Source of the DNA: Orbus hercynius
GTDB taxonomy: Bacteria; Pseudomonadota; Gammaproteobacteria; Enterobacterales; Orbaceae
Direction of reading: 5' to 3'
Assembly: GCF_003634275.1 (NCBI RefSeq)
Contig: NZ_RBWY01000002.1
Location: forward strand, 62,001 to 126,000
Length of the DNA: 64,000 nucleotides
Shown: positions 1-64,000 of the stretch, in pieces
Layout: each line of letters starts with the position of its first letter
How positions within the stretch are numbered: the first letter of the stretch is position 1
Notes under the pieces: model-generated
Told to the model about the DNA's origin: nothing
What the model saw: only the letters and a program-made list of their open reading frames with translations
The model's database searches: none
Translations under genes and position numbers: made by a program

Positions 1-97
1 TGGTGATAATGCCGGTATTCCACCTGCATCAACGCTAGTATTCGAAGTTGAACTATTAGGTATCGAAGATAGTCAACCTCAACAATCAGCTGAATAA
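1..97 (+). CDS. fkpA: FKBP-type peptidyl-prolyl isomerase FkpA, C-terminal end (partial)
   Basis: Only the last 31 codons are present, read in the frame starting at base 2 and ending in TAA at 95-97. The peptide contains PPASTLVFEVELL, the closing strand typical of FKBP-type prolyl isomerases, followed by a short polar tail. FkpA is a periplasmic isomerase and chaperone. The identification rests on this motif plus context: in E. coli fkpA lies just upstream of the tus genes, and tusD starts six bases after this stop. The other FKBP enzymes (SlyD, FklB) end differently, but with so little sequence FkpA is likely rather than certain. Confidence 0.7.
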   Translation, partial: GDNAGIPPASTLVFEVELLGIEDSQPQQSAE

Positions 98-103
98 TGT
101 TTA

Positions 104-487
104 GTGAAAACTAAATCATTCCGCTATTCAGTGATTATCACGGGTCCCGCTTATGGGACCCAGTCTTCATTTTGTGCTTACCAATTTTGCTTATCACTAT
201 TAAATAATTCCACACACACACTGCACTCTATTTTTTTCTACGCCGATGGCACTTATAATGCCAATCGCTTTACGAATCCAGCCAATGATGAATTTCATCT
301 GGTCGAAGCGTGGCAAACCTTAGCCAAAACACATCATATTAAATTATCCGTTTGCATTGCAGCAGCGCAGCGGCGCGGTGTGACACAAGAAGAGTTCGCG
401 AACAATATCGCCAATGAATTTGAATTAGTTGGACTTGGTGATCTCAGTGACTCCGTTGCACAGTGTGATAGAGTCATACAATTTTAA
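104..487 (+). CDS. tusD: sulfurtransferase TusD (tRNA 2-thiouridine relay)
   Basis: TusD carries sulfur from TusA towards TusE and MnmA for 2-thiolation of the wobble uridine in Lys, Glu and Gln tRNAs. The 127-residue protein matches the family length and has the DsrE-type start IITGPAYGTQ (residues 11-20) and the motif CIAAAQRRGV. Cys84 in that motif corresponds to the persulfide-bearing cysteine of E. coli TusD. The start is GTG at 104, six bases after fkpA; the ATG at 98 runs quickly into a stop. TusC follows 18 bases later. In E. coli TusB completes the hexamer, but no tusB is found here. Confidence 0.93.
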   Translation: MKTKSFRYSVIITGPAYGTQSSFCAYQFCLSLLNNSTHTLHSIFFYADGTYNANRFTNPANDEFHLVEAWQTLAKTHHIKLSVCIAAAQRRGVTQEEFANNIANEFELVGLGDLSDSVAQCDRVIQF

Positions 488-505
488 GCTATACAGAGGG
501 ACGCT

Positions 506-859
506 TTGAAAAACATCGCCATTGTATTTAATCACCCCCCACACGGCACGTCACAAGGTCGGGAAGGATTAGATCTCTCGCTCTCGCTTTCAGATATTAA
601 TCAAGTCTCGGTATTTTTTATCAATGCTGGCGTGCTGCACCTATTAGCTAATCAGCAACCCGATAAGATTCTGATGAGGGATTATATCGCCACGTTTGGC
701 ATGTTAGAACTGTATGATATTAGTAATATCTATGTATGTGAGTCATCGCTAGCAAAATATCACTTATCGCCGCACCAACTGATTCTTGATGCAGAGATAA
801 TCAGTAAAACAGCACTCGCCCAGCAATTAGCAGCACAAAACACCATTTTACAATTTTAG
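506..859 (+). CDS. tusC: sulfur relay protein TusC
   Basis: TusC is the DsrF-like structural partner of TusD in the TusBCD sulfur relay complex. The 117-residue product has the family opening (KNIAIVFNHPPHGTSQGREGLD) and the motif VSVFFINAGVLHL. The start is TTG at 506, supported by a strong GAGGG ribosome binding site six bases upstream. The gene ends one base before the convergent stop of engB, so there is no room for tusB, which follows tusC in enterics. No hairpin terminator separates the convergent genes. Confidence 0.9.
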   Translation: MKNIAIVFNHPPHGTSQGREGLDLSLSLSDINQVSVFFINAGVLHLLANQQPDKILMRDYIATFGMLELYDISNIYVCESSLAKYHLSPHQLILDAEIISKTALAQQLAAQNTILQF

Positions 860-860
860 C

Positions 861-1472
861 TTAGCCTTGCTGACTAAACCACTCATCGAGTTTCTGCTTG
901 AGCTGTTCTAATCCCGTGCGTTTTAAAGAGGAAAAGGTTGCGACCGTAATATCGCCTTGAAATGGCAAAATCGCTTCTTTAACCATATTAAGCTGCTGTT
1001 TTTGTGCGCCTGATGCTAATTTATCCGACTTGGTTAACAATAGCATTACCGGTAAATTTGACTGCACAGCCCAATCAATCATTTGCTGATCAAGGTCTTT
1101 GAGCGGGTGACGAATATCCATTAACACGACCAACCCTTTTAAGCTTTCGCGTTTTTGTAAGTATTCACCCAGTGATTGTTGCCACTTACGCTTCACCTGT
1201 TCGGGTACTTGTGCATAACCATAACCGGGTAAATCAACCAAGCGGCAATTCGGCTCAACTTCAAATAAATTGATTAGTTGCGTTCGACCTGGGGTTTTAC
1301 TGGTTCTGGCAAGACTTTTTTGATTAGTTAGCGTATTTAATGCACTGGACTTACCGGCATTTGAACGCCCGGCAAAAGCGATTTCAACGCCACCATCTAC
1401 CGGTAAATGGTTAATATCAGGTGCACTAAGCACAAAGTGAGTTTTAGCATAATTTAATGACACAATCGACAT
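861..1472 (-). CDS. engB: ribosome biogenesis GTPase EngB (YihA)
   Basis: EngB is an essential TRAFAC-class GTPase acting in large-subunit assembly (and linked to division in E. coli). With the ATG at 1472 it has 203 residues. GTPase motifs are all present: G1 GRSNAGKS (about 35-42), G3 DLPGYG (about 80-85) and G4 TKSD (about 147-150). An in-frame TTG sits one codon earlier, but AAGGTGG six bases before the ATG decides for 1472. It is transcribed alone from a probable promoter at 1627-1656. In E. coli the small RNA Spot 42 lies upstream of this gene; I see no such sequence here. Confidence 0.96.
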
Positions 1473-1626
1473 CAAAGACCACCTTTCGTTGTATTAATGA
1501 GATGAGTTTCGAACTTTTAATGGTTCTTAATGACAGATAAAAGTATGTTTTGACTGAGATAGTGCAGGCAATATCACTAATTTTCCACTTTCTGATCTGA
1601 CGCTTAGCTACAAATTTTATAGTTGA

Positions 1627-1656
1627 ATTCTATCGCAATAAAGCTTGTAATTGCAA
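1627..1656 (-). promoter_or_regulatory. probable sigma-70 promoter of engB
   Basis: On the minus strand TTGCAA (1651-1656) and TAGAAT (1627-1632) are 18 bases apart. Transcription would start near 1620, leaving a leader of about 145 bases before engB. The call rests on hexamer match only. Confidence 0.4.
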
Positions 1657-1688
1657 CCATTAAAAGGGGGAATCTGATTTTAGTCACC

Positions 1689-1726
1689 GATAACAGAAAG
1701 ATTGCCAGAGCAATCTTTCTGTTATC
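1689..1726. repeat. perfect 17-bp stem-loop downstream of argD
   Basis: Arms 1689-1705 and 1710-1726 are perfect reverse complements around the four-base loop CAGA. The hairpin begins 12 bases past the argD stop on the minus strand. It has no T-tract on either side, so it is not a textbook intrinsic terminator. It may protect the argD mRNA 3' end, act with Rho, or be a dispersed palindromic repeat. Confidence 0.75.
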
Positions 1727-1737
1727 AGCGGGTAGGA

Positions 1738-3015
<1,278 letters not shown>

Positions 3016-3020
3016 CTAGA

Positions 3021-3059
3021 TGTAAATATTTATTCATTATTTATGAATATATATTCAAT
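3021..3059 (-). promoter_or_regulatory. tandem ARG boxes (ArgR operator) upstream of argD
   Basis: Two 18-bp boxes lie at 3021-3038 and 3042-3059, separated by exactly 3 bp, the spacing of E. coli ARG box pairs. The argD-distal box holds the perfect palindrome TGAATATATATTCA (3044-3057); the proximal box reads TAAATATTTATTCA, with one mismatch in the conserved positions. ArgR with arginine would repress argD here. The distal box also covers the stop codon of the next gene upstream (3055-3057). Confidence 0.85.
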
Positions 3060-3585
3060 CATGGATTATTTGAGGCACTTTTATCTCTTGACCATAGATC
3101 CGTAATATATCTGGCTTACCTTCAACACCATAAAATTGCCATGATGATTTAATCGCAGCCTTTGCTGGAACAGTAATATCAAGATAGTTATTTGTTAAAT
3201 GAGATGAAAATCCTTCATCATCGAGTAAGATAACATTGAGCGAATCAAATAGATTAATAAACCTAACAGGCTCTGCTTCATTATTTCGAATAACCATAAT
3301 AACTTCATAATGCTCTGCAGAAATTTGATTTACTTTACTAATAGATAACACAATATTGTAATGTGCGAGCGTATTATGACTACTAATGATTCTTGCGCCA
3401 TCAATGCTCTCGCCATCTTGTCGTCCTTCTTCAACACCTTGATTTACACCACTTAACGCATTCTTACTAAAAGATACAATACCGGATACCACATTCGATA
3501 CAGCATCTTTTACCGCATTCGTTTTATCTTCCGCCATTACCAAAAATGAAAACCCTAACAGTGCTAAAATGGATAATAGTTTCAT
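3055..3585 (-). CDS. hypothetical secreted protein, 176 residues
   Basis: I do not recognise this family. The first 18 residues form a signal peptide (MK, hydrophobic stretch, VMA|ED cleavage), with no lipobox cysteine, so a periplasmic or secreted protein is expected. Residues about 20-60 are rich in Ala, Ser, Val and Gly with a GVNQGVEEGRQDGE stretch. Residues about 70-170 alternate short beta-strand-like segments (YEVIMVIRNNEAEPVRFINL, SSWQFYGVEG), the look of an immunoglobulin-like accessory domain. The stop codon overlaps the distal ARG box of argD, 94 bases before the argD ATG, so read-through into argD is possible. Confidence 0.7.
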   Translation of the reverse strand: MKLLSILALLGFSFLVMAEDKTNAVKDAVSNVVSGIVSFSKNALSGVNQGVEEGRQDGESIDGARIISSHNTLAHYNIVLSISKVNQISAEHYEVIMVIRNNEAEPVRFINLFDSLNVILLDDEGFSSHLTNNYLDITVPAKAAIKSSWQFYGVEGKPDILRIYGQEIKVPQIIHD

Positions 3586-3675
3586 TAATCATTCCCTATA
3601 TCGGTTATATTATATAATTGTACTTGTTGTGCCATGCATTATAATACTGTGATATTTCATCATTATAATGACTAA

Positions 3676-4863
3676 ATGAATACATCACAATCGCCAATGT
3701 TATCTCCATGGTTGACGCTATTAATGGCTTTGGCAGTTGCCATTTCTGTTGCCAGTAACTATTATGCACCGCCCCTGCTTCACTCTATTGGTCAAGAACT
3801 CCATATTTCGATGGAACGTTCCGGCATCATCGTAACAACCGCACAACTTAGTTATGCACTAGGGCTGTTATTTATTGCGCCATTAGGGGATAAAATAGAG
3901 CGTAAAAAGTTAATTGTAATTTTAATGCTACTCACCACCTTTGGTCTTATTATCAGCGCACTGGCAACATCACCATTGATGCTAATTATCGGCACGGCAA
4001 TTGCGGGGATGTGCTCATCGGTTGCCCAAGTCTTAATCCCCTTCTCGGCAACCTTAGCATTACCAGAACAGCGTGGCAAAATTGTCGGGATTTTAATGAG
4101 TGGTATGTTACTCGGTATTTTATTAGCACGGACTTTTGCCGGTAGCGTGTCAACGCTAGTCGATTGGCGGATGGTGTACTTTATTGCAGCAGGAATCATG
4201 TGTTTGACCACACTGCTATTGTATTGTGCACTACCACATTATCATAACCAAAGTACGATTAACTACTGGTCGCTCATCATCTCAATTTTCGCACTATATC
4301 GCCATGAGCGAGTACTGCAAGTTCGCTCACTTATTGGAGGCATTGCTTTTGCCTTATTTTCATTACTTTGGACACCACTCGCCTTTTTGCTTACCAATGA
4401 TCCCTATCATTTCTCTGACTACTTAATTGGCTTATTTGGCCTAGCTGGAGCCGCTGGTGCGCTAGGGTCACCGATTGTCGGTAATCTTTCAGATAAAGGT
4501 AAAGGCAAATTAGTCACCTCAATTGGCTTGGTATTATTGTTACTTGCTTGGTTACCGTTATCACTTGCCCAGCTGTCGCTAATTGCGCTAATCGTTGGCG
4601 TCATCCTGATTGATTTTGCTGTCCAAGTCACCCATGTCTCTTGTATAAATGCCATTTATCAAGGCCGGCCTGAAGCCAGAACGCGGATGAATGCCGGTTA
4701 TATGCTCAGCTACTTTACCGGCGGCATGCTCGGCTCGCTCGGCTCAACTTACCTATTTGCCCATTATGGCTGGATGGCGATCGCAATAACCAGCTGTGCG
4801 CTAGCTGTATTTGGTTTGTTGATATGGACGATTTATTTATTGACTAGCAAAGCACCAAATTGA
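3676..4863 (+). CDS. MFS transporter, DHA1 type (12 membrane segments)
   Basis: A 395-residue inner membrane protein with about 12 hydrophobic segments. It has the MFS loop 2-3 signature in the form PLGDKIERKKLI (about residues 72-83) and a second-half counterpart (VGNLSDKGKGK). General resemblance is to drug:proton antiporter-1 family members such as E. coli YgaY or YnfM; the substrate cannot be read from sequence. It starts at ATG 3676, 90 bases from the divergent hypothetical gene, and stands alone before ettA. Start choice is uncertain because no strong ribosome binding site is visible. Confidence 0.85.
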   Translation: MNTSQSPMLSPWLTLLMALAVAISVASNYYAPPLLHSIGQELHISMERSGIIVTTAQLSYALGLLFIAPLGDKIERKKLIVILMLLTTFGLIISALATSPLMLIIGTAIAGMCSSVAQVLIPFSATLALPEQRGKIVGILMSGMLLGILLARTFAGSVSTLVDWRMVYFIAAGIMCLTTLLLYCALPHYHNQSTINYWSLIISIFALYRHERVLQVRSLIGGIAFALFSLLWTPLAFLLTNDPYHFSDYLIGLFGLAGAAGALGSPIVGNLSDKGKGKLVTSIGLVLLLLAWLPLSLAQLSLIALIVGVILIDFAVQVTHVSCINAIYQGRPEARTRMNAGYMLSYFTGGMLGSLGSTYLFAHYGWMAIAITSCALAVFGLLIWTIYLLTSKAPN

Positions 4864-5003
4864 GACAGAGCAAAACGAGTAAAACAAGGAAAGCATGATT
4901 ATTTATTGCCAATCACAGAATAAATTAACCTAAGATCTAGACCGAACCAATTTATCCATTACAATATACGCATCTACTGTCATTTTAATTAATGGAAAAC
5001 GCA

Positions 5004-6671
5004 ATGGCACAATATGTTTTTACAATGAATAGAGTGGGCAAGATTGTTCCACCTAAACGCTATATCCTGAAAAATATCTCCTTAAGTTTTTTTCATGGTG
5101 CAAAAATTGGTGTACTTGGTTTAAACGGCTCAGGTAAATCAACGCTGTTAAAAATCATGGCAGGTCTTGATACCGAGATCGAGGGTGAAGCGCGCCCACA
5201 AGCGGGATTAAAAATTGGTTATTTACCACAAGAACCTAAACTCAATCCAGAACAGACCGTGCGCGAAGCCGTTGAAGAAGCCGTTGGCGACGCTAAAAAT
5301 GCACTAGCACGCCTTGATGCAGTATACGCAGCTTATGCAGACCCTGATGCCGATTTTGATAAACTCGCCAAAGAGCAAGCGGAACTTGAAGCCATTATTC
5401 AAACCCATGATGCGCATAACCTTAACATACAATTAGAACGCGCCGCTGATGCACTACGTTTACCTGACTGGGATGCAAAAATCGCGCATTTATCAGGGGG
5501 TGAGCGTCGCCGTGTGGCACTTTGCCGTTTATTGCTTGAAAAACCAGACATGTTACTACTTGATGAACCAACCAACCACTTAGATGCCGAATCGGTTGCT
5601 TGGCTTGAGCGTTTCTTACATGATTACGAAGGTACTGTGGTTGCCGTTACCCATGACCGCTACTTCTTAGATAACGTTGCTGGCTGGATTTTAGAGCTTG
5701 ACCGCGGTGAAGGGATTCCTTGGGAAGGCAACTACTCATCATGGCTTGAACAAAAAGATCAGCGTCTTGCGCAAGAAGCATCAACAGAATCAGCGCGTCG
5801 TAAATCAATCGAGAAAGAGCTTGAATGGGTACGTCAAAATCCAAAAGGTCGTCAGGCAAAGAGCAAAGCGCGTCTTGCTCGTTTTGATGAACTTAATAGT
5901 AGCGAGTACCAAAAACGTAACGAAACCAATGAACTGTTTATCCCAACCGGTCAAAGACTGGGCGATAAAGTCATTGAAGTTGAACACCTGACCAAATCGT
6001 ATGGCGATCGTGTCTTAATTGATAATCTTTCGTTCCGCATTCCAAAAGGGGCTATCGTTGGTATCATTGGTCCAAACGGTGCGGGTAAATCAACGCTATT
6101 TAGAATGCTGTCAGGGCAAGAACAAGCCGATTCAGGTAATATTAATCTGGGTGAAACAGTGCAACTCGCCTCAGTCGATCAGTTCCGCGATAGTATGGAT
6201 GACAAAAAGACGGTTTGGGACGAAATTTCACATGGCCAAGACATTATGCGTATTGGTAATTTTGAAATTCCAAGCCGGGCTTATGTCGGCCGTTTTAACT
6301 TCAAAGGTGTTGATCAGCAAAAACGTGTTGGCGAACTCTCTGGTGGTGAACGTGGTCGTGTGCACTTAGCGAAATTACTGCAAATTGGTGGTAATGTGCT
6401 GTTACTTGACGAACCAACCAATGATTTAGACGTAGAAACCCTGCGCGCCTTAGAAAATGCAATTTTAGAGTTTCCCGGCTCTGCGCTAGTGATTTCTCAT
6501 GACCGTTGGTTCTTAGATCGCATCGCCACTCACATTCTTGATTATCAAGATGAGGGGCACGTTGAATTCTTTGAAGGTAACTTTACCGAATATGAAGACT
6601 GGAAAAAACGGACACTTGGCGCTGAAGCATTAGAACCAAAACGTGCGAAATATAAACGAATCATTAAGTAA
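5004..6671 (+). CDS. ettA: energy-dependent translational throttle protein EttA (ABC-F)
   Basis: EttA is a soluble ABC-F ATPase that binds the ribosomal E site and gates the first elongation cycle according to ATP/ADP. With the ATG at 5004 (preceded by GGA seven bases upstream) it is 555 residues, as in E. coli, and starts MAQYVFTMNRVGK. Two ABC domains are visible: Walker A GLNGSGKST and GPNGAGKST, signature LSGGERRR and LSGGERGR, and Walker B LLLDEPTNHLD and LLLDEPTNDLD. The arm and linker regions are conserved. A four-codon upstream extension to 4992 lacks support. Single-gene unit ended by the hairpin at 6681-6705. Confidence 0.97.
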   Translation: MAQYVFTMNRVGKIVPPKRYILKNISLSFFHGAKIGVLGLNGSGKSTLLKIMAGLDTEIEGEARPQAGLKIGYLPQEPKLNPEQTVREAVEEAVGDAKNALARLDAVYAAYADPDADFDKLAKEQAELEAIIQTHDAHNLNIQLERAADALRLPDWDAKIAHLSGGERRRVALCRLLLEKPDMLLLDEPTNHLDAESVAWLERFLHDYEGTVVAVTHDRYFLDNVAGWILELDRGEGIPWEGNYSSWLEQKDQRLAQEASTESARRKSIEKELEWVRQNPKGRQAKSKARLARFDELNSSEYQKRNETNELFIPTGQRLGDKVIEVEHLTKSYGDRVLIDNLSFRIPKGAIVGIIGPNGAGKSTLFRMLSGQEQADSGNINLGETVQLASVDQFRDSMDDKKTVWDEISHGQDIMRIGNFEIPSRAYVGRFNFKGVDQQKRVGELSGGERGRVHLAKLLQIGGNVLLLDEPTNDLDVETLRALENAILEFPGSALVISHDRWFLDRIATHILDYQDEGHVEFFEGNFTEYEDWKKRTLGAEALEPKRAKYKRIIK

Positions 6672-6680
6672 TAACGAGAA

Positions 6681-6705
6681 AAAAGGCCGAAAAATTCGGC
6701 CTTTT
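6681..6705. terminator. bidirectional intrinsic terminator between ettA and mpl
   Basis: Arms AAAAGGCCGAA (6681-6691) and TTCGGCCTTTT (6695-6705) with loop AAA. The flanking A and T runs make it work for both convergent genes. Confidence 0.9.
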
Positions 6706-6724
6706 ATTTATTAGTCACTTAATA

Positions 6725-8098
6725 TTATCGTTCTTTATCTCGCTCTTTAATCAGTTTATCAATGATTTTTTGATGTATTCCACCAAAACCACCATTGCTC
6801 ATCACTAAGATAACATCATTGGGTTTAACCGTTTTGGTGATCATTTCGACTAATAAATCCAAATCACTCGACCAGTAAGCAGGCTGAATACACTCATCAA
6901 CCACATCAGACACTAACCAAGGCAACTGCTCGGGTTGATAAATAAACACTTCATCAGCGCGACCTAATGACGGTGCTATTTCGTCCTTACATACCCCAAG
7001 TTTCATGGTATTTGAACGCGGCTCTAGTACCGCTAAAATACGCTTATTAGCACCCACTTTGCTGCGTAATGCTTCTAATGTCGCCAAAATCGCCGTTGGG
7101 TGATGGGCAAAGTCATCATACAGTTGCACCGAATCAACTTGACCATAAAGCTCTAAACGCCTTTTGGCATTAGTAAAACTACCTAGTGCTTTACACGCAT
7201 CGGCGATAGGAATACCGACATTTCGCGCTGCAGCGATGGCCATTAATGCATTGTGCATATTATGCTCACCAACCAGCGAATATTTTACCTCACCGACAAT
7301 TTCGCCCTGCAAAAATACATTGAAATGGCTAGCATCATTACTAATTTTCTTAGCATCCCAGCCACTATTCGATTCCGTTTGAATTAGCTCGCTCCAACAG
7401 CCTTTCGCCAGCACTTGTTTTAAATTGATATCATCTTGCGGTGAAATAATTAGCCCTTTACTTGGTACCAATCTAACCAAATGATGGAACTGTTTTTGGA
7501 TAGAGCTTAAATCATCAAAAATATCGGCATGATCATACTCTAAGTTATTTAAAATTAGTGTCTTAGGGGAATAATGCATAAATTTAGAACGTTTATCAAA
7601 GAAGGCACAATCATATTCATCAGCTTCAATAACAAAAAAGTCACCTTCACCTAACCGCGCTGAAACGTCAAAATTACCCGGCACGCCACCAATCATAAAC
7701 CCTTGTTTATACTCTGCTTGCTCTAAAATCCAGTTCACCATGCCAGCTGTGGTTGTCTTGCCATGGGTGCCTGCAACCGCAATCACCCAGCGATCTTTGA
7801 GCACATTATCATGCAACCACTGTGGCGCGGAAATATAAGGAATATTGTGATCTAAGATATACTCAACACAAGGGTTACCCCGTGACATTGCATTGCCAAT
7901 AATCACTAAATCAGGCGCCGGCGAAAGCTGACTTGGATCATAACCTTCGACAGTTTGAATATGCTCTTTTTCAAGCAAAGTGCTCATTGGCGGATACACA
8001 TTTTTATCTGCCCCCGTCACGTTATGACCTAAAGAACGAGCAATAAGTGCAATCCCGGCCATAAACGTGCCACAAATACCAAGAATATGAATATTCAT
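6725..8098 (-). CDS. mpl: murein peptide ligase Mpl
   Basis: Mpl joins the recycled tripeptide L-Ala-gamma-D-Glu-meso-Dap to UDP-MurNAc, returning wall turnover products to peptidoglycan synthesis. The 457-residue protein has the Mpl opening MNIHILGICGTFMAGIA, the Mur-ligase P-loop GTHGKTTTAG, the family motif EADEYDCAFFDKRSKF and the C-terminal DDFAHHPTAI block. This separates it from MurC, which acts on L-Ala. It is transcribed alone, 73 bases downstream of recJ on the same strand, and ends at the bidirectional terminator shared with ettA. Confidence 0.96.
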   Translation of the reverse strand: MNIHILGICGTFMAGIALIARSLGHNVTGADKNVYPPMSTLLEKEHIQTVEGYDPSQLSPAPDLVIIGNAMSRGNPCVEYILDHNIPYISAPQWLHDNVLKDRWVIAVAGTHGKTTTAGMVNWILEQAEYKQGFMIGGVPGNFDVSARLGEGDFFVIEADEYDCAFFDKRSKFMHYSPKTLILNNLEYDHADIFDDLSSIQKQFHHLVRLVPSKGLIISPQDDINLKQVLAKGCWSELIQTESNSGWDAKKISNDASHFNVFLQGEIVGEVKYSLVGEHNMHNALMAIAAARNVGIPIADACKALGSFTNAKRRLELYGQVDSVQLYDDFAHHPTAILATLEALRSKVGANKRILAVLEPRSNTMKLGVCKDEIAPSLGRADEVFIYQPEQLPWLVSDVVDECIQPAYWSSDLDLLVEMITKTVKPNDVILVMSNGGFGGIHQKIIDKLIKERDKER

Positions 8099-8171
8099 TT
8101 TTGATCCTTTCTGACTAACTTGTGTTAATTACGCTATTATACGCGCTGAAATTTATCTTGAGTACAGACGA

Positions 8172-9908
8172 TTAATTTAAAGCTTGTAAATATCTTACTA
8201 GCAAATTGACGCCTTGATTACCACGAAACTCATCAACATCAAGATTATAAGCCATCTTGACAGTTTTGACTGATTGATCCGGCCATAATGCCAGATCAAC
8301 ATTAAACGCGATACAATTAATCAGTTGTTCACCATTGGCCGGTTGAACCACCAATTTTAAATGTTTATTGGCAATCAATTTTTGTTGATAAACCGAAAAA
8401 ACACCATCAAACACCGGTTCAGGAAATTGCTCTCCCCATGGCCCCGTCTCTTTAAGTAGCCTTGCGGTTTCATAATTAAAATAGGCACTGTCAATCTCAC
8501 CATCCGTTTCAATGATATTCTCAAGTGACATACCCTCGACTGCTTTAGCCACTTCCTGCGAAAAATACTGCGTAAACATGGCAAGATTTTCCGGTGCAAT
8601 CGTTAATCCCGCTGCCATCGCATGCCCCCCAAAGCAGATAATCAAATTTGGGGCTCGCAGGTTAACTTTCTCTAAAATATCTCGCAAATGAACACCATGA
8701 ATAGAACGACCCGATCCCTTTAAATCGCCATTTTCAGCGACGGCAAATGAAATTACCGGGCGATAAAACCGTTCTTTAACTCTCGATGACAATACACCAA
8801 TCACCCCTTGATGAAAATCAGGATGATACAACACAAAACTGGTGGGGACGTCTTGGGTTGTTTGCTCAAGCTGTTCAATAAAGGCCCAAGCCTCTTGCTG
8901 CATATTTTGTTCAACAACCTTACGCGAACTATTGAGATCCTCTAACACTTCAGCCAGTTCATAAGCGCTTTGCTCATCATCAGCTAACAGTAACTCGACG
9001 CCCAATGACATATTTTCCATTCTACCCGCCGCATTAATCCTCGGCGCTAAATAAAACGATAAATCTTGTGACGTCAGCTGCGACATATTTTTTTTAGTGA
9101 TGGTAATAAGAGCCTTGATACCCGCGCAGCAGTAACCCGCACGAATACGTCCAAGACCTTGCTGCACCAAAATTCGGTTATTTTGATCTAGCGCAACCAT
9201 ATCGGCAATAGTGCCAAGTGCGACAAGATCAAGTAAATTGGCTAAATTATACTCTTTGAGATTTTGCGTTTGAAACCAATTGTGCTCTCGTAGTAATGCT
9301 CGAAACGCCAGCATAAAATAAAATGCAACGCCAACCCCGGCTAAATTTTTAGAGGCAAATGAGCAGCCATGCAAATTGGGATTAATAATCGCATCAGCCT
9401 TTGGCAAAACATCAGGCGCCAAATGGTGATCGGTGATAATCACTTGAATATTGTGTTGCTGCGCAAATTCAACCGCTTCAAAAGCCGACACGCCATTATC
9501 GACAGTAATAATCAATTCAGCCTGTTTTTCCAGTGCTTTTTTCACCACCGAAACACTTAAGCCATAACCATCTTCAAAACGATCGGGAATCATATAATTG
9601 ACATTTTTCACCCCAAAACGCTTTAACGCGGTCACAACCAGTGCAGTACTCGTTGCACCATCAGTATCAAAATCACCGACAATTAGGATATTTTTTTGCT
9701 GCAACACCGCTTGATACAATAACTCTGCCGCCTGATCAATACCCAATAGCTGCTGATAATTAAGTAGCGCTTGCGTTGAGTGATTTAATTGTTCGACCGA
9801 TGTAATCCCTCGGGTGATATACAGCCTTTCTAATAGCGGGTGAGAGACAGTGGGTAATGTTATCTTTTGTGATGGCGTAACGCGTTGTTTTATTACAATA
9901 TCGCTCAT
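8172..9908 (-). CDS. recJ: single-stranded-DNA 5'-3' exonuclease RecJ
   Basis: RecJ degrades single-stranded DNA in RecF-pathway recombination, mismatch repair and base excision repair. The 578-residue length matches E. coli (577). DHH-superfamily motifs are present in order: DFDTDGATSTA (metal-binding motif I), TVDNGVSA, the DHH triad in TDHHLAPDVLP, and the DHHA1 motif CFGGHAMAAGLTI. The gene follows dsbC by 82 bases that hold a stem-loop (9936-9967), in the conserved order xerD-dsbC-recJ. In E. coli prfB comes next; here mpl does. Confidence 0.97.
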   Translation of the reverse strand: MSDIVIKQRVTPSQKITLPTVSHPLLERLYITRGITSVEQLNHSTQALLNYQQLLGIDQAAELLYQAVLQQKNILIVGDFDTDGATSTALVVTALKRFGVKNVNYMIPDRFEDGYGLSVSVVKKALEKQAELIITVDNGVSAFEAVEFAQQHNIQVIITDHHLAPDVLPKADAIINPNLHGCSFASKNLAGVGVAFYFMLAFRALLREHNWFQTQNLKEYNLANLLDLVALGTIADMVALDQNNRILVQQGLGRIRAGYCCAGIKALITITKKNMSQLTSQDLSFYLAPRINAAGRMENMSLGVELLLADDEQSAYELAEVLEDLNSSRKVVEQNMQQEAWAFIEQLEQTTQDVPTSFVLYHPDFHQGVIGVLSSRVKERFYRPVISFAVAENGDLKGSGRSIHGVHLRDILEKVNLRAPNLIICFGGHAMAAGLTIAPENLAMFTQYFSQEVAKAVEGMSLENIIETDGEIDSAYFNYETARLLKETGPWGEQFPEPVFDGVFSVYQQKLIANKHLKLVVQPANGEQLINCIAFNVDLALWPDQSVKTVKMAYNLDVDEFRGNQGVNLLVRYLQALN

Positions 9909-9935
9909 AATCTACTTAATGGTTAATCATAATGG

Positions 9936-9967
9936 AAATAGCGCAACATCGTCATGTCGCGCTATTT
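9936..9967 (-). repeat. stem-loop between dsbC and recJ
   Basis: AAATAGCGC (9936-9944) pairs with GCGCTATTT (9959-9967), and the interior ACAT/ATGT extends the stem to about 14 pairs including a wobble. No T-run follows on the minus strand, so it is more likely an mRNA processing or stability element, or partial attenuator, than a full terminator. Confidence 0.6.
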
Positions 9968-9990
9968 ATAAACAGAACTTAACGCAATGA

Positions 9991-10698
9991 TTATTTGGTT
10001 GTTTTTTCTAACAATGGCAGTAACTTATCAACAGGAACGTAACCCGCTAGTAGCTGACCATTAGGTAAAATAATCGCAGGCGTACCCGATAAACCTAATT
10101 TACGGCCAACGTTATATTGCATTTCAACATAAGGCACCATGCTTGAAGCAGGTGAAATTTTACCGCCTTTATACGCATTATCAAATGCGGCTTTACGATC
10201 TTTGGCGCTCCAAATCGATTGCATATTTTTTGCAACATCAGAATCAAGTCCTGCTCGAGGGAAGGCAAAATAGTGCACGGAGATACCAGCATCAAGATAG
10301 GTATTAATCTCTTCATGTAACTTCTTACAATATGCACACGTATAATCACTAAATACGTAGATCGCGTATTTTTCATCTTTAGCTTTATACACGATCGCAT
10401 CTGATGCAATTGATTCAATCAGTTTCAAGTTATCTGCATTAGCGATGTTTTCAGGTGTCGCGCCACTCATATCATAGATCGGGCCCTGCGTTAAAAATTT
10501 ACCATCGCTAGAAATATATAAAACACCATCTGGCGTTGTAACACTGCTCATATTCGCCATCGGCGTCTTTTGTATCTGCACATCCGCTTTGGTATAACCC
10601 AATTTTTGTAGCGAAGCCATAATATCCGCATCTGATGCGTACACCGTGCTCATCATTAAGCCAGAGAATAATCCAAGCGTAAGAGTTAATTTTTTCAT
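9991..10698 (-). CDS. dsbC: thiol:disulfide interchange protein DsbC
   Basis: DsbC is the periplasmic disulfide isomerase that reshuffles wrong disulfides and is kept reduced by DsbD. The protein is 235 residues with a signal peptide cleaved near residue 21 (VYA|S), an N-terminal dimerisation domain and a thioredoxin-fold domain. The active site is CAYC (121-124), where E. coli has CGYC, and the cis-proline loop is SGTPAI. Placement between xerD and recJ is the same as in E. coli, which favours DsbC over DsbG. Probably co-transcribed from sohB or xerD. Confidence 0.95.
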   Translation of the reverse strand: MKKLTLTLGLFSGLMMSTVYASDADIMASLQKLGYTKADVQIQKTPMANMSSVTTPDGVLYISSDGKFLTQGPIYDMSGATPENIANADNLKLIESIASDAIVYKAKDEKYAIYVFSDYTCAYCKKLHEEINTYLDAGISVHYFAFPRAGLDSDVAKNMQSIWSAKDRKAAFDNAYKGGKISPASSMVPYVEMQYNVGRKLGLSGTPAIILPNGQLLAGYVPVDKLLPLLEKTTK

Positions 10699-10734
10699 TA
10701 CATCGTCCTATTATGTATGTTTATTTACCGAAAA

Positions 10735-11631
10735 TCACGCCCTTGGGTGATGTTTTCGATGCAGCTGTTTTAAACGCTCTGTTGCAACATGAGTGTATAT
10801 TTGCGTTGTGGATAAGCTACTGTGTCCTAATAACATTTGTACAACACGTAGATCCGCACCATGATTAAGTAAATGTGTTGCAAAAGCATGCCGTAAAACG
10901 TGAGGTGATAATGCATCACCATCGATACCTGTTAGTATGGCATAATATTTAATCCGATACCAGAATGTCTGTCGAGTCATCTTTTTACCTAATCGGCTCG
11001 GGAATAAAACATCACTCGGCCCAGCTTTAAGTAGTCCCTCGCGACTGTACTTTAAATAATACTCAATCCAGTAAACCGCCTCTTCCCCCAGCGGCACTAA
11101 CCGCTCTTTATCACCTTTACCAATAATTCGAATCACGCCTTGCACTAAGCTAATATCACTGAGCTCTAAGCCAACGAGCTCCGACACGCGCAGTCCCGTT
11201 GCATAGAGTACTTCTAGCATTGCCTTATCGCGAATTTCCAAACTATCTTCTGTATTAGGGGATGCGAGCAACGCGTCAACTTGGGACTCGGTTAAATCTT
11301 TAGGTAAATTTTTCGGTAATTTAGGTGAAGATAATGATGCCGACGGATCATCTTCACGATATTGCTCACGATAGAGGTATTGAAATAACCGCTTAATCGC
11401 GCTTAACAATCTGGCCGAACTGGTGGCTTTATACCCTTCTTCAACCCGTTGCAATAAAAAGTCTTGCAAATGGCGCGTTTGTGCCGTTAAAAATGTTACC
11501 TGCAACTCAGTCAATGCCTTGCTTAACGCTTGCAAATCTAGCCGATAGGATTGCACCGTATTATCAGCCAAATTGCGCTCAAGCCAAAGAGAATCCAAAA
11601 ATTGTTCTAACAATGCCTTATCTTGTGACAT
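10735..11631 (-). CDS. xerD: site-specific tyrosine recombinase XerD
   Basis: XerD works with XerC at dif to resolve chromosome dimers under FtsK control. The 298 residues equal E. coli XerD, and catalytic residues fall at identical positions: Arg148, Lys172, His244, Arg247, His270 and Tyr279. The N-terminal SAM-like core-binding domain occupies about residues 1-105. This is a housekeeping recombinase, not a phage or integron integrase: it is in the conserved sohB-xerD-dsbC-recJ block and has no attachment site nearby. It follows sohB by 15 bases. Confidence 0.97.
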   Translation of the reverse strand: MSQDKALLEQFLDSLWLERNLADNTVQSYRLDLQALSKALTELQVTFLTAQTRHLQDFLLQRVEEGYKATSSARLLSAIKRLFQYLYREQYREDDPSASLSSPKLPKNLPKDLTESQVDALLASPNTEDSLEIRDKAMLEVLYATGLRVSELVGLELSDISLVQGVIRIIGKGDKERLVPLGEEAVYWIEYYLKYSREGLLKAGPSDVLFPSRLGKKMTRQTFWYRIKYYAILTGIDGDALSPHVLRHAFATHLLNHGADLRVVQMLLGHSSLSTTQIYTHVATERLKQLHRKHHPRA

Positions 11632-11646
11632 AATTGACCTGATTGC

Positions 11647-12714
11647 CTAGCTACCTGTTCGGCTATTTCTAAATAGAAGCTTTTCAACGCCACTCACCAC
11701 ATTTTTAGCCAAGCGATCTGACAGTTTTTTACGTCGATGGAATTTTACTTCAATGATTTTATACTGCTCAATTTGCGATAAAATCACATCATCGCTAGTG
11801 CCAATTTCATCAACTAAGCCTTTCTCTTTAGCTTGAATGGCAAACCAATGCTCTCCGGTTGCAACCTCATCAATATTAAGGTTAGGTCGATTTTCAGCAA
11901 CAAACTCTTTAAATAGCAAGTGAGTTTCTTCCAGTTCTTGCTGGAATTTTTGCCGGCCTTCGGCAGTATTCTCACCAAACATGGTTAAGGTTCGCTTATA
12001 CTGACCTGCCGTTTGCAGCTCAACATCAATTTCATTCTTTTTGAGTAAACGATGGAAGTTAGGAATTTGCGCCACAACGCCGATAGAACCGACAATAGCA
12101 AATGGTGCAGCAATAATTTCATTTGCCGTACATGCCATCATATATCCGCCACTCGCGGCGACTTTATCAACAATTGCCGTTAAATGAATATCACGTTTTC
12201 TAAAACGCATCAACTGTGAAGCGGCTAAACCATAACCATGTACAACGCCGCCAGGGCTTTCTAATTTTAAAATCACCTTATCCAGGGGATTAATCACCGC
12301 CAACACCGCGCTCACTTCTTGACGTAAATCTTCCACTTCATGCGCATCAACACTGCCATTAAACGCCAAGACATAACAAGTCGGTTTGCTACCTGTTGCC
12401 GCCTGCCCATCACTATTAGCATCATGCTGCTTTTCAGCGGCTTTTTTCTGGTTTTGTTTGGCTAATTTCTTCTCATGTTTTTTGAGTTTTTTCTGCGTTT
12501 TATTAAATTGCTTTAATTCCGCTTCAGTCATTACGCCCATTTGCATGGTTTCTTTAATGTCTTGATATTCAAGCGTCAAATCTTTGATTTCAAGATTGCC
12601 TTGTGGGGCCGATTTTTTACGTTGTGCCATAATAAAAATGACGACAAACAAAATCGCTAATACTACAGTCACTGTTTCAGCTAAAAAAATAACGTATTGA
12701 AAAAACCATTCCAT
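11647..12714 (-). CDS. sohB: inner membrane S49 peptidase SohB
   Basis: SohB is a signal-peptide-peptidase family (S49) protease of the inner membrane; its multicopy form suppresses loss of DegP in E. coli. The protein is 355 residues, with an N-terminal membrane segment (about 8-30), a lysine-rich charged linker (about 68-100) and a protease domain. The likely Ser-Lys dyad is Ser188 in VAASGGYMMA and Lys239 in GQYKRTL. The linker with its KKHEKKLAKQNQKKAAEK run is predicted coiled coil. It heads the probable operon sohB-xerD-dsbC-recJ and is divergent from fhs. Confidence 0.95.
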   Translation of the reverse strand: MEWFFQYVIFLAETVTVVLAILFVVIFIMAQRKKSAPQGNLEIKDLTLEYQDIKETMQMGVMTEAELKQFNKTQKKLKKHEKKLAKQNQKKAAEKQHDANSDGQAATGSKPTCYVLAFNGSVDAHEVEDLRQEVSAVLAVINPLDKVILKLESPGGVVHGYGLAASQLMRFRKRDIHLTAIVDKVAASGGYMMACTANEIIAAPFAIVGSIGVVAQIPNFHRLLKKNEIDVELQTAGQYKRTLTMFGENTAEGRQKFQQELEETHLLFKEFVAENRPNLNIDEVATGEHWFAIQAKEKGLVDEIGTSDDVILSQIEQYKIIEVKFHRRKKLSDRLAKNVVSGVEKLLFRNSRTGS

Positions 12715-12960
12715 AATTCACTTACATCCTCATCATCAGATAATTGGCTATCATAGCAGATTTAGTGAAAACTTTGACCTATTTACGTCGTTTTTAATTT
12801 TGTTTTTATCACTCATCCATCATTACAATATTGATAACCAATTGGTTTTATTAATAAAATAATTCGCCTTTATAAGGTGACACAATTTCATTATACTACC
12901 GATATCCACGCATCTTATTTATTACCACTTATTTTATTACTAATATAAGAGAGTATTATT

Positions 12961-14673
12961 ATGACAAATTCAGCCCAGCTGCATCCTATTGGTGAAATCG
13001 CTCGAAAATGTGGTATAGATGAAGAGTATCTCATCCCTCATGGTAAATATGTCGCCAAAATTGATTTATCTATTTTGCAGGCGAATAAACACAAACCAAA
13101 CGGAAAATTAGTTCTGGTTACTGCAATTACACCAACGCCACTAGGTGAAGGTAAAACCGTCAATACGATCGGTTTGAGCGAAGGGCTCAATTATATTGGT
13201 AAAAAAGCGATTGCGTGTATTCGCCAACCGAGTTTAGGGCCCGTATTTGGTGTCAAAGGTGGCGCAGCTGGTGGTGGGCAAGCCGAAGTACTACCGATGG
13301 AAACGTTGAATTTACACCTCACTGGTGATATTCACGCTATCACTGCCGCACATGATTTAGCCTCAGCAGCGCTCGATGCACGTTTATATCATGAAGAACA
13401 CTTGGGTGATGAATTTACCGCTCAAACTGGCCTGAAAAGATTAAATATTGATAAAAATCGCATCATTTGGAAACGCGTTATCGATCATAACGATCGTGCG
13501 CTGCGCGCCATCACCGTTGGCGTTGGCGGTGGATTAAATGGTGTCGAACGCAAAGAAGGTTTTGAGATTACCGCCGCATCTGAGCTAATGGCGATTCTCG
13601 CTTTAGCCAATGATCTGCACGATATGCGTAAACGTATTGGCCAAGTGATTCTTGCTTACAATCTTGATGGTGACGTCATTACCGCCGAAGATTTGGAAGT
13701 TGCCGGTGCGATGACGGTGCTGCTGAAAAATGCCATCAATCCCAATATCATGCAAACAGTCGAAAACACACCGGTACTGATTCATGCAGGGCCTTTTGCC
13801 AATATTGCACATGGTAACTCATCGGTGATTGCCGATCGCATCGCACTACCGCTTGCCGATTATGTGGTGACCGAAGCCGGGTTTGGTTCTGATATGGGCA
13901 TGGAGAAATTTTTTAATATCAAATATCGCCAATCGGGAATCGCACCATCTTGCGTGGTACTCGTTGCAACTGTGCGCAGTTTAAAATCCAATAGCGGTGA
14001 GTACAATATCAAACCAGGCCAACCACTGCCGAAAGCGATCAGTGAATCGAATGTCGAATTACTCTCGATTGGCGCCGCTAACTTGGGCTGGCATATCAAA
14101 AACGCCAAAAGTTATGGCCTACCCGTGATTGTCGCAATTAATCGTTTCCCGCATGATAGCGCAGAAGAACTGACATTCTTGCAGCACTATGCCATTGAGC
14201 AAGGTGCCTTTGCGTGTGAAATTAGCGAAGTCTTCATGCAAGGCGGCAAAGGTGCCAAAGCGCTTTCACACCATATTGTTAACGCATGCGAACAAGCAAG
14301 CGACATTGCACTCCCTTACCAAAATAGTGATAAACTGAGCGATAAAATTCAAAAAATGGCGCACAAATATGGGGCCAATAAAGCTAATTTATCCGCGCAA
14401 GCATTAAATGATATTCAAGTAATTGAACAGCTTAAATTAGATCATCTGCCACTTTGCATTGCCAAAACGCCGATGTCAATTAGTGCCGATCCAAACTTAA
14501 AAAATGTCCCGACTGATTTCGATATTGATATTAGTCATTTAGCGGTCTCTGCAGGCGCTGGATTTATTCGGGTTTATGCAGGTAATATTATGACGATGCC
14601 AGGTCTTGGTACCAATCCAGCCTATCGCCATATTGATATTGATGATAAAGGTAACATTGTTGGTTTAAGTTAA
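12961..14673 (+). CDS. fhs: formate--tetrahydrofolate ligase
   Basis: This cytoplasmic enzyme makes 10-formyl-tetrahydrofolate from formate, ATP and tetrahydrofolate. The 570-residue protein has the diagnostic P-loop [10 protein letters not shown] (57-66), followed by [19 protein letters not shown] and the C-terminal [15 protein letters not shown]. coli lacks this gene and relies on FolD, so its presence is a lineage trait: it would let formate from pyruvate formate-lyase enter purine synthesis. The TAA stop overlaps by one base the ATG of a ferredoxin gene, implying translational coupling. A weak GAGAG ribosome binding site precedes the ATG. Confidence 0.97.
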
Positions 14674-15050
14674 TGATAGAGATACTTACTGCATTTATAG
14701 ACGAAGAAAACTGTATTGGTTGCGGCAAATGTATTCGCGTTTGTCCAACCGATGCCATTGTGGGTGCTAAACATTTTCTGCACACGATCGTACCCAAATT
14801 GTGCACCTCCTGCGAAGAGTGTATCAATGCCTGTCCGACAGATTGTATTAGTCTAAAAACGCCTTGCGCGCCAATGAGTGAGGAACGAGAATCCACGCTT
14901 AAAGCTCAAAAGCAGCAACGGATATTAGCGGCAAAAAATCAGCCAACAGTGATACAAGTGCCGCAGCAAGAAGCTCCCGATCAACGCAAACAGCAAATTG
15001 CTGATGCAATCGCCAGAGTAAAAGCGCGCAAAAGCGGAATGTTAAAGTAA
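14673..15050 (+). CDS. 2[4Fe-4S] ferredoxin, RnfB-like, coupled to fhs
   Basis: A 125-residue soluble protein. Residues 1-62 hold two clusters in classic spacing: Cys14, 17, 20, 24 and Cys44, 47, 50, 54. The sequence ([28 protein letters not shown]) resembles the ferredoxin domain of RnfB/RsxB rather than YfhL or Fdx. It lacks the RnfB membrane anchor and its CGQCGYPGC cluster. The C-terminal half is charged and Gln-rich, ending [12 protein letters not shown], like the repeats at the C terminus of RnfC. It overlaps fhs by one base. The role is unknown; an electron carrier linked to folate one-carbon or Rnf metabolism is inference. Confidence 0.85.
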
Positions 15051-15167
15051 AGTCATCGAGAGCAGATAGTCAGCACCTTATCCTAAGGCTTTCACGTTAT
15101 GAAAAATAGTTGCTGACGATTTTGTCAACGTGCTGCGGAGGTTCTCGTCTTGATAAATTTTAGGCGT

Positions 15168-15194
15168 AAAAAAACCGACTTGCATCGGTTTTTT
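15168..15194 (-). terminator. intrinsic terminator of the tRNA operon
   Basis: AAAAAACCGA (15169-15178) pairs with TCGGTTTTTT (15185-15194). On the minus strand it lies six bases past the CCA of tRNA-Pro and ends in a T-run. The A/T symmetry means it may also end the fhs-ferredoxin transcript. Confidence 0.9.
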
Positions 15195-15199
15195 AAAAT

Positions 15200-15276
15200 T
15201 GGTCGGCGAGAGAGGATTCGAACCTCCGACCCACTGGTCCCAAACCAGTTGCGCTACCAAGCTGCGCTACTCGCCG
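15200..15276 (-). tRNA. proM: tRNA-Pro (anticodon TGG)
   Basis: The 77-base cloverleaf begins CGGCGAGTAGCGCAGC and ends with encoded CCA (15200-15202). The anticodon loop TTTGGGA gives TGG, the isoacceptor able to read all proline codons. GGTTCGAATCC forms the T arm. It is second in the tRNA-His/tRNA-Pro transcript. Confidence 0.97.
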
Positions 15277-15287
15277 TTAAAGCTTAA

Positions 15288-15364
15288 TGGGGTGGCTAAT
15301 GGGATTCGAACCCACGACAACTGGAATCACAATCCAGGGCTCTACCAACTGAGCTATAGCCACC
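15288..15364 (-). tRNA. hisR: tRNA-His (anticodon GTG)
   Basis: The 77-base cloverleaf begins GGTGGCTATAGCTCAG, including the extra 5' G(-1) specific to tRNA-His, which pairs with C73, and ends with encoded CCA (15288-15290). Anticodon loop TTGTGAT gives GTG. It appears identical to E. coli tRNA-His over most of its length. In E. coli argX precedes and leuT separates it from proM; both are absent here. Confidence 0.97.
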
Positions 15365-15380
15365 ATATAAGCAGGACGCA

Positions 15381-15409
15381 ATATTACGCATTTATGAATA
15401 TTTTGTCTA
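15381..15409 (-). promoter_or_regulatory. promoter of the tRNA-His/tRNA-Pro operon
   Basis: On the minus strand TAGACA (15404-15409) and TAATAT (15381-15386) are 17 bases apart. The sequence after the -10 (TGCGTCC) is a G/C-rich discriminator, characteristic of stable RNA promoters under stringent control. Confidence 0.75.
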
Positions 15410-15467
15410 GTGGATTTTTTAAAATTTTTGTTCACTTGATTATATAAACAACATTATCTGTATTTTA

Positions 15468-16766
15468 TTAAGGCTTATGTACCATTATTTCAATAATTTG
15501 TTTATCGGTTTGCTGCATACTGTGGCTCGCTAATGCACATAAGTTATTAATTGATGCTTCAACGCTCTCACACACAATCCCCTCATTACCCGTTACCCTA
15601 ACAGCACTTAATGCCATTAATACAGATTTAAACGCCGATGATGCAGAGGTTGATACTTTCATCGCACAGCTATTTGAAGCGCCGTCACAAATAATACCGG
15701 TTAAATCCCCCACCATATTACAAAGCGCCATACTGACCGCATCAAAATTATGATTATCAAGCAAATAAACCATACCAGCTGCCGCCCCCATCGATGCCGT
15801 TGAAGCCGCACACAGCGCTGATAATGGTGGGAACTTACTGTGAATATAAATGGCAATTGCATGCGATAACACTAATGCTCTCGCTAATGTTTCATCTGTT
15901 GCTTCAACATAATCAGCAATAACTACAACCGGCATGGTTGCGGCAATACCTTGATTGCCTGAACCCGAATTGCTCATGGCGGGCAACGTCGCACCGCCCA
16001 TTCTGGCATCCGATGCGGCTGTAGTTCGGATCATGATTTTGGTTAATAAATCATCAGATAATAACCCTTTATCGATTTGTTGCTTTAGTATATTTGCAAT
16101 ACTCAAACCGTAAGCGCGACTTAGTCCTTCTCGCGATAAGGCATTATTGAGCTCCGCTGCACGTAAAATAAAACGAATTTTGTCAAATTCAATCTGACTG
16201 GCAAAATCATAAATCGCTTTGACAGAAAGGCACTGCATTACATTAACACCATGATGGCTATCTTGTTTAATAGCGCTATTTTGCAAAATAATCCGGCCAT
16301 TTTGCTCAATTAAGGTAACATTAGTATGCGAATCTTCGATACAGACGTGGACATACTCCTCACCCGTATAAAGATACACTTCCACATACAATGCCTTATT
16401 AGTTGGCGCAATGCTCACCGTCACGCGTTTTTGCTGTAAGAATACTTTCGCACGCTCAACATCTTGCTCGCTGATATTGTTTAATACATCAAGTCCGGCT
16501 TTTGCATCACCACCAAATGCTCCAACAGCAGCAGCAATGGGTAAACCAACCATGCCAGTTCCTGGCACCGTCACGCCCATACCATTTTTCATTAAATTGG
16601 GTGAAACACGCGCGTCTATTCGATCAATATTTTTGGTGCCAAGTTGCGCTATCGCCGTCGCACTTGCCAGCGCTAACGAAATTGGCTCTGTGCAGCCAGT
16701 TGCAGGTAACACCTGACGTTTTAACACATCAATCAGTTCTTGCCACATTGCAGCACTCTTTCCCAT
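15468..16766 (-). CDS. cyuA: L-cysteine desulfidase CyuA (YhaM, UPF0597 family)
   Basis: CyuA is an oxygen-sensitive iron-sulfur enzyme that breaks L-cysteine into pyruvate, ammonia and sulfide under anaerobic conditions. The 432-residue protein matches E. coli YhaM along its length: ATGCTEPISLALA, VSPNLMKNGMGVTVPGTGMVGLPIAAA, RTTAASDARMGGATLPAMSNSGSGNQG and CDGASNSCAMKVSTSA, which contain the conserved cysteines. The start at 16766 has AGGAGT nine bases upstream; a second in-frame ATG seven codons later (MWQ) is possible. Enteric cyuA has the transporter CyuP and the regulator CyuR beside it; neither is here. Confidence 0.93.
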   Translation of the reverse strand: MGKSAAMWQELIDVLKRQVLPATGCTEPISLALASATAIAQLGTKNIDRIDARVSPNLMKNGMGVTVPGTGMVGLPIAAAVGAFGGDAKAGLDVLNNISEQDVERAKVFLQQKRVTVSIAPTNKALYVEVYLYTGEEYVHVCIEDSHTNVTLIEQNGRIILQNSAIKQDSHHGVNVMQCLSVKAIYDFASQIEFDKIRFILRAAELNNALSREGLSRAYGLSIANILKQQIDKGLLSDDLLTKIMIRTTAASDARMGGATLPAMSNSGSGNQGIAATMPVVVIADYVEATDETLARALVLSHAIAIYIHSKFPPLSALCAASTASMGAAAGMVYLLDNHNFDAVSMALCNMVGDLTGIICDGASNSCAMKVSTSASSAFKSVLMALSAVRVTGNEGIVCESVEASINNLCALASHSMQQTDKQIIEIMVHKP

Positions 16767-17229
16767 GACGAATAACTCCTAATCCCAATCGATTTGTTAC
16801 ATTATCAACACGACATCATAATATACTCAACACAATAATAATGAAACCCGACATTATCTCTTGATAAAAAAGGAGAAAACTTACTATTTAGTGCATGAAC
16901 GAGTATCCAATGCCCAGGTAAAATCGCTTAAATAGTTACAAAACTGCAATTCTAACGAGTAAAACAGCCTAAATATAGCAGTAAGCAACTTACTAAAAAC
17001 TGCTAATAAGTGCGTAAAAAAATGAAATAGCTTTGCTAAATATAAAATTATCTCAATATTAAACAGAGCCTTAATAAATGTGCTTGTTTCAATTTCATTT
17101 CCTCGCCATAATATCGACCTAATTAAAAACAAGTGATACTCAGGTTCAGGGTAAAAACTCACTGGTTTTTTTGTTCAATTTTATTTATATTGAGCATCAT
17201 AACTATTATTTTTAGGGGTAAATATTAAT
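16767..17229. other. 463-base AT-rich gap between cyuA and ptsH
   Basis: Divergent control region. It holds the cyuA ribosome binding site (AGGAGT) at one end and the ptsH leader at the other. A minus-strand ORF of 92 codons at 16884-17162 has no ribosome binding site, no recognisable family and a composition typical of random AT-rich sequence. I searched by eye for a CRP site (TGTGA-N6-TCACA) before ptsH, expected from enterics, and found no acceptable match. Confidence 0.6.
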
Positions 17230-17487
17230 ATGTATCAGCAAGACATTACAATCACAGCGCAAAATGGTCTTCATACTCGCCCAGCAGCTCAATTTGTAAA
17301 GGAAGCTAAAGCATTTAATTCAGAGGTCACCATCACATCCAATGGTAAAAGTGCAAGTGCAAAAAGTCTATTTAAATTGCAAACGCTTGGATTAACCCAA
17401 GGCACTGTAATTACTATCGCAGCAGAGGGTGAAGATGAGCAACAAGCCGTCGAGCATTTAATTAAGCTTATTCCTGAATTAGAATAA
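17230..17487 (+). CDS. ptsH: phosphocarrier protein HPr
   Basis: HPr passes phosphate from enzyme I to the sugar-specific EIIA domains. It is 85 residues as in E. coli. The phosphorylated His15 sits in [15 protein letters not shown] and the regulatory-site Ser46 in [13 protein letters not shown]. It is first in ptsH-ptsI-crr, with 57 bases before the ptsI ATG. Confidence 0.98.
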
Positions 17488-17544
17488 CCCCATCGAATCA
17501 AAAATGTTTAATTTTAGTAATACTATCTGAAAAGGATGAATATT

Positions 17545-19272
17545 ATGGTTTCCGGTATACTCGTTTCGCCAGGTATTGCATTTGCAAAAGCCTTACTACT
17601 AAAAGAAGATGAAATTGTTCTAAATACTAGACCAATTGCAGATAATAAAATTGATGCAGAAATTGCACGCTTTAAAGATGCCCGTGAAAAATCAAGCCAG
17701 CAGCTCAACGCGATTATGGAACGTGCTAAAACCACGTTAGGTGAAGACAAAGCAGCGATTTTTGAAGGTCACATCATGTTATTAGAAGATGAAGATCTTG
17801 AAAGTGAAGTCATTAGCCGTATTAAAACAAAACATGCCTCTGCTGATTCAGCGGTCCACTCTGTGTTTGAAGCACAAGCCAAAGAGTTAGAAGGCCTTGA
17901 TGACGAATACCTCAAAGAGCGTGCGGCAGATATTCGCGATATAGGTAAACGTTTACTTAAAAATGTATTAGGTATGGAAATCGTTGACTTAAGTGCCATC
18001 AATGAACCTTGTGTCCTTGTTGCAACTGATTTAACCCCTTCAGAAACAGCGCAGCTAAACCTTGATATGGTCTTAGGCTTTATTACCGATATTGGTGGTA
18101 GAACGTCACATACATCAATTATGGCGCGTTCACTAGAAGTCCCTGCGATTGTCGGCACCTCAAATGCAACTAAAAAGATAAAACAAGGTGATTACATCAT
18201 TCTTGATGCAATTCATAACAACATCTATATTAATCCAAACGACAAAACAATTGAGCAACTAAAACAAGTTCAAAAACAGTATATTGAAGATAAAGAAGAG
18301 TTAGCAAAATTGAAAGATTTACCGGCTATTACCTTAGACGGTCATCAAGTGGAAGTATGTGCTAACATTGGTACTGTGCGTGATATCACCGGTGCGGATC
18401 GTAATGGTTATGAAGGTGTTGGACTTTATCGCACTGAGTTTTTATTTATGGATCGCGATGCTTATCCAAATGAAGACGAACAATTTAAAGCTTATAAAGA
18501 AGTCGCTGAATCAACTAATGGTTTACCCGTTATTGTACGTACCATGGATATTGGTGGCGATAAAGACGTGCCTTATATGCACTTACCAAAAGAGGAAAAT
18601 CCATTCTTAGGCTGGCGTGCAATCCGTATTTGTATGGATAAAAAAGATATTTTACATGCTCAGCTACGCGCTATTTTACGCGCTTCTGCGTTTGGTAAAT
18701 TACGCATCATGTTCCCAATGATTATTTCAGTTGAAGAAGTTCGGCTATTAAAATCAGAACTTAATATTTTAAAAGAGCAACTCCGTGCTGAGCACAAAAA
18801 ATTCGATGAACAAATTGAAGTCGGCGTCATGGTCGAAACGCCAGCTGCGGCAGTCATTGCTCGTCATTTAGCGAAAGAGGTTGATTTCTTAAGTATTGGT
18901 ACGAACGATTTAACCCAATATACGTTAGCAGTTGACCGTGGTAATGAGCTTATTTCTCATCTTTATAATCCAATGTCACCTTCTGTTTTAACACTGATCA
19001 AAAATGTGATCGATGCATCGCATCAAGAAGGGAAATGGACCGGTATGTGTGGTGAGTTAGGCGGAGATGAACGTGCAACTGTTCTATTACTCGGTATGGG
19101 ATTAGATGAGTTTAGTATGAGCTCTATTTCAATTCCTAAAATTAAGAAAATTATCCGTAACACTAATTTTAGCGAAGCGCAAAAACTCGCTGAAGAGGCA
19201 TTGCAAAAAGCAACAGCAAAAGAAATTAGTGAATTACTGGAAAAATTTACCGCTGAAAAGCAAGTTTGCTAG
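17545..19272 (+). CDS. ptsI: phosphoenolpyruvate-protein phosphotransferase (enzyme I)
   Basis: Enzyme I takes phosphate from PEP and gives it to HPr. The start is placed at the ATG at 17545 because AAAAGG lies nine bases upstream of it and abuts the earlier in-frame ATG at 17536. This gives 575 residues, the E. coli length. The active histidine is His189 in [13 protein letters not shown]. The N-terminal HPr-binding helical domain and the C-terminal PEP-binding TIM barrel ([34 protein letters not shown] with the conserved Cys) are intact. crr follows 12 bases later. Confidence 0.98.
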
Positions 19273-19284
19273 TAGGAGAGCGTC

Positions 19285-19788
19285 ATGGGCTTATTCGATA
19301 AATTAAAGCAGTTTGTGTCTGATGATGATCAGAACTATATTGAAGTTTTGGCACCGCTATCTGGTGAGATAGTCAAAATTGAAGATGTACCAGATGTTGT
19401 TTTTGCAGAAAAAATCGTCGGTGACGGCGTGGCAATTAAACCAACTGGTAACAAAATAGTCGCCCCCTTATCAGGAAGAATAGGAAAAATTTTTGAGACC
19501 AATCATGCTTTTGCAATAGAGTCTGATGATGGAATCGAGCTGTTTGTCCACTTTGGTATTGATACTGTTGAATTAAAAGGTGAAGGCTTCACTCGCATTG
19601 CAGAAGAAGGTCAACAAGTAAAAGCGGGCGATCCAATTATTGAATTTGATTTAGCCTTTTTGGAGGGTAAAGCAAAATCTATTCTAACACCGGTGGTGAT
19701 TTCCAATATGGATAGCATTCATGAACTAATTAAACTTACCGGCACGGTTGAAGCGGGTAAAACTGCTATCATGAAAGTGAAAAAATAA
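19285..19788 (+). CDS. crr: glucose-specific PTS enzyme IIA (EIIA-Glc)
   Basis: EIIA-Glc accepts phosphate from HPr, donates it to glucose-type permeases, and in enterics controls adenylate cyclase and inducer exclusion. The 167 residues include the active-site pair His74 ([10 protein letters not shown]) and His89 ([13 protein letters not shown]). The amphipathic N-terminal segment [11 protein letters not shown] is kept. It is last in the pts operon and closes at the terminator at 19806-19833. Confidence 0.97.
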
Positions 19789-19805
19789 GTGGTGATTACG
19801 TTAAT

Positions 19806-19833
19806 AAAAAAACCGCCATTTGGCGGTTTTTTT
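19806..19833. terminator. bidirectional intrinsic terminator between crr and pgi
   Basis: AAAAAAACCGCCA (19806-19818) and TGGCGGTTTTTTT (19821-19833) form a near-continuous palindrome that can end both convergent genes. Confidence 0.93.
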
Positions 19834-19849
19834 ATTCCCATAACCCGCG

Positions 19850-21499
19850 TTATCGCCAAGACTTATAACGATTAATTAAACCATTGGTTGAGCTATCATG
19901 GCTGGCAATTGCCAGTTCAGTTTGTAATTCAGGTAAAATGTTACCTGCTAACTGCTTACCAAGTTCCACCCCCCACTGATCAAAGCTGAAAATATTCCAA
20001 ATTACACCTTGAGTGAAAATTTTGTGCTCATAAATCGCAATCAATGCGCCGAGTGTATAAGGCGTGATCGCTTTGAGTAACAATGAATTGGTCGGTTTAT
20101 TACCTTCAAACACTTTGAATGGAACAATCTCTTGCACTTCATCAAGGCTTTTACCTGCCGCTAAAAACTCTTTTTCCACGTCTGCTCGCGTCTTCCCAAA
20201 TGCTAATGCTTCCGTTTGCGCAAAAAAGTTAGATAACAGTTTCTCATGGTGATCACCTAACGGATTATGGCTAATCGCTGGCGCAATAAAATCACAAGGA
20301 ATTAACTTGGTTCCCTGATGAATTAATTGATAGAAAGCATGTTGCCCATTGGTGCCAGGTTCACCCCAAATAATTGGTCCCGTTGAGTAATCCACTTTAT
20401 TGCCATCACGATCAACATATTTACCATTTGACTCCATATTACCTTGTTGGAAATAAGCCGGGAATCGATGCATATACTGATCATAAGGTAGAATCGCTTC
20501 CGTTTGTGCATCAAAAAAGTTGTTATACCAAAGGTTAATCAGCGCTAAAATGACTGGAATATTTTGCTCAAGCGGTGTTTGACTAAAGTGATTATCGATA
20601 TCGTGAGCACCTGCTAACAATTGTTTAAAGTTATCAAAACCGATCGATAAAACAATCGATAAGCCAATTGCTGACCACAGGGAATAACGTCCGCCAACCC
20701 AATCCCAAAACTCAAACATATTGGCAGTATCAATGCCAAATTTCGCTACTTCTTTAGTGTTGGTTGATAACGCCACAAAGTGTTTAGCGACCGCTGACTT
20801 ATCTTGCGCAGCTTTGAGTAACCAGTCCCGTGCGCTTTGCGCATTGGTCATGGTTTCTTGCGTCGTAAAGGTTTTTGATGCGACTAAAAAGAGCGTCGTT
20901 GCTGGATTGACTTTTTTTAGTGTTTCCGCCATCTGTGTACCATCAATATTGGAAACAAAGTGCATCGTTAAATGATTTTTATAAGGACGAAGCGCTTCGG
21001 TCACCATAAACGGCCCTAAGTCCGATCCGCCAATGCCAATATTAACTACGTCAGTGATTGCTTTACCAGTGTAACCTTTCCACTCACCGTTAATCACGCG
21101 CTTACTAAACGATTCCATCTTGTCTAGCACCGCATTAACATCATCCATAACATTTTGTCCATCGACATAAATTGGTGAGTTTGACAAGTTACGCAGTGCA
21201 ACGTGTAATACCGCTCGATCTTCAGTGCGATTGATCTTCTCACCACTAAACATCGATTTAATCGCGGCAGATAAGCCGCACTCTTTGGCTAATGTTTGTA
21301 GCTTATCTAATGTGTCTTGAGTGATGCGGTTCTTTGAAAAATCCACCAAAATCTGATCGTTAAACGTCAACGAGAATTTTTCATTACGCTGCTTATCGGC
21401 ATCAAATAACGACTTAATCGTGACATCTTTCATTTGCTCAAAATGCGATTGTAGGGATTTCCATGCTGCTGTTCCGGTAGGATTAACGGTTTTTAACAT
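19850..21499 (-). CDS. pgi: glucose-6-phosphate isomerase
   Basis: Pgi interconverts glucose 6-phosphate and fructose 6-phosphate. The 549 residues equal the E. coli length. Diagnostic blocks are [32 protein letters not shown], the active-site [12 protein letters not shown] and [11 protein letters not shown], and the C-terminal VELGKQLA. It is monocistronic and convergent with the pts operon, which fits its role in handling PTS-delivered glucose. Confidence 0.98.
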
Positions 21500-22094
21500 A
21501 ATATAAAACTCCTTTATTTATCTTCCATCATGATATCGCGACTCGTTAAAGAATCAACTAAAGCAATAAAAATTTATAACTCTTTATGATGTCAGATCAT
21601 ATTTTATACGTGGTATTGACTCAATAATATTATTGTAACGATAAAATAAGTGAATACTAACTCTTTTCAGCATTTCTTATCTTATCTGCGAATAAGAGCA
21701 TATTTCACAACCGCATCATTTTGATTGTGTTTTCTCGAATATAAACATCCTAACACATAACCCATACAGTATTGAGTTAAATCATGAAAATGACTTGCGA
21801 AAGTTAGCACTCACTTATATTTAAATACACGGCAAACGGATTTGACTTAAGAATAAACAAGCTTATCTGTAAGTTTGAGAGTAAGCGATATTCCGACTTT
21901 ACTTATCTACTGTGAAATATCATAAATAGCACTACTTGTCTCAATGATACATTCAACTATTTCATTGTTTTTATGCTACTTTTTAACTTTACCCCCAAAG
22001 TGGTAGTCCTTGAGGGTAGTTATATTATATACAAGGTTTTATACAATACTCTTAGCTTAAATTAGAATCGATAAATTAAGATTGGAGTATTTAT
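21500..22094. other. 595-base divergent control region between pgi and nirB
   Basis: No coding sequence is supported. The pgi-proximal part contains a 14-bp palindrome CAATAATATTATTG (21622-21635) of unknown meaning. The nirB-proximal part has a NarL/NarP-like site (21990-22005), a -10 candidate TACAAT (22042-22047) and the ribosome binding site TTGGAG (22082-22087). I found no FNR site close to TTGAT-N4-ATCAA at the position expected for a nirB promoter. A sequence near 22010 (TTGAGGGTAGTTAT) matches only one half. Confidence 0.6.
21990..22005 (+). promoter_or_regulatory. candidate NarL/NarP 7-2-7 site upstream of nirB
   Basis: TACCCCC-AA-AGTGGTA has the inverted 7-2-7 layout of the NarL/NarP heptamer (TACYYMT), with one mismatch per arm. 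Its centre is about 57 bases before the start point implied by TACAAT at 22042-22047. The narX-narL genes lie just downstream of the nir operon, so regulation by them is plausible. Confidence 0.45.
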
Positions 22095-24602
22095 ATGAGT
22101 AAAACTAATCTCGCCATCATTGGTAATGGGATGGTTGGACATCGTTTTGTTGAAGAATTAATTGACAAAAAGCAGTCTGATAAGTTCAAAATTACGATTT
22201 TTTGTGATGAACCGCGCGTAGCTTACGATCGTGTTCACCTATCCTCTTATTTTTCAGGTCATACTGCCGAGGACCTGTCATTGGTGCGTGAAGGGTTATA
22301 CTCAGAAAATGACATTGAGTTATTATTAGGCGAACGCGCAATTTTAATCAATCGCCAGCGCAAAGAAGTCCATTCACACACTGGTAAAATTATTGCCTAC
22401 GATAAACTCATTATCGCAACGGGTTCTTACCCGTGGGTGCCACCGATTAAAGGTGCTGATGGTCCTGACTGCTTTGTCTATCGTACAATTGAAGATCTTG
22501 ATGCGATACAAGAGTGCGCTAATCGCAGCAAAAGCGGTGCAGTCGTTGGTGGTGGCTTACTTGGACTCGAAGCAGCTGGAGCCGTTAAAAATTTAGGCAT
22601 GGAAACCCATGTTATCGAATTTGCCCCCGTGCTAATGGCAGAGCAACTTGATGCGATGGGCGGCGAGCAGCTACGCCGTAAAATCGAAGAAATGGGCGTT
22701 GGTGTACATACCAGTAAAAACACCCAAGAAATTTTACATACCCCCAATGGTAAAGTGATGCAGTTTGCTGATGGCTCTGCACTGGAAGTCGATTTTATCG
22801 TCTTTTCAACTGGGATACGTCCACATGATGCACTAGCAAAGGCTTGTGAGCTTGACATTGGTCCGCGTGGCGGTATTGTTGTTGATGACAACTGCCGGAC
22901 ATCAGATCCGGACATTTATGCCATTGGTGAATGCGCAGCTTGGCAAGGCAAAGTATTTGGCTTAGTCGCACCCGGTTATAAAATGGCCCAAGTTGCCCTG
23001 GCCCATTTAATCGGCGAGCAAGCACAATTTACCGGTGCGGATATGAGCGCGAAATTAAAACTAATGGGCGTTGATGTGGGTAGTATTGGTGATGCCAAAA
23101 GCCGATCAGCCGGATGCCGAAGCTATGTGTATCTGGATGAAAACCTACCGGTTTATAAAAAACTGGTCGTATCATGTGATAATAAAAAATTGCTTGGCGC
23201 GGTATTAGTCGGCGATACCTCTGATTACAGTAATTTATTGCAACTCATGCTCAATAATATGGATCTACCTGAGCATCCAGATACCTTAATTTTACCGGCT
23301 CATGCTGGCGCGAAGCCAACAATGGGCGTTGACGCGTTACCTGACTCGGCGCAAATTTGTTCGTGTTTTGATGTAACTAAAGTAAAAATCATCGATGCGA
23401 TCCATGCTGGCTGTCATACCGTTGCGGCAATTAAAGCCGAAACCAAAGCCGGCACCGGCTGCGGCGGCTGTATTCCGTTAGTGACGCAAATCCTGAATTT
23501 AGAGTTAACCAAACAGGGAATCGAAGTCAGCCATGCGCTGTGCGAACACTTTCAATATTCTCGGCAGGAGCTGTATCATCTGGTCCGCGTTGAAGGTTTA
23601 AAATCATTCCAAGAAATCATCGAAAAACACGGTCATGGTTATGGCTGTGAAGTGTGTAAGCCAACTGTGGCCTCAATCCTAGCTTCTTGCTGGAATGACT
23701 ATGCCCTCAAATCAGATTTAGTGCCATTACAAGACAGTAATGATCTCTTTTTAGGTAATATCCAAAAAAATGGTACCTATTCGATTATCCCTCGTAGTGC
23801 CGGTGGTGAAATTACCCCTGATGGATTAATTGCGGTCGGACAAATTGCGAAAAAATATCAGCTATACTCTAAAATTACCGGTTCTCAACGTATTGGTTTA
23901 TTTGGTGCACAAAAAGATGATTTGCCTGCGATTTGGCAAGAACTCATTAGCGCTGGCTTTGAAACCGGTCAAGCCTACGCCAAAGCACTACGGATGGCTA
24001 AAACCTGCGTGGGTAGCACTTGGTGCCGCTATGGCGTTGGCGATAGCGTTGGTTTTGGTGTTGAACTTGAGAATCGTTATAAAGGGATTCGTGCGCCACA
24101 TAAATTTAAACTGGGCGTATCGGGTTGTACGCGCGAGTGTGCTGAAGCTCAAGGTAAAGATATCGGTATTATTGCAACCGAAAAAGGGTGGAATTTATAT
24201 GTGTGCGGTAATGGCGGAATGAAGCCGCGCCATGCTGATTTATTAGCTGCTGATCTCGATAAAGCGACACTTATCACCTACCTTGACCGCTTTATTATGT
24301 TCTACATCCGCACCGCAGATAAGCTACAACGTACGTCAGTTTGGTTGGAAAATATGGAAGGTGGCATTGACTATTTACGCAGTGTGATTATCGATAACAA
24401 ATTAGGCGTCAACGCCGAATTAGAAAATGAAATGACACGTGTGCGCAAACTATTTGCTTGTGAATGGAAAGAGACCGTTGAACATCCAGAGCGCCAACAC
24501 CGTTTCGCGCATTTTATCAATAGTCCATTACGCGATAATAATGTGCAATTTGTTCCAGAACGAGACCAACACCGCCCAGCAACAAAAGCAGAAAGAGAAT
24601 AG
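22095..24602 (+). CDS. nirB: nitrite reductase [NAD(P)H] large subunit
   Basis: NirB is the cytoplasmic siroheme enzyme that reduces nitrite to ammonium with NADH. At 835 residues it is slightly shorter than E. coli NirB (847). Domains in order: pyridine-nucleotide disulfide reductase (NLAIIGNGMVGHRF, VVGGGLLGLEAAG, ASGAIGECA-type FAD motif as YAIGECAAW), a BFD-like [2Fe-2S] region (ICSCFDVTK, TGCGGCIP), and the nitrite/sulfite reductase domain whose cysteines for the 4Fe-4S/siroheme lie in TCVGSTWCRYG and GCTRECAEAQG. nirD follows 12 bases later. The ribosome binding site is TTGGAG. Confidence 0.97.
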   Translation: MSKTNLAIIGNGMVGHRFVEELIDKKQSDKFKITIFCDEPRVAYDRVHLSSYFSGHTAEDLSLVREGLYSENDIELLLGERAILINRQRKEVHSHTGKIIAYDKLIIATGSYPWVPPIKGADGPDCFVYRTIEDLDAIQECANRSKSGAVVGGGLLGLEAAGAVKNLGMETHVIEFAPVLMAEQLDAMGGEQLRRKIEEMGVGVHTSKNTQEILHTPNGKVMQFADGSALEVDFIVFSTGIRPHDALAKACELDIGPRGGIVVDDNCRTSDPDIYAIGECAAWQGKVFGLVAPGYKMAQVALAHLIGEQAQFTGADMSAKLKLMGVDVGSIGDAKSRSAGCRSYVYLDENLPVYKKLVVSCDNKKLLGAVLVGDTSDYSNLLQLMLNNMDLPEHPDTLILPAHAGAKPTMGVDALPDSAQICSCFDVTKVKIIDAIHAGCHTVAAIKAETKAGTGCGGCIPLVTQILNLELTKQGIEVSHALCEHFQYSRQELYHLVRVEGLKSFQEIIEKHGHGYGCEVCKPTVASILASCWNDYALKSDLVPLQDSNDLFLGNIQKNGTYSIIPRSAGGEITPDGLIAVGQIAKKYQLYSKITGSQRIGLFGAQKDDLPAIWQELISAGFETGQAYAKALRMAKTCVGSTWCRYGVGDSVGFGVELENRYKGIRAPHKFKLGVSGCTRECAEAQGKDIGIIATEKGWNLYVCGNGGMKPRHADLLAADLDKATLITYLDRFIMFYIRTADKLQRTSVWLENMEGGIDYLRSVIIDNKLGVNAELENEMTRVRKLFACEWKETVEHPERQHRFAHFINSPLRDNNVQFVPERDQHRPATKAERE

Positions 24603-24614
24603 TGAGGAGAGAAA

Positions 24615-24947
24615 ATGAGTGAGTGGATTACCGTATGTCAAATCGATGATATTTTACCCGCAACGGGCGTTTGTGCGTTAGTTGGTGACGATCATGTTGC
24701 GATTTTTCGCCCTTATCCTAGCCATGAAGTCTATGCCATTAGCAACATTGATCCGTTTGCCGATGCCAGTATTTTATCGCGTGGCATTATCGCCGAACAT
24801 GAGCATGAACTTTGGGTTGCCAGTCCGTTGAAAAAGCAGCGTTTTCGTTTAAAAGATGGCCGATGCTTTGAAGATGCCAGCTACTCCGTTAAGCATTACG
24901 ATGTTAACGTCAATGAAAATGGGTCAGTGCAAGTCAAATCTTGCTGA
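24615..24947 (+). CDS. nirD: nitrite reductase [NAD(P)H] small subunit
   Basis: NirD is the small subunit of NADH-nitrite reductase, a Rieske-fold protein without the metal ligands. It is 110 residues (108 in E. coli), starts SEWITVCQIDDILPATGVCAL and has the family motif YAISNIDPFADASILSRG. Directly after nirB with a GAGGAG ribosome binding site. The formate/nitrite channel gene nirC, which follows in enterics, is absent. Confidence 0.95.
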   Translation: MSEWITVCQIDDILPATGVCALVGDDHVAIFRPYPSHEVYAISNIDPFADASILSRGIIAEHEHELWVASPLKKQRFRLKDGRCFEDASYSVKHYDVNVNENGSVQVKSC

Positions 24948-24995
24948 TTGCAATATAGTGTTATCGCCTTAAACATAACCTAAACATAATTAGGC

Positions 24996-25023
24996 TTGAT
25001 AAGGCGCAAGATTTTTATATAAT
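24996..25023 (+). promoter_or_regulatory. promoter in front of cysG
   Basis: TTGATA (24996-25001) and TATAAT (25018-25023) are 16 bases apart, a near-consensus promoter in the 116-base nirD-cysG gap. The -35 overlaps the right arm of an imperfect hairpin (24965-25006, CGCCTTA/TAAGGCG with an inner CCTAA/TTAGG). cysG may therefore be expressed apart from nirBD. Confidence 0.65.
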
Positions 25024-25063
25024 CAGGTATTGTGCACACATTCCTGGTGTTTGTTGAGGTGTT

Positions 25064-26434
25064 ATGGATTATTTACCCATTTTTTGTAAACTCACTAACC
25101 GCGATTGCCTATTAGTTGGTGGGGGTGAAATTGCCGAGCGAAAAGCCCGCTTACTACTCGATGCAGGAGCAAATGTCATTGTTAATGCACCTGAATTTAA
25201 TGAACAGTTTCAATGTTGGGCCAATCAACAACAACTTACGTTAATTCAGCGTGATTTTGATCCTGAGTTAGTAACAGGGAAATGGCTCATCATTGCAGCG
25301 ACCAACGATGAAGCCCTTAATTTTAGTATCAGTGAAGTAGCGGAAAAGCAGCATGTTTTCTGCAATGTGGTGGATGCCCCTCAAAGTGCCAGCTTTATCA
25401 TGCCATCAATCATCGATCGTTCACCGATCATTGTGGCGGTCTCCTCGGGCGGAAAAGCGCCCGTTTTAGCCAGATTATTACGTGAAAAACTCGAAGCCTT
25501 ATTACCACAGCATTTAGGTAAATTGGCCAGTTATGCCGGCTATCTTCGCCAAAAAGTGAAAAATACCTATACGACATTAACTGAGCGCCGACGTTTTTGG
25601 GAAAAACTGTTTGTTCATGATCGCTTAGCCCAAGCACTTGCGAACAACGATTCAGATCAAGTTGCAAACCTGACTCAACGACTATTTAATGAGCCACTTG
25701 ATAGTCGTGGTGAAGTGGTATTAGTTGGCGCAGGCCCCGGTGATGCAGGTTTATTAACCTTAAAGGGCCTACAGCAAATGCAGCAAGCCGATATTATTGT
25801 TTATGATCGTCTGGTTTCTGATGAGATCCTTAACTTAACGCGGCGCGATGCCGAGCGTGTATTTGTGGGGAAACGAGCAGGATTCCATTGCGTGCCACAA
25901 GAACAAATTAACCAAATGCTGCTTGAACAAGCGCAAAAAGGCAAACGTGTTGTGCGCCTAAAAGGTGGCGATCCGTTCATTTTTGGGCGCGGTGGCGAAG
26001 AGCTTGAAACACTGTATAATGCCAATATTCCGTTTTCGGTGGTACCGGGAATTACCGCCGCATCGGGCTGCTCAGCTTATAGCGGTATTCCGCTGACGCA
26101 TCGGGACTATGCCCATAGCGTGCGCCTAATTACTGGTCACTTAAAAGAGGATAACGATCTAGACTGGCAAAGTTTAGCAGCAGAGCGGCAAACATTGGTG
26201 TTTTATATGGGCTTATCGCAAGCGGCCAATATTCAACATCAGCTCTTAACACATGCGATGGATAGCGATACGCCGGTGGCGATTGTCGAAGAGGGAACCT
26301 CGGTAAAACAAAAAGTCATCAGCGGCTTACTTAAGGATTTATCTGAACTGGCGCTACAAGCGCGCAGCCCAAGCTTAATTATTATTGGACCAGTTGTGGC
26401 GCTACGTGAAAAATTGAACTGGTTCTCAAGTTAA
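25064..26434 (+). CDS. cysG: siroheme synthase CysG (trifunctional)
   Basis: CysG makes siroheme from uroporphyrinogen III: methylation, NAD-dependent oxidation and iron insertion. At 456 residues it is fused in the normal way. The N-terminal CysG-B half (about 1-200) has the NAD loop [17 protein letters not shown] and the loop [16 protein letters not shown]. The C-terminal SUMT half (about 215-456) begins [19 protein letters not shown] and includes [16 protein letters not shown] and [21 protein letters not shown]. The context supports supply of siroheme to NirB. Confidence 0.96.
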
Positions 26435-26452
26435 CACGATCAGAAAATACTC

Positions 26453-26487
26453 ACCAAGATTGACCACCCAAGTCGGACAATCTTGGT
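26453..26487. terminator. stem-loop between convergent cysG and narL
   Basis: ACCAAGATTG (26453-26462) pairs with CAATCTTGGT (26478-26487) across a 15-base loop. There is no T-tract, so termination may need Rho; it is placed where both genes end. Confidence 0.5.
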
Positions 26488-26502
26488 AACCAACCCATAA
26501 AA

Positions 26503-27156
26503 TTACTCTTTATTGTTTTGTAAAAACCACACCGTCATTTCCATACGTGATTTAAAGTTTAATTTTTTAAAAATGCTTTTAATATGCACTTTTACCGTGC
26601 TTTCAACAATTTTCAGCTCTTTAGCAATCAACTTATTCGATAGTCCTTGTACTAATAAATTGAAAATTTCATGCTCCCTTGGTGTCAATAACTGAATATC
26701 ATGAGCCTGATTGGTGGCTAGTTCTTCCCCTCGCATATAACCGAGAATAATATTCGAGACCGCCCCATCCATCATTAATTTACCTTCCACCACATCTTGC
26801 AGTGAATTTAATAAGTCTTCTGGCTCCATATCTTTGAGCAAATACCCATCCGCACCACTTTTCAGTGCCGTGATAATATCCTCTTTATCATCAGAGACAG
26901 TAAACATAATAATACGACTCGATACATTATGAGCTCGTAGTTGGCGCAACACATCGAGCCCATTGGTGCCATTAATATTAATATCAAGCAAAATAATATC
27001 CGGTTCAAGTTCTTGTGCTAATGCTAAACTTTCACTGCCTTGGCCGGTTTCACCAACCACCTGAAAATGATCAATAGAGTTAATCAGCTGTTTTACCCCA
27101 TTACGCAACATGGGATGATCATCAATCAATAAAATTGTGGTTTTGAACTGCTCCAT
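26503..27156 (-). CDS. narL: nitrate/nitrite response regulator NarL
   Basis: NarL is the DNA-binding partner of NarX and controls anaerobic nitrate and nitrite respiration. The 217-residue protein has a receiver domain (ILLIDDHPMLRNGVKQLI; phospho-acceptor Asp58 in LLDIN; conserved Lys in GYLLKDMEPEDLL) and a LuxR-type helix-turn-helix (LTPREHEIFNLLVQGLSNKLIAKEL, STVKVHIKSIFKKL). It is closer to NarL than to NarP, and linkage to narX (3 bases upstream) agrees. The neighbouring nirBD operon is the obvious local target. Confidence 0.92.
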   Translation of the reverse strand: MEQFKTTILLIDDHPMLRNGVKQLINSIDHFQVVGETGQGSESLALAQELEPDIILLDININGTNGLDVLRQLRAHNVSSRIIMFTVSDDKEDIITALKSGADGYLLKDMEPEDLLNSLQDVVEGKLMMDGAVSNIILGYMRGEELATNQAHDIQLLTPREHEIFNLLVQGLSNKLIAKELKIVESTVKVHIKSIFKKLNFKSRMEMTVWFLQNNKE

Positions 27157-27159
27157 GTG

Positions 27160-28965
27160 TTAATCCTCAATCACGGTAAATGGGATATGGTTACTTTTGA
27201 ATGTGATCATAATTTTTGTGCCTTTATTTGGCTCACTATCGATTACAAAATGGCCATTTAATAGTTCAGCTCTATCTCGCATAATAATCAGTCCATAGTG
27301 ATGATCTTCGGTTAAATGAGCTGGCTGTATACCAAAACCATTATCCTCAATACTGACACGAATCGCATTATTTTCATCAATAAACAAATTAATGCTTACA
27401 GCGGTTGCCTGAGCATGTTTATAAATATTATTAAGCGCTTCACGGATAATTTGCAATAAATGAATCGCATGTTTACTACCAATCATATTCAATGGTAGCT
27501 GATAGTTCAATGTAATCGTCATCACCAATTTTTTTTCAAACTCTTTGACCAACTCTTGTAAACTGGCATAAAAGCCAGTGTCATTAAGACGCAAATGAAA
27601 TGAGGTGATAAGCTCACGTAACTGAGAATAAGCGATATTGATCTCTTTGCGCATGGTAGCAAGCAGTTCGATGCCTTCTGGCGATTTCAGTTCACCTTGC
27701 ATCTGTAAACAGCTGACATGAATTTTGATGCATGATAATGACTGCGCGATAGAATCATGCAGTTCTCTAGCCATCGCCGAGCGCTCTTTCATTAATAAAT
27801 ACTGCTTTTGCCGCTCAATTTGTCGATCAAGCGCAATCGTCATCGTCATTTGCTCAACCAAACCCGATATCAATTCTTCTTGTTCTTGACTTAATGTGGT
27901 ATTTTCAGGTAACACGGCTAACAATAAACCGTATTTTTGATTGTTATCTTGTAAATACCAATACCGTGATTTACCCGCTAGTTGATACGGTTTTGATGGA
28001 ATTAAACAGGCCGAACACTCCTGATTTTGGCAATAAGGTAGCTTTTGCTGCTGATCATAACCAATCTCTTGATAACGATCGAGATCATCCGTTTCATAAA
28101 AGCGCATTTGAAATTGGCTTAGTGGCGTGAGCCCCTCCAACTGATGTAAAACTAATAGAAAACGTTCACATAGTGGTTTCGATGTATGCAGCTGCTTAGT
28201 TGATTGATACAAAAATGAGACAATGCTATTTTTATGCTGTAATTCAGCCGTTTTTTCCGCAACGCGCTCTTCTAATAGCTGATATTGCGATTCAATTTGT
28301 TCTGACATTTCATTAAATGCCTGTCCCAATATATCAAATTCATTTTTTTTGTTACGCAGCTTAAAGCGAGCGCTAAAATTGCGCTGAGCAATCGACTCAG
28401 CCATATTGACCAACCCTTTCCAAGGAACTAGCAAGTATTGACGTAAATAATAGATTTGAATCAGTAAAAACAGCACAATCACGAACATAAAAATCAGCTG
28501 TAACCGCGATATGGTGACTAATTGTTGTTCGGTTTTTAGATCAATTTGGTGCACTAAGTTATCAATGTGCACGACATAATCGTTAATGCTCGGCCGAAGT
28601 TCCTCAACCGCGCTTGCCTGCTCAATTTTAGGTATTAACTGATTTTCCCACTGCATTTGTAACTGATTAAAGTCCGCCATTAATTCATAATGAGTGAGTA
28701 ATTTGGTATAATCTGACGACAACGGGATATCAGCAAAAAGATTTAATCGAAAAGATTGAGCCGATGTTAAGGGCACCATAGAAAGTAATTGATAACTTTT
28801 CATGCGCAGTAACCCCAATTGGTTAATCATATTGGCACTACCTTTAGTATCATTAGCAATGCGCACCGATATCGACAACGCAAGTAATGCAATTGCACCT
28901 AAAAAAAGCATCAATAACGTTAAGCGGTTCACAATTGAGACACTGTATCTAACTTTCTTTAACAT
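27160..28965 (-). CDS. narX: nitrate/nitrite sensor histidine kinase NarX
   Basis: NarX is an inner-membrane kinase sensing periplasmic nitrate. The 601-residue protein has a first membrane segment (about 14-32), a periplasmic ligand domain with the P-box (NDTKGSANMINQLGLLRMKSYQLL, split around residues 38-62), a second membrane segment (about 153-172), HAMP, and a central cysteine-containing module (NQECSACL). The kinase domain is HPK7 type with ARELHDSIAQSLSCIKIH holding the phospho-histidine, and an ATPase part DNGFGI/HYGLIIMRDRAELL. The cysteine module favours NarX over NarQ. narL follows after three bases. Confidence 0.92.
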   Translation of the reverse strand: MLKKVRYSVSIVNRLTLLMLFLGAIALLALSISVRIANDTKGSANMINQLGLLRMKSYQLLSMVPLTSAQSFRLNLFADIPLSSDYTKLLTHYELMADFNQLQMQWENQLIPKIEQASAVEELRPSINDYVVHIDNLVHQIDLKTEQQLVTISRLQLIFMFVIVLFLLIQIYYLRQYLLVPWKGLVNMAESIAQRNFSARFKLRNKKNEFDILGQAFNEMSEQIESQYQLLEERVAEKTAELQHKNSIVSFLYQSTKQLHTSKPLCERFLLVLHQLEGLTPLSQFQMRFYETDDLDRYQEIGYDQQQKLPYCQNQECSACLIPSKPYQLAGKSRYWYLQDNNQKYGLLLAVLPENTTLSQEQEELISGLVEQMTMTIALDRQIERQKQYLLMKERSAMARELHDSIAQSLSCIKIHVSCLQMQGELKSPEGIELLATMRKEINIAYSQLRELITSFHLRLNDTGFYASLQELVKEFEKKLVMTITLNYQLPLNMIGSKHAIHLLQIIREALNNIYKHAQATAVSINLFIDENNAIRVSIEDNGFGIQPAHLTEDHHYGLIIMRDRAELLNGHFVIDSEPNKGTKIMITFKSNHIPFTVIED

Positions 28966-29064
28966 TTTTATTTAAAATTAACGGAACAAGTTGGCTATTG
29001 TACCTTTAAATGTGCCTCATACCGATCTTTTTGTGACTTTTTGCGATCTTTTATTAAACAGCAC

Positions 29065-29093
29065 TTGCAACAACAGTATTTTTTGCGTAAAAT
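29065..29093 (+). promoter_or_regulatory. promoter of the rplU-rpmA operon
   Basis: TTGCAA (29065-29070) and TAAAAT (29088-29093) are 17 bases apart, followed by the G/C-rich discriminator TCTCGCCC typical of growth-rate-controlled ribosomal promoters. Transcription would start near 29100. Confidence 0.75.
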
Positions 29094-29117
29094 TCTCGCC
29101 CTATATGATTAATCTAT

Positions 29118-29153
29118 GCAGACTGTTAATTTAGATCATGTTGTCTGCTTTTT
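29118..29153 (+). promoter_or_regulatory. terminator-like hairpin in the rplU leader
   Basis: GCAGAC (29118-29123) pairs with GTCTGC (29143-29148) and is followed at once by TTTTTAT, 20 bases before the rplU ATG. A hairpin plus U-run between promoter and first gene could be an attenuator or a ribosomal-protein binding site. The six-pair stem with a 19-base loop is weak as a plain terminator. Confidence 0.45.
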
Positions 29154-29168
29154 ATTGCGGAGTTAGAT

Positions 29169-29477
29169 ATGTACGCAGTTTTCCAAAGTGGTGGTAAACA
29201 ACACCGAGTTAGCGAAGGACAAGTCGTTCGCTTGGAAAAATTAGAAGTCGAAACCGGTTCACAAATCGTTTTTGATAAAGTTTTAATGGTAGCAAATGGT
29301 GAAAACATCCAAGTTGGTGCTCCGTTTGTTGAAGGTGCAACAGTTAAAGCAGAAATCGTTGAACACGGTCGCGGTGACAAAATTAAAATTGTTAAATTTC
29401 GTCGTCGTAAACATTACCGTAAACAACAAGGTCACCGTCAGTGGTTTACTGATGTGAAGATCACTGCAATCGCTTAA
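29169..29477 (+). CDS. rplU: 50S ribosomal protein L21
   Basis: L21 binds 23S rRNA in the large subunit. The 102-residue sequence [18 protein letters not shown] through [14 protein letters not shown] is typical of the family. It opens the conserved rplU-rpmA-yhbE-obgE cluster, preceded by GCGGAG. Confidence 0.98.
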
Positions 29478-29492
29478 TAGGAGTAACTAACA

Positions 29493-29753
29493 ATGGCTCA
29501 TAAGAAGGCTGGTGGTTCGTCACGTAACGGACGTGATTCCCAGAGTAAACGTTTAGGTGTTAAACGTTACGGTAGTCAGGAAGTTTTAGCTGGTAACATT
29601 CTAGTTCGTCAACGTGGAACTCAATTCCACCCAGGTACAAATGTTGGTTGTGGTCGTGACCATACCCTATTTGCACTTGTTGATGGACAAGTAAAATTTG
29701 AAGTTAAAGGTCCTAAAAACCGTCGTTATATTAGCATCGTAGCAAACAGCTAA
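29493..29753 (+). CDS. rpmA: 50S ribosomal protein L27
   Basis: L27 reaches the peptidyl-transferase centre with its N-terminal tail. The 86-residue protein starts [20 protein letters not shown], the proteobacterial form without the cleaved leader seen in Firmicutes. It is 15 bases after rplU and followed by a terminator at 29776-29807. Confidence 0.98.
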
Positions 29754-29775
29754 TTTAAACGTTAATTAGAGTTAG

Positions 29776-29807
29776 AAGCCCTACATTAATTTGTGGGGCT
29801 TTTTTTC
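29776..29807 (+). terminator. intrinsic terminator after rpmA
   Basis: AAGCCCTACA (29776-29785) pairs with TGTGGGGCTT (29792-29801), with one G-U wobble, then a run of T. It partly insulates the downstream EamA and obgE genes. Confidence 0.88.
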
Positions 29808-29886
29808 ATTTTAAGCTTCATTAAATTCGATATTATCAGTATGATTAACATACAATCCAATACTATCACTCTCAATAGATGTCATC

Positions 29887-32015
<2,129 letters not shown>

Positions 32016-32064
32016 TTTATAACCCATCAGTTAGTATTTTATTACCAATATTGATAAATAATAC

Positions 32065-32094
32065 TTGATTTTGCAAATGATAATTATTATCATT
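32065..32094 (+). promoter_or_regulatory. promoter of ryhB overlapped by a perfect Fur box
   Basis: TTGATT (32065-32070) and TATCAT (32088-32093) are 17 bases apart. The spacer and -10 are covered by AATGATAAT-T-ATTATCATT (32076-32094), a perfect 19-bp palindrome that includes the 7-1-7 Fur core TGATAATTATTATCA (32078-32092). Fur with iron would block the promoter, as at E. coli ryhB. Confidence 0.9.
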
Positions 32095-32099
32095 AATGA

Positions 32100-32194
32100 G
32101 TGCTCTAGCAGATAAGCAGTACATCTCAAGAGTATGACATTGCTCACATTGCTTCCAATGTTTGCCAGCTTAATAATTTAGGCTGGCTTTTTTT
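32100..32194 (+). ncRNA. ryhB: RyhB-type iron-responsive small RNA
   Basis: A non-coding RNA of about 95 bases. Bases 32136-32157 (GACATTGCTCACATTGCTTC followed by CA) are, as far as I can recall the sequence, identical to the conserved pairing core of E. coli RyhB. It ends in an intrinsic terminator: GCCAGC (32164-32169) pairs with GCTGGC (32182-32187), extended by a TAA/TTA inner stem, then seven T. E. coli RyhB ends with the same GCCAGC/GCTGGC arms. The start near 32100 is set by the promoter and Fur box. In enterics RyhB, with Hfq, silences iron-using proteins when iron is scarce. It sits alone between obgE and the nucleoside cluster. Confidence 0.92.
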
Positions 32195-32312
32195 GTCCTT
32201 TACTCATCTAAAGTTCCGTTTTATTCCGTTTATAATAGTAAGTTATGACGCTTATCACCCTTTTTTTGCTAGCTTCATTCTATAATGAGCTACCTAATTG
32301 AATGAGGTGATT

Positions 32313-33193
32313 ATGTTTATAATAGAACGACAAAGAGTAATCTTAGCTTATTTAGATAAACATGAGAAAGGAACGGTCGAATACTTTGCTAACCAATTTT
32401 ACGTTTCAAAAGACACCATTAGAAAAGATTTATCTGCGCTAACCAAACAGCATTTAATTACTCGCTGTCATGGCGGCGCAATGATTTTGCGCCATCAATT
32501 CACCCGCACCGTGACATCAACCGAGAATATCTCAGCGCTATTAACCCAATATAAAAAGCAAAAAATTTTGTTGCCAAAGTTGGTCAAGACCAATTTAGCC
32601 AGTTTGCTTATGATCACCTCACTTCATCAAAAATTGACTCATTTATCTTATATCAGTCACAAACTGAGCCTACCGGTAATGCGGTGATTTATGTCTCTGA
32701 AGAAGATGCTGAAAACATGATTACTATCTATAGTGGTGCCAATTTAACGATGACAGATGATGAGATTATGGCACTTGAGACTAAGCTCAAACAGCCAATA
32801 TTTTCCTCGTACAACTGGAAAATAATTTTGATGCCACCTATAACGCGATGAAACTGGCAAAAAGCTTGGGTAGCACTGTTGTGCCAAACAAGCCGCGGAA
32901 AAGATTTATACGATGGGAGTTCGCACAGTTATTATTGCATTAGGCAGTAAGGGCGCACTGATATTTGATGGCCAAACGCATCAATATATCGAGCCGTTCA
33001 AAAAGGTTGCAATTGATACAACCGGAGCGGGTGATGCCTTTAATGGGGCACTGTGTGCCTGCTTAGCAAAAGGCCAAACGACCTCGCAAGCAGCGACTTA
33101 TGCAGCAGCCTTTGCCTCATTGCCGTTGAGCGCGAAGGGGCAGCCAACATGCCATCTCATCAACAAGTTTTACAACGAATGACTATACAGTGA
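32313..33193 (+). pseudogene. decayed DeoR-type regulator fused to a ribokinase (PfkB)
   Basis: The reading frame from ATG 32313 (GAGGT upstream) encodes a DeoR helix-turn-helix (VEYFANQFYVSKDTIRKDLSALTK, split; then RCHGGAM). Near 32575 the frame shifts to a ribokinase segment VGQDQFSQFAYDHL and on to SGANLTMTDDEI. Near 32815 it shifts again (ENNFDATYNAMKLAKSLGS). After about 32890 another frame gives AAEKIYTMGVRTVIIALGSKG and the catalytic DTTGAGDAFNGAL. A last shift near 33118 recovers AVERE-GAANMPSHQQVL, ending TGA at 33191-33193. At least four lesions are needed, and about 45 N-terminal kinase residues are missing. It probably once controlled and served the nucleoside hydrolase and transporter genes downstream. 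Confidence 0.88.
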
Positions 33194-33219
33194 TTCATCA
33201 AATAAAGAGGATAAAGATA

Positions 33220-34176
33220 ATGACCTGCCAATCCAAAAAAATCATTCTCGATTGCGATCCCGGCCATGATGATGCCATCGCTTTGCTATTAGCGCATGGT
33301 AACCCCCATATTGAGCTGTTAGCTGTGACGACGGTAGTGGGTAATCAAACACTTGAAAAAGTCACCCGCAATGCACTTGCTGTTGCACGTATTGCCAATA
33401 TCACCAATGTGCCTTTTGCTGCCGGGTGTCCTCGTCCTTTAGTAAGAGCAGTCGAAGTCGCGCCCGATATCCACGGTGAATCAGGACTTGATGGCCCAAT
33501 ATTACCAGAGCCGACCATTAAATTAGATCCAAGGCATGCAGTTGATTTAATCATTGAAACCATTATGTCTCATCCGCCAAAAACCATCACTATCGTACCA
33601 ACGGCAGGACTGACTAATATTGCTTTAGCGGCCAGAAAAGAGCCCAAAATTGTCGAGCGGGTAAAAGAGGTGGTCTTAATGGGCGGCGGTTATCATGTCG
33701 GTAACTGGAGCGCCGTTGCTGAATTTAACATTAAAATCGATCCAGAGGCCGCCCATATTGTCGTTAATGAAGCATGGCCGGTCACAATGGTAGGTTTAGA
33801 TCTCACCCATCAAGCTTTAGCAACGCCAGAAGTGATAGAAAAAATTGCCGCGATCAACACCGCCCCAGCAAAATTTGTATTAGAGCTACTGGAATTTTTT
33901 GGCAAAATGTACAAAAAAGCACAAGGATTTACCTATCCGCCGGTTCATGATCCTTGCGCCGTTGCCTATGTGATTAATCCCGATTTAATTACCACCAAAC
34001 GCGTTCCGATCGATATTGAGCTCACCGGCACGTTAACGCTTGGTATGACGGTTGCTGATTTTCGTTTTCCGGCTGATGAAACATGCCATACACAAGTGGC
34101 GACCAAACTTGACCATGCCGGTTTTTGGGATCTTATCGTCGATGCCCTACAACGTATTGGTGAGGTAAAAATATGA
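33220..34176 (+). CDS. ribonucleoside hydrolase (RihA/RihB-like, IunH family)
   Basis: Hydrolyses ribonucleosides to base and ribose. The ATG at 33220 has AGAGG at good spacing and gives 318 residues; an upstream GTG at 33190 lies inside the pseudogene end. The calcium-binding signature LDCDPGHDDAIALLLA is near the N terminus, followed by HGESGLDGP, VLMGGGY, AEFNIKIDPEAA and VHDPCAVAY. Similarity is to the pyrimidine-preferring RihA/RihB branch, but subtype is not safe from sequence alone. It overlaps the transporter gene by four bases, so the two are coupled. Confidence 0.92.
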   Translation: MTCQSKKIILDCDPGHDDAIALLLAHGNPHIELLAVTTVVGNQTLEKVTRNALAVARIANITNVPFAAGCPRPLVRAVEVAPDIHGESGLDGPILPEPTIKLDPRHAVDLIIETIMSHPPKTITIVPTAGLTNIALAARKEPKIVERVKEVVLMGGGYHVGNWSAVAEFNIKIDPEAAHIVVNEAWPVTMVGLDLTHQALATPEVIEKIAAINTAPAKFVLELLEFFGKMYKKAQGFTYPPVHDPCAVAYVINPDLITTKRVPIDIELTGTLTLGMTVADFRFPADETCHTQVATKLDHAGFWDLIVDALQRIGEVKI

Positions 34177-35579
34177 CCCAAAGCGCCGCAGATAAAAAAC
34201 AGCAAAGCGTTGTCTCGCTAATGGTTGCACTTTTAGCCGCCTGCGTTGCGTTTCAATTAAACGCCAGTATGCTCAGTCCGGTATTAGTCACGATCGCCAG
34301 TGAATTAAAAACCAATGATGCAGCAGTTGGATTATCACAAACCGCATTTTTTACTTCTGCCGCCCTTTTTTCACTATTCTTACCGCGCCTGAGTGATATT
34401 AAAGGCCGCAAAAGAGTCCTGATCGGCATGTTATCGATTATGGCATTAGGTACCGTTTTGGCGGCCTTATCGCCAAATATTACCGTGCTTTATATCGCCA
34501 GAATGATTCAAGGGGTATCTGGCCCGGTTGTGCCTTTATGTTTACTCATGCTCAATCATGAAATCAATAATGCCAAACAATACGGAATGCTAATGGGAGT
34601 GGTCACTGCCGTCAACGGCGGCATTGCCGGAATTGATGCGATTGCCGGCGGACTGCTGGCATCACATTTTGGTTTCCGCTCGGTTTTTTGGGTGATCAGC
34701 ATCATTGCGATTATTGCCACCTATCTGGTCTATCGTTTTGCGCGTGAATCAAAACCGTCGGCACGCACAAAAATGGATTGGTTAGGCGTGCTGCTATTGG
34801 TATCAACTATTGCCGGTTTACTCTTTGCGCTTAATGAAGCGGCTAAACTCACTGCCGCTAATGGCATCATGATGCTCGGCTTCATTGTATTTTCTCTTGT
34901 CTGTTTTGTGTTATTTTGGCAAACAGAAAAACGCAACAAGCAGCCATTAGTCACCCTTGAGCATCTTAAGCTACGCAGCACATGGGCATTATTGTTAACA
35001 ACAACGCTAACCATGACAGGAATTTTTGCCATCGTTAATGGCTTAGTGATGTCTTTAGCGCAAAGTCAGCAAAATGGCTTTGGTTTACAAGCTGACGGGG
35101 CTTCGCTGATCTTTTTAACACCATACGCGTTAATCGGCTGGTTGGTCGGGCCTTTCTCTGGCCGTTTAGCACCCACTTTGGGATATAACCGGGTGCTGAA
35201 ATTTGGCCTAATTGGCTGTATTATTGGTATTTTGACTATCCTGTTGTACGGCTTACATTCATTGCCGATAATGGCCGTTGGCGTGATGCTATTAGGTATC
35301 TTTTACGCGGGTATGGCAAACATTATTCTTAATGGGCTTGGCATTGTCTTATCACCAACAGACAATCCGGGATTTCTACCGGGCATGAATGCCGGTGCAT
35401 TCAATTTAGGGGCGGGGTTAAGCTTTGCACTGTTACCGGCGGTGCAAGTGATTACTGACGCAACGAGCAACAATCCAATGGATGGCTATTTTAATGGCAT
35501 CTTATTGGGACTAGGAATAACCATACTTGCTTTATTCTCGTCCTATTTAATCCCAAGGCCAACTCACGCTGAAGCATGA
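34173..35579 (+). CDS. MFS transporter, DHA2-like (probable nucleoside transporter)
   Basis: A 468-residue membrane protein with about 14 hydrophobic segments and the MFS signature PRLSDIKGRKRVLIG. The start overlaps the hydrolase stop (ATGA). The gene set regulator-ribokinase-hydrolase-MFS transporter is that of the uridine operon of Corynebacterium glutamicum (uriR-rbsK1-uriT-uriH). By that analogy this could import uridine or a related nucleoside. That function is inference; a drug-exporter role cannot be excluded from sequence alone. Confidence 0.8.
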   Translation: MTQSAADKKQQSVVSLMVALLAACVAFQLNASMLSPVLVTIASELKTNDAAVGLSQTAFFTSAALFSLFLPRLSDIKGRKRVLIGMLSIMALGTVLAALSPNITVLYIARMIQGVSGPVVPLCLLMLNHEINNAKQYGMLMGVVTAVNGGIAGIDAIAGGLLASHFGFRSVFWVISIIAIIATYLVYRFARESKPSARTKMDWLGVLLLVSTIAGLLFALNEAAKLTAANGIMMLGFIVFSLVCFVLFWQTEKRNKQPLVTLEHLKLRSTWALLLTTTLTMTGIFAIVNGLVMSLAQSQQNGFGLQADGASLIFLTPYALIGWLVGPFSGRLAPTLGYNRVLKFGLIGCIIGILTILLYGLHSLPIMAVGVMLLGIFYAGMANIILNGLGIVLSPTDNPGFLPGMNAGAFNLGAGLSFALLPAVQVITDATSNNPMDGYFNGILLGLGITILALFSSYLIPRPTHAEA

Positions 35580-35592
35580 TTCTACCATAATA

Positions 35593-35618
35593 AAATGCCA
35601 GCAAATAAGCTGGCATTT
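35593..35618. terminator. bidirectional intrinsic terminator
   Basis: AAATGCCAGC (35593-35602) and GCTGGCATTT (35609-35618) with a six-base loop, between the nucleoside transporter and the convergent lipoprotein gene. Confidence 0.82.
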
Positions 35619-35622
35619 ATCT

Positions 35623-35997
35623 TTATAACACTAACGATGAATCGCCAACTGGTTTTCTGACCACAAGCTGATTATCGACCACCATTTTCCATACCCCGTC
35701 TTCATGGTAAGGCGCCTTAGTCACAAGAAATGTTGTGGTCATACCAAACGCACCGACGTTAAAATCGTCGCCAATAAATTCCGTAATCGGGGCACTAATC
35801 GATTTAGACGCATTCTCTTTATGATATTCATATTCCACTCGGGCATTGGGTGAAATCGTCAATACCATATACTGGCCATACCAAGTGCCAATATAGTCTT
35901 GTTTTTCTACCGGTATACGGCCAAGACCATCACAACCAACTAACCACAATGCAAACCATACTAGTACAAACGCTTTATACTGATTGAGTATTTTCAT
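35623..35997 (-). CDS. hypothetical lipoprotein, 124 residues
   Basis: The N terminus carries a lipoprotein signal with the lipobox LVGC (Cys at about residue 22) followed by Asp, which in enterics favours retention at the inner membrane. The mature part is beta-rich (YIGTWYGQYMVLTISPNARVEYEY, DDFNVGAF, WKMVVDNQLVVRK), a small lipocalin- or META-like barrel in appearance. I do not recognise a named family. It lies 11 bases downstream of smrB on the same strand and may be co-transcribed with nth and smrB. Confidence 0.75.
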   Translation of the reverse strand: MKILNQYKAFVLVWFALWLVGCDGLGRIPVEKQDYIGTWYGQYMVLTISPNARVEYEYHKENASKSISAPITEFIGDDFNVGAFGMTTTFLVTKAPYHEDGVWKMVVDNQLVVRKPVGDSSLVL

Positions 35998-36008
35998 GAT
36001 AAGTTTTC

Positions 36009-36560
36009 CTAGCTTTTAAAGAAATTATCTTGGTGTTTATCTAAATCAAACAGAATTAACAACGCGGCACTGCCACCAAATTCTTTTGGCGCCTGATGAA
36101 AACAGATAATATCAGGATGCTGAGCAAGCCACATCGGCGTTTGTTTTTTCAAAATATTTTTACCATGACCATACATCACGCTAGCACAGGGTATACGCTC
36201 ACGAATACAGGCCGTAATGAGGGCTGCGATCTCTTTTTTCGCCTCATTTTGTGTTAAACCATGCAGATCTAAAAACAATTCTGGTTCATAAAATCCTTGG
36301 CGTAGCTTTTTAAGTTCGCTCGGATCTGCCTCTTCACGGCAATAACGAATCGGATCGTCTAACAATAACGGCTGGAAATCATCAGAAAAATAAAATTCAC
36401 TATTGATCGTTTCTTGTTGTTGTTTTTTCTCGATCAGCACCGTTTTATTGGCACGAGCAGGAGCATGAACAACCGTGTCTTGTTTTAGCTTTTTAGCATT
36501 ACCGATAACATTTTTAAATAATGCTAATTCTTCGTCACTTGGACGATAATTTTTTGACAT
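36009..36560 (-). CDS. smrB: ribosome rescue endonuclease SmrB (YfcN)
   Basis: SmrB cleaves mRNA at collided ribosomes and starts their rescue. The length, 183 residues, equals E. coli. The Smr domain (about 95-175) has the diagnostic DLHGLTQNEAKKEIAALI and YGHGKNILKKQTPMWLAQHP; the N-terminal region includes the conserved FSDDFQPLL. E. coli has GHGKH where this protein has GHGKN, a change in the second motif. It is six bases from nth, an arrangement different from E. coli, where smrB is next to prmB. Confidence 0.93.
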   Translation of the reverse strand: MSKNYRPSDEELALFKNVIGNAKKLKQDTVVHAPARANKTVLIEKKQQQETINSEFYFSDDFQPLLLDDPIRYCREEADPSELKKLRQGFYEPELFLDLHGLTQNEAKKEIAALITACIRERIPCASVMYGHGKNILKKQTPMWLAQHPDIICFHQAPKEFGGSAALLILFDLDKHQDNFFKS

Positions 36561-36566
36561 AACGTA

Positions 36567-37205
36567 TTACTCAGGATAAACCTTCTCTTTAAAGTCACAC
36601 AAATCTTCAATCACACAAGCACCGCAGCGCGGTTTTCGCGCGATGCAGGTATAGCGCCCATGTAAAATAAACCAGTGATGACAATTAATCTTATACTCAT
36701 CAGGTACCACTTTTAACAAGTGCGCCTCGACGGCTTCAACATTTTTGCCCGGCGCAAACCCGGTACGATTACAGACGCGAAAAATATGGGTATCAACGGC
36801 AATCGTTGGCCAGCCAAAAGCGGTATTGAGTACCACATTCGCCGTTTTACGGCCAACCCCCGGCAGTGCAACTAAAGCGTCAAAATTTTCAGGCACTTCA
36901 CTTTGATGTTTATCAATCAGAATTTGGCAAGTCTTAAGAATATTTTCCGCTTTGCTATTATAAAGCCCTATCGTACGAATGTAACCTTTTAACTGCTCAA
37001 GCCCTAAAGCCAATATACTCTCAGGCGTATTGGCAACAGCAAATAACGGTTTAGTCGCTTTGTTGACGCTCACATCCGTTGCCTGCGCGGATAGTAATAC
37101 CGCAATTAACAGTTCAAAAGAAGAATGATATACCAGCTCTGTCGTCGGATCTTCAATATGTTTTTGTAAACGCTCTAATACTTCTATACGGGTTTTTTGT
37201 TTCAC
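36567..37205 (-). CDS. nth: endonuclease III
   Basis: Nth is the DNA glycosylase/AP lyase that removes oxidised pyrimidines. It is 212 residues. The helix-hairpin-helix ALPGVGRKTANVVL contains the catalytic Lys120, and Asp138 lies in AVDTHIFRV, both at E. coli positions. The [4Fe-4S] cluster loop is complete: Cys187, 194, 197 and 203. In many gammaproteobacteria nth follows the rnf/rsx operon; here it is in front of smrB and the lipoprotein gene. Confidence 0.97.
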   Translation of the reverse strand: MKQKTRIEVLERLQKHIEDPTTELVYHSSFELLIAVLLSAQATDVSVNKATKPLFAVANTPESILALGLEQLKGYIRTIGLYNSKAENILKTCQILIDKHQSEVPENFDALVALPGVGRKTANVVLNTAFGWPTIAVDTHIFRVCNRTGFAPGKNVEAVEAHLLKVVPDEYKINCHHWFILHGRYTCIARKPRCGACVIEDLCDFKEKVYPE

Positions 37206-37353
37206 AATCTTATCTTTTATCGAAAATACTTTGTTTATAGTATAACAATAATTGTTTGAAATTGTATCAATATCCTTATGGTTAGTTCTTTTGGCTGCGT
37301 TTAATCTATGATAAGCTGTTGCGCTAACTGTTTTTTAGGAAAAAAATACCACT

Positions 37354-38844
37354 ATGTCTTTACCGATGATTGTAACATTTGCCATCTATATTATAGGCAT
37401 GATAGCGATTGGCTTCTGCGCTTTTCGCTCGACCAAAAATTTTGGCGACTATATACTTGGTGGCAGGAAAATAGGCAGCTTCGTTACCGCATTATCCGCC
37501 GGTGCATCAGATATGAGCGGCTGGTTATTAATGGGATTACCTGGCGCGGTTTTTTTATTTGGTATTTCAAAAAGCTGGATTGCAATTGGTCTAATTATTG
37601 GTGCCTATTTTAACTGGCTACTCATTGCCGGTCGATTACGCGTATTTACCGAAGTCAACCATAACGCATTGACATTACCCGATTATTTCACTCGTCGTTT
37701 TAACGATCACAGCTCCTTACTACGATTAATTTCTGCCATCATCATTCTGGTATTTTTTACTATCTACTGTGCATCAGGCATTGTCGCTGGCGCAAAATTA
37801 TTTCAAAGTACCTTCGGACTGAGCTATGGCTGGGCCATGCTGGCCGGCGCTGGTGCCACCATTTTATACACCTTTGTTGGCGGATTCTTAGCAGTCAGTT
37901 GGACCGATACCGTGCAAGCAAGTTTAATGATGTTTGCACTGATTTTAACACCGATTATGGTTATTATCTCTTGCGGTAGCGTCAGTGATACGATTGATGC
38001 AATTGGTACGCTTAATCCGCAATACCTCAATCTATTTGCCAATATGGATTTCATCGCCATCATCTCGCTGCTTGGCTGGGGATTAGGTTATTTTGGTCAG
38101 CCCCATATTCTGGCCAGATTTATGGCAGCAGGATCACATGATGTCATGAAAAACGCGCGTCGAATTAGCATGACATGGATGGTTTTATGTTTAGCTGGCG
38201 CAATTACCGTCGGGTTCTTTGGTATTGCCTATTTCTCCAGCCATCCTGAATTTAGCTATCTAATCGATAATGGCAAAGAAGAACGCATTTTTATTGAACT
38301 ATCGAAACTGCTATTCAATCCTTGGGTTGCCGGTGTTTTACTTGCTGCTATTTTAGCGGCAGTCATGAGTACACTCAGTTGTCAATTATTGGTCAGTTCA
38401 AGTGCCATTACTGAAGATTTATATCGTGCATTTTTTAGACCCAAAGCGAAGCAAAAAGAGCTGGTTTGGGTGGGCCGCGCGATGGTATTAGTGGTTGCCA
38501 TTATCGCTATTTTGCTCGCACTCAATCCAGATAATAGTGTCCTTGGTTTAGTCAGTGACGCTTGGGCTGGATTTGGCGCTGCGTTTGGACCGATTATTGT
38601 TTTTTCTGTTTTTTGGCAAAGAATGACCCGTAACGGCGCCTTAGCCGGCATGTTGGTGGGAGCAATTACGGTACTGGTGTGGATTCAATTTAACTGGTTT
38701 GAGTTGTATTCATTGATTCCTGGCTTTGCCTTTTCATCTTTGGCAATTATTATTGTCAGCTTGCTAGGGAAAAAACCAGAAGCGAGCGTTCTGGCCCAGT
38801 TTGATACGGCTTACAAGTTATATCATCATAAAAGTGAATATTGA
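37354..38844 (+). CDS. putP: sodium/proline symporter PutP
   Basis: PutP imports proline with sodium across the inner membrane. The 496-residue protein has the solute:sodium symporter fold with about 13 helices. The family core SAGASDMSGWLLMGLPGAVF is near residues 48-67, and FVGGFLAVSWTDTVQASLM is present. No putA (proline dehydrogenase) is adjacent, so proline may serve as osmolyte or protein building block. It is monocistronic, divergent from nth. The start ATG at 37354 has AGGAAAAAA upstream. Confidence 0.93.
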   Translation: MSLPMIVTFAIYIIGMIAIGFCAFRSTKNFGDYILGGRKIGSFVTALSAGASDMSGWLLMGLPGAVFLFGISKSWIAIGLIIGAYFNWLLIAGRLRVFTEVNHNALTLPDYFTRRFNDHSSLLRLISAIIILVFFTIYCASGIVAGAKLFQSTFGLSYGWAMLAGAGATILYTFVGGFLAVSWTDTVQASLMMFALILTPIMVIISCGSVSDTIDAIGTLNPQYLNLFANMDFIAIISLLGWGLGYFGQPHILARFMAAGSHDVMKNARRISMTWMVLCLAGAITVGFFGIAYFSSHPEFSYLIDNGKEERIFIELSKLLFNPWVAGVLLAAILAAVMSTLSCQLLVSSSAITEDLYRAFFRPKAKQKELVWVGRAMVLVVAIIAILLALNPDNSVLGLVSDAWAGFGAAFGPIIVFSVFWQRMTRNGALAGMLVGAITVLVWIQFNWFELYSLIPGFAFSSLAIIIVSLLGKKPEASVLAQFDTAYKLYHHKSEY

Positions 38845-38867
38845 TAATAAACAAAGCATAAATTTTG

Positions 38868-38910
38868 ATTTGTCATGTCATCTGCTTAACTACAGAATAA
38901 CATGACAAAT
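38868..38910. repeat. 11-bp inverted repeat between putP and tyrS
   Basis: ATTTGTCATGT (38868-38878) and ACATGACAAAT (38900-38910) are perfect inverted repeats around a 21-base spacer, 23 bases past the putP stop. No T-run follows. It may terminate putP weakly or be an operator for tyrS, whose likely promoter (AAGACA 38923-38928, TATACT 38946-38951) follows immediately. Confidence 0.5.
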
Positions 38911-39027
38911 TGTAGACAAAAAAAGACATTATTATGAGAATGGAGTATACTTCAACCAAATTTATTGGTTCACTCCAATGTCACAAATTTATTTTACGAT
39001 TAAGAGACTAAAAGATAGGGTAATACT

Positions 39028-40308
39028 ATGGCAACAAATGTGATCAAACAACTAAAAGAACGCGGTCTTATTGCGCAAATCACGGATGAGAATGCACTTA
39101 CTGAGCAGTTAATGAAAGGCCCTATCGCCTTATATTGTGGTTTTGATCCAACCGCTGATAGCCTACATTTAGGTCACCTTGTTCCCCTATTATGCTTAAA
39201 ACGTTTTCAAGAAGCTGGACATAAACCCGTTGCCTTAGTTGGCGGTGCAACCGGCTTAATTGGTGATCCAAGTTTTAAAGCCGTTGAACGTAAATTAAAT
39301 ACCACCGATATCGTGCAAGATTGGGCCGATAAAATTAAGCAACAAGTGTCACCTTTCCTTGATTTTGCTTGTGGCGATAATTCAGCAACCGTCGTTAATA
39401 ACTATGACTGGTTTGGTAACATGGACGTACTAACCTTTTTACGTGATATCGGCAAATACTTCTCCGTTAATGCCATGATCAGTAAAGAAGCGGTTAAACA
39501 ACGTATTGAACGTGACGATGTTGGTATTTCATTCACTGAATTTGCTTATAATCTTCTACAATCTTATGATTTCTCTTGCCTGAATAAAGCGCACAATGTC
39601 ACGCTACAAATCGGCGGTTCTGACCAATGGGGCAACATTACCTCAGGGATTGATTTAACCAGACGTTTACATCAACAACAAGTATATGGCCTAACCGTAC
39701 CACTTATCACGAAATCAGATGGCACGAAATTTGGTAAAACCGAAAGTGGCGCAATCTGGCTTAATCCGAAAAAAACCAGCCCATATAAATTTTACCAATT
39801 CTGGATCAATACCGCTGACTCGGATGTCTATCGTTTCCTTAAATTCTTCACCTTTATGTCATTAGATGAGATCGATGCGATAGAAGAAGAAGATAAAAAT
39901 AGCAATAGTGCACCAAGAGCGCAATATGTGCTTGCTGAGCAAGTCACCCAATTAGTTCATGGCGAAAAAGGCTTAATCGCAGCGAAAAGAATTACAGATA
40001 GCCTATTCTCGGGTTCTTTAAAAGATTTATCCCAAGATGATTTCGCTCAATTAGAACAAGATGGCATGCCAATTGTTAATCTGGAAAATGATGCTGACTT
40101 ACAACAAGCACTTGTTAATGCAGGATTGGCGCCTTCACGTGGTCAAGCACGAACCATGATTGAATCGAATGCCATTTCGATTAATGGTGAGAAACACTCT
40201 GCGGCAGACTATAAATTTACTGAAGCGGATAAATTGTACCAGCGTTATACATTACTTCGTCGCGGTAAAAAGTACTACTGTTTATTAATTTGGCCATCAG
40301 CCAAATAA
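39028..40308 (+). CDS. tyrS: tyrosyl-tRNA synthetase
   Basis: Charges tRNA-Tyr. The 426 residues match the TyrS1 type (E. coli 424). Class I motifs are visible: HLGH in [11 protein letters not shown] and KFGKT in [12 protein letters not shown]; an S4-like RNA-binding domain closes the protein ([19 protein letters not shown]). It precedes pdxY by 10 bases, as in E. coli. Confidence 0.97.
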
Positions 40309-40318
40309 AGGAAAACAC

Positions 40319-41185
40319 ATGAAGAACATTTTATCCATTCAATCTCATGTTGTTTTTGGCCATGCGGGCAATAGTGCCGCAGAGTTTCCAATGCGTCGCT
40401 TGGGAGTGAATGTCTGGCCACTTAATACCGTACAATTTTCGAATCATACGCAGTATCGCCAGTGGACAGGTAGCGTGATGCCAGCAGATCACCTTGTTGA
40501 TATTGCTGATGGAATTAGTGCAATTGATGAACTCAAAAACTGCGATGCCGTACTGAGCGGCTATATGGGTTCACCGGAACAAGGTAATGCGATTATCGAG
40601 ATAGTCAAAAAAGTCAAAGTAGCAAATCCTAATGCTATGTATATCTGTGATCCCGTTATGGGCCACCCTGAAAAAGGCTGTTTTGTTGCGCCAGGTGTAT
40701 CAGAATTTTTATGTAATATTGCCTTGCCAATTAGTGACATCATGTCACCAAATGTGTTAGAACTTGAAGAACTCAATGGCAAGCAAACCATTCATAGTGT
40801 AGATGAAGCGGTTATTGCTTGTCGTAATTTATGCCAAAAAGGCCCAAAAACAATCTTAGTTAAGCATTTAAGTCGAGCTGGGTACCAAAAAGATCGTTTT
40901 GAAATGTTACTTGTCACGCCAGATGAAGCTTGGCACATACATCGACCACTCGTTGATTTTGGCGCGCGGCAACCTGTCGGTGTTGGTGATATGACCAGTG
41001 GTCTATTTATCGCCAATATTTTGTTAGGTAAATCATTAGTGACAGCTTTCGAACATACTACATCATCGGTTTATGCCGTGATGCTTGAGACATTAAAACG
41101 CCATCAATATGAGCTGCAACTTGTTGCCGCTCAAGATGAAATAGCTAAACCGAGCCAATACTTTACAGCAACAAAAATAGATTGA
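40319..41185 (+). CDS. pdxY: pyridoxal kinase PdxY
   Basis: PdxY phosphorylates pyridoxal in the vitamin B6 salvage pathway. The 288-residue protein begins [20 protein letters not shown], and the ATP/anion-hole region [18 protein letters not shown] is near the C terminus. The kinase has the GD in place of a DTxGAGD motif, as usual in PdxY. It is coupled to tyrS as in E. coli, and AAGGAAA precedes the ATG. PdxK is the alternative, but the start and context favour PdxY. Confidence 0.95.
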
Positions 41186-41244
41186 AATAAAAAAGCAGTA
41201 AGGATAGCTGCTTCAAACCTGACTATGATTGTGAGGATAGACTA

Positions 41245-41703
41245 ATGAAAGAAGAAATAACCGAATCTGAAGCACCTACTGTTTCATTAGGAAAAAAACT
41301 AGCAAATTTGCGCCTAGAGCAAGGATTAACGCAGCGTAATATTGCCAGCAAGATACACGTTAAAACTTCGATAATAGAAGATATTGAACTAGATAAAACA
41401 GTGAATGCTCCCGCCGTTTTTTTAAGAGGTTATATTAAACACTATGCCACAATTGTTGGCTTACCGGTAACAGAATACCAAGAGTATCTAGACCAATTAT
41501 CCAATCAACAATCATCAAACACGATGAAGAATTATTCCAATAAAGAGCAAAACAAACGTAATGGTAAAAGATTATTATTTATCAGTATTTTTATTTTGGT
41601 AATCATCGTTGGCGTGACGGCATTTTTCACTTGGCAAGATAATAAAAGTGAGCTTATAGAAGTTACTCACTATATCTCTAAAACACCATCAACGAATAGC
41701 TAA
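41245..41703 (+). CDS. rodZ: cell shape protein RodZ, short form
   Basis: RodZ anchors MreB filaments to the inner membrane. The 152-residue protein keeps the N-terminal Cro-like helix-turn-helix (about 16-75, LRLEQGLTQRNIASKI, FLRGYIKHYA) and one membrane helix (about 110-130). It then has only about 22 periplasmic residues. E. coli RodZ is 337 residues with a periplasmic beta domain (DUF4115) that is absent here. A hairpin closes the gene right after the stop and no displaced domain is visible downstream, so this looks like true reduction, not a recent frameshift. Its place before ispG is the enteric one. Confidence 0.88.
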   Translation: MKEEITESEAPTVSLGKKLANLRLEQGLTQRNIASKIHVKTSIIEDIELDKTVNAPAVFLRGYIKHYATIVGLPVTEYQEYLDQLSNQQSSNTMKNYSNKEQNKRNGKRLLFISIFILVIIVGVTAFFTWQDNKSELIEVTHYISKTPSTNS

Positions 41704-41741
41704 AATAACGAATGAATAGATTTTTTATATCACTCACTTAA

Positions 41742-41792
41742 ACGGATAGGATTATTTTAAGGAATAATCTATCCGTAATACTTAGTATTTTT
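41742..41792 (+). terminator. strong hairpin and terminator after rodZ
   Basis: ACGGATAG (41742-41749) pairs with CTATCCGT (41769-41776), extended by ATTATT/AATAAT past one bulged G. A small AATAC/GTATT stem then leads into a T-run (41777-41792). ispG must therefore have its own promoter in the remaining 120 bases. Confidence 0.7.
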
Positions 41793-41916
41793 TACCTACA
41801 CTACCCATATTTTGAAACAAAACACTACCCAGCTAATTTTTCCTATTACTTACAGACATTTTTGATAAATCTTGCTAAGATTAGCGCAAATTATTTTATT
41901 CTAGTTAGGCTGATGT

Positions 41917-43026
41917 ATGAGCTATTCGGATTCACCAATTAAGCGACGAGAATCCACCCGAATTTATGTGGGTAATGTACCCATTGGTGCTGGTGCACCA
42001 ATTGCGGTTCAATCAATGACAAACACACGTACAACTGATGTCGAAAAAACCGTTGCACAAATTCAATCACTTGAGCGAGTTGGCGTTGATATTGTGCGAG
42101 TGTCCGTGCCAACACTTGAGGCTGCGGAAGCATTTAAGCTAATAAAACAACAAGTAAATGTACCATTAATCGCTGATATTCATTTTGATTATCGTATTGC
42201 ACTGAAAGTCGCAGAATATGGCGTAGACTGTTTACGTATCAATCCAGGGAATATTGGTAACGAAAGCCGTATCCGTAGCGTTGTGGAATGCGCTCGAGAT
42301 AACAATATTCCTATTCGTATTGGTGTCAATGCGGGTTCTCTTGAAAAAGATATTCAAGAAAAATATGGTGAGCCAACGCCTGAAGCAATCGTTGAATCAG
42401 CAATGCGTCACGTTGAAATTTTAAATAAACTCAATTTTGATCAATTTAAGGTCAGTGTTAAAGCTTCTGACGTATTTACCGCAATTGCCGCTTATCGTCT
42501 ACTTGCAACACAAATTAAACAACCACTACATTTAGGTATTACTGAAGCAGGTGGGGCAAGAAGTGGCTCCATCAAATCCGCAATTGGCTTAGGAATGCTA
42601 CTTGCCGAAGGCATTGGCGATACACTGCGTGTATCACTTGCGGCCGATCCGGCGGAAGAAGTCAAAGTTGGATTCGATATATTAAAATCATTACGCATCC
42701 GTTCGCGCGGTATAAACTTTATTGCCTGCCCAACGTGTTCAAGGCAAGAGTTTGATGTCATTAATACCGTCAACGAACTAGAACGACGACTAGAAGATAT
42801 TATTACGCCAATGGATATTTCGATTATTGGCTGCGTTGTAAACGGTCCAGGAGAAGCTTTAGCCTCAACAATGGGTGTTGCGGGTGGCAACAAGAAAAGT
42901 GGTTTTTATGAAGATGGCGTTAGAATTGCAAGAATCGATAATGATGCAATGATCGATGAATTAGAAACAAAAATTCGCGCTAAAGCCCAGCTTTTAGCCA
43001 ATAAAATCGACATTAAAACTGAATAA
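41917..43026 (+). CDS. ispG: 4-hydroxy-3-methylbut-2-enyl-diphosphate synthase IspG
   Basis: IspG (GcpE) is the [4Fe-4S] enzyme of the penultimate step of the MEP isoprenoid pathway. The 369 residues are close to E. coli (372). Conserved: [23 protein letters not shown], the barrel segment [11 protein letters not shown], and cluster cysteines in ACPTCSRQ and [12 protein letters not shown]. It stands 24 bases before hisS and probably forms an operon down to yfgJ. Confidence 0.97.
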
Positions 43027-43050
43027 TTAACTTCTATTAGTGAATTAAAA

Positions 43051-44352
43051 ATGGCAGAGAAAAAAATACAATCTATTCGAGGGATGAATGATTTACTCCC
43101 AACAGAAAGTGCGCTTTGGCAACAGGTCGAAAAAACCGTCAAAATGATTCTAAATAGCTACGGTTATAATGAAATTCGTACCCCTATTGTGGAAGATACT
43201 GGGCTTTTTAAACGCGCAGTCGGTGAAGTTACCGATATCGTAGAAAAAGAGATGTATACCTTTAATGATCGTAATGATGAAAGTATCACACTACGACCAG
43301 AGCTAACGGCTGGCTGCGTGCGCGCAGGTATTGAGCATGGATTATTATATAACCAAGAACAACGATTATGGTATTTTGGTCCTGCATTTCGATACGAAAA
43401 ACCACAAAAAGGACGTTATCGTCAATTTCATCAATTCGGTGTTGAGGTGTTTGGTCTTGAAGGACCCGGGATTGATGCGGAATTAATCATACTAACCGCT
43501 AGATTGTGGAAAGCATTAGGCATTGACCAACATACATCATTAGAGCTCAATAGCATTGGTTCATTAGAAGCGAGGGCTGAATATAAACACGCTTTAGTGC
43601 AATATTTAGAAGCGCATAAAGAGCAGCTTGATGAAGATTGTAAGCGCCGTATGTATACCAACCCGTTACGTGTGCTTGACTCTAAAAATCCTAGCTTACA
43701 AGAAATACTCAATAATGCACCAAAATTATTCGATTATTTAGATAGTGAATCTAAAAATCATTTTGATGGTTTATGTCAACTACTTAATAATGCAGGAATC
43801 AACTACACCGTTAATCAGCGCTTAGTGCGAGGCCTTGATTACTATAATCGTACTGTTTTTGAATGGGTGACAAATAGCCTTGGTGCGCAAGGGACCGTCT
43901 GTGGGGGGGGGCGCTATGATGGATTAGTTAGCCAACTTGGTGGGCAAGCAACACCAGGCGTTGGATTTGCCATTGGATTTGAACGCTTAGTATTACTTAT
44001 TCAAACCGTCAACAACACGTTGAAAAATGATAATACTATTGATGTTTATATGATATCATCTGCCGAATTAATTGAAGGCAAGCATACTACCGCAATCGCT
44101 CAACAATTAGCCGAAAAAATTCGTGATATAATGCCCGAAAAACGTATTATGACCAACTATGGCACAACCAATTTTAAAAAACAATTTACGAAAGCAGACA
44201 AATACGGCGCTAAAATTGCAGTAATTATCGGCGGCAATGAAGCGCTAGAAAATACAGCTGTGATCAAAGAATTACAAACAGGCAATCAATATGCACTACC
44301 ACAAGAGATGATTGCTGAAAAATGTTTAGAAATACTGGAAAAGGGAGAATAA
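43051..44352 (+). CDS. hisS: histidyl-tRNA synthetase
   Basis: Charges tRNA-His, whose gene is also in this window. The 433-residue class II synthetase shows motif 2 ([20 protein letters not shown]), the His-specific [13 protein letters not shown] and CGGGRYDGL, and the C-terminal anticodon-binding domain. The three glycines of CGGGR are coded GGG GGG GGG, forming a nine-G tract (43903-43911) unusual in this AT-rich sequence. The frame is intact. The gene ends one base before the yfgM start. Confidence 0.97.
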
Positions 44353-44353
44353 C

Positions 44354-45073
44354 GTGAGTCATTCTGATAGTGAAGATCAATTTCTAGCAATGAGAGAATT
44401 TTTTACTAAAACATGGAAAATATTTATTGCCGTGATAGTCATTGGGCTACTTGCCTTTTGGGGATGGCGATACTGGCAATCTTACCAAGTCGAAAAAATC
44501 ACAGTAGCATCAGATCAATATGAGCAATTACTCTCTAAATTAGCCGCCGATAACTCAGCAACAACTGAAATTGATGAGCTAATTGCTTTCGCTAAAAATA
44601 CCGATACCATTTATAGTGTGTTTGCTAGCTTGAAAGCAGCACAAATTTATGTGCAAGATCTTAAAGATTATGCTGGTGCTGAAACATTACTTACCGATGC
44701 CAGCAAAAAAACTGATTCAGAGCCCGTGCTTGCAATTATCAATATTCGCCTTGCAAGATTACAATATCAACTTGGCAAATATGATGAAAGCTTAAAAACA
44801 CTTGATAAAGTTACTAACGAAAATTGGTCAGTTATCGTTAATGATATCCGTGGCGATATATTCGTAAAAACAGAACACTATCAACAAGCCTGTAATGCTT
44901 ATAATGTAGCATTATCGTCTAAACCAACCGCTGATTTAGAAAAAAGTATTAAGCTAAAACTGAATCGTGCTGAGTATTTACTAGCAGAACAAGATGCTCT
45001 GGCAAAGCAACAAGTGGCGCAAGAGGCTAAAAGTAATCAAGCCGTAACAAGCGAACAAAAACCGCAACCGTAG
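44354..45073 (+). CDS. yfgM: YfgM, ancillary SecYEG translocon subunit
   Basis: YfgM is a single-pass inner-membrane protein with a periplasmic TPR domain that works with PpiD near SecYEG. The 239-residue protein has a membrane helix at about 19-39 (KIFIAVIVIGLLAFWGW), a YWQSY start to the periplasmic part, and helical repeats to about 215. The tail is Gln/Lys-rich. It starts at GTG 44354, with GGGAG upstream, one base after the hisS stop. Position between hisS and bamB is conserved. Confidence 0.9.
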   Translation: MSHSDSEDQFLAMREFFTKTWKIFIAVIVIGLLAFWGWRYWQSYQVEKITVASDQYEQLLSKLAADNSATTEIDELIAFAKNTDTIYSVFASLKAAQIYVQDLKDYAGAETLLTDASKKTDSEPVLAIINIRLARLQYQLGKYDESLKTLDKVTNENWSVIVNDIRGDIFVKTEHYQQACNAYNVALSSKPTADLEKSIKLKLNRAEYLLAEQDALAKQQVAQEAKSNQAVTSEQKPQP

Positions 45074-45105
45074 TATGTAAAAACACTTATTTGTAGGGAA
45101 ATAAC

Positions 45106-46290
45106 ATGAATTTGCGTAAATATTTTTTAGCTAGTGCATTAGTGGTATCGTTAGCCTCAATGACAACGGGCTGTTCACTTTTTGGTGGTGAAGAAGATAC
45201 CATTACTGTCTCGCCATCTCCAGAAACTCAAACGCTATTTCCATTAAACCAAATCTGGAGTAATAGTTTATCTGGTAATGCAAAAATATATTCTTTGTTA
45301 TCTCCGACGGTTAATAACAATATTGTTTATGCTGCAGGGCGAAGTGGCCAAGTAAAAGCGATTGAACTGGCAAGCGGTAAAACGCTGTGGAATGTCGATT
45401 TATCAAATAGCTCGCTATTTCGCAGTCAATCTGCGCTGCTCTCAGGTGGCGTTAGCGCTGATGATAAACATGTCTATTTAGGTAGTGAACGCGCTCAAGC
45501 TTACGCATTAGATAAAAGTACCGGAGCTATTATTTGGCAAAAATCGGTAAAAGGCGAAGTACTGGCCAAACCGATTTCGGTAGATAATAATGTCATAATT
45601 AATACGGCAAATGGGTATTTACAAGCATTAGCCCAAGATAGTGGTGATAATGTTTGGGAAACAAACATGGAGATTCCCGCTCTAACATTGAGAGGCCAAT
45701 CGACGCCAGCTGCCGCTTATGGTGCGATCGTACTGGGTGATGATGATGGTCATGTTAATGCTTATTTTGCCAAAGATGGACAACTAATTTGGCAACAACG
45801 TATCTCTCAACCACAAGGCTCAACTGAAATTGCTAAACTTAACGACGTTGATACAACCCCTATTATAGAACAAGGTTTAGTGTACGCCATTGGCTATAAC
45901 GGTAATATCGTTGCACTTGACTTAAGTAATGGTTCAACGGTTTGGAAGAAAGCGCTAGGCTCAACACACAGTTTTGTTATCCAACAAAATCATATTGTTG
46001 TGGTAGATCAAGATGATAATGTTTATGCGCTATCTAAAAATGGTGGTACCGTCATCTGGAAACAATCTGACTTATTACATAGACAATTAACCGATCCCGT
46101 CATTTATCAAAATTATGTCGTGGTTGGTGATTTTGAAGGCTATCTTTACCTCATTGATATCAGCTCAGGCGATATTGTATCAAAAACACAAGTTAGCAGT
46201 AGTGGTTTAGCCGCTAAACCAATTGTCGCTGACGATAAAATTATTATTCAGGCTAAAAATGGTAATGTTTATGCCTATAGCCAAAAATAA
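45106..46290 (+). CDS. bamB: outer membrane protein assembly factor BamB
   Basis: BamB is the beta-propeller lipoprotein of the Bam complex. The 394-residue protein has a lipoprotein signal with lipobox TTGC (Cys23) followed by Ser, compatible with outer membrane sorting. Repeats of the PQQ/WD-like type recur (IELASGKTLWNVDL, DKSTGAIIWQKSV, DLSNGSTVWKKAL, SKNGGTVIWKQSD), giving the eight-bladed propeller. The enteric order yfgM-bamB-der is kept. Confidence 0.95.
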   Translation: MNLRKYFLASALVVSLASMTTGCSLFGGEEDTITVSPSPETQTLFPLNQIWSNSLSGNAKIYSLLSPTVNNNIVYAAGRSGQVKAIELASGKTLWNVDLSNSSLFRSQSALLSGGVSADDKHVYLGSERAQAYALDKSTGAIIWQKSVKGEVLAKPISVDNNVIINTANGYLQALAQDSGDNVWETNMEIPALTLRGQSTPAAAYGAIVLGDDDGHVNAYFAKDGQLIWQQRISQPQGSTEIAKLNDVDTTPIIEQGLVYAIGYNGNIVALDLSNGSTVWKKALGSTHSFVIQQNHIVVVDQDDNVYALSKNGGTVIWKQSDLLHRQLTDPVIYQNYVVVGDFEGYLYLIDISSGDIVSKTQVSSSGLAAKPIVADDKIIIQAKNGNVYAYSQK

Positions 46291-46320
46291 CATTTAATAG
46301 CCTTTAAAAAGAGAATTGAC

Positions 46321-47793
46321 ATGATACCGGTCATTGCATTAGTTGGTCGTCCAAATGTAGGAAAATCAACATTATTTAATAAATTAACAAAAACACGAGA
46401 TGCGCTTGTCGCTGATTTTCCAGGCCTTACTCGCGATCGTAAGTATGGCCGAGCCGAAATTCAAGGGCATGAATATATTGTGATCGATACTGGTGGTATT
46501 GACGGTAGCGAAGAAGGTATCGAAAGCTTTATGGCCGAGCAGTCCTTACAAGCAATCGAAGAAGCTGATATCGTTTTATTTATGGTTGATGCCCGCGCAG
46601 GCGTTATGCCTGCGGATCATGCGATTGCTAAACACTTACGTAGCCGCGAAAAACCAACATTTTTGGTTGTGAATAAAACTGACGGTTTAGATGCAGACGT
46701 GGTAATGAATGAATTTTATGAATTGGGGCTAGGAGATGTGTATCCGATCGCAGCAAGTCATGGACGTGGTGTTACCACATTGATCGAAACCGTGTTAGAT
46801 CCTATTTTTGAATTTGAAGATCAAACCGTCTTTAACGATGAAGATGATGATCGGCACGATCTGCCTGAATCCTATGATGATTCCATCTTAGATGATGTCG
46901 AAAGCCTGATTAATCAGCCGATTAAAGTCGCAATCGTCGGCAGACCAAATGTTGGTAAATCGACGCTAACCAATCGTATCTTAGGTGAAGATCGCGTTGT
47001 TGTTTATGATATGCCAGGTACTACCCGTGATAGTATTTACATCCCGATGACTCGAGATGAACGCGAATACGTGTTGATTGACACCGCTGGTGTTAGAAAG
47101 CGCGGTAAAATATCGGAAACCGTTGAAAAATTCTCAGTGATCAAAACGCTGCAAGCAATTGAAGATGCGAACGTTGTTATTTTAGTGATTGATGCTAGAG
47201 AAGGGATAGCCGATCAAGATTTATCACTATTAGGATTTATTATTAACAGCGGGCGTTCCCTCGTTATTGCTGTCAATAAATGGGATGGCTTAGCTCAAGA
47301 CGTCAGAGAACAAATTAAAACGACGCTTGATGATCGATTAGATTTTATTGATTTTGCGCGTTTACATTTTATTTCAGCCCTGCATGGTAGCGGCGTTGGT
47401 AACTTATTTGATTCCATTCAAGAAGCTTATGACTGTGCAACAAGGCGTGTCAATACAGCGTTACTGACTAAAATCATGCAGATGGCACAAGATGATCATC
47501 AACCACCATTAGTACAAGGTCGCCGAGTTAAATTAAAATATGCTCATGCTGGAGGTTATAATCCACCAATTGTGGTCATACATGGTAACCAAGTCACTGA
47601 CTTACCTGACTCTTATAAGCGTTATTTGATGAACTATTTTAGACGTTCATTAAAAATAATGGGTTCACCAATTCGCGTTCAATTTAAAGAAGGTAATAAC
47701 CCTTATGAAGGCAAAAAGAACTCATTAACCACGTCTCAACAGCGTAAACGACGACGTTTACTAAAACATGTTAAGAGCAGGGGACGCCGCTAG
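46321..47793 (+). CDS. der: ribosome-associated GTPase Der (EngA)
   Basis: Der is an essential double-G-domain GTPase of 50S maturation. At 490 residues it equals E. coli. The first domain has [15 protein letters not shown] and NKTD; the second has GRPNVGKST again, [10 protein letters not shown] and NKWD. Between them lies an acidic linker ([17 protein letters not shown]). The C-terminal KH-like domain is followed by a basic tail ([18 protein letters not shown]). yfgJ starts two bases later. Confidence 0.97.
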
Positions 47794-47794
47794 T

Positions 47795-48043
47795 ATGACC
47801 GAAGTAGCACAGAATATGGTGGCAGAGGGAATATGTCCAACCTGTCACCAGTCGATGCAACAACAAAGCCCAAGGGACTATTATTGCCAAGTATGTGCAC
47901 AGCACTATTATGAAAACTATATTTGCCCTATCTGTAACAAAACGTTAGAGCAAATAAAAGGCTGCGGTGCAATTAACTATTTATGCCAAACCGATGGATT
48001 AATATCTGGCAGTAAAGTGATATATCAGTATCTAGCACAATAG
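47795..48043 (+). CDS. yfgJ: zinc-ribbon protein YfgJ
   Basis: A small protein of 82 residues from ATG 47795, chosen because it follows the der stop at once and has AGGGG upstream; the frame opens earlier inside der. It has three or four cysteine pairs of zinc-ribbon type: CPTC, CQVC, CPIC and the CGAINYLCQ motif, with the family ending DGLISGSKV. E. coli YfgJ (71 residues) is at the same place after der. The function is unknown. Confidence 0.85.
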   Translation: MTEVAQNMVAEGICPTCHQSMQQQSPRDYYCQVCAQHYYENYICPICNKTLEQIKGCGAINYLCQTDGLISGSKVIYQYLAQ

Positions 48044-48061
48044 CTAAGTTAAACAAATTAA

Positions 48062-48727
<666 letters not shown>

Positions 48728-48751
48728 ATATTGCCAAGTAATGCCGATAAT

Positions 48752-48779
48752 GAGCGCGATGCTTTCGCGCTCGTTTTTT
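48752..48779 (+). terminator. intrinsic terminator after adk
   Basis: GAGCGCGA (48752-48759) pairs with TCGCGCTC (48765-48772), loop TGCTT, followed by G and six T. Confidence 0.93.
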
Positions 48780-48856
48780 ATCTACCATCAAATATAAAAT
48801 CAAGCTATATCAATTTGTTATATTAATCTTGCTACACATTTCATAAAACATCTCAC

Positions 48857-48889
48857 CTTAAGGTTTTCTTAAGCTTCAAAATCTATACT
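48857..48889 (+). promoter_or_regulatory. PmrA box and promoter of the ybjG-like/eptA/pmrAB operon
   Basis: CTTAAG (48857-48862), five bases GTTTT, then CTTAAG (48868-48873) is an exact match to the direct-repeat PmrA (BasR) box. TATACT (48884-48889) follows 10 bases later, so PmrA would stand in place of a -35 element, as at known PmrA-activated promoters. The first gene starts at 48931. Confidence 0.88.
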
Positions 48890-48930
48890 TTCATCCATCA
48901 GTTTATTTTGCTATATGAAAGGTATAAACA

Positions 48931-49548
48931 ATGTTAAACACAATTAATACACAACTCTTCATGCTCATTAATGCGACACCAAATGCATCAAAATCGATGA
49001 TTTCTTTCGCTGTTTTTTGTGCTGAGTATTTAATTTATGCACCGATTATTATCATGTTAGTCTGCTGGTTTAAAAACCCCGCTAGCAGAAACTTAATTGC
49101 CAAAATAGCGTTAACAACATTAACGGCATTAATCATAGCCGCTATCTTACGCACTTTCATTAGTTCACCAAGACCTTTTGAGCTGTCAATTGGCACTAAT
49201 TTTTTATCGCATTCGAGCAGTAACTCTTTCCCAAGTAAGCATGCTGTATTTATTTTTGCCATTACCTTTGCACTGTTTAACGATTCAAAACAGCAAATTA
49301 TGCAAAAATATGCATTTATTGCCTGCTTATTCGTTGCGATGGTTATCTGTTGGTCACGAATCTATCTTGGGGTACATTGGCCATTAGATATTACCGCCGG
49401 AATAGTAGTAAGTGCATTAAGTGCTTATATTGTGCAGCGCAACTGGTTTAATTTAACTCAGCGATTTACTAAAATTCACACATCGTTATCGACTATCATG
49501 ATGAAATTTAAAGTACTCAAACACATCACAAAAAACTCAAACTCATAA
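48931..49548 (+). CDS. PAP2-family phosphatase, YbjG-like (undecaprenyl-diphosphate phosphatase)
   Basis: A 205-residue inner membrane phosphatase with about five or six helices. The N terminus (LFMLINATPNASKSMISFAVF) closely follows E. coli YbjG, which recycles undecaprenyl diphosphate. PAP2 motifs: RTFISSPRP (C1, with Arg for the usual Lys), SFPSKH (C2, where YbjG has SFPSDH) and SRIYLGVHWPLD (C3). The catalytic histidines remain. It leads the operon with eptA, 18 bases apart. A lipid A phosphatase role, as for LpxE beside eptA in Helicobacter pylori, is an alternative. Confidence 0.82.
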   Translation: MLNTINTQLFMLINATPNASKSMISFAVFCAEYLIYAPIIIMLVCWFKNPASRNLIAKIALTTLTALIIAAILRTFISSPRPFELSIGTNFLSHSSSNSFPSKHAVFIFAITFALFNDSKQQIMQKYAFIACLFVAMVICWSRIYLGVHWPLDITAGIVVSALSAYIVQRNWFNLTQRFTKIHTSLSTIMMKFKVLKHITKNSNS

Positions 49549-49566
49549 CAATAAGAACACATTATT

Positions 49567-51246
49567 ATGCTAAAAAAAATCTACACACTGTTTAGACAAA
49601 AAGCGATATCGGTCTCACTGCTAGTAAGCCTTATCGCCTTTTATCAAGCCACATTTTTAAATTTTACCTACTATAAGCACGTACTATCCGCTTTATCCAT
49701 TAATAGTCTTGATGACGTATTATTTTTCTGCACGATGCCGATTGTAGTTTTTTGTGTCATCAGCGCCTTACTGAGTGTGTTCATTTTTCCCAAACTGATC
49801 AAACTCATCGCTTGCTTACTAGTTATTATCGGCGCATGGCTTAGTTATTTTATGTCAACTTATAGCATCATGATCGATCGTGATATGTTACAAAATGCAC
49901 TCGATACTAACCAAGCTGAATCGTTTGCACTTGTTACGCCAAGCTTAATCATTAATGTGATCATTTTGGGTATTTTACCCTCACTATTGATTCTCTTTGT
50001 CCGAGTAAAACCGATAAAAAAATGGACCTATTATCTATTACGCAGAATGATAACCATTATCCTCTCAATCGCAGTTATTGCCTTAGTCGCCATGTTTTTT
50101 TATAAAAACTACGCCACATTTATGCGTAATAATAACGGTATTATCAAATATTTAATGCCATCAAATTATATTGTGGCAGTCTATAATCAATATAACTACT
50201 TACAATATCAGCGCATTCCGTTCACTGAGCTCGGCGATGATGCTTATCAAGTACCGATCAAAAATACCAATGGTCAAAAAAATGTAATGATCTTAATTGT
50301 TGGTGAAACGGCGCGCGCCAATAATTTCTCTTTAGGCGGTTATGACAAACCAACCAATAGCTTACTGGCTAAACAAAACGTTATTTATTTCCAAAACACT
50401 TCATCTTGTGGCACAGCAACGGCCTATTCACTACCATGCATGTTTTCAAATATGACGCGTGAGAACTATGAACCACAGCTTGCTAATAAACAATCTAATG
50501 CGCTAGATATTCTACAAAAAGCCGGCATCAATATTTTATGGGTTGATAATGATAGTGGCTGTAAAGGTGTTTGCGATCGCGTACCCAATGTTGATATTAC
50601 TGAAAAATATAAAAATAATTTCAAACAGTGTCGTGACGGAGTATGCTATGACGATATATTGTTTTCTGATTTACCACAGTATTTAGATAATATTAAAAGC
50701 GATACCTTAATTGTCTTACATACCATTGGCAGTCACGGACCAACTTATTATCAGCGCTATCCCGATGAATACAAAAAATTCACGCCAACTTGTGATACCA
50801 ACGAAATTAATCGCTGCTCACAAGAAGCCTTAATTAATACTTATGATAATACGATTGCTTACACTGATTCGATTATTAATCAGGCAATTAACTTACTAAA
50901 AAGCTATGATGACCGCTATAATACCTCGTTAATGTATCTTTCCGATCACGGTGAATCATTAGGAGAGAGTAATATCTATTTACATGGTATGCCGTATTCG
51001 GTTGCACCAAAATACCAAACACAAATTCCACTGCTCATTTGGCTATCAGATAAATATCAGCAGCAAGAAAATATTGATACCGACTGCTTAAGTCAACAAG
51101 CAAAAAATGATCAGTTTTCGCAAGATAATTTATTCCATTCTTTGCTCGGAATGTTTAATATTAAAACAACACAATATCAACCACAACTTAACCTCTTAAG
51201 CCGCTGCCAAATAGCGAATCAAGGCGAGATGGTGAAACCTTTATGA
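49567..51246 (+). CDS. eptA: lipid A phosphoethanolamine transferase EptA
   Basis: EptA adds phosphoethanolamine to lipid A phosphates, lowering binding of polymyxin and host cationic peptides. The 559-residue protein has five membrane helices (to about residue 180) and a periplasmic sulfatase-fold domain. Metal and catalytic motifs: VGETARANNFSLGGY (about 245-259), the probable nucleophile Thr285 in CGTATAYSLPCMFS, and SDHGESLGE. Several cysteines (CKGVC, CRDGVC) would form the domain's disulfides. It overlaps pmrA by four bases, as eptA-basR-basS in E. coli. Confidence 0.95.
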   Translation: MLKKIYTLFRQKAISVSLLVSLIAFYQATFLNFTYYKHVLSALSINSLDDVLFFCTMPIVVFCVISALLSVFIFPKLIKLIACLLVIIGAWLSYFMSTYSIMIDRDMLQNALDTNQAESFALVTPSLIINVIILGILPSLLILFVRVKPIKKWTYYLLRRMITIILSIAVIALVAMFFYKNYATFMRNNNGIIKYLMPSNYIVAVYNQYNYLQYQRIPFTELGDDAYQVPIKNTNGQKNVMILIVGETARANNFSLGGYDKPTNSLLAKQNVIYFQNTSSCGTATAYSLPCMFSNMTRENYEPQLANKQSNALDILQKAGINILWVDNDSGCKGVCDRVPNVDITEKYKNNFKQCRDGVCYDDILFSDLPQYLDNIKSDTLIVLHTIGSHGPTYYQRYPDEYKKFTPTCDTNEINRCSQEALINTYDNTIAYTDSIINQAINLLKSYDDRYNTSLMYLSDHGESLGESNIYLHGMPYSVAPKYQTQIPLLIWLSDKYQQQENIDTDCLSQQAKNDQFSQDNLFHSLLGMFNIKTTQYQPQLNLLSRCQIANQGEMVKPL

Positions 51247-51908
51247 AAATACTCATTACTGAAGATGATAGCCTCTTACAAAAGGGGCTATATAGCGCAC
51301 TTACCGCAGAAGGTTTTGTATGTGAAGTCGCCGAGAATGGCCAACAAGCGAGTCAATTTATGGAGATGTCACAATTTAGCTTAGTGATACTCGATCTCGG
51401 GCTACCTGACTGTGATGGATTACAGTTATTATCACACTGGCGCAAACAAAAAAATGCCATACCGGTGCTGATTTTAACCGCTCGAGATACCATCGAAGAC
51501 CGTGTAGAGGGCCTTGATTTGGGTGCCGATGATTACTTGATCAAACCCTTTGCACTAACAGAGCTACTAGCACGCGTCAGGGCGTTAATCCGCCGTAATC
51601 AAGGACAAATTGATAATCAGATTCACTGTGGGCCTTTTTTACTTGATCTTAGGCAGCAACAAGTTCAGTTTAACCAAACAGTCATCCCTTTAACAAGCAA
51701 GGAATTTGCAATTTTAACCCGCTTGATGAGTAAAGCTGAGCAACAAGTGCACCGGGATATACTGCAAAATGATCTCTATAATTGGAATAGCGATCCTAGC
51801 TCAAATGTGTTAGAAGTCCATATTCACAGTTTACGGCAAAAAATTGGTAAACACTATATTCGTACTATTCGCGGTTATGGTTATCAATTTACGCTAGAGA
51901 TTAATTAA
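51243..51908 (+). CDS. pmrA: response regulator PmrA (BasR)
   Basis: OmpR/PhoB-type regulator that activates lipid A modification genes. 221 residues: receiver domain with acidic pair Glu7-Asp8-Asp9, phospho-acceptor Asp51 (VILDLGLP) and conserved Lys in DYLIKPFAL; winged-helix domain from about 125 (SNVLEVHIHSLRQKIG, TIRGYGYQF). The assignment to PmrA rests on linkage with eptA and on the PmrA box in front of the operon. Start overlaps the eptA stop (ATGA). Confidence 0.92.
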   Translation: MKILITEDDSLLQKGLYSALTAEGFVCEVAENGQQASQFMEMSQFSLVILDLGLPDCDGLQLLSHWRKQKNAIPVLILTARDTIEDRVEGLDLGADDYLIKPFALTELLARVRALIRRNQGQIDNQIHCGPFLLDLRQQQVQFNQTVIPLTSKEFAILTRLMSKAEQQVHRDILQNDLYNWNSDPSSNVLEVHIHSLRQKIGKHYIRTIRGYGYQFTLEIN

Positions 51909-51910
51909 TA

Positions 51911-53017
51911 ATGAGCGGTACAATGAACATAAATATCATCGACAAGATTAATCATCTAAAATACAGTATTCGCTGGAACTTGTTTGTAACGCTTGGTCTA
52001 ATCATGCTAGTTTGCCAATTGATTACTGTCTTTTGGTTATGGCATGAAAGTAAAGAACAGATAGATCTACTGGTTGATTTAACCTTAAGCCAAGAAATTA
52101 GCCAAGCCAAGGTTCGGCATGAAGAGATCGAAGCCATCTTTGCGTTATTAACATCCACTTTTGTTATCATGTCTGTCACGCTGCTGCTCGCCTATCAAGC
52201 AATCAAACGCATTACCAAACCACTCGAGTTATTACAACAAGACTTAGTAAAACGCGCAGCAGAAGATCTCAATCCGATTAATTCGTTTAGTAAAATGCAT
52301 GAAATTAAGGCCATCTCATCGGCGCTCAATGGCTTATTCTACCGCCTAAATGAAACGCTACAACAAGAGCGGCTTTTTACTGCCGATGTTGCTCATGAAC
52401 TGCGTACGCCATTAGCAGGAATCCGCCTACATTTAGAATTACTCGAACGCACTCATCATATCAATTGTCAGGAGCTAATCGAACGAATAGATAGATTAGT
52501 CAATACCGTTGAGCAGCTGCTAACACTGGCAAGAGCTAGCCAACGATTTATTACTGGCGATGAGCAACTCATTCACTTTCAAAACAATACAATGCCACTG
52601 TTGGCGAATGAATTAAGTGAAATGGTCCGTCTCAAAGGTCAAACGTTAACTTGGCAACAGTCTGATAAAGATGTTATTTTTCAAGGTGATAATATACTCG
52701 TATGCTTACTGATTCGTAATTTAGTTGAAAATGCCTCCCGCTATAGCCCACCAAACAGTGAAATTATTATTGATAGTTATCGCTATAATAATCACCAAAT
52801 GATGCTAGAAGTTAAAGATCAAGGTCCAGGGCTTGATGAAAATAAAATATCCCAATTAACCGAAGCTTTTTTTAGAATGGATCGCCGGCACAAAGGCATT
52901 GGTTTAGGGCTGAGTATCGTCCAGCGCATCATAAAACTGCATAAAGGTGAGTTAATTCTAAAAAATCGTGATGATGGCCAACAAGGTACAATCGTGCAGT
53001 GTCTATTTAATTACTAA
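51911..53017 (+). CDS. pmrB: sensor histidine kinase PmrB (BasS)
   Basis: Inner-membrane partner of PmrA. 368 residues: two membrane helices (about 25-45 and 77-96) around a short periplasmic loop, then HAMP, the dimerisation helix with phospho-acceptor His162 (ADVAHELRTPLAG) and the ATPase domain (NLVENASRYS, DQGPGLD, GIGLGLSIVQ). The periplasmic loop has EEIE (71-74), an ExxE pattern like the ferric-iron motif of Salmonella PmrB. A second in-frame ATG at codon 5 is an alternative start. It lies two bases after pmrA. Confidence 0.9.
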   Translation: MSGTMNINIIDKINHLKYSIRWNLFVTLGLIMLVCQLITVFWLWHESKEQIDLLVDLTLSQEISQAKVRHEEIEAIFALLTSTFVIMSVTLLLAYQAIKRITKPLELLQQDLVKRAAEDLNPINSFSKMHEIKAISSALNGLFYRLNETLQQERLFTADVAHELRTPLAGIRLHLELLERTHHINCQELIERIDRLVNTVEQLLTLARASQRFITGDEQLIHFQNNTMPLLANELSEMVRLKGQTLTWQQSDKDVIFQGDNILVCLLIRNLVENASRYSPPNSEIIIDSYRYNNHQMMLEVKDQGPGLDENKISQLTEAFFRMDRRHKGIGLGLSIVQRIIKLHKGELILKNRDDGQQGTIVQCLFNY

Positions 53018-53176
53018 ATCACATCACCACTAATAATAATTCGTAGTGATCTATCTGTAGTTAACCATAAGTAATACTTATTTAAGATATCATTAACAAA
53101 AAACGGTTTTATTTTTTCTTTCAAACGATTTTGCCCTATACTATTTCTGCCATAATTTAATAAGGGGATATACTGT

Positions 53177-53725
53177 ATGTTTAAGAATAAAGTGAATCGT
53201 CAGATTATTATCTGGACCACGATTTTAGGGGGATTTTTTAGCTCTCTAGTCAAATGGGGCTCAGAGGTTAACATGCCACCAAGACAACCGGGTGAAATCT
53301 CACCACCAGCAGCACATATTGATGCATGGCTAGGTTGGATCGGTATCGACTCACACTCACTCGATTATATTTATCAAAATACATCAGTGCTAGGTGCGGT
53401 GACGCTTTATCATTGGTTATTTAGCTTTGCCTTTGCATTTGTTTATGTCTATATATCTTATTTTTGTAACAAAATCAGACTTTGGTATGGTGCTTTGTAT
53501 GGCATTATCATTACCGTCGTGATGCATGGTTTTTTAATCCCATTACTTGGTTTTAGAAACCCAGCTTATGATAATGGCGCGGTTGGTTGGTTATGGAACC
53601 TTAATGGCTATGAACTCTGGAGTGAAATTCTGGGTCATATTTATTGGGCCGCTTCAATTGAGATTTGTCTAATTGCTGTTCTAGCTCACTTTGCTCGTCC
53701 GATCAGAGGCGTTTGGCGACAATAG
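53177..53725 (+). CDS. yagU: YagU-family inner membrane protein (DUF1440)
   Basis: A 182-residue membrane protein with about four helices. It shares with E. coli YagU the start of the first loop (SLVKWGSEVNMPPRQP), the central helix pair and the C-terminal block SEILGHIYWAASIEI. E. coli YagU is linked to acid resistance; its biochemical role is not known. Single gene with a GGGGA ribosome binding site, closed by the palindrome at 53758-53782. Confidence 0.82.
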   Translation: MFKNKVNRQIIIWTTILGGFFSSLVKWGSEVNMPPRQPGEISPPAAHIDAWLGWIGIDSHSLDYIYQNTSVLGAVTLYHWLFSFAFAFVYVYISYFCNKIRLWYGALYGIIITVVMHGFLIPLLGFRNPAYDNGAVGWLWNLNGYELWSEILGHIYWAASIEICLIAVLAHFARPIRGVWRQ

Positions 53726-53757
53726 TGTCGCTTTGCGCTATATATCCAGATACTAAA

Positions 53758-53782
53758 AAAGCCATATCATTGATATGGCTTT
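53758..53782. terminator. bidirectional intrinsic terminator between yagU and grpE
   Basis: AAAGCCATATCA (53758-53769) and TGATATGGCTTT (53771-53782) form a perfect palindrome about one base, flanked by A and T runs. Confidence 0.85.
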
Positions 53783-53842
53783 AAATTTTATTCTATGTTA
53801 CCAACTGACGACAATAACTGACTTACGGCCATTAATCGCACA

Positions 53843-54433
53843 CTACTTCGCAACAATAACCATCGCAGGACGCAGTAGGCGACCATTTAAAGTATAGCCT
53901 TTTTGAATAGTGTTAACAATTTGCCCTGATTGGTGTTCGGTAGAATCAATCATAGTAATCGCTTGGTGTACATCAGGATTTAATTGACCACCCTGCGTTG
54001 ACACCACATCAATACCAAATTTTTTCACCGTATCTAAAAAGGATTTTAGCGTGAGTTCTAATCCTTCAATCATTGCTTTGTGTTCTGGGTTTTCTTTATC
54101 GGTTGCTTCAAGCGCTCTTTCTAAATTATCAATAACAGGTAGTAACTCGTTAGAAAACTTTTCTAATGCAAATTTATGTGCTTTTTCAACATCTTGTTCA
54201 ACTCGTTTACGTACGTTATCAATTTCAGCACGCGCGCGAACCATGGCTTCTGCTTCATTTTTCTTCGCAATTTGCAGCTCTTTTTCTAGCTCATCAATAC
54301 GCTGATCTTTCTCTTTAAGCTGTGATTGAAGATCGGGTTGCTGCTCAGCCGCCGTTTCCGCCGCGTTATTTGATGCAGCAGTTACCTGAATATCTTCTGT
54401 TTGTTCTGCGTTATTATGTGTTTGTTCAGTCAT
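53843..54433 (-). CDS. grpE: nucleotide exchange factor GrpE
   Basis: GrpE releases ADP from DnaK. With the ATG at 54433 it is 196 residues, near E. coli (197). The ORF extends four codons upstream to 54445, but GGGG lies six bases before 54433. The first 40 residues are disordered and Gln/Glu-rich, then a long coiled coil (about 35-95, KAHKFALEKFSNELLPVIDNLERALE), then the beta-wing domain (GYTLNGRLLRPAMV). A heat-shock promoter precedes it. Divergent from nadK as in E. coli. Confidence 0.96.
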   Translation of the reverse strand: MTEQTHNNAEQTEDIQVTAASNNAAETAAEQQPDLQSQLKEKDQRIDELEKELQIAKKNEAEAMVRARAEIDNVRKRVEQDVEKAHKFALEKFSNELLPVIDNLERALEATDKENPEHKAMIEGLELTLKSFLDTVKKFGIDVVSTQGGQLNPDVHQAITMIDSTEHQSGQIVNTIQKGYTLNGRLLRPAMVIVAK

Positions 54434-54474
54434 AAGGTACCCCAAAATTATAAAAAATACATTTTATTTAAGGT

Positions 54475-54503
54475 ATTATGGGGCTAAAATTTAAGAAAAC
54501 AAG
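54475..54503 (-). promoter_or_regulatory. sigma-32 heat-shock promoter of grpE
   Basis: On the minus strand CTTGTTT (54497-54503) and CCCCATAAT (54475-54483) are 13 bases apart, close to the sigma-32 consensus CTTGAAA and CCCCATNT. The start point would be near 54468, 35 bases before the grpE ATG. Confidence 0.78.
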
Positions 54504-54574
54504 GCTACCGTGCTAACTAGTAAGGTAAAAATGATTTTATTAATTTAAAATCAATAAGTTATAAGGATAATTTT

Positions 54575-55456
54575 ATGAACACACAATTTAACTGTATTGG
54601 ATTAATTGGTGTACCAAGGCAACCTGAAGCATTAGTGACGCATGAAATGCTCTATAATTGGCTAACAAAAAATAGCTATCACGTGCTTGTTGAAGATAAG
54701 CTTAAAGAGCATTTGTCATTCCCGGTGACCAGTTACGCATCTTTAGATGAGATTGGTCAACATGCACAACTTGCCGTTGTCATTGGCGGCGATGGTAATA
54801 TGCTACGAGCAGCGCGTTATTTATCACACTACGATATTAAAATTATTGGTATTAATCGCGGTAATCTTGGCTTTTTAACCGATATTACACCCGATAAAGC
54901 AATCGCTAGCTTATCAGATGTCCTTTCTGGTGAATACGTAGATGATCCACGTTTCTTATTAGAAGTCACGTTGTATAACCAACACGGTGAAAGCACCATT
55001 TCCAGCTTTGCTGTCAACGAAATTGTAGTCCATCCAGATCAGGTTGCACATATGATTGAATATGAAGCCTATATTAATGATAAAAAAGCCTTCGCCCAAC
55101 GCGCTGATGGAGTAATTATCTCGACGCCAACAGGTTCAACCGCTTATTCGCTTTCCGCAGGTGGACCAATTATTACCCCCGATCTTGATGCGCTTATTAT
55201 TACACCAATGTTCCCGCACTCGTTATCGGCAAGACCACTGGTCATCAAAAGCGACAATATCATCCGATTAAAATTTCCAAAAGCAACCAAAATTCTACAA
55301 GTTGCTTGCGATAGTCAGATCATTTTAGCCGCGCAGCCAACCGATGAAATTGTCATCAAATGTGCGCCTTATCAATTTAATCTTATTCACTCAACTCGCT
55401 ACAATTATTTCCGTAACTTATCAACTAAGTTAGGTTGGTCAAAAAAACTGTATTAA
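54575..55456 (+). CDS. nadK: NAD kinase
   Basis: NadK makes NADP from NAD and ATP. The 293-residue protein (292 in E. coli) has the GGDGNMLRAAR motif and the second conserved block GINRGNLGFLTDI, plus the glycine-rich TPTGSTAYSLSAGGPII. recN, which follows nadK in E. coli, is not here. It ends at the shared terminator 55457-55476. Confidence 0.97.
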   Translation: MNTQFNCIGLIGVPRQPEALVTHEMLYNWLTKNSYHVLVEDKLKEHLSFPVTSYASLDEIGQHAQLAVVIGGDGNMLRAARYLSHYDIKIIGINRGNLGFLTDITPDKAIASLSDVLSGEYVDDPRFLLEVTLYNQHGESTISSFAVNEIVVHPDQVAHMIEYEAYINDKKAFAQRADGVIISTPTGSTAYSLSAGGPIITPDLDALIITPMFPHSLSARPLVIKSDNIIRLKFPKATKILQVACDSQIILAAQPTDEIVIKCAPYQFNLIHSTRYNYFRNLSTKLGWSKKLY

Positions 55457-55476
55457 AAATGCGGCATTAGCCGCAT
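55457..55476. terminator. bidirectional intrinsic terminator between nadK and xanP
   Basis: AATGCGGC (55457-55464) and GCCGCATT (55469-55476), loop ATTA; T-rich on the right and A-rich on the left, so usable in both directions. Confidence 0.88.
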
Positions 55477-55496
55477 TCTTTATTTTGTTAATAAAC

Positions 55497-56846
55497 TTAT
55501 TTCTTCTCTTCAGGAAACAAAAAGTTAAGTACAATCGCCGTCAATCCACCGGCAGCAATACCGGACGAGAATAACGATTTAACCCAATCAGGCATAAACT
55601 GGAAAATTTCCGGTTTTTGCGATACACCAAGACCAATTCCCAACGATAGTGCAATAATCATCATTGCACGGCGATTAAGCGGCACTCGAGAGACAATGCG
55701 CACACCTGATGCCGCGATTGTACCAAACATGACCAGTGTTGCTCCGCCTAACACTGGCTCAGGAATATGTTGAACAAAGCCACTCACTTGCGGGAATAAA
55801 CCCAATAAAACCAAGAAACCCGCCACAAAATAACCAACATAACGGCTGGCAACGCCGGTTAATTGGATCACGCCATTATTTTGACCAAAACATGAGTTAG
55901 GAAACGTATTAAACACTGCTGAAACAAAAGAGTTAAATCCATTAGCTAATACACCGCCTTTTAGCCGCTTCATATATAATGGTCCTGAAACAGGCTGCTC
56001 TGACACATCAGATGTCGCAGTAATATCACCAATTGTTTCAAGTGAAGTAATTAAAAACACTAAAATGAAGGGTAATAACAGTCCCCAATCAATACGTAAT
56101 CCATAATATAATGGTGTTGGAATCATTATCGAATCAGCACTCGACTCAACGGACTCAGGTAATAAGCCTAGCCACCACGCTAAGCCATATCCTACCGCCA
56201 TGGCGATCACCAAAGATGATAAACGTAAATACGGATTCTTTTGGATATTAAGCACAATAATAACCAGTAGCACAATCCCCGCTAACGATAAATTAATTAA
56301 AGAACCAAAGGTGCCATTTTGCATTGCTGCAAATCCACCACCAACGGAAGTGAGCCCGACTTGGATCAGCGATAAACCGATGATCATCACCACAATTCCT
56401 GATACTAGCGGTGTAATAATTTTTTGCGCTAAATGTAACACACGCGATAAAATCATCTCGGTAAATGAGCCAAGCATTAAGGTACCAAATAGTGTCGCCA
56501 TCATAACTTCAACCGTCGCACCGCCCGATCTTAGCGTCAATCCACCAGCAATAACCGGGGCAACAAAGTTGAAACTAGTACCTTGAATCGATAATAATCC
56601 AGAACCAATCGGTCCCCAAGTGCGAATTTGGATAAGCGAGGCCACGCCAGAAGCAAAGAGCGACATGCTAATGATATGCTGTGTATCTTCGGCGGGTAAT
56701 TCAAGACTTTGGCAAATAATCAAAGCAGGTGTAATAACAGCCACAAACATTGCTAATAAATGTTGAAGTGCGGCAAAGAGTGTTTGCGGTAAAGGTGGAC
56801 GATCATCCAATCGATAAATTAATTCAGTTTTGATTGAGGTTGCCAT
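55497..56846 (-). CDS. xanP: xanthine permease XanP
   Basis: XanP is a proton-coupled xanthine importer of the NAT/NCS2 family. The 449 residues (463 in E. coli, shorter at the N terminus) run parallel to E. coli Xan[21 protein letters not shown], and the family signature around [20 protein letters not shown], with the substrate-site Glu in [14 protein letters not shown]. About 14 membrane segments. Single gene; no purine catabolic genes nearby. Confidence 0.95.
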
Positions 56847-56971
56847 AGAATAAGTTAGCTGATTCGACAGGCAATGGATTATAAATTCTTTCGACTCAGT
56901 TGGCTACTTTTTTATCATCATTATGAAAAAGAGTGCAATATATTGCTATAACACGGTTATAAAAAGGAAAG

Positions 56972-56999
56972 ATTATCGCGTCTGTTATAACGCGATAAT
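56972..56999 (-). terminator. intrinsic terminator of the atp operon
   Basis: ATTATCGCGT and its complement pair at 56972-56981 and 56990-56999 with an eight-base loop. Read on the minus strand, the hairpin lies 18 bases past the atpC stop and is followed by CTTTCCTTTTT. Confidence 0.82.
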
Positions 57000-57017
57000 G
57001 AATAGAAACATCGTTAC

Positions 57018-57440
57018 TTAGCGGTTACCACGTGTAAGATGAATAACACGTAGTTTAGCTAAAGCTTTGGAAAGTTCCGCTGAGGCTTGTGCATAAGTCA
57101 TATCATTAGATGGATTTTTAATTCGCTCTTCTGCTTGTCTTACCGACTCTTGCGCTTTCGCTTCATCAAGATCTTCACCTCGAATCGCTGTATCAGCCAA
57201 AATGGTTACCGTATTTGGCTGCACCTCTAAAATTCCACCAGAAAGATAGATAAACTCTTCATCCCCATTAGGTTTAACAATACCCACCATTCCTGGTTTA
57301 ATTGTTGTTAATAATGGCGTATGACCAGGATAAATCCCAAGCTCACCTTCACTACCTGTCACTCTGATTCGCTGAACATCACCTGAAAACAGGTGAGATT
57401 CAGCACTAACGACTTCTAATTGATAGGAAGTTAGTGCCAT
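57018..57440 (-). CDS. atpC: ATP synthase epsilon subunit
   Basis: Central-stalk subunit that links gamma to the c-ring and can inhibit hydrolysis. 140 residues: N-terminal beta sandwich ([32 protein letters not shown]) and C-terminal helical hairpin with the family ending. Last gene of the operon, 24 bases after atpD. Confidence 0.97.
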
Positions 57441-57464
57441 AATGATCTCCGTTTGCGCAATCTC

Positions 57465-58865
<1,401 letters not shown>

Positions 58866-58916
58866 TTATAACTCAATATAACTGTTAATAACCCTAGCTA
58901 TTAACTCGACTTAACG

Positions 58917-59786
58917 TTAACTTGAAACAGCTGACGCACCAGACACAATGTCAATCAACTCATTGGTGATTGCACCTTGTCGGGCTTTGTTATAGACAAT
59001 TTGTAAATCATTAATCAGATTTGCACCATTATCCGTCGCTGCCTTCATTGCTACCATTCTTGCTGCTTGCTCACTTGCCAAGTTTTCAACAACGGCTTGA
59101 TAAACTTGAGATTCAATATACCGACGCAGCATCACATCTAATAATGCGTTCGCATCTGGCTCATAAATATAATCCCAAGCTTTATCTTGTAGCTCATCTT
59201 CATCAGAAGGTGGCAGTGGTATCAATTGCTGTATGGTTGGTTTTTGTGACATCGTGTTAATAAATTTATTCGTTACAATGTATAAACGATCAATTTTACC
59301 CTCATCATACGCCTCTAACATAGTCTTCACAGGCCCTATCAAACTAGATAGAGAAGGCTCATCGCCCATTCCGGTAACTTGAGTTAGAATGTTCGCTTTC
59401 AGTGATGAGAAAAACGATACACCTCTTGAACCAATCAATGCAACATCTGATTGCACTCCTTTTGCTTGCCAATCATTCATATCGGCAAGCACGGTTTTAA
59501 ATAAATTAATATTCAAACCACCACATAAGCCACGGTCGGTTGAAATAATCAAGTAGCCAACGCGCTTAACATCTCTTGTTTCCAAGTACGAATGTTTGAC
59601 ACTTGAATGAGCTAACGCTAAATGTCCAATTACTTTACGAATCAACTCAGCATAAGGACGACTTGCTGCCATTCTATCTTGCGTTTTACGCATTTTAGAG
59701 TTAGCAACCATCTCCATCGCTTTAGTAATCTTTTGGGTACTTTGAATACTTGCGATTTTCGTTCTTATCTCTTTTGCATTAGCCAT
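58917..59786 (-). CDS. atpG: ATP synthase gamma subunit
   Basis: Rotating shaft of F1. 289 residues, starting [28 protein letters not shown] and ending with a coiled C-terminal helix ([19 protein letters not shown]). Between atpA (31 bases upstream) and atpD. Confidence 0.98.
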
Positions 59787-59817
59787 TTATTTTACCTCTT
59801 CCCACTTGCAATAATTA

Positions 59818-61359
59818 CTACCAAGTTTGTGTTGATTTAAAGCTGTCTAAAATATCTTTCAGCTGTTTTTCAACGTCATCGTTGTAATTACCTGTTTTAG
59901 CAAGTTCCTTCATAAAATCAGCATATTGACTATGAGCATAAGACTGTAAGGCTGCTTCAAAAGGGAGTACTTTTTCAAGTTCAACATCGTCTAAATAACC
60001 GCGTTCTGCAGCAAATAACACTATCGCTTGATCGGCAACCGTCATTGGTGAATATTGTTTCTGTTTTAATAATTCAGTTACTTTTTCACCATGGCTTAAC
60101 TGGTTACGCGTTGCTTCATCTAAGTCAGAAGCAAATTGCGAGAACGCCGCTAATTCACGATACTGTGCAAGTGCAGTACGAATACCACCAGACAATTTCT
60201 TCATAACTTTAGTTTGCGCAGCACCACCAACACGAGATACCGAAATACCTGGGTTAACAGCAGGGCGAATACCAGAGTTAAATAAATTGGTTTCCAAGAA
60301 GATCTGGCCATCAGTAATCGAAATTACGTTAGTCGGTACGAACGCCGAAACGTCTCCTGCTTGTGTTTCAATAATTGGTAATGCGGTTAATGAACCAGTT
60401 TTACCTTTTACTTCACCTTTAGTGAACTCTTCAACATACTCAGCATTAACGCGAGCTGCACGTTCAAGTAAACGTGAATGTAAATAGAACACATCCCCGG
60501 GATAAGCTTCACGCCCAGGTGGACGACGAAGTAATAATGAAATTTGACGATAAGCGACCGCTTGTTTAGACAAATCATCATAAACAACTAACGCATCTTG
60601 CCCTCTATCACGGAAATATTCACCCATTGCACAACCGGCATATGGCGCTAAATATTGTAAGGCTGCTGATTCTGATGCTGATGCCACAACCACGATGGTA
60701 TTTTTAAGCGCACCATGCTCTTCGAGTTTACGTACAACGTTAGCAATTGTTGATTGTTTTTGCCCAATTGCAACATAAATACATTTTACGCCAGAATCAC
60801 GCTGATTGATGATAGCATCAACCGCTAAGGCTGTTTTACCCGTTTGACGATCGCCGATAATTAGCTCACGCTGACCACGTCCGATTGGAATCATTGAGTC
60901 AACGGCTTTATAACCCGTTTGCATTGCCTGATCAACAGATTTTCTGTCGATAACACCTGGCGCAACCACTTCAACTGGTGAGAAACCATCATGTTGAACC
61001 GCGCCTTTACCATCAATTGGCTCACCTAACGTATTAATAACACGTCCAAGTAGACCATCACCAACAGGAACTTGCAAAATACGACCAGTACATTGTACTT
61101 TCATGCCTTCTGCAAGATCTTCATATGGACCCATCACCACCGCACCAACAGAATCACGTTCTAAGTTAAGTGCCATTGCATAACGGTTATTTGGTAATGC
61201 AATCATTTCGCCTTGCATAACCTCAGTTAATCCGTGAATACGAAGAATACCATCACTAACAGAGATGATTGTCCCTTCGCTGTGAGCTTCACTCACAACA
61301 TTAAATTGAGCGATTCGCTCTTTAATTAGTTCACTTATTTCAGTTGAATTTAGCTGCAT
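59818..61359 (-). CDS. atpA: ATP synthase alpha subunit
   Basis: Non-catalytic nucleotide-binding F1 subunit. 513 residues as in E. coli. P-loop [15 protein letters not shown]; the family signature [17 protein letters not shown] is present. It follows atpH by 11 bases. Confidence 0.98.
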
Positions 61360-61370
61360 TATCAGTCCCC

Positions 61371-61904
61371 TTAAGACTGTAGAGCGTCGCTTAAACGATT
61401 AAGGCGACCTCTGATACTACTATCAATAACCATATCACCCGTACGAATAATAAACCCAGAAATAATCGACTTATCAATATGGCATTTCAGATTTACTTTT
61501 CGAGATAAACGTTGTTCGACCGCGATAGAAATTTTATTAAGTTGGTCTGCTGTTAACTCTGTTGCTGAAATAACTTCAACATCAGCAGCTGACGCTTTTT
61601 CTAAGCAAAGCTGTTGGAAAAGCGTAAACACTTCTGGCAGTAAAGCTAATCGCTTATTTTCTGCCATAATTTTAATAAAATTAGCACGATATTCATCTAG
61701 CACATCCTGACAGATGTTGATAAATAATTTTGCAATTGACTCTGGCTTCATATCAGATGTCAAAATACTTTGAATTTGCTCATCCTTACTGACTTCAGAT
61801 GTTAACACTAACATCTGCTGCCAAGCTTCAATGCTTTTGTGCTCTACCGCAAAATCGAAAGCAGCTTTAGCATAAGGGCGAGCAATTGTAATTAAGTCAG
61901 CCAT
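61371..61904 (-). CDS. atpH: ATP synthase delta subunit
   Basis: Peripheral-stalk subunit at the top of F1. 177 residues as in E. coli, with N-terminal helical domain ([15 protein letters not shown]) and C-terminal [20 protein letters not shown]. Order atpF-atpH-atpA is standard. Confidence 0.97.
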
Positions 61905-61917
61905 TGCTCAATACTCC

Positions 61918-62388
61918 TTATAGCTTAGCTACGAGTTTATCAATGATGTCGCTATTTGCGGCTTCATTAACAGTACGTTCAATAATTTTTTCTGCACCTG
62001 CAATAGCGAGTGTAGCAACTTGTTGTCTTAACTCTTCTCGAGCGCGTTTGCGTTCAGCTTCGACTTCGGCTAATCCTTGATTAACAATTCGCTCTCTTTC
62101 ACGATGAGCTTCTTGTTGTGCTTCATCAAGAATAGCTGCTTTACGCTTATTCGCTTGCTCGATTATTGCATTAGCCTCAACCTTCGCTTGTTGCATAATT
62201 TCAGATGTATTTGCTTTGGCTAATTCCAAATCTTTTTTTGCTGCTTCTGCAGAGTTTAAGCCATCAGCGATCTCTTTTTGACGTTTTTCAATCGCGTTAA
62301 TAACAGGTGGCCATACAAACTTCATGCAGAACCAAACAAACAATACAAATGTAACTGCTTGGCCGAGGAGTGTTGCATTCATATCCAT
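61918..62388 (-). CDS. atpF: ATP synthase b subunit
   Basis: Peripheral-stalk subunit of 156 residues, as in E. coli. One N-terminal membrane helix (about 5-25, [18 protein letters not shown]) followed by a long charged helix forming the right-handed coiled coil. A second ATG two codons in (after MDM) is possible. Confidence 0.97.
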
Positions 62389-62423
62389 GAGACAATTCCT
62401 CTTAACTTTTCATCTAACAATGA

Positions 62424-62669
<246 letters not shown>

Positions 62670-62684
62670 TTAAAAAAAACTTGA

Positions 62685-63497
<813 letters not shown>

Positions 63498-63545
63498 TTA
63501 TTTATACCATTCATCTCTATCGCTAAATGAAAGGAATAAACAATC

Positions 63546-63597
63546 GTTCTAATAATTAGAACCCTTATTTTAAACCATTTCACCTATATGAAGTCAA
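63546..63597 (-). promoter_or_regulatory. candidate atp promoter with a 17-bp palindrome at its start region
   Basis: On the minus strand TTGACT (63592-63597) and TAAAAT (63567-63572) are 19 bases apart, wider than ideal. Immediately downstream GTTCTAAT-A-ATTAGAAC (63546-63562) is a perfect palindrome covering the expected start point, about 80 bases before atpB. It could be an operator or the first leader hairpin. Confidence 0.4.
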
Positions 63598-63668
63598 CAA
63601 CAGATTCGAAAAAAGTCGAATTAACACACAAATTATCAAATTAAATTTTTATTTGCTTAAATAATAAT

Positions 63669-63696
63669 CATGCCATGTATATCTTGACATGGTATG
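63669..63696 (-). terminator. probable terminator of tilS
   Basis: CATGCCATGT (63669-63678) pairs with ACATGGTATG (63687-63696) with one G-U pair, 14 bases past the tilS stop on the minus strand, followed by a T-rich but interrupted stretch (ATTATTATTT). Confidence 0.55.
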
Positions 63697-63710
63697 AAAA
63701 TTACGCAAGT

Positions 63711-64000
63711 TTAATCGTGTTTATGTCTATAACTAACTTGATTGCCTTGTCCTTGTACAGAAACAAAAACACCAACCGCTGTAATCAGCATTTCATTATA
63801 AAAAATAAGTGGAATACGTGTTCGCATCCACGGCGCAATATCATACTCTTGCCATAGTTTTTTAATTTGCCGTGAACCGGTTCTTCCGGCAATATGCCAT
63901 GAGCCTTGTGCATGAAAACGCACCGAAACCTGCTCATTAGCCAAAGGCAGCCGGCAACAATTATTGCCTGAGGTAGTAACCGACAACTGACCTAAGCCAT
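63711..64000 (-). CDS. tilS: tRNA(Ile)-lysidine synthase TilS, C-terminal part (partial)
   Basis: TilS converts the wobble cytidine of the CAU-anticodon tRNA-Ile to lysidine. Only the C-terminal domain of about 96 residues is in the window; the frame stays open to base 64000, and the TTG at 63986 is not the start. Family features are the RF-AQGSWHIAGRTGSRQIKKLWQE segment (in pieces) and PWMRTRIPLIFYNEMLITAVGVFV, typical of the TilS C-terminal substrate-recognition domain. It lies upstream of the atp operon on the same strand; in E. coli tilS is elsewhere, beside accA. Confidence 0.87.
   Translation of the reverse strand, partial: GLGQLSVTTSGNNCCRLPLANEQVSVRFHAQGSWHIAGRTGSRQIKKLWQEYDIAPWMRTRIPLIFYNEMLITAVGVFVSVQGQGNQVSYRHKHD

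Follow-up and report, generated by a model that had tools for sequence, protein, structure and literature searches.

A ryhB small RNA gene beside obgE in Orbus hercynius, and a possible shift of its regulon towards fermentation and biosynthesis

The window analysed here, a 64,000-nucleotide stretch of the Orbus hercynius genome, contains a gap behind the gene for GTPase ObgE (obgE; 30852–32015, plus strand) in which a sequence-only reading had proposed a gene for the small RNA RyhB. RyhB is an established small RNA with which bacteria economise on iron; that of Escherichia coli is about 90 nt long and its gene has a Fur box. The locus raises two questions: whether the gap holds a true ryhB, and what such an RNA would regulate in the Orbaceae, a family from which classic RyhB targets appear to be missing.

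We found that window 32100–32195 on the plus strand is a genuine ryhB gene, ordinary in kind, encoding an RNA of ~95 nt whose 5′ end is a prediction from the promoter. In a scan of the window, the Rfam RyhB model (RF00057) covers 32128–32195 at 56.3 bits (cut-off 55, E 8.7e-08), which is a covariance match just where one had been anticipated, with a margin over the cut-off of only 1.3 bits. At the gathering score the whole-window Rfam scan returns three matches, namely two tRNAs and RyhB, and the RyhB model hits one place in the entire O. hercynius genome. Agreement with the model is confined to the core and the terminator. The 22-nt seed core GACATTGCTCACATTGCTTCCA is present without a change at 32136–32157, as had been noticed from the letters, and is embedded in a longer conserved core, TATGACATTGCTCACATTGCTTCCAATGTTT, with seed repeats ACATTGCT (32133–32163, plus strand), delimited by alignments of family loci. 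The core is followed by a Rho-independent terminator (32164–32194, plus strand) that has a 10-bp stem at 32164–32187 and a T-run; it is the sole terminator in 31990–32340, where shuffled sequences have a mean of 0.1. The 96-nt ryhB strand folds at −30.2 kcal/mol, with a z-score of −3.4 against shuffles, of which 1 in 200 was equally low. The terminator described in the sequence-only reading is thus present, and the above-cut-off model score, the exact core and the terminator together bear out the proposed RyhB identity, which computation shows along with the Fur box and the terminator. We also agree that protein-based annotation would miss the gene, since a non-coding gene is by nature overlooked by such annotation.

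The gene is preceded by a putative sigma-70 type promoter (32065–32093, plus strand) composed of TTGATT at 32065–32070, a 17-bp spacer and TATCAT at 32088–32093, and the position of the −10 element would put the transcription start near 32099–32100. This is the sole promoter-like pair in 31990–32340, but shuffles of the same stretch average 2.4 such sites, and the promoter match alone is therefore no evidence. The −10 element lies inside a perfect 9-1-9 palindrome of 19 bp, the Fur box AATGATAATTATTATCATT (32076–32094, not assigned to a strand), and both elements were found where the earlier reading had placed them. The 15-bp centre of the box, TGATAATNATTATCA, occurs exactly once in the window and at four places in the genome, ryhB included; the other three sites precede genes for a Peripla_BP_2 protein, an Nramp transporter and a TonB-dependent receptor. 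Fur-type sites with up to two mismatches number 2 in the window versus a shuffle mean of 1.0, and, per strand of the genome, 132 versus 41 for a reversed control. Among Orbaceae, 43 loci have the core; their best 19-mer differs from the Fur consensus used by 0 mismatches in 14, 1 in 26 and 2 in 3, and the Fur box and the −35 element are recognisable by eye throughout 39 distinct regions. Hence, a Fur-type promoter in front of ryhB is supported at the level of sequence. The O. hercynius genome contains one hfq and two FUR-family genes. In this genome, the exact Fur box at L117 (1501–1515) stands ~39 bases ahead of the gene for an Nramp-type metal transporter.

A RyhB match is present in 42 of 44 Orbaceae genomes and in all 39 of those of good quality. 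The family set includes three other genomes of the same genus as O. hercynius. The cut-off is reached in 34 of the 44, with 8 of the 42 matching genomes falling below it. An even draw across the order, Orbaceae included, gave a match in 153 of 394 genomes. The EamA protein encoded nearby, used as a query, yielded 25 loci, every one of which carries the name Gilliamella, Frischella or Orbaceae. The motif ATGACATTGCTCA is found in 43 of the 44 loci read, which span all 42 genomes with a match (one genome twice). The 44th locus, without the motif, is a weak second match of genome G043 (31.4 bits); it is 4 bases off the core and was set aside as a probable chance match.

When identical regions were merged (55 family loci giving 39 distinct regions), the alignment revealed a nearly invariant core and a diverging 5′ third. 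The terminator stem was followed in an alignment of 19 sequences picked by hand, in which 96.2% of the pairs are standard and 5 of the 10 pairs have changes on both sides; the covariation score is 0.272 versus a shuffled mean of 0.152, and none of 500 shuffles reaches it. Conservation of the gene is therefore a computed result in its own right. Two variants of the core were seen. Gilliamella sp. App6-5 has three ACATTGCTC-type seed repeats, not two (L042, 8385–8415; L276, 1523–1553), and one family genome has an additional A inside the core.

The position of ryhB next to obgE had been read as the result of a move. What this amounts to is a difference from E. coli, where, in one record (strain E308), ryhB is flanked by yhhY and yhhX. 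Within Orbaceae the obgE neighbourhood is family-wide: obgE adjoins ryhB or is within ~2 kb of it in 42 of 42 Orbaceae genomes with a match. The computed synteny thus shows that the obgE neighbourhood of ryhB is old in Orbaceae. This count combines the first 30 loci, in 28 of which obgE is inside a 3-kb stretch with both exceptions from one genus, with 12 more genomes and, for the exceptional genus, longer pieces of sequence. In one Orbaceae genus, obgE and ryhB are ~1.3–1.9 kb apart, and the genome of this genus that was read in detail has a lipoprotein-like ORF in the interval (L278, 3570–4457). On the other side, smrB and nth are downstream of ryhB in most of the 55 loci examined; in the window, smrB is at 36009–36560, beyond the nucleoside genes. 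A nucleoside hydrolase beside ryhB is found in the window's own locus only, among 55 loci and 16 stretches, many with ~1.5 kb of downstream sequence.

Several observations were made in passing at these loci. In the window, 32298–33182 contains a stretch with a DeoR-type HTH (32313–32687) and the final 89 residues of a ribokinase (32913–33179). Both pieces lie ahead of the genes for the nucleoside hydrolase and the uridine transporter, at a spot where one expects a complete regulator and kinase, and are likely remnants. A search of the ribokinase remnant against viral contigs found no relative. In G047, a 2.5-Mb genome from another family of the order, the exact RyhB core is present (L279, 1989–2010), with no obgE in the 4 kb read. 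The feature table of E. coli E308 (L280, 2501–2639) has no feature over ryhB and skips one locus-tag number between yhhY and yhhX; because the number is skipped just there, the table may lack a feature. None of five listed E. coli RyhB matches has a feature on it.

Since model agreement is limited to the core and terminator and the 5′ third is unconserved, one may ask if the gene is instead a convergent Fur-controlled RNA, of the HrrF type of Pasteurellaceae or the PrrF type, that shares only a short seed with RyhB. The HrrF of Pasteurellaceae, Haemophilus influenzae among them, which we compared by its description, is a Fur-repressed RNA of ~97 nt with conserved positions 29–64, but it lies between pmbA and hpt and is reported to have no sequence similarity to RyhB (PMC4144887). 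In Orbus the upstream neighbour is obgE, not pmbA or hpt, and the RyhB core is exact. PrrF of Pseudomonas (RF00444) resembles the locus in having an upstream Fur box and a terminator. In a permissive Rfam scan of 31800–32500, however, PrrF scores 23.2 bits, below its model threshold of 90, versus the 56.3 bits of RyhB, and other families are far below their cut-offs. We consider convergence extremely improbable. That the RNA is dual-function, encoding in addition a peptide that is either RyhP-like or read from an in-frame ORF at ATG 32134, is very unlikely as well. All 43 core-bearing loci have an ATG at the opening of the core, giving a 15-aa ORF in O. hercynius, and a peptide, RyhP, has been proposed for E. 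coli O157:H7 (PMC5331693). The frame equivalent to RyhP, however, has no stop across 20 codons to 32198, which is beyond the RNA end. The ORF from ATG 32134 is 12 to at least 39 codons long, depending on the locus, so that it always runs into the terminator; the constancy of its first codons follows from that of the seed; and no strong ribosome site is apparent by eye. Both peptide-coding readings were checked and found unsupported. The homologue of E. coli RyhB is the reading we retain, the likeness in core, terminator and Fur box over the promoter having been judged through the model and not by direct RNA alignment. Taken jointly, the identity as RyhB and an iron-sparing mode of action are close to certain in our assessment; expression, Fur binding, Hfq use and target repression are the inferred parts of it.

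What would the RNA act on? The Sdh_cyt family (sdhC/D) is over its cut-off in none of the 44 Orbaceae genomes, with one sub-threshold match, while the E. coli control was positive. A Fe/Mn-family superoxide dismutase is present as one match each in 40 of the 44 genomes. The O. hercynius enzyme scores 329 bits with the Mn model versus 164 with the Fe model, under both curated cut-offs, and so looks Mn-type; over the first 110 residues, as far as they align, 35 other superoxide dismutases share 75–87% identity with it. Unlike E. coli, therefore, O. hercynius has no detected sdhC/D, and its Fe/Mn superoxide dismutase looks Mn-type, and these classic RyhB targets, sdhC/D and the Fe-type superoxide dismutase, appear to be absent from Orbaceae. 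A study of 95 Gilliamella genomes reports that the TCA cycle has at most a minor role and that 62 of the 95, as well as O. hercynius, have a partial cycle (PMC11325843).

Candidate targets were not chosen by gene name; instead, all perfect complements of the two seed repeats, AGCAATGT[CG], were listed. There are 46 of these 9-base complements in the genome, 2 in ryhB itself and 44 elsewhere. A site was kept if it was in the sense orientation, had a start codon at −12 to +75 bases of the site start and was outside any other ORF of 100 aa. Five sites pass this rule, at leuC (isopropylmalate isomerase), katA (catalase), hemA, nifJ (pyruvate:ferredoxin/flavodoxin oxidoreductase, for which we take E. 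coli ydbK to be the homologue) and ftnA (ferritin). Going by family names, we take four of these genes to encode iron or heme proteins and one to start heme synthesis. The permuted motif GACAATGT[CG], under the same rule, retains 4 of 40 sites, at genes for TolA, a methyltransferase, ClpP and TssJ, none of which is, presumably, an iron protein. The computed enrichment is thus 5/5 versus 0/4 (one-sided Fisher p 0.008), against one control motif only and with "iron gene" judged post hoc. Six seed sites that would suit a possible start were excluded because they fall within longer ORFs (L099, L101, L102, L108, L137 and L146), and the exclusion was applied equally to the permuted control. Five seed sites outside ORFs of 80 aa were left uncounted: L089 is in sense ~170 bases before leuS, which is not an iron gene; L109, L144 and L145 have no close downstream sense gene; and L148 crosses a doubtful 87-aa ORF and is ~300 bases before a 69-aa ORF. 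The sod start was considered as a target, but its longest run is 8 nt in the O. hercynius genome, and it was used as a control.

The predicted targets overlap in part with the known regulon. An E. coli RyhB target table includes ydbK and katG, so that PFOR and catalase are shared between the table and the Orbus predictions, and codes ftnA as I, which we take to mean indirect (PMC4666370). The heme synthesis targets named for E. coli in another report are hemB and hemH, not hemA (PMC10991938).

Conservation of the pairing was followed in 18 of the 44 family genomes, from five genera and including O. hercynius, and, for sod, at the starts from 36 of the 40 genomes with the gene; a nifJ paralogue (L258) and duplicates of our own stretches (L186, L204) were dropped, and the relatives counted are not independent samples. 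Contiguous pairing of at least 9 nt, with G-U allowed, occurs for nifJ in 17/18, leuC in 17/18, katA in 11/13, ftnA in 6/8 and hemA in 9/18 genomes, versus 4/36 for sod and 4/49 for window genes. Nearly universal 9-nt pairing among the relatives examined is hence restricted to nifJ and leuC. The motif AGYAATGT is kept in 13/18 nifJ, 11/18 leuC, 4/8 ftnA, 3/13 katA and 1/18 hemA stretches, and in 2/36 for sod; by conservation, hemA and ftnA are the weakest predicted targets. When shuffled cores were paired with the real stretches, the mean energy of the true core was reached by 0 of 50 for each of the five genes and by 2 of 50 for sod. Against shuffled targets, the mean z-scores lie only between −1.5 and −2.3, and that of sod is −1.5; the stretches that beat 95% of their own shuffles are 8/18 for leuC, 11/13 for katA, 9/18 for hemA, 7/18 for nifJ, 4/8 for ftnA and 9/36 for sod.

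These numbers bear on a further alternative, that the gene is rightly identified as a RyhB homologue but the five sites are chance matches at start codons and the real regulon is elsewhere. AGCAATG contains the start codon, a natural context in which such seed sites arise easily; the hemA and ftnA sites are poorly kept among relatives, and the shuffle z-scores are modest and near those of the sod control. On the other hand, a chance origin sits poorly with the iron and heme genes found by the seed and not by its permutation, and with the nifJ site, whose place in the leader keeps it away from the start codon. In O. hercynius this site pairs 12 nt with no mismatch, 26–37 nt before the start codon (any one 12-mer is expected ~0.28 times in the genome at equal base use), and among relatives AGYAATGT holds its aligned register in the nifJ leader while much of the leader diverges. 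We therefore regard chance matching as unlikely, though it retains real weight. With the five sites read as targets, nifJ is the best-supported prediction, and the putative regulon is the part worth following. The regulon as named, with nifJ and leuC central, katA next and hemA and ftnA less certain, would in our estimate have roughly an even chance of being correct.

In the mechanism that we propose, Fe-Fur would occupy the palindrome over the −10 element when iron is plentiful and keep ryhB off. When iron is short, the 95-nt RNA would be made and probably be bound by Hfq, and its core TATGACATTGCTCACATTGCT would pair with sites of the AGCAAUGUC type, either at the start codon or in the 5′ leader, and thereby reduce the synthesis of iron-using proteins. 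The main targets would be the pyruvate:ferredoxin/flavodoxin oxidoreductase and isopropylmalate isomerase, followed by catalase, with heme synthesis and ferritin as less certain targets. The regulon is predicted to centre on nifJ and leuC because Orbaceae appear to be without the succinate dehydrogenase anchors and the Fe-type superoxide dismutase.

A literature search found no report joining RyhB with Gilliamella, none on Orbaceae, small RNA and iron together, and, among the 10 of 108 matches listed, none joining RyhB with Orbaceae, Frischella or Orbus; the sequence lists of Rfam may already include some Orbaceae ryhB loci. For this family of animal-gut bacteria as a whole, with its apparent loss of succinate dehydrogenase and apparent use of an Mn-type superoxide dismutase, the evidence is evenly poised in our view for a regulon that has shifted, under an almost unchanged RyhB seed, to fermentation and biosynthesis, with nifJ first, then isopropylmalate isomerase, catalase and the entry to heme synthesis. 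If this is true, iron sparing in these bacteria would act on pyruvate oxidation instead of the TCA cycle. If the targets hold, the gut symbionts of bees and flies would be a natural test of how a seed is retained while its targets turn over after the loss of a pathway, and ryhB would provide a concrete marker of the iron response in gut symbionts.
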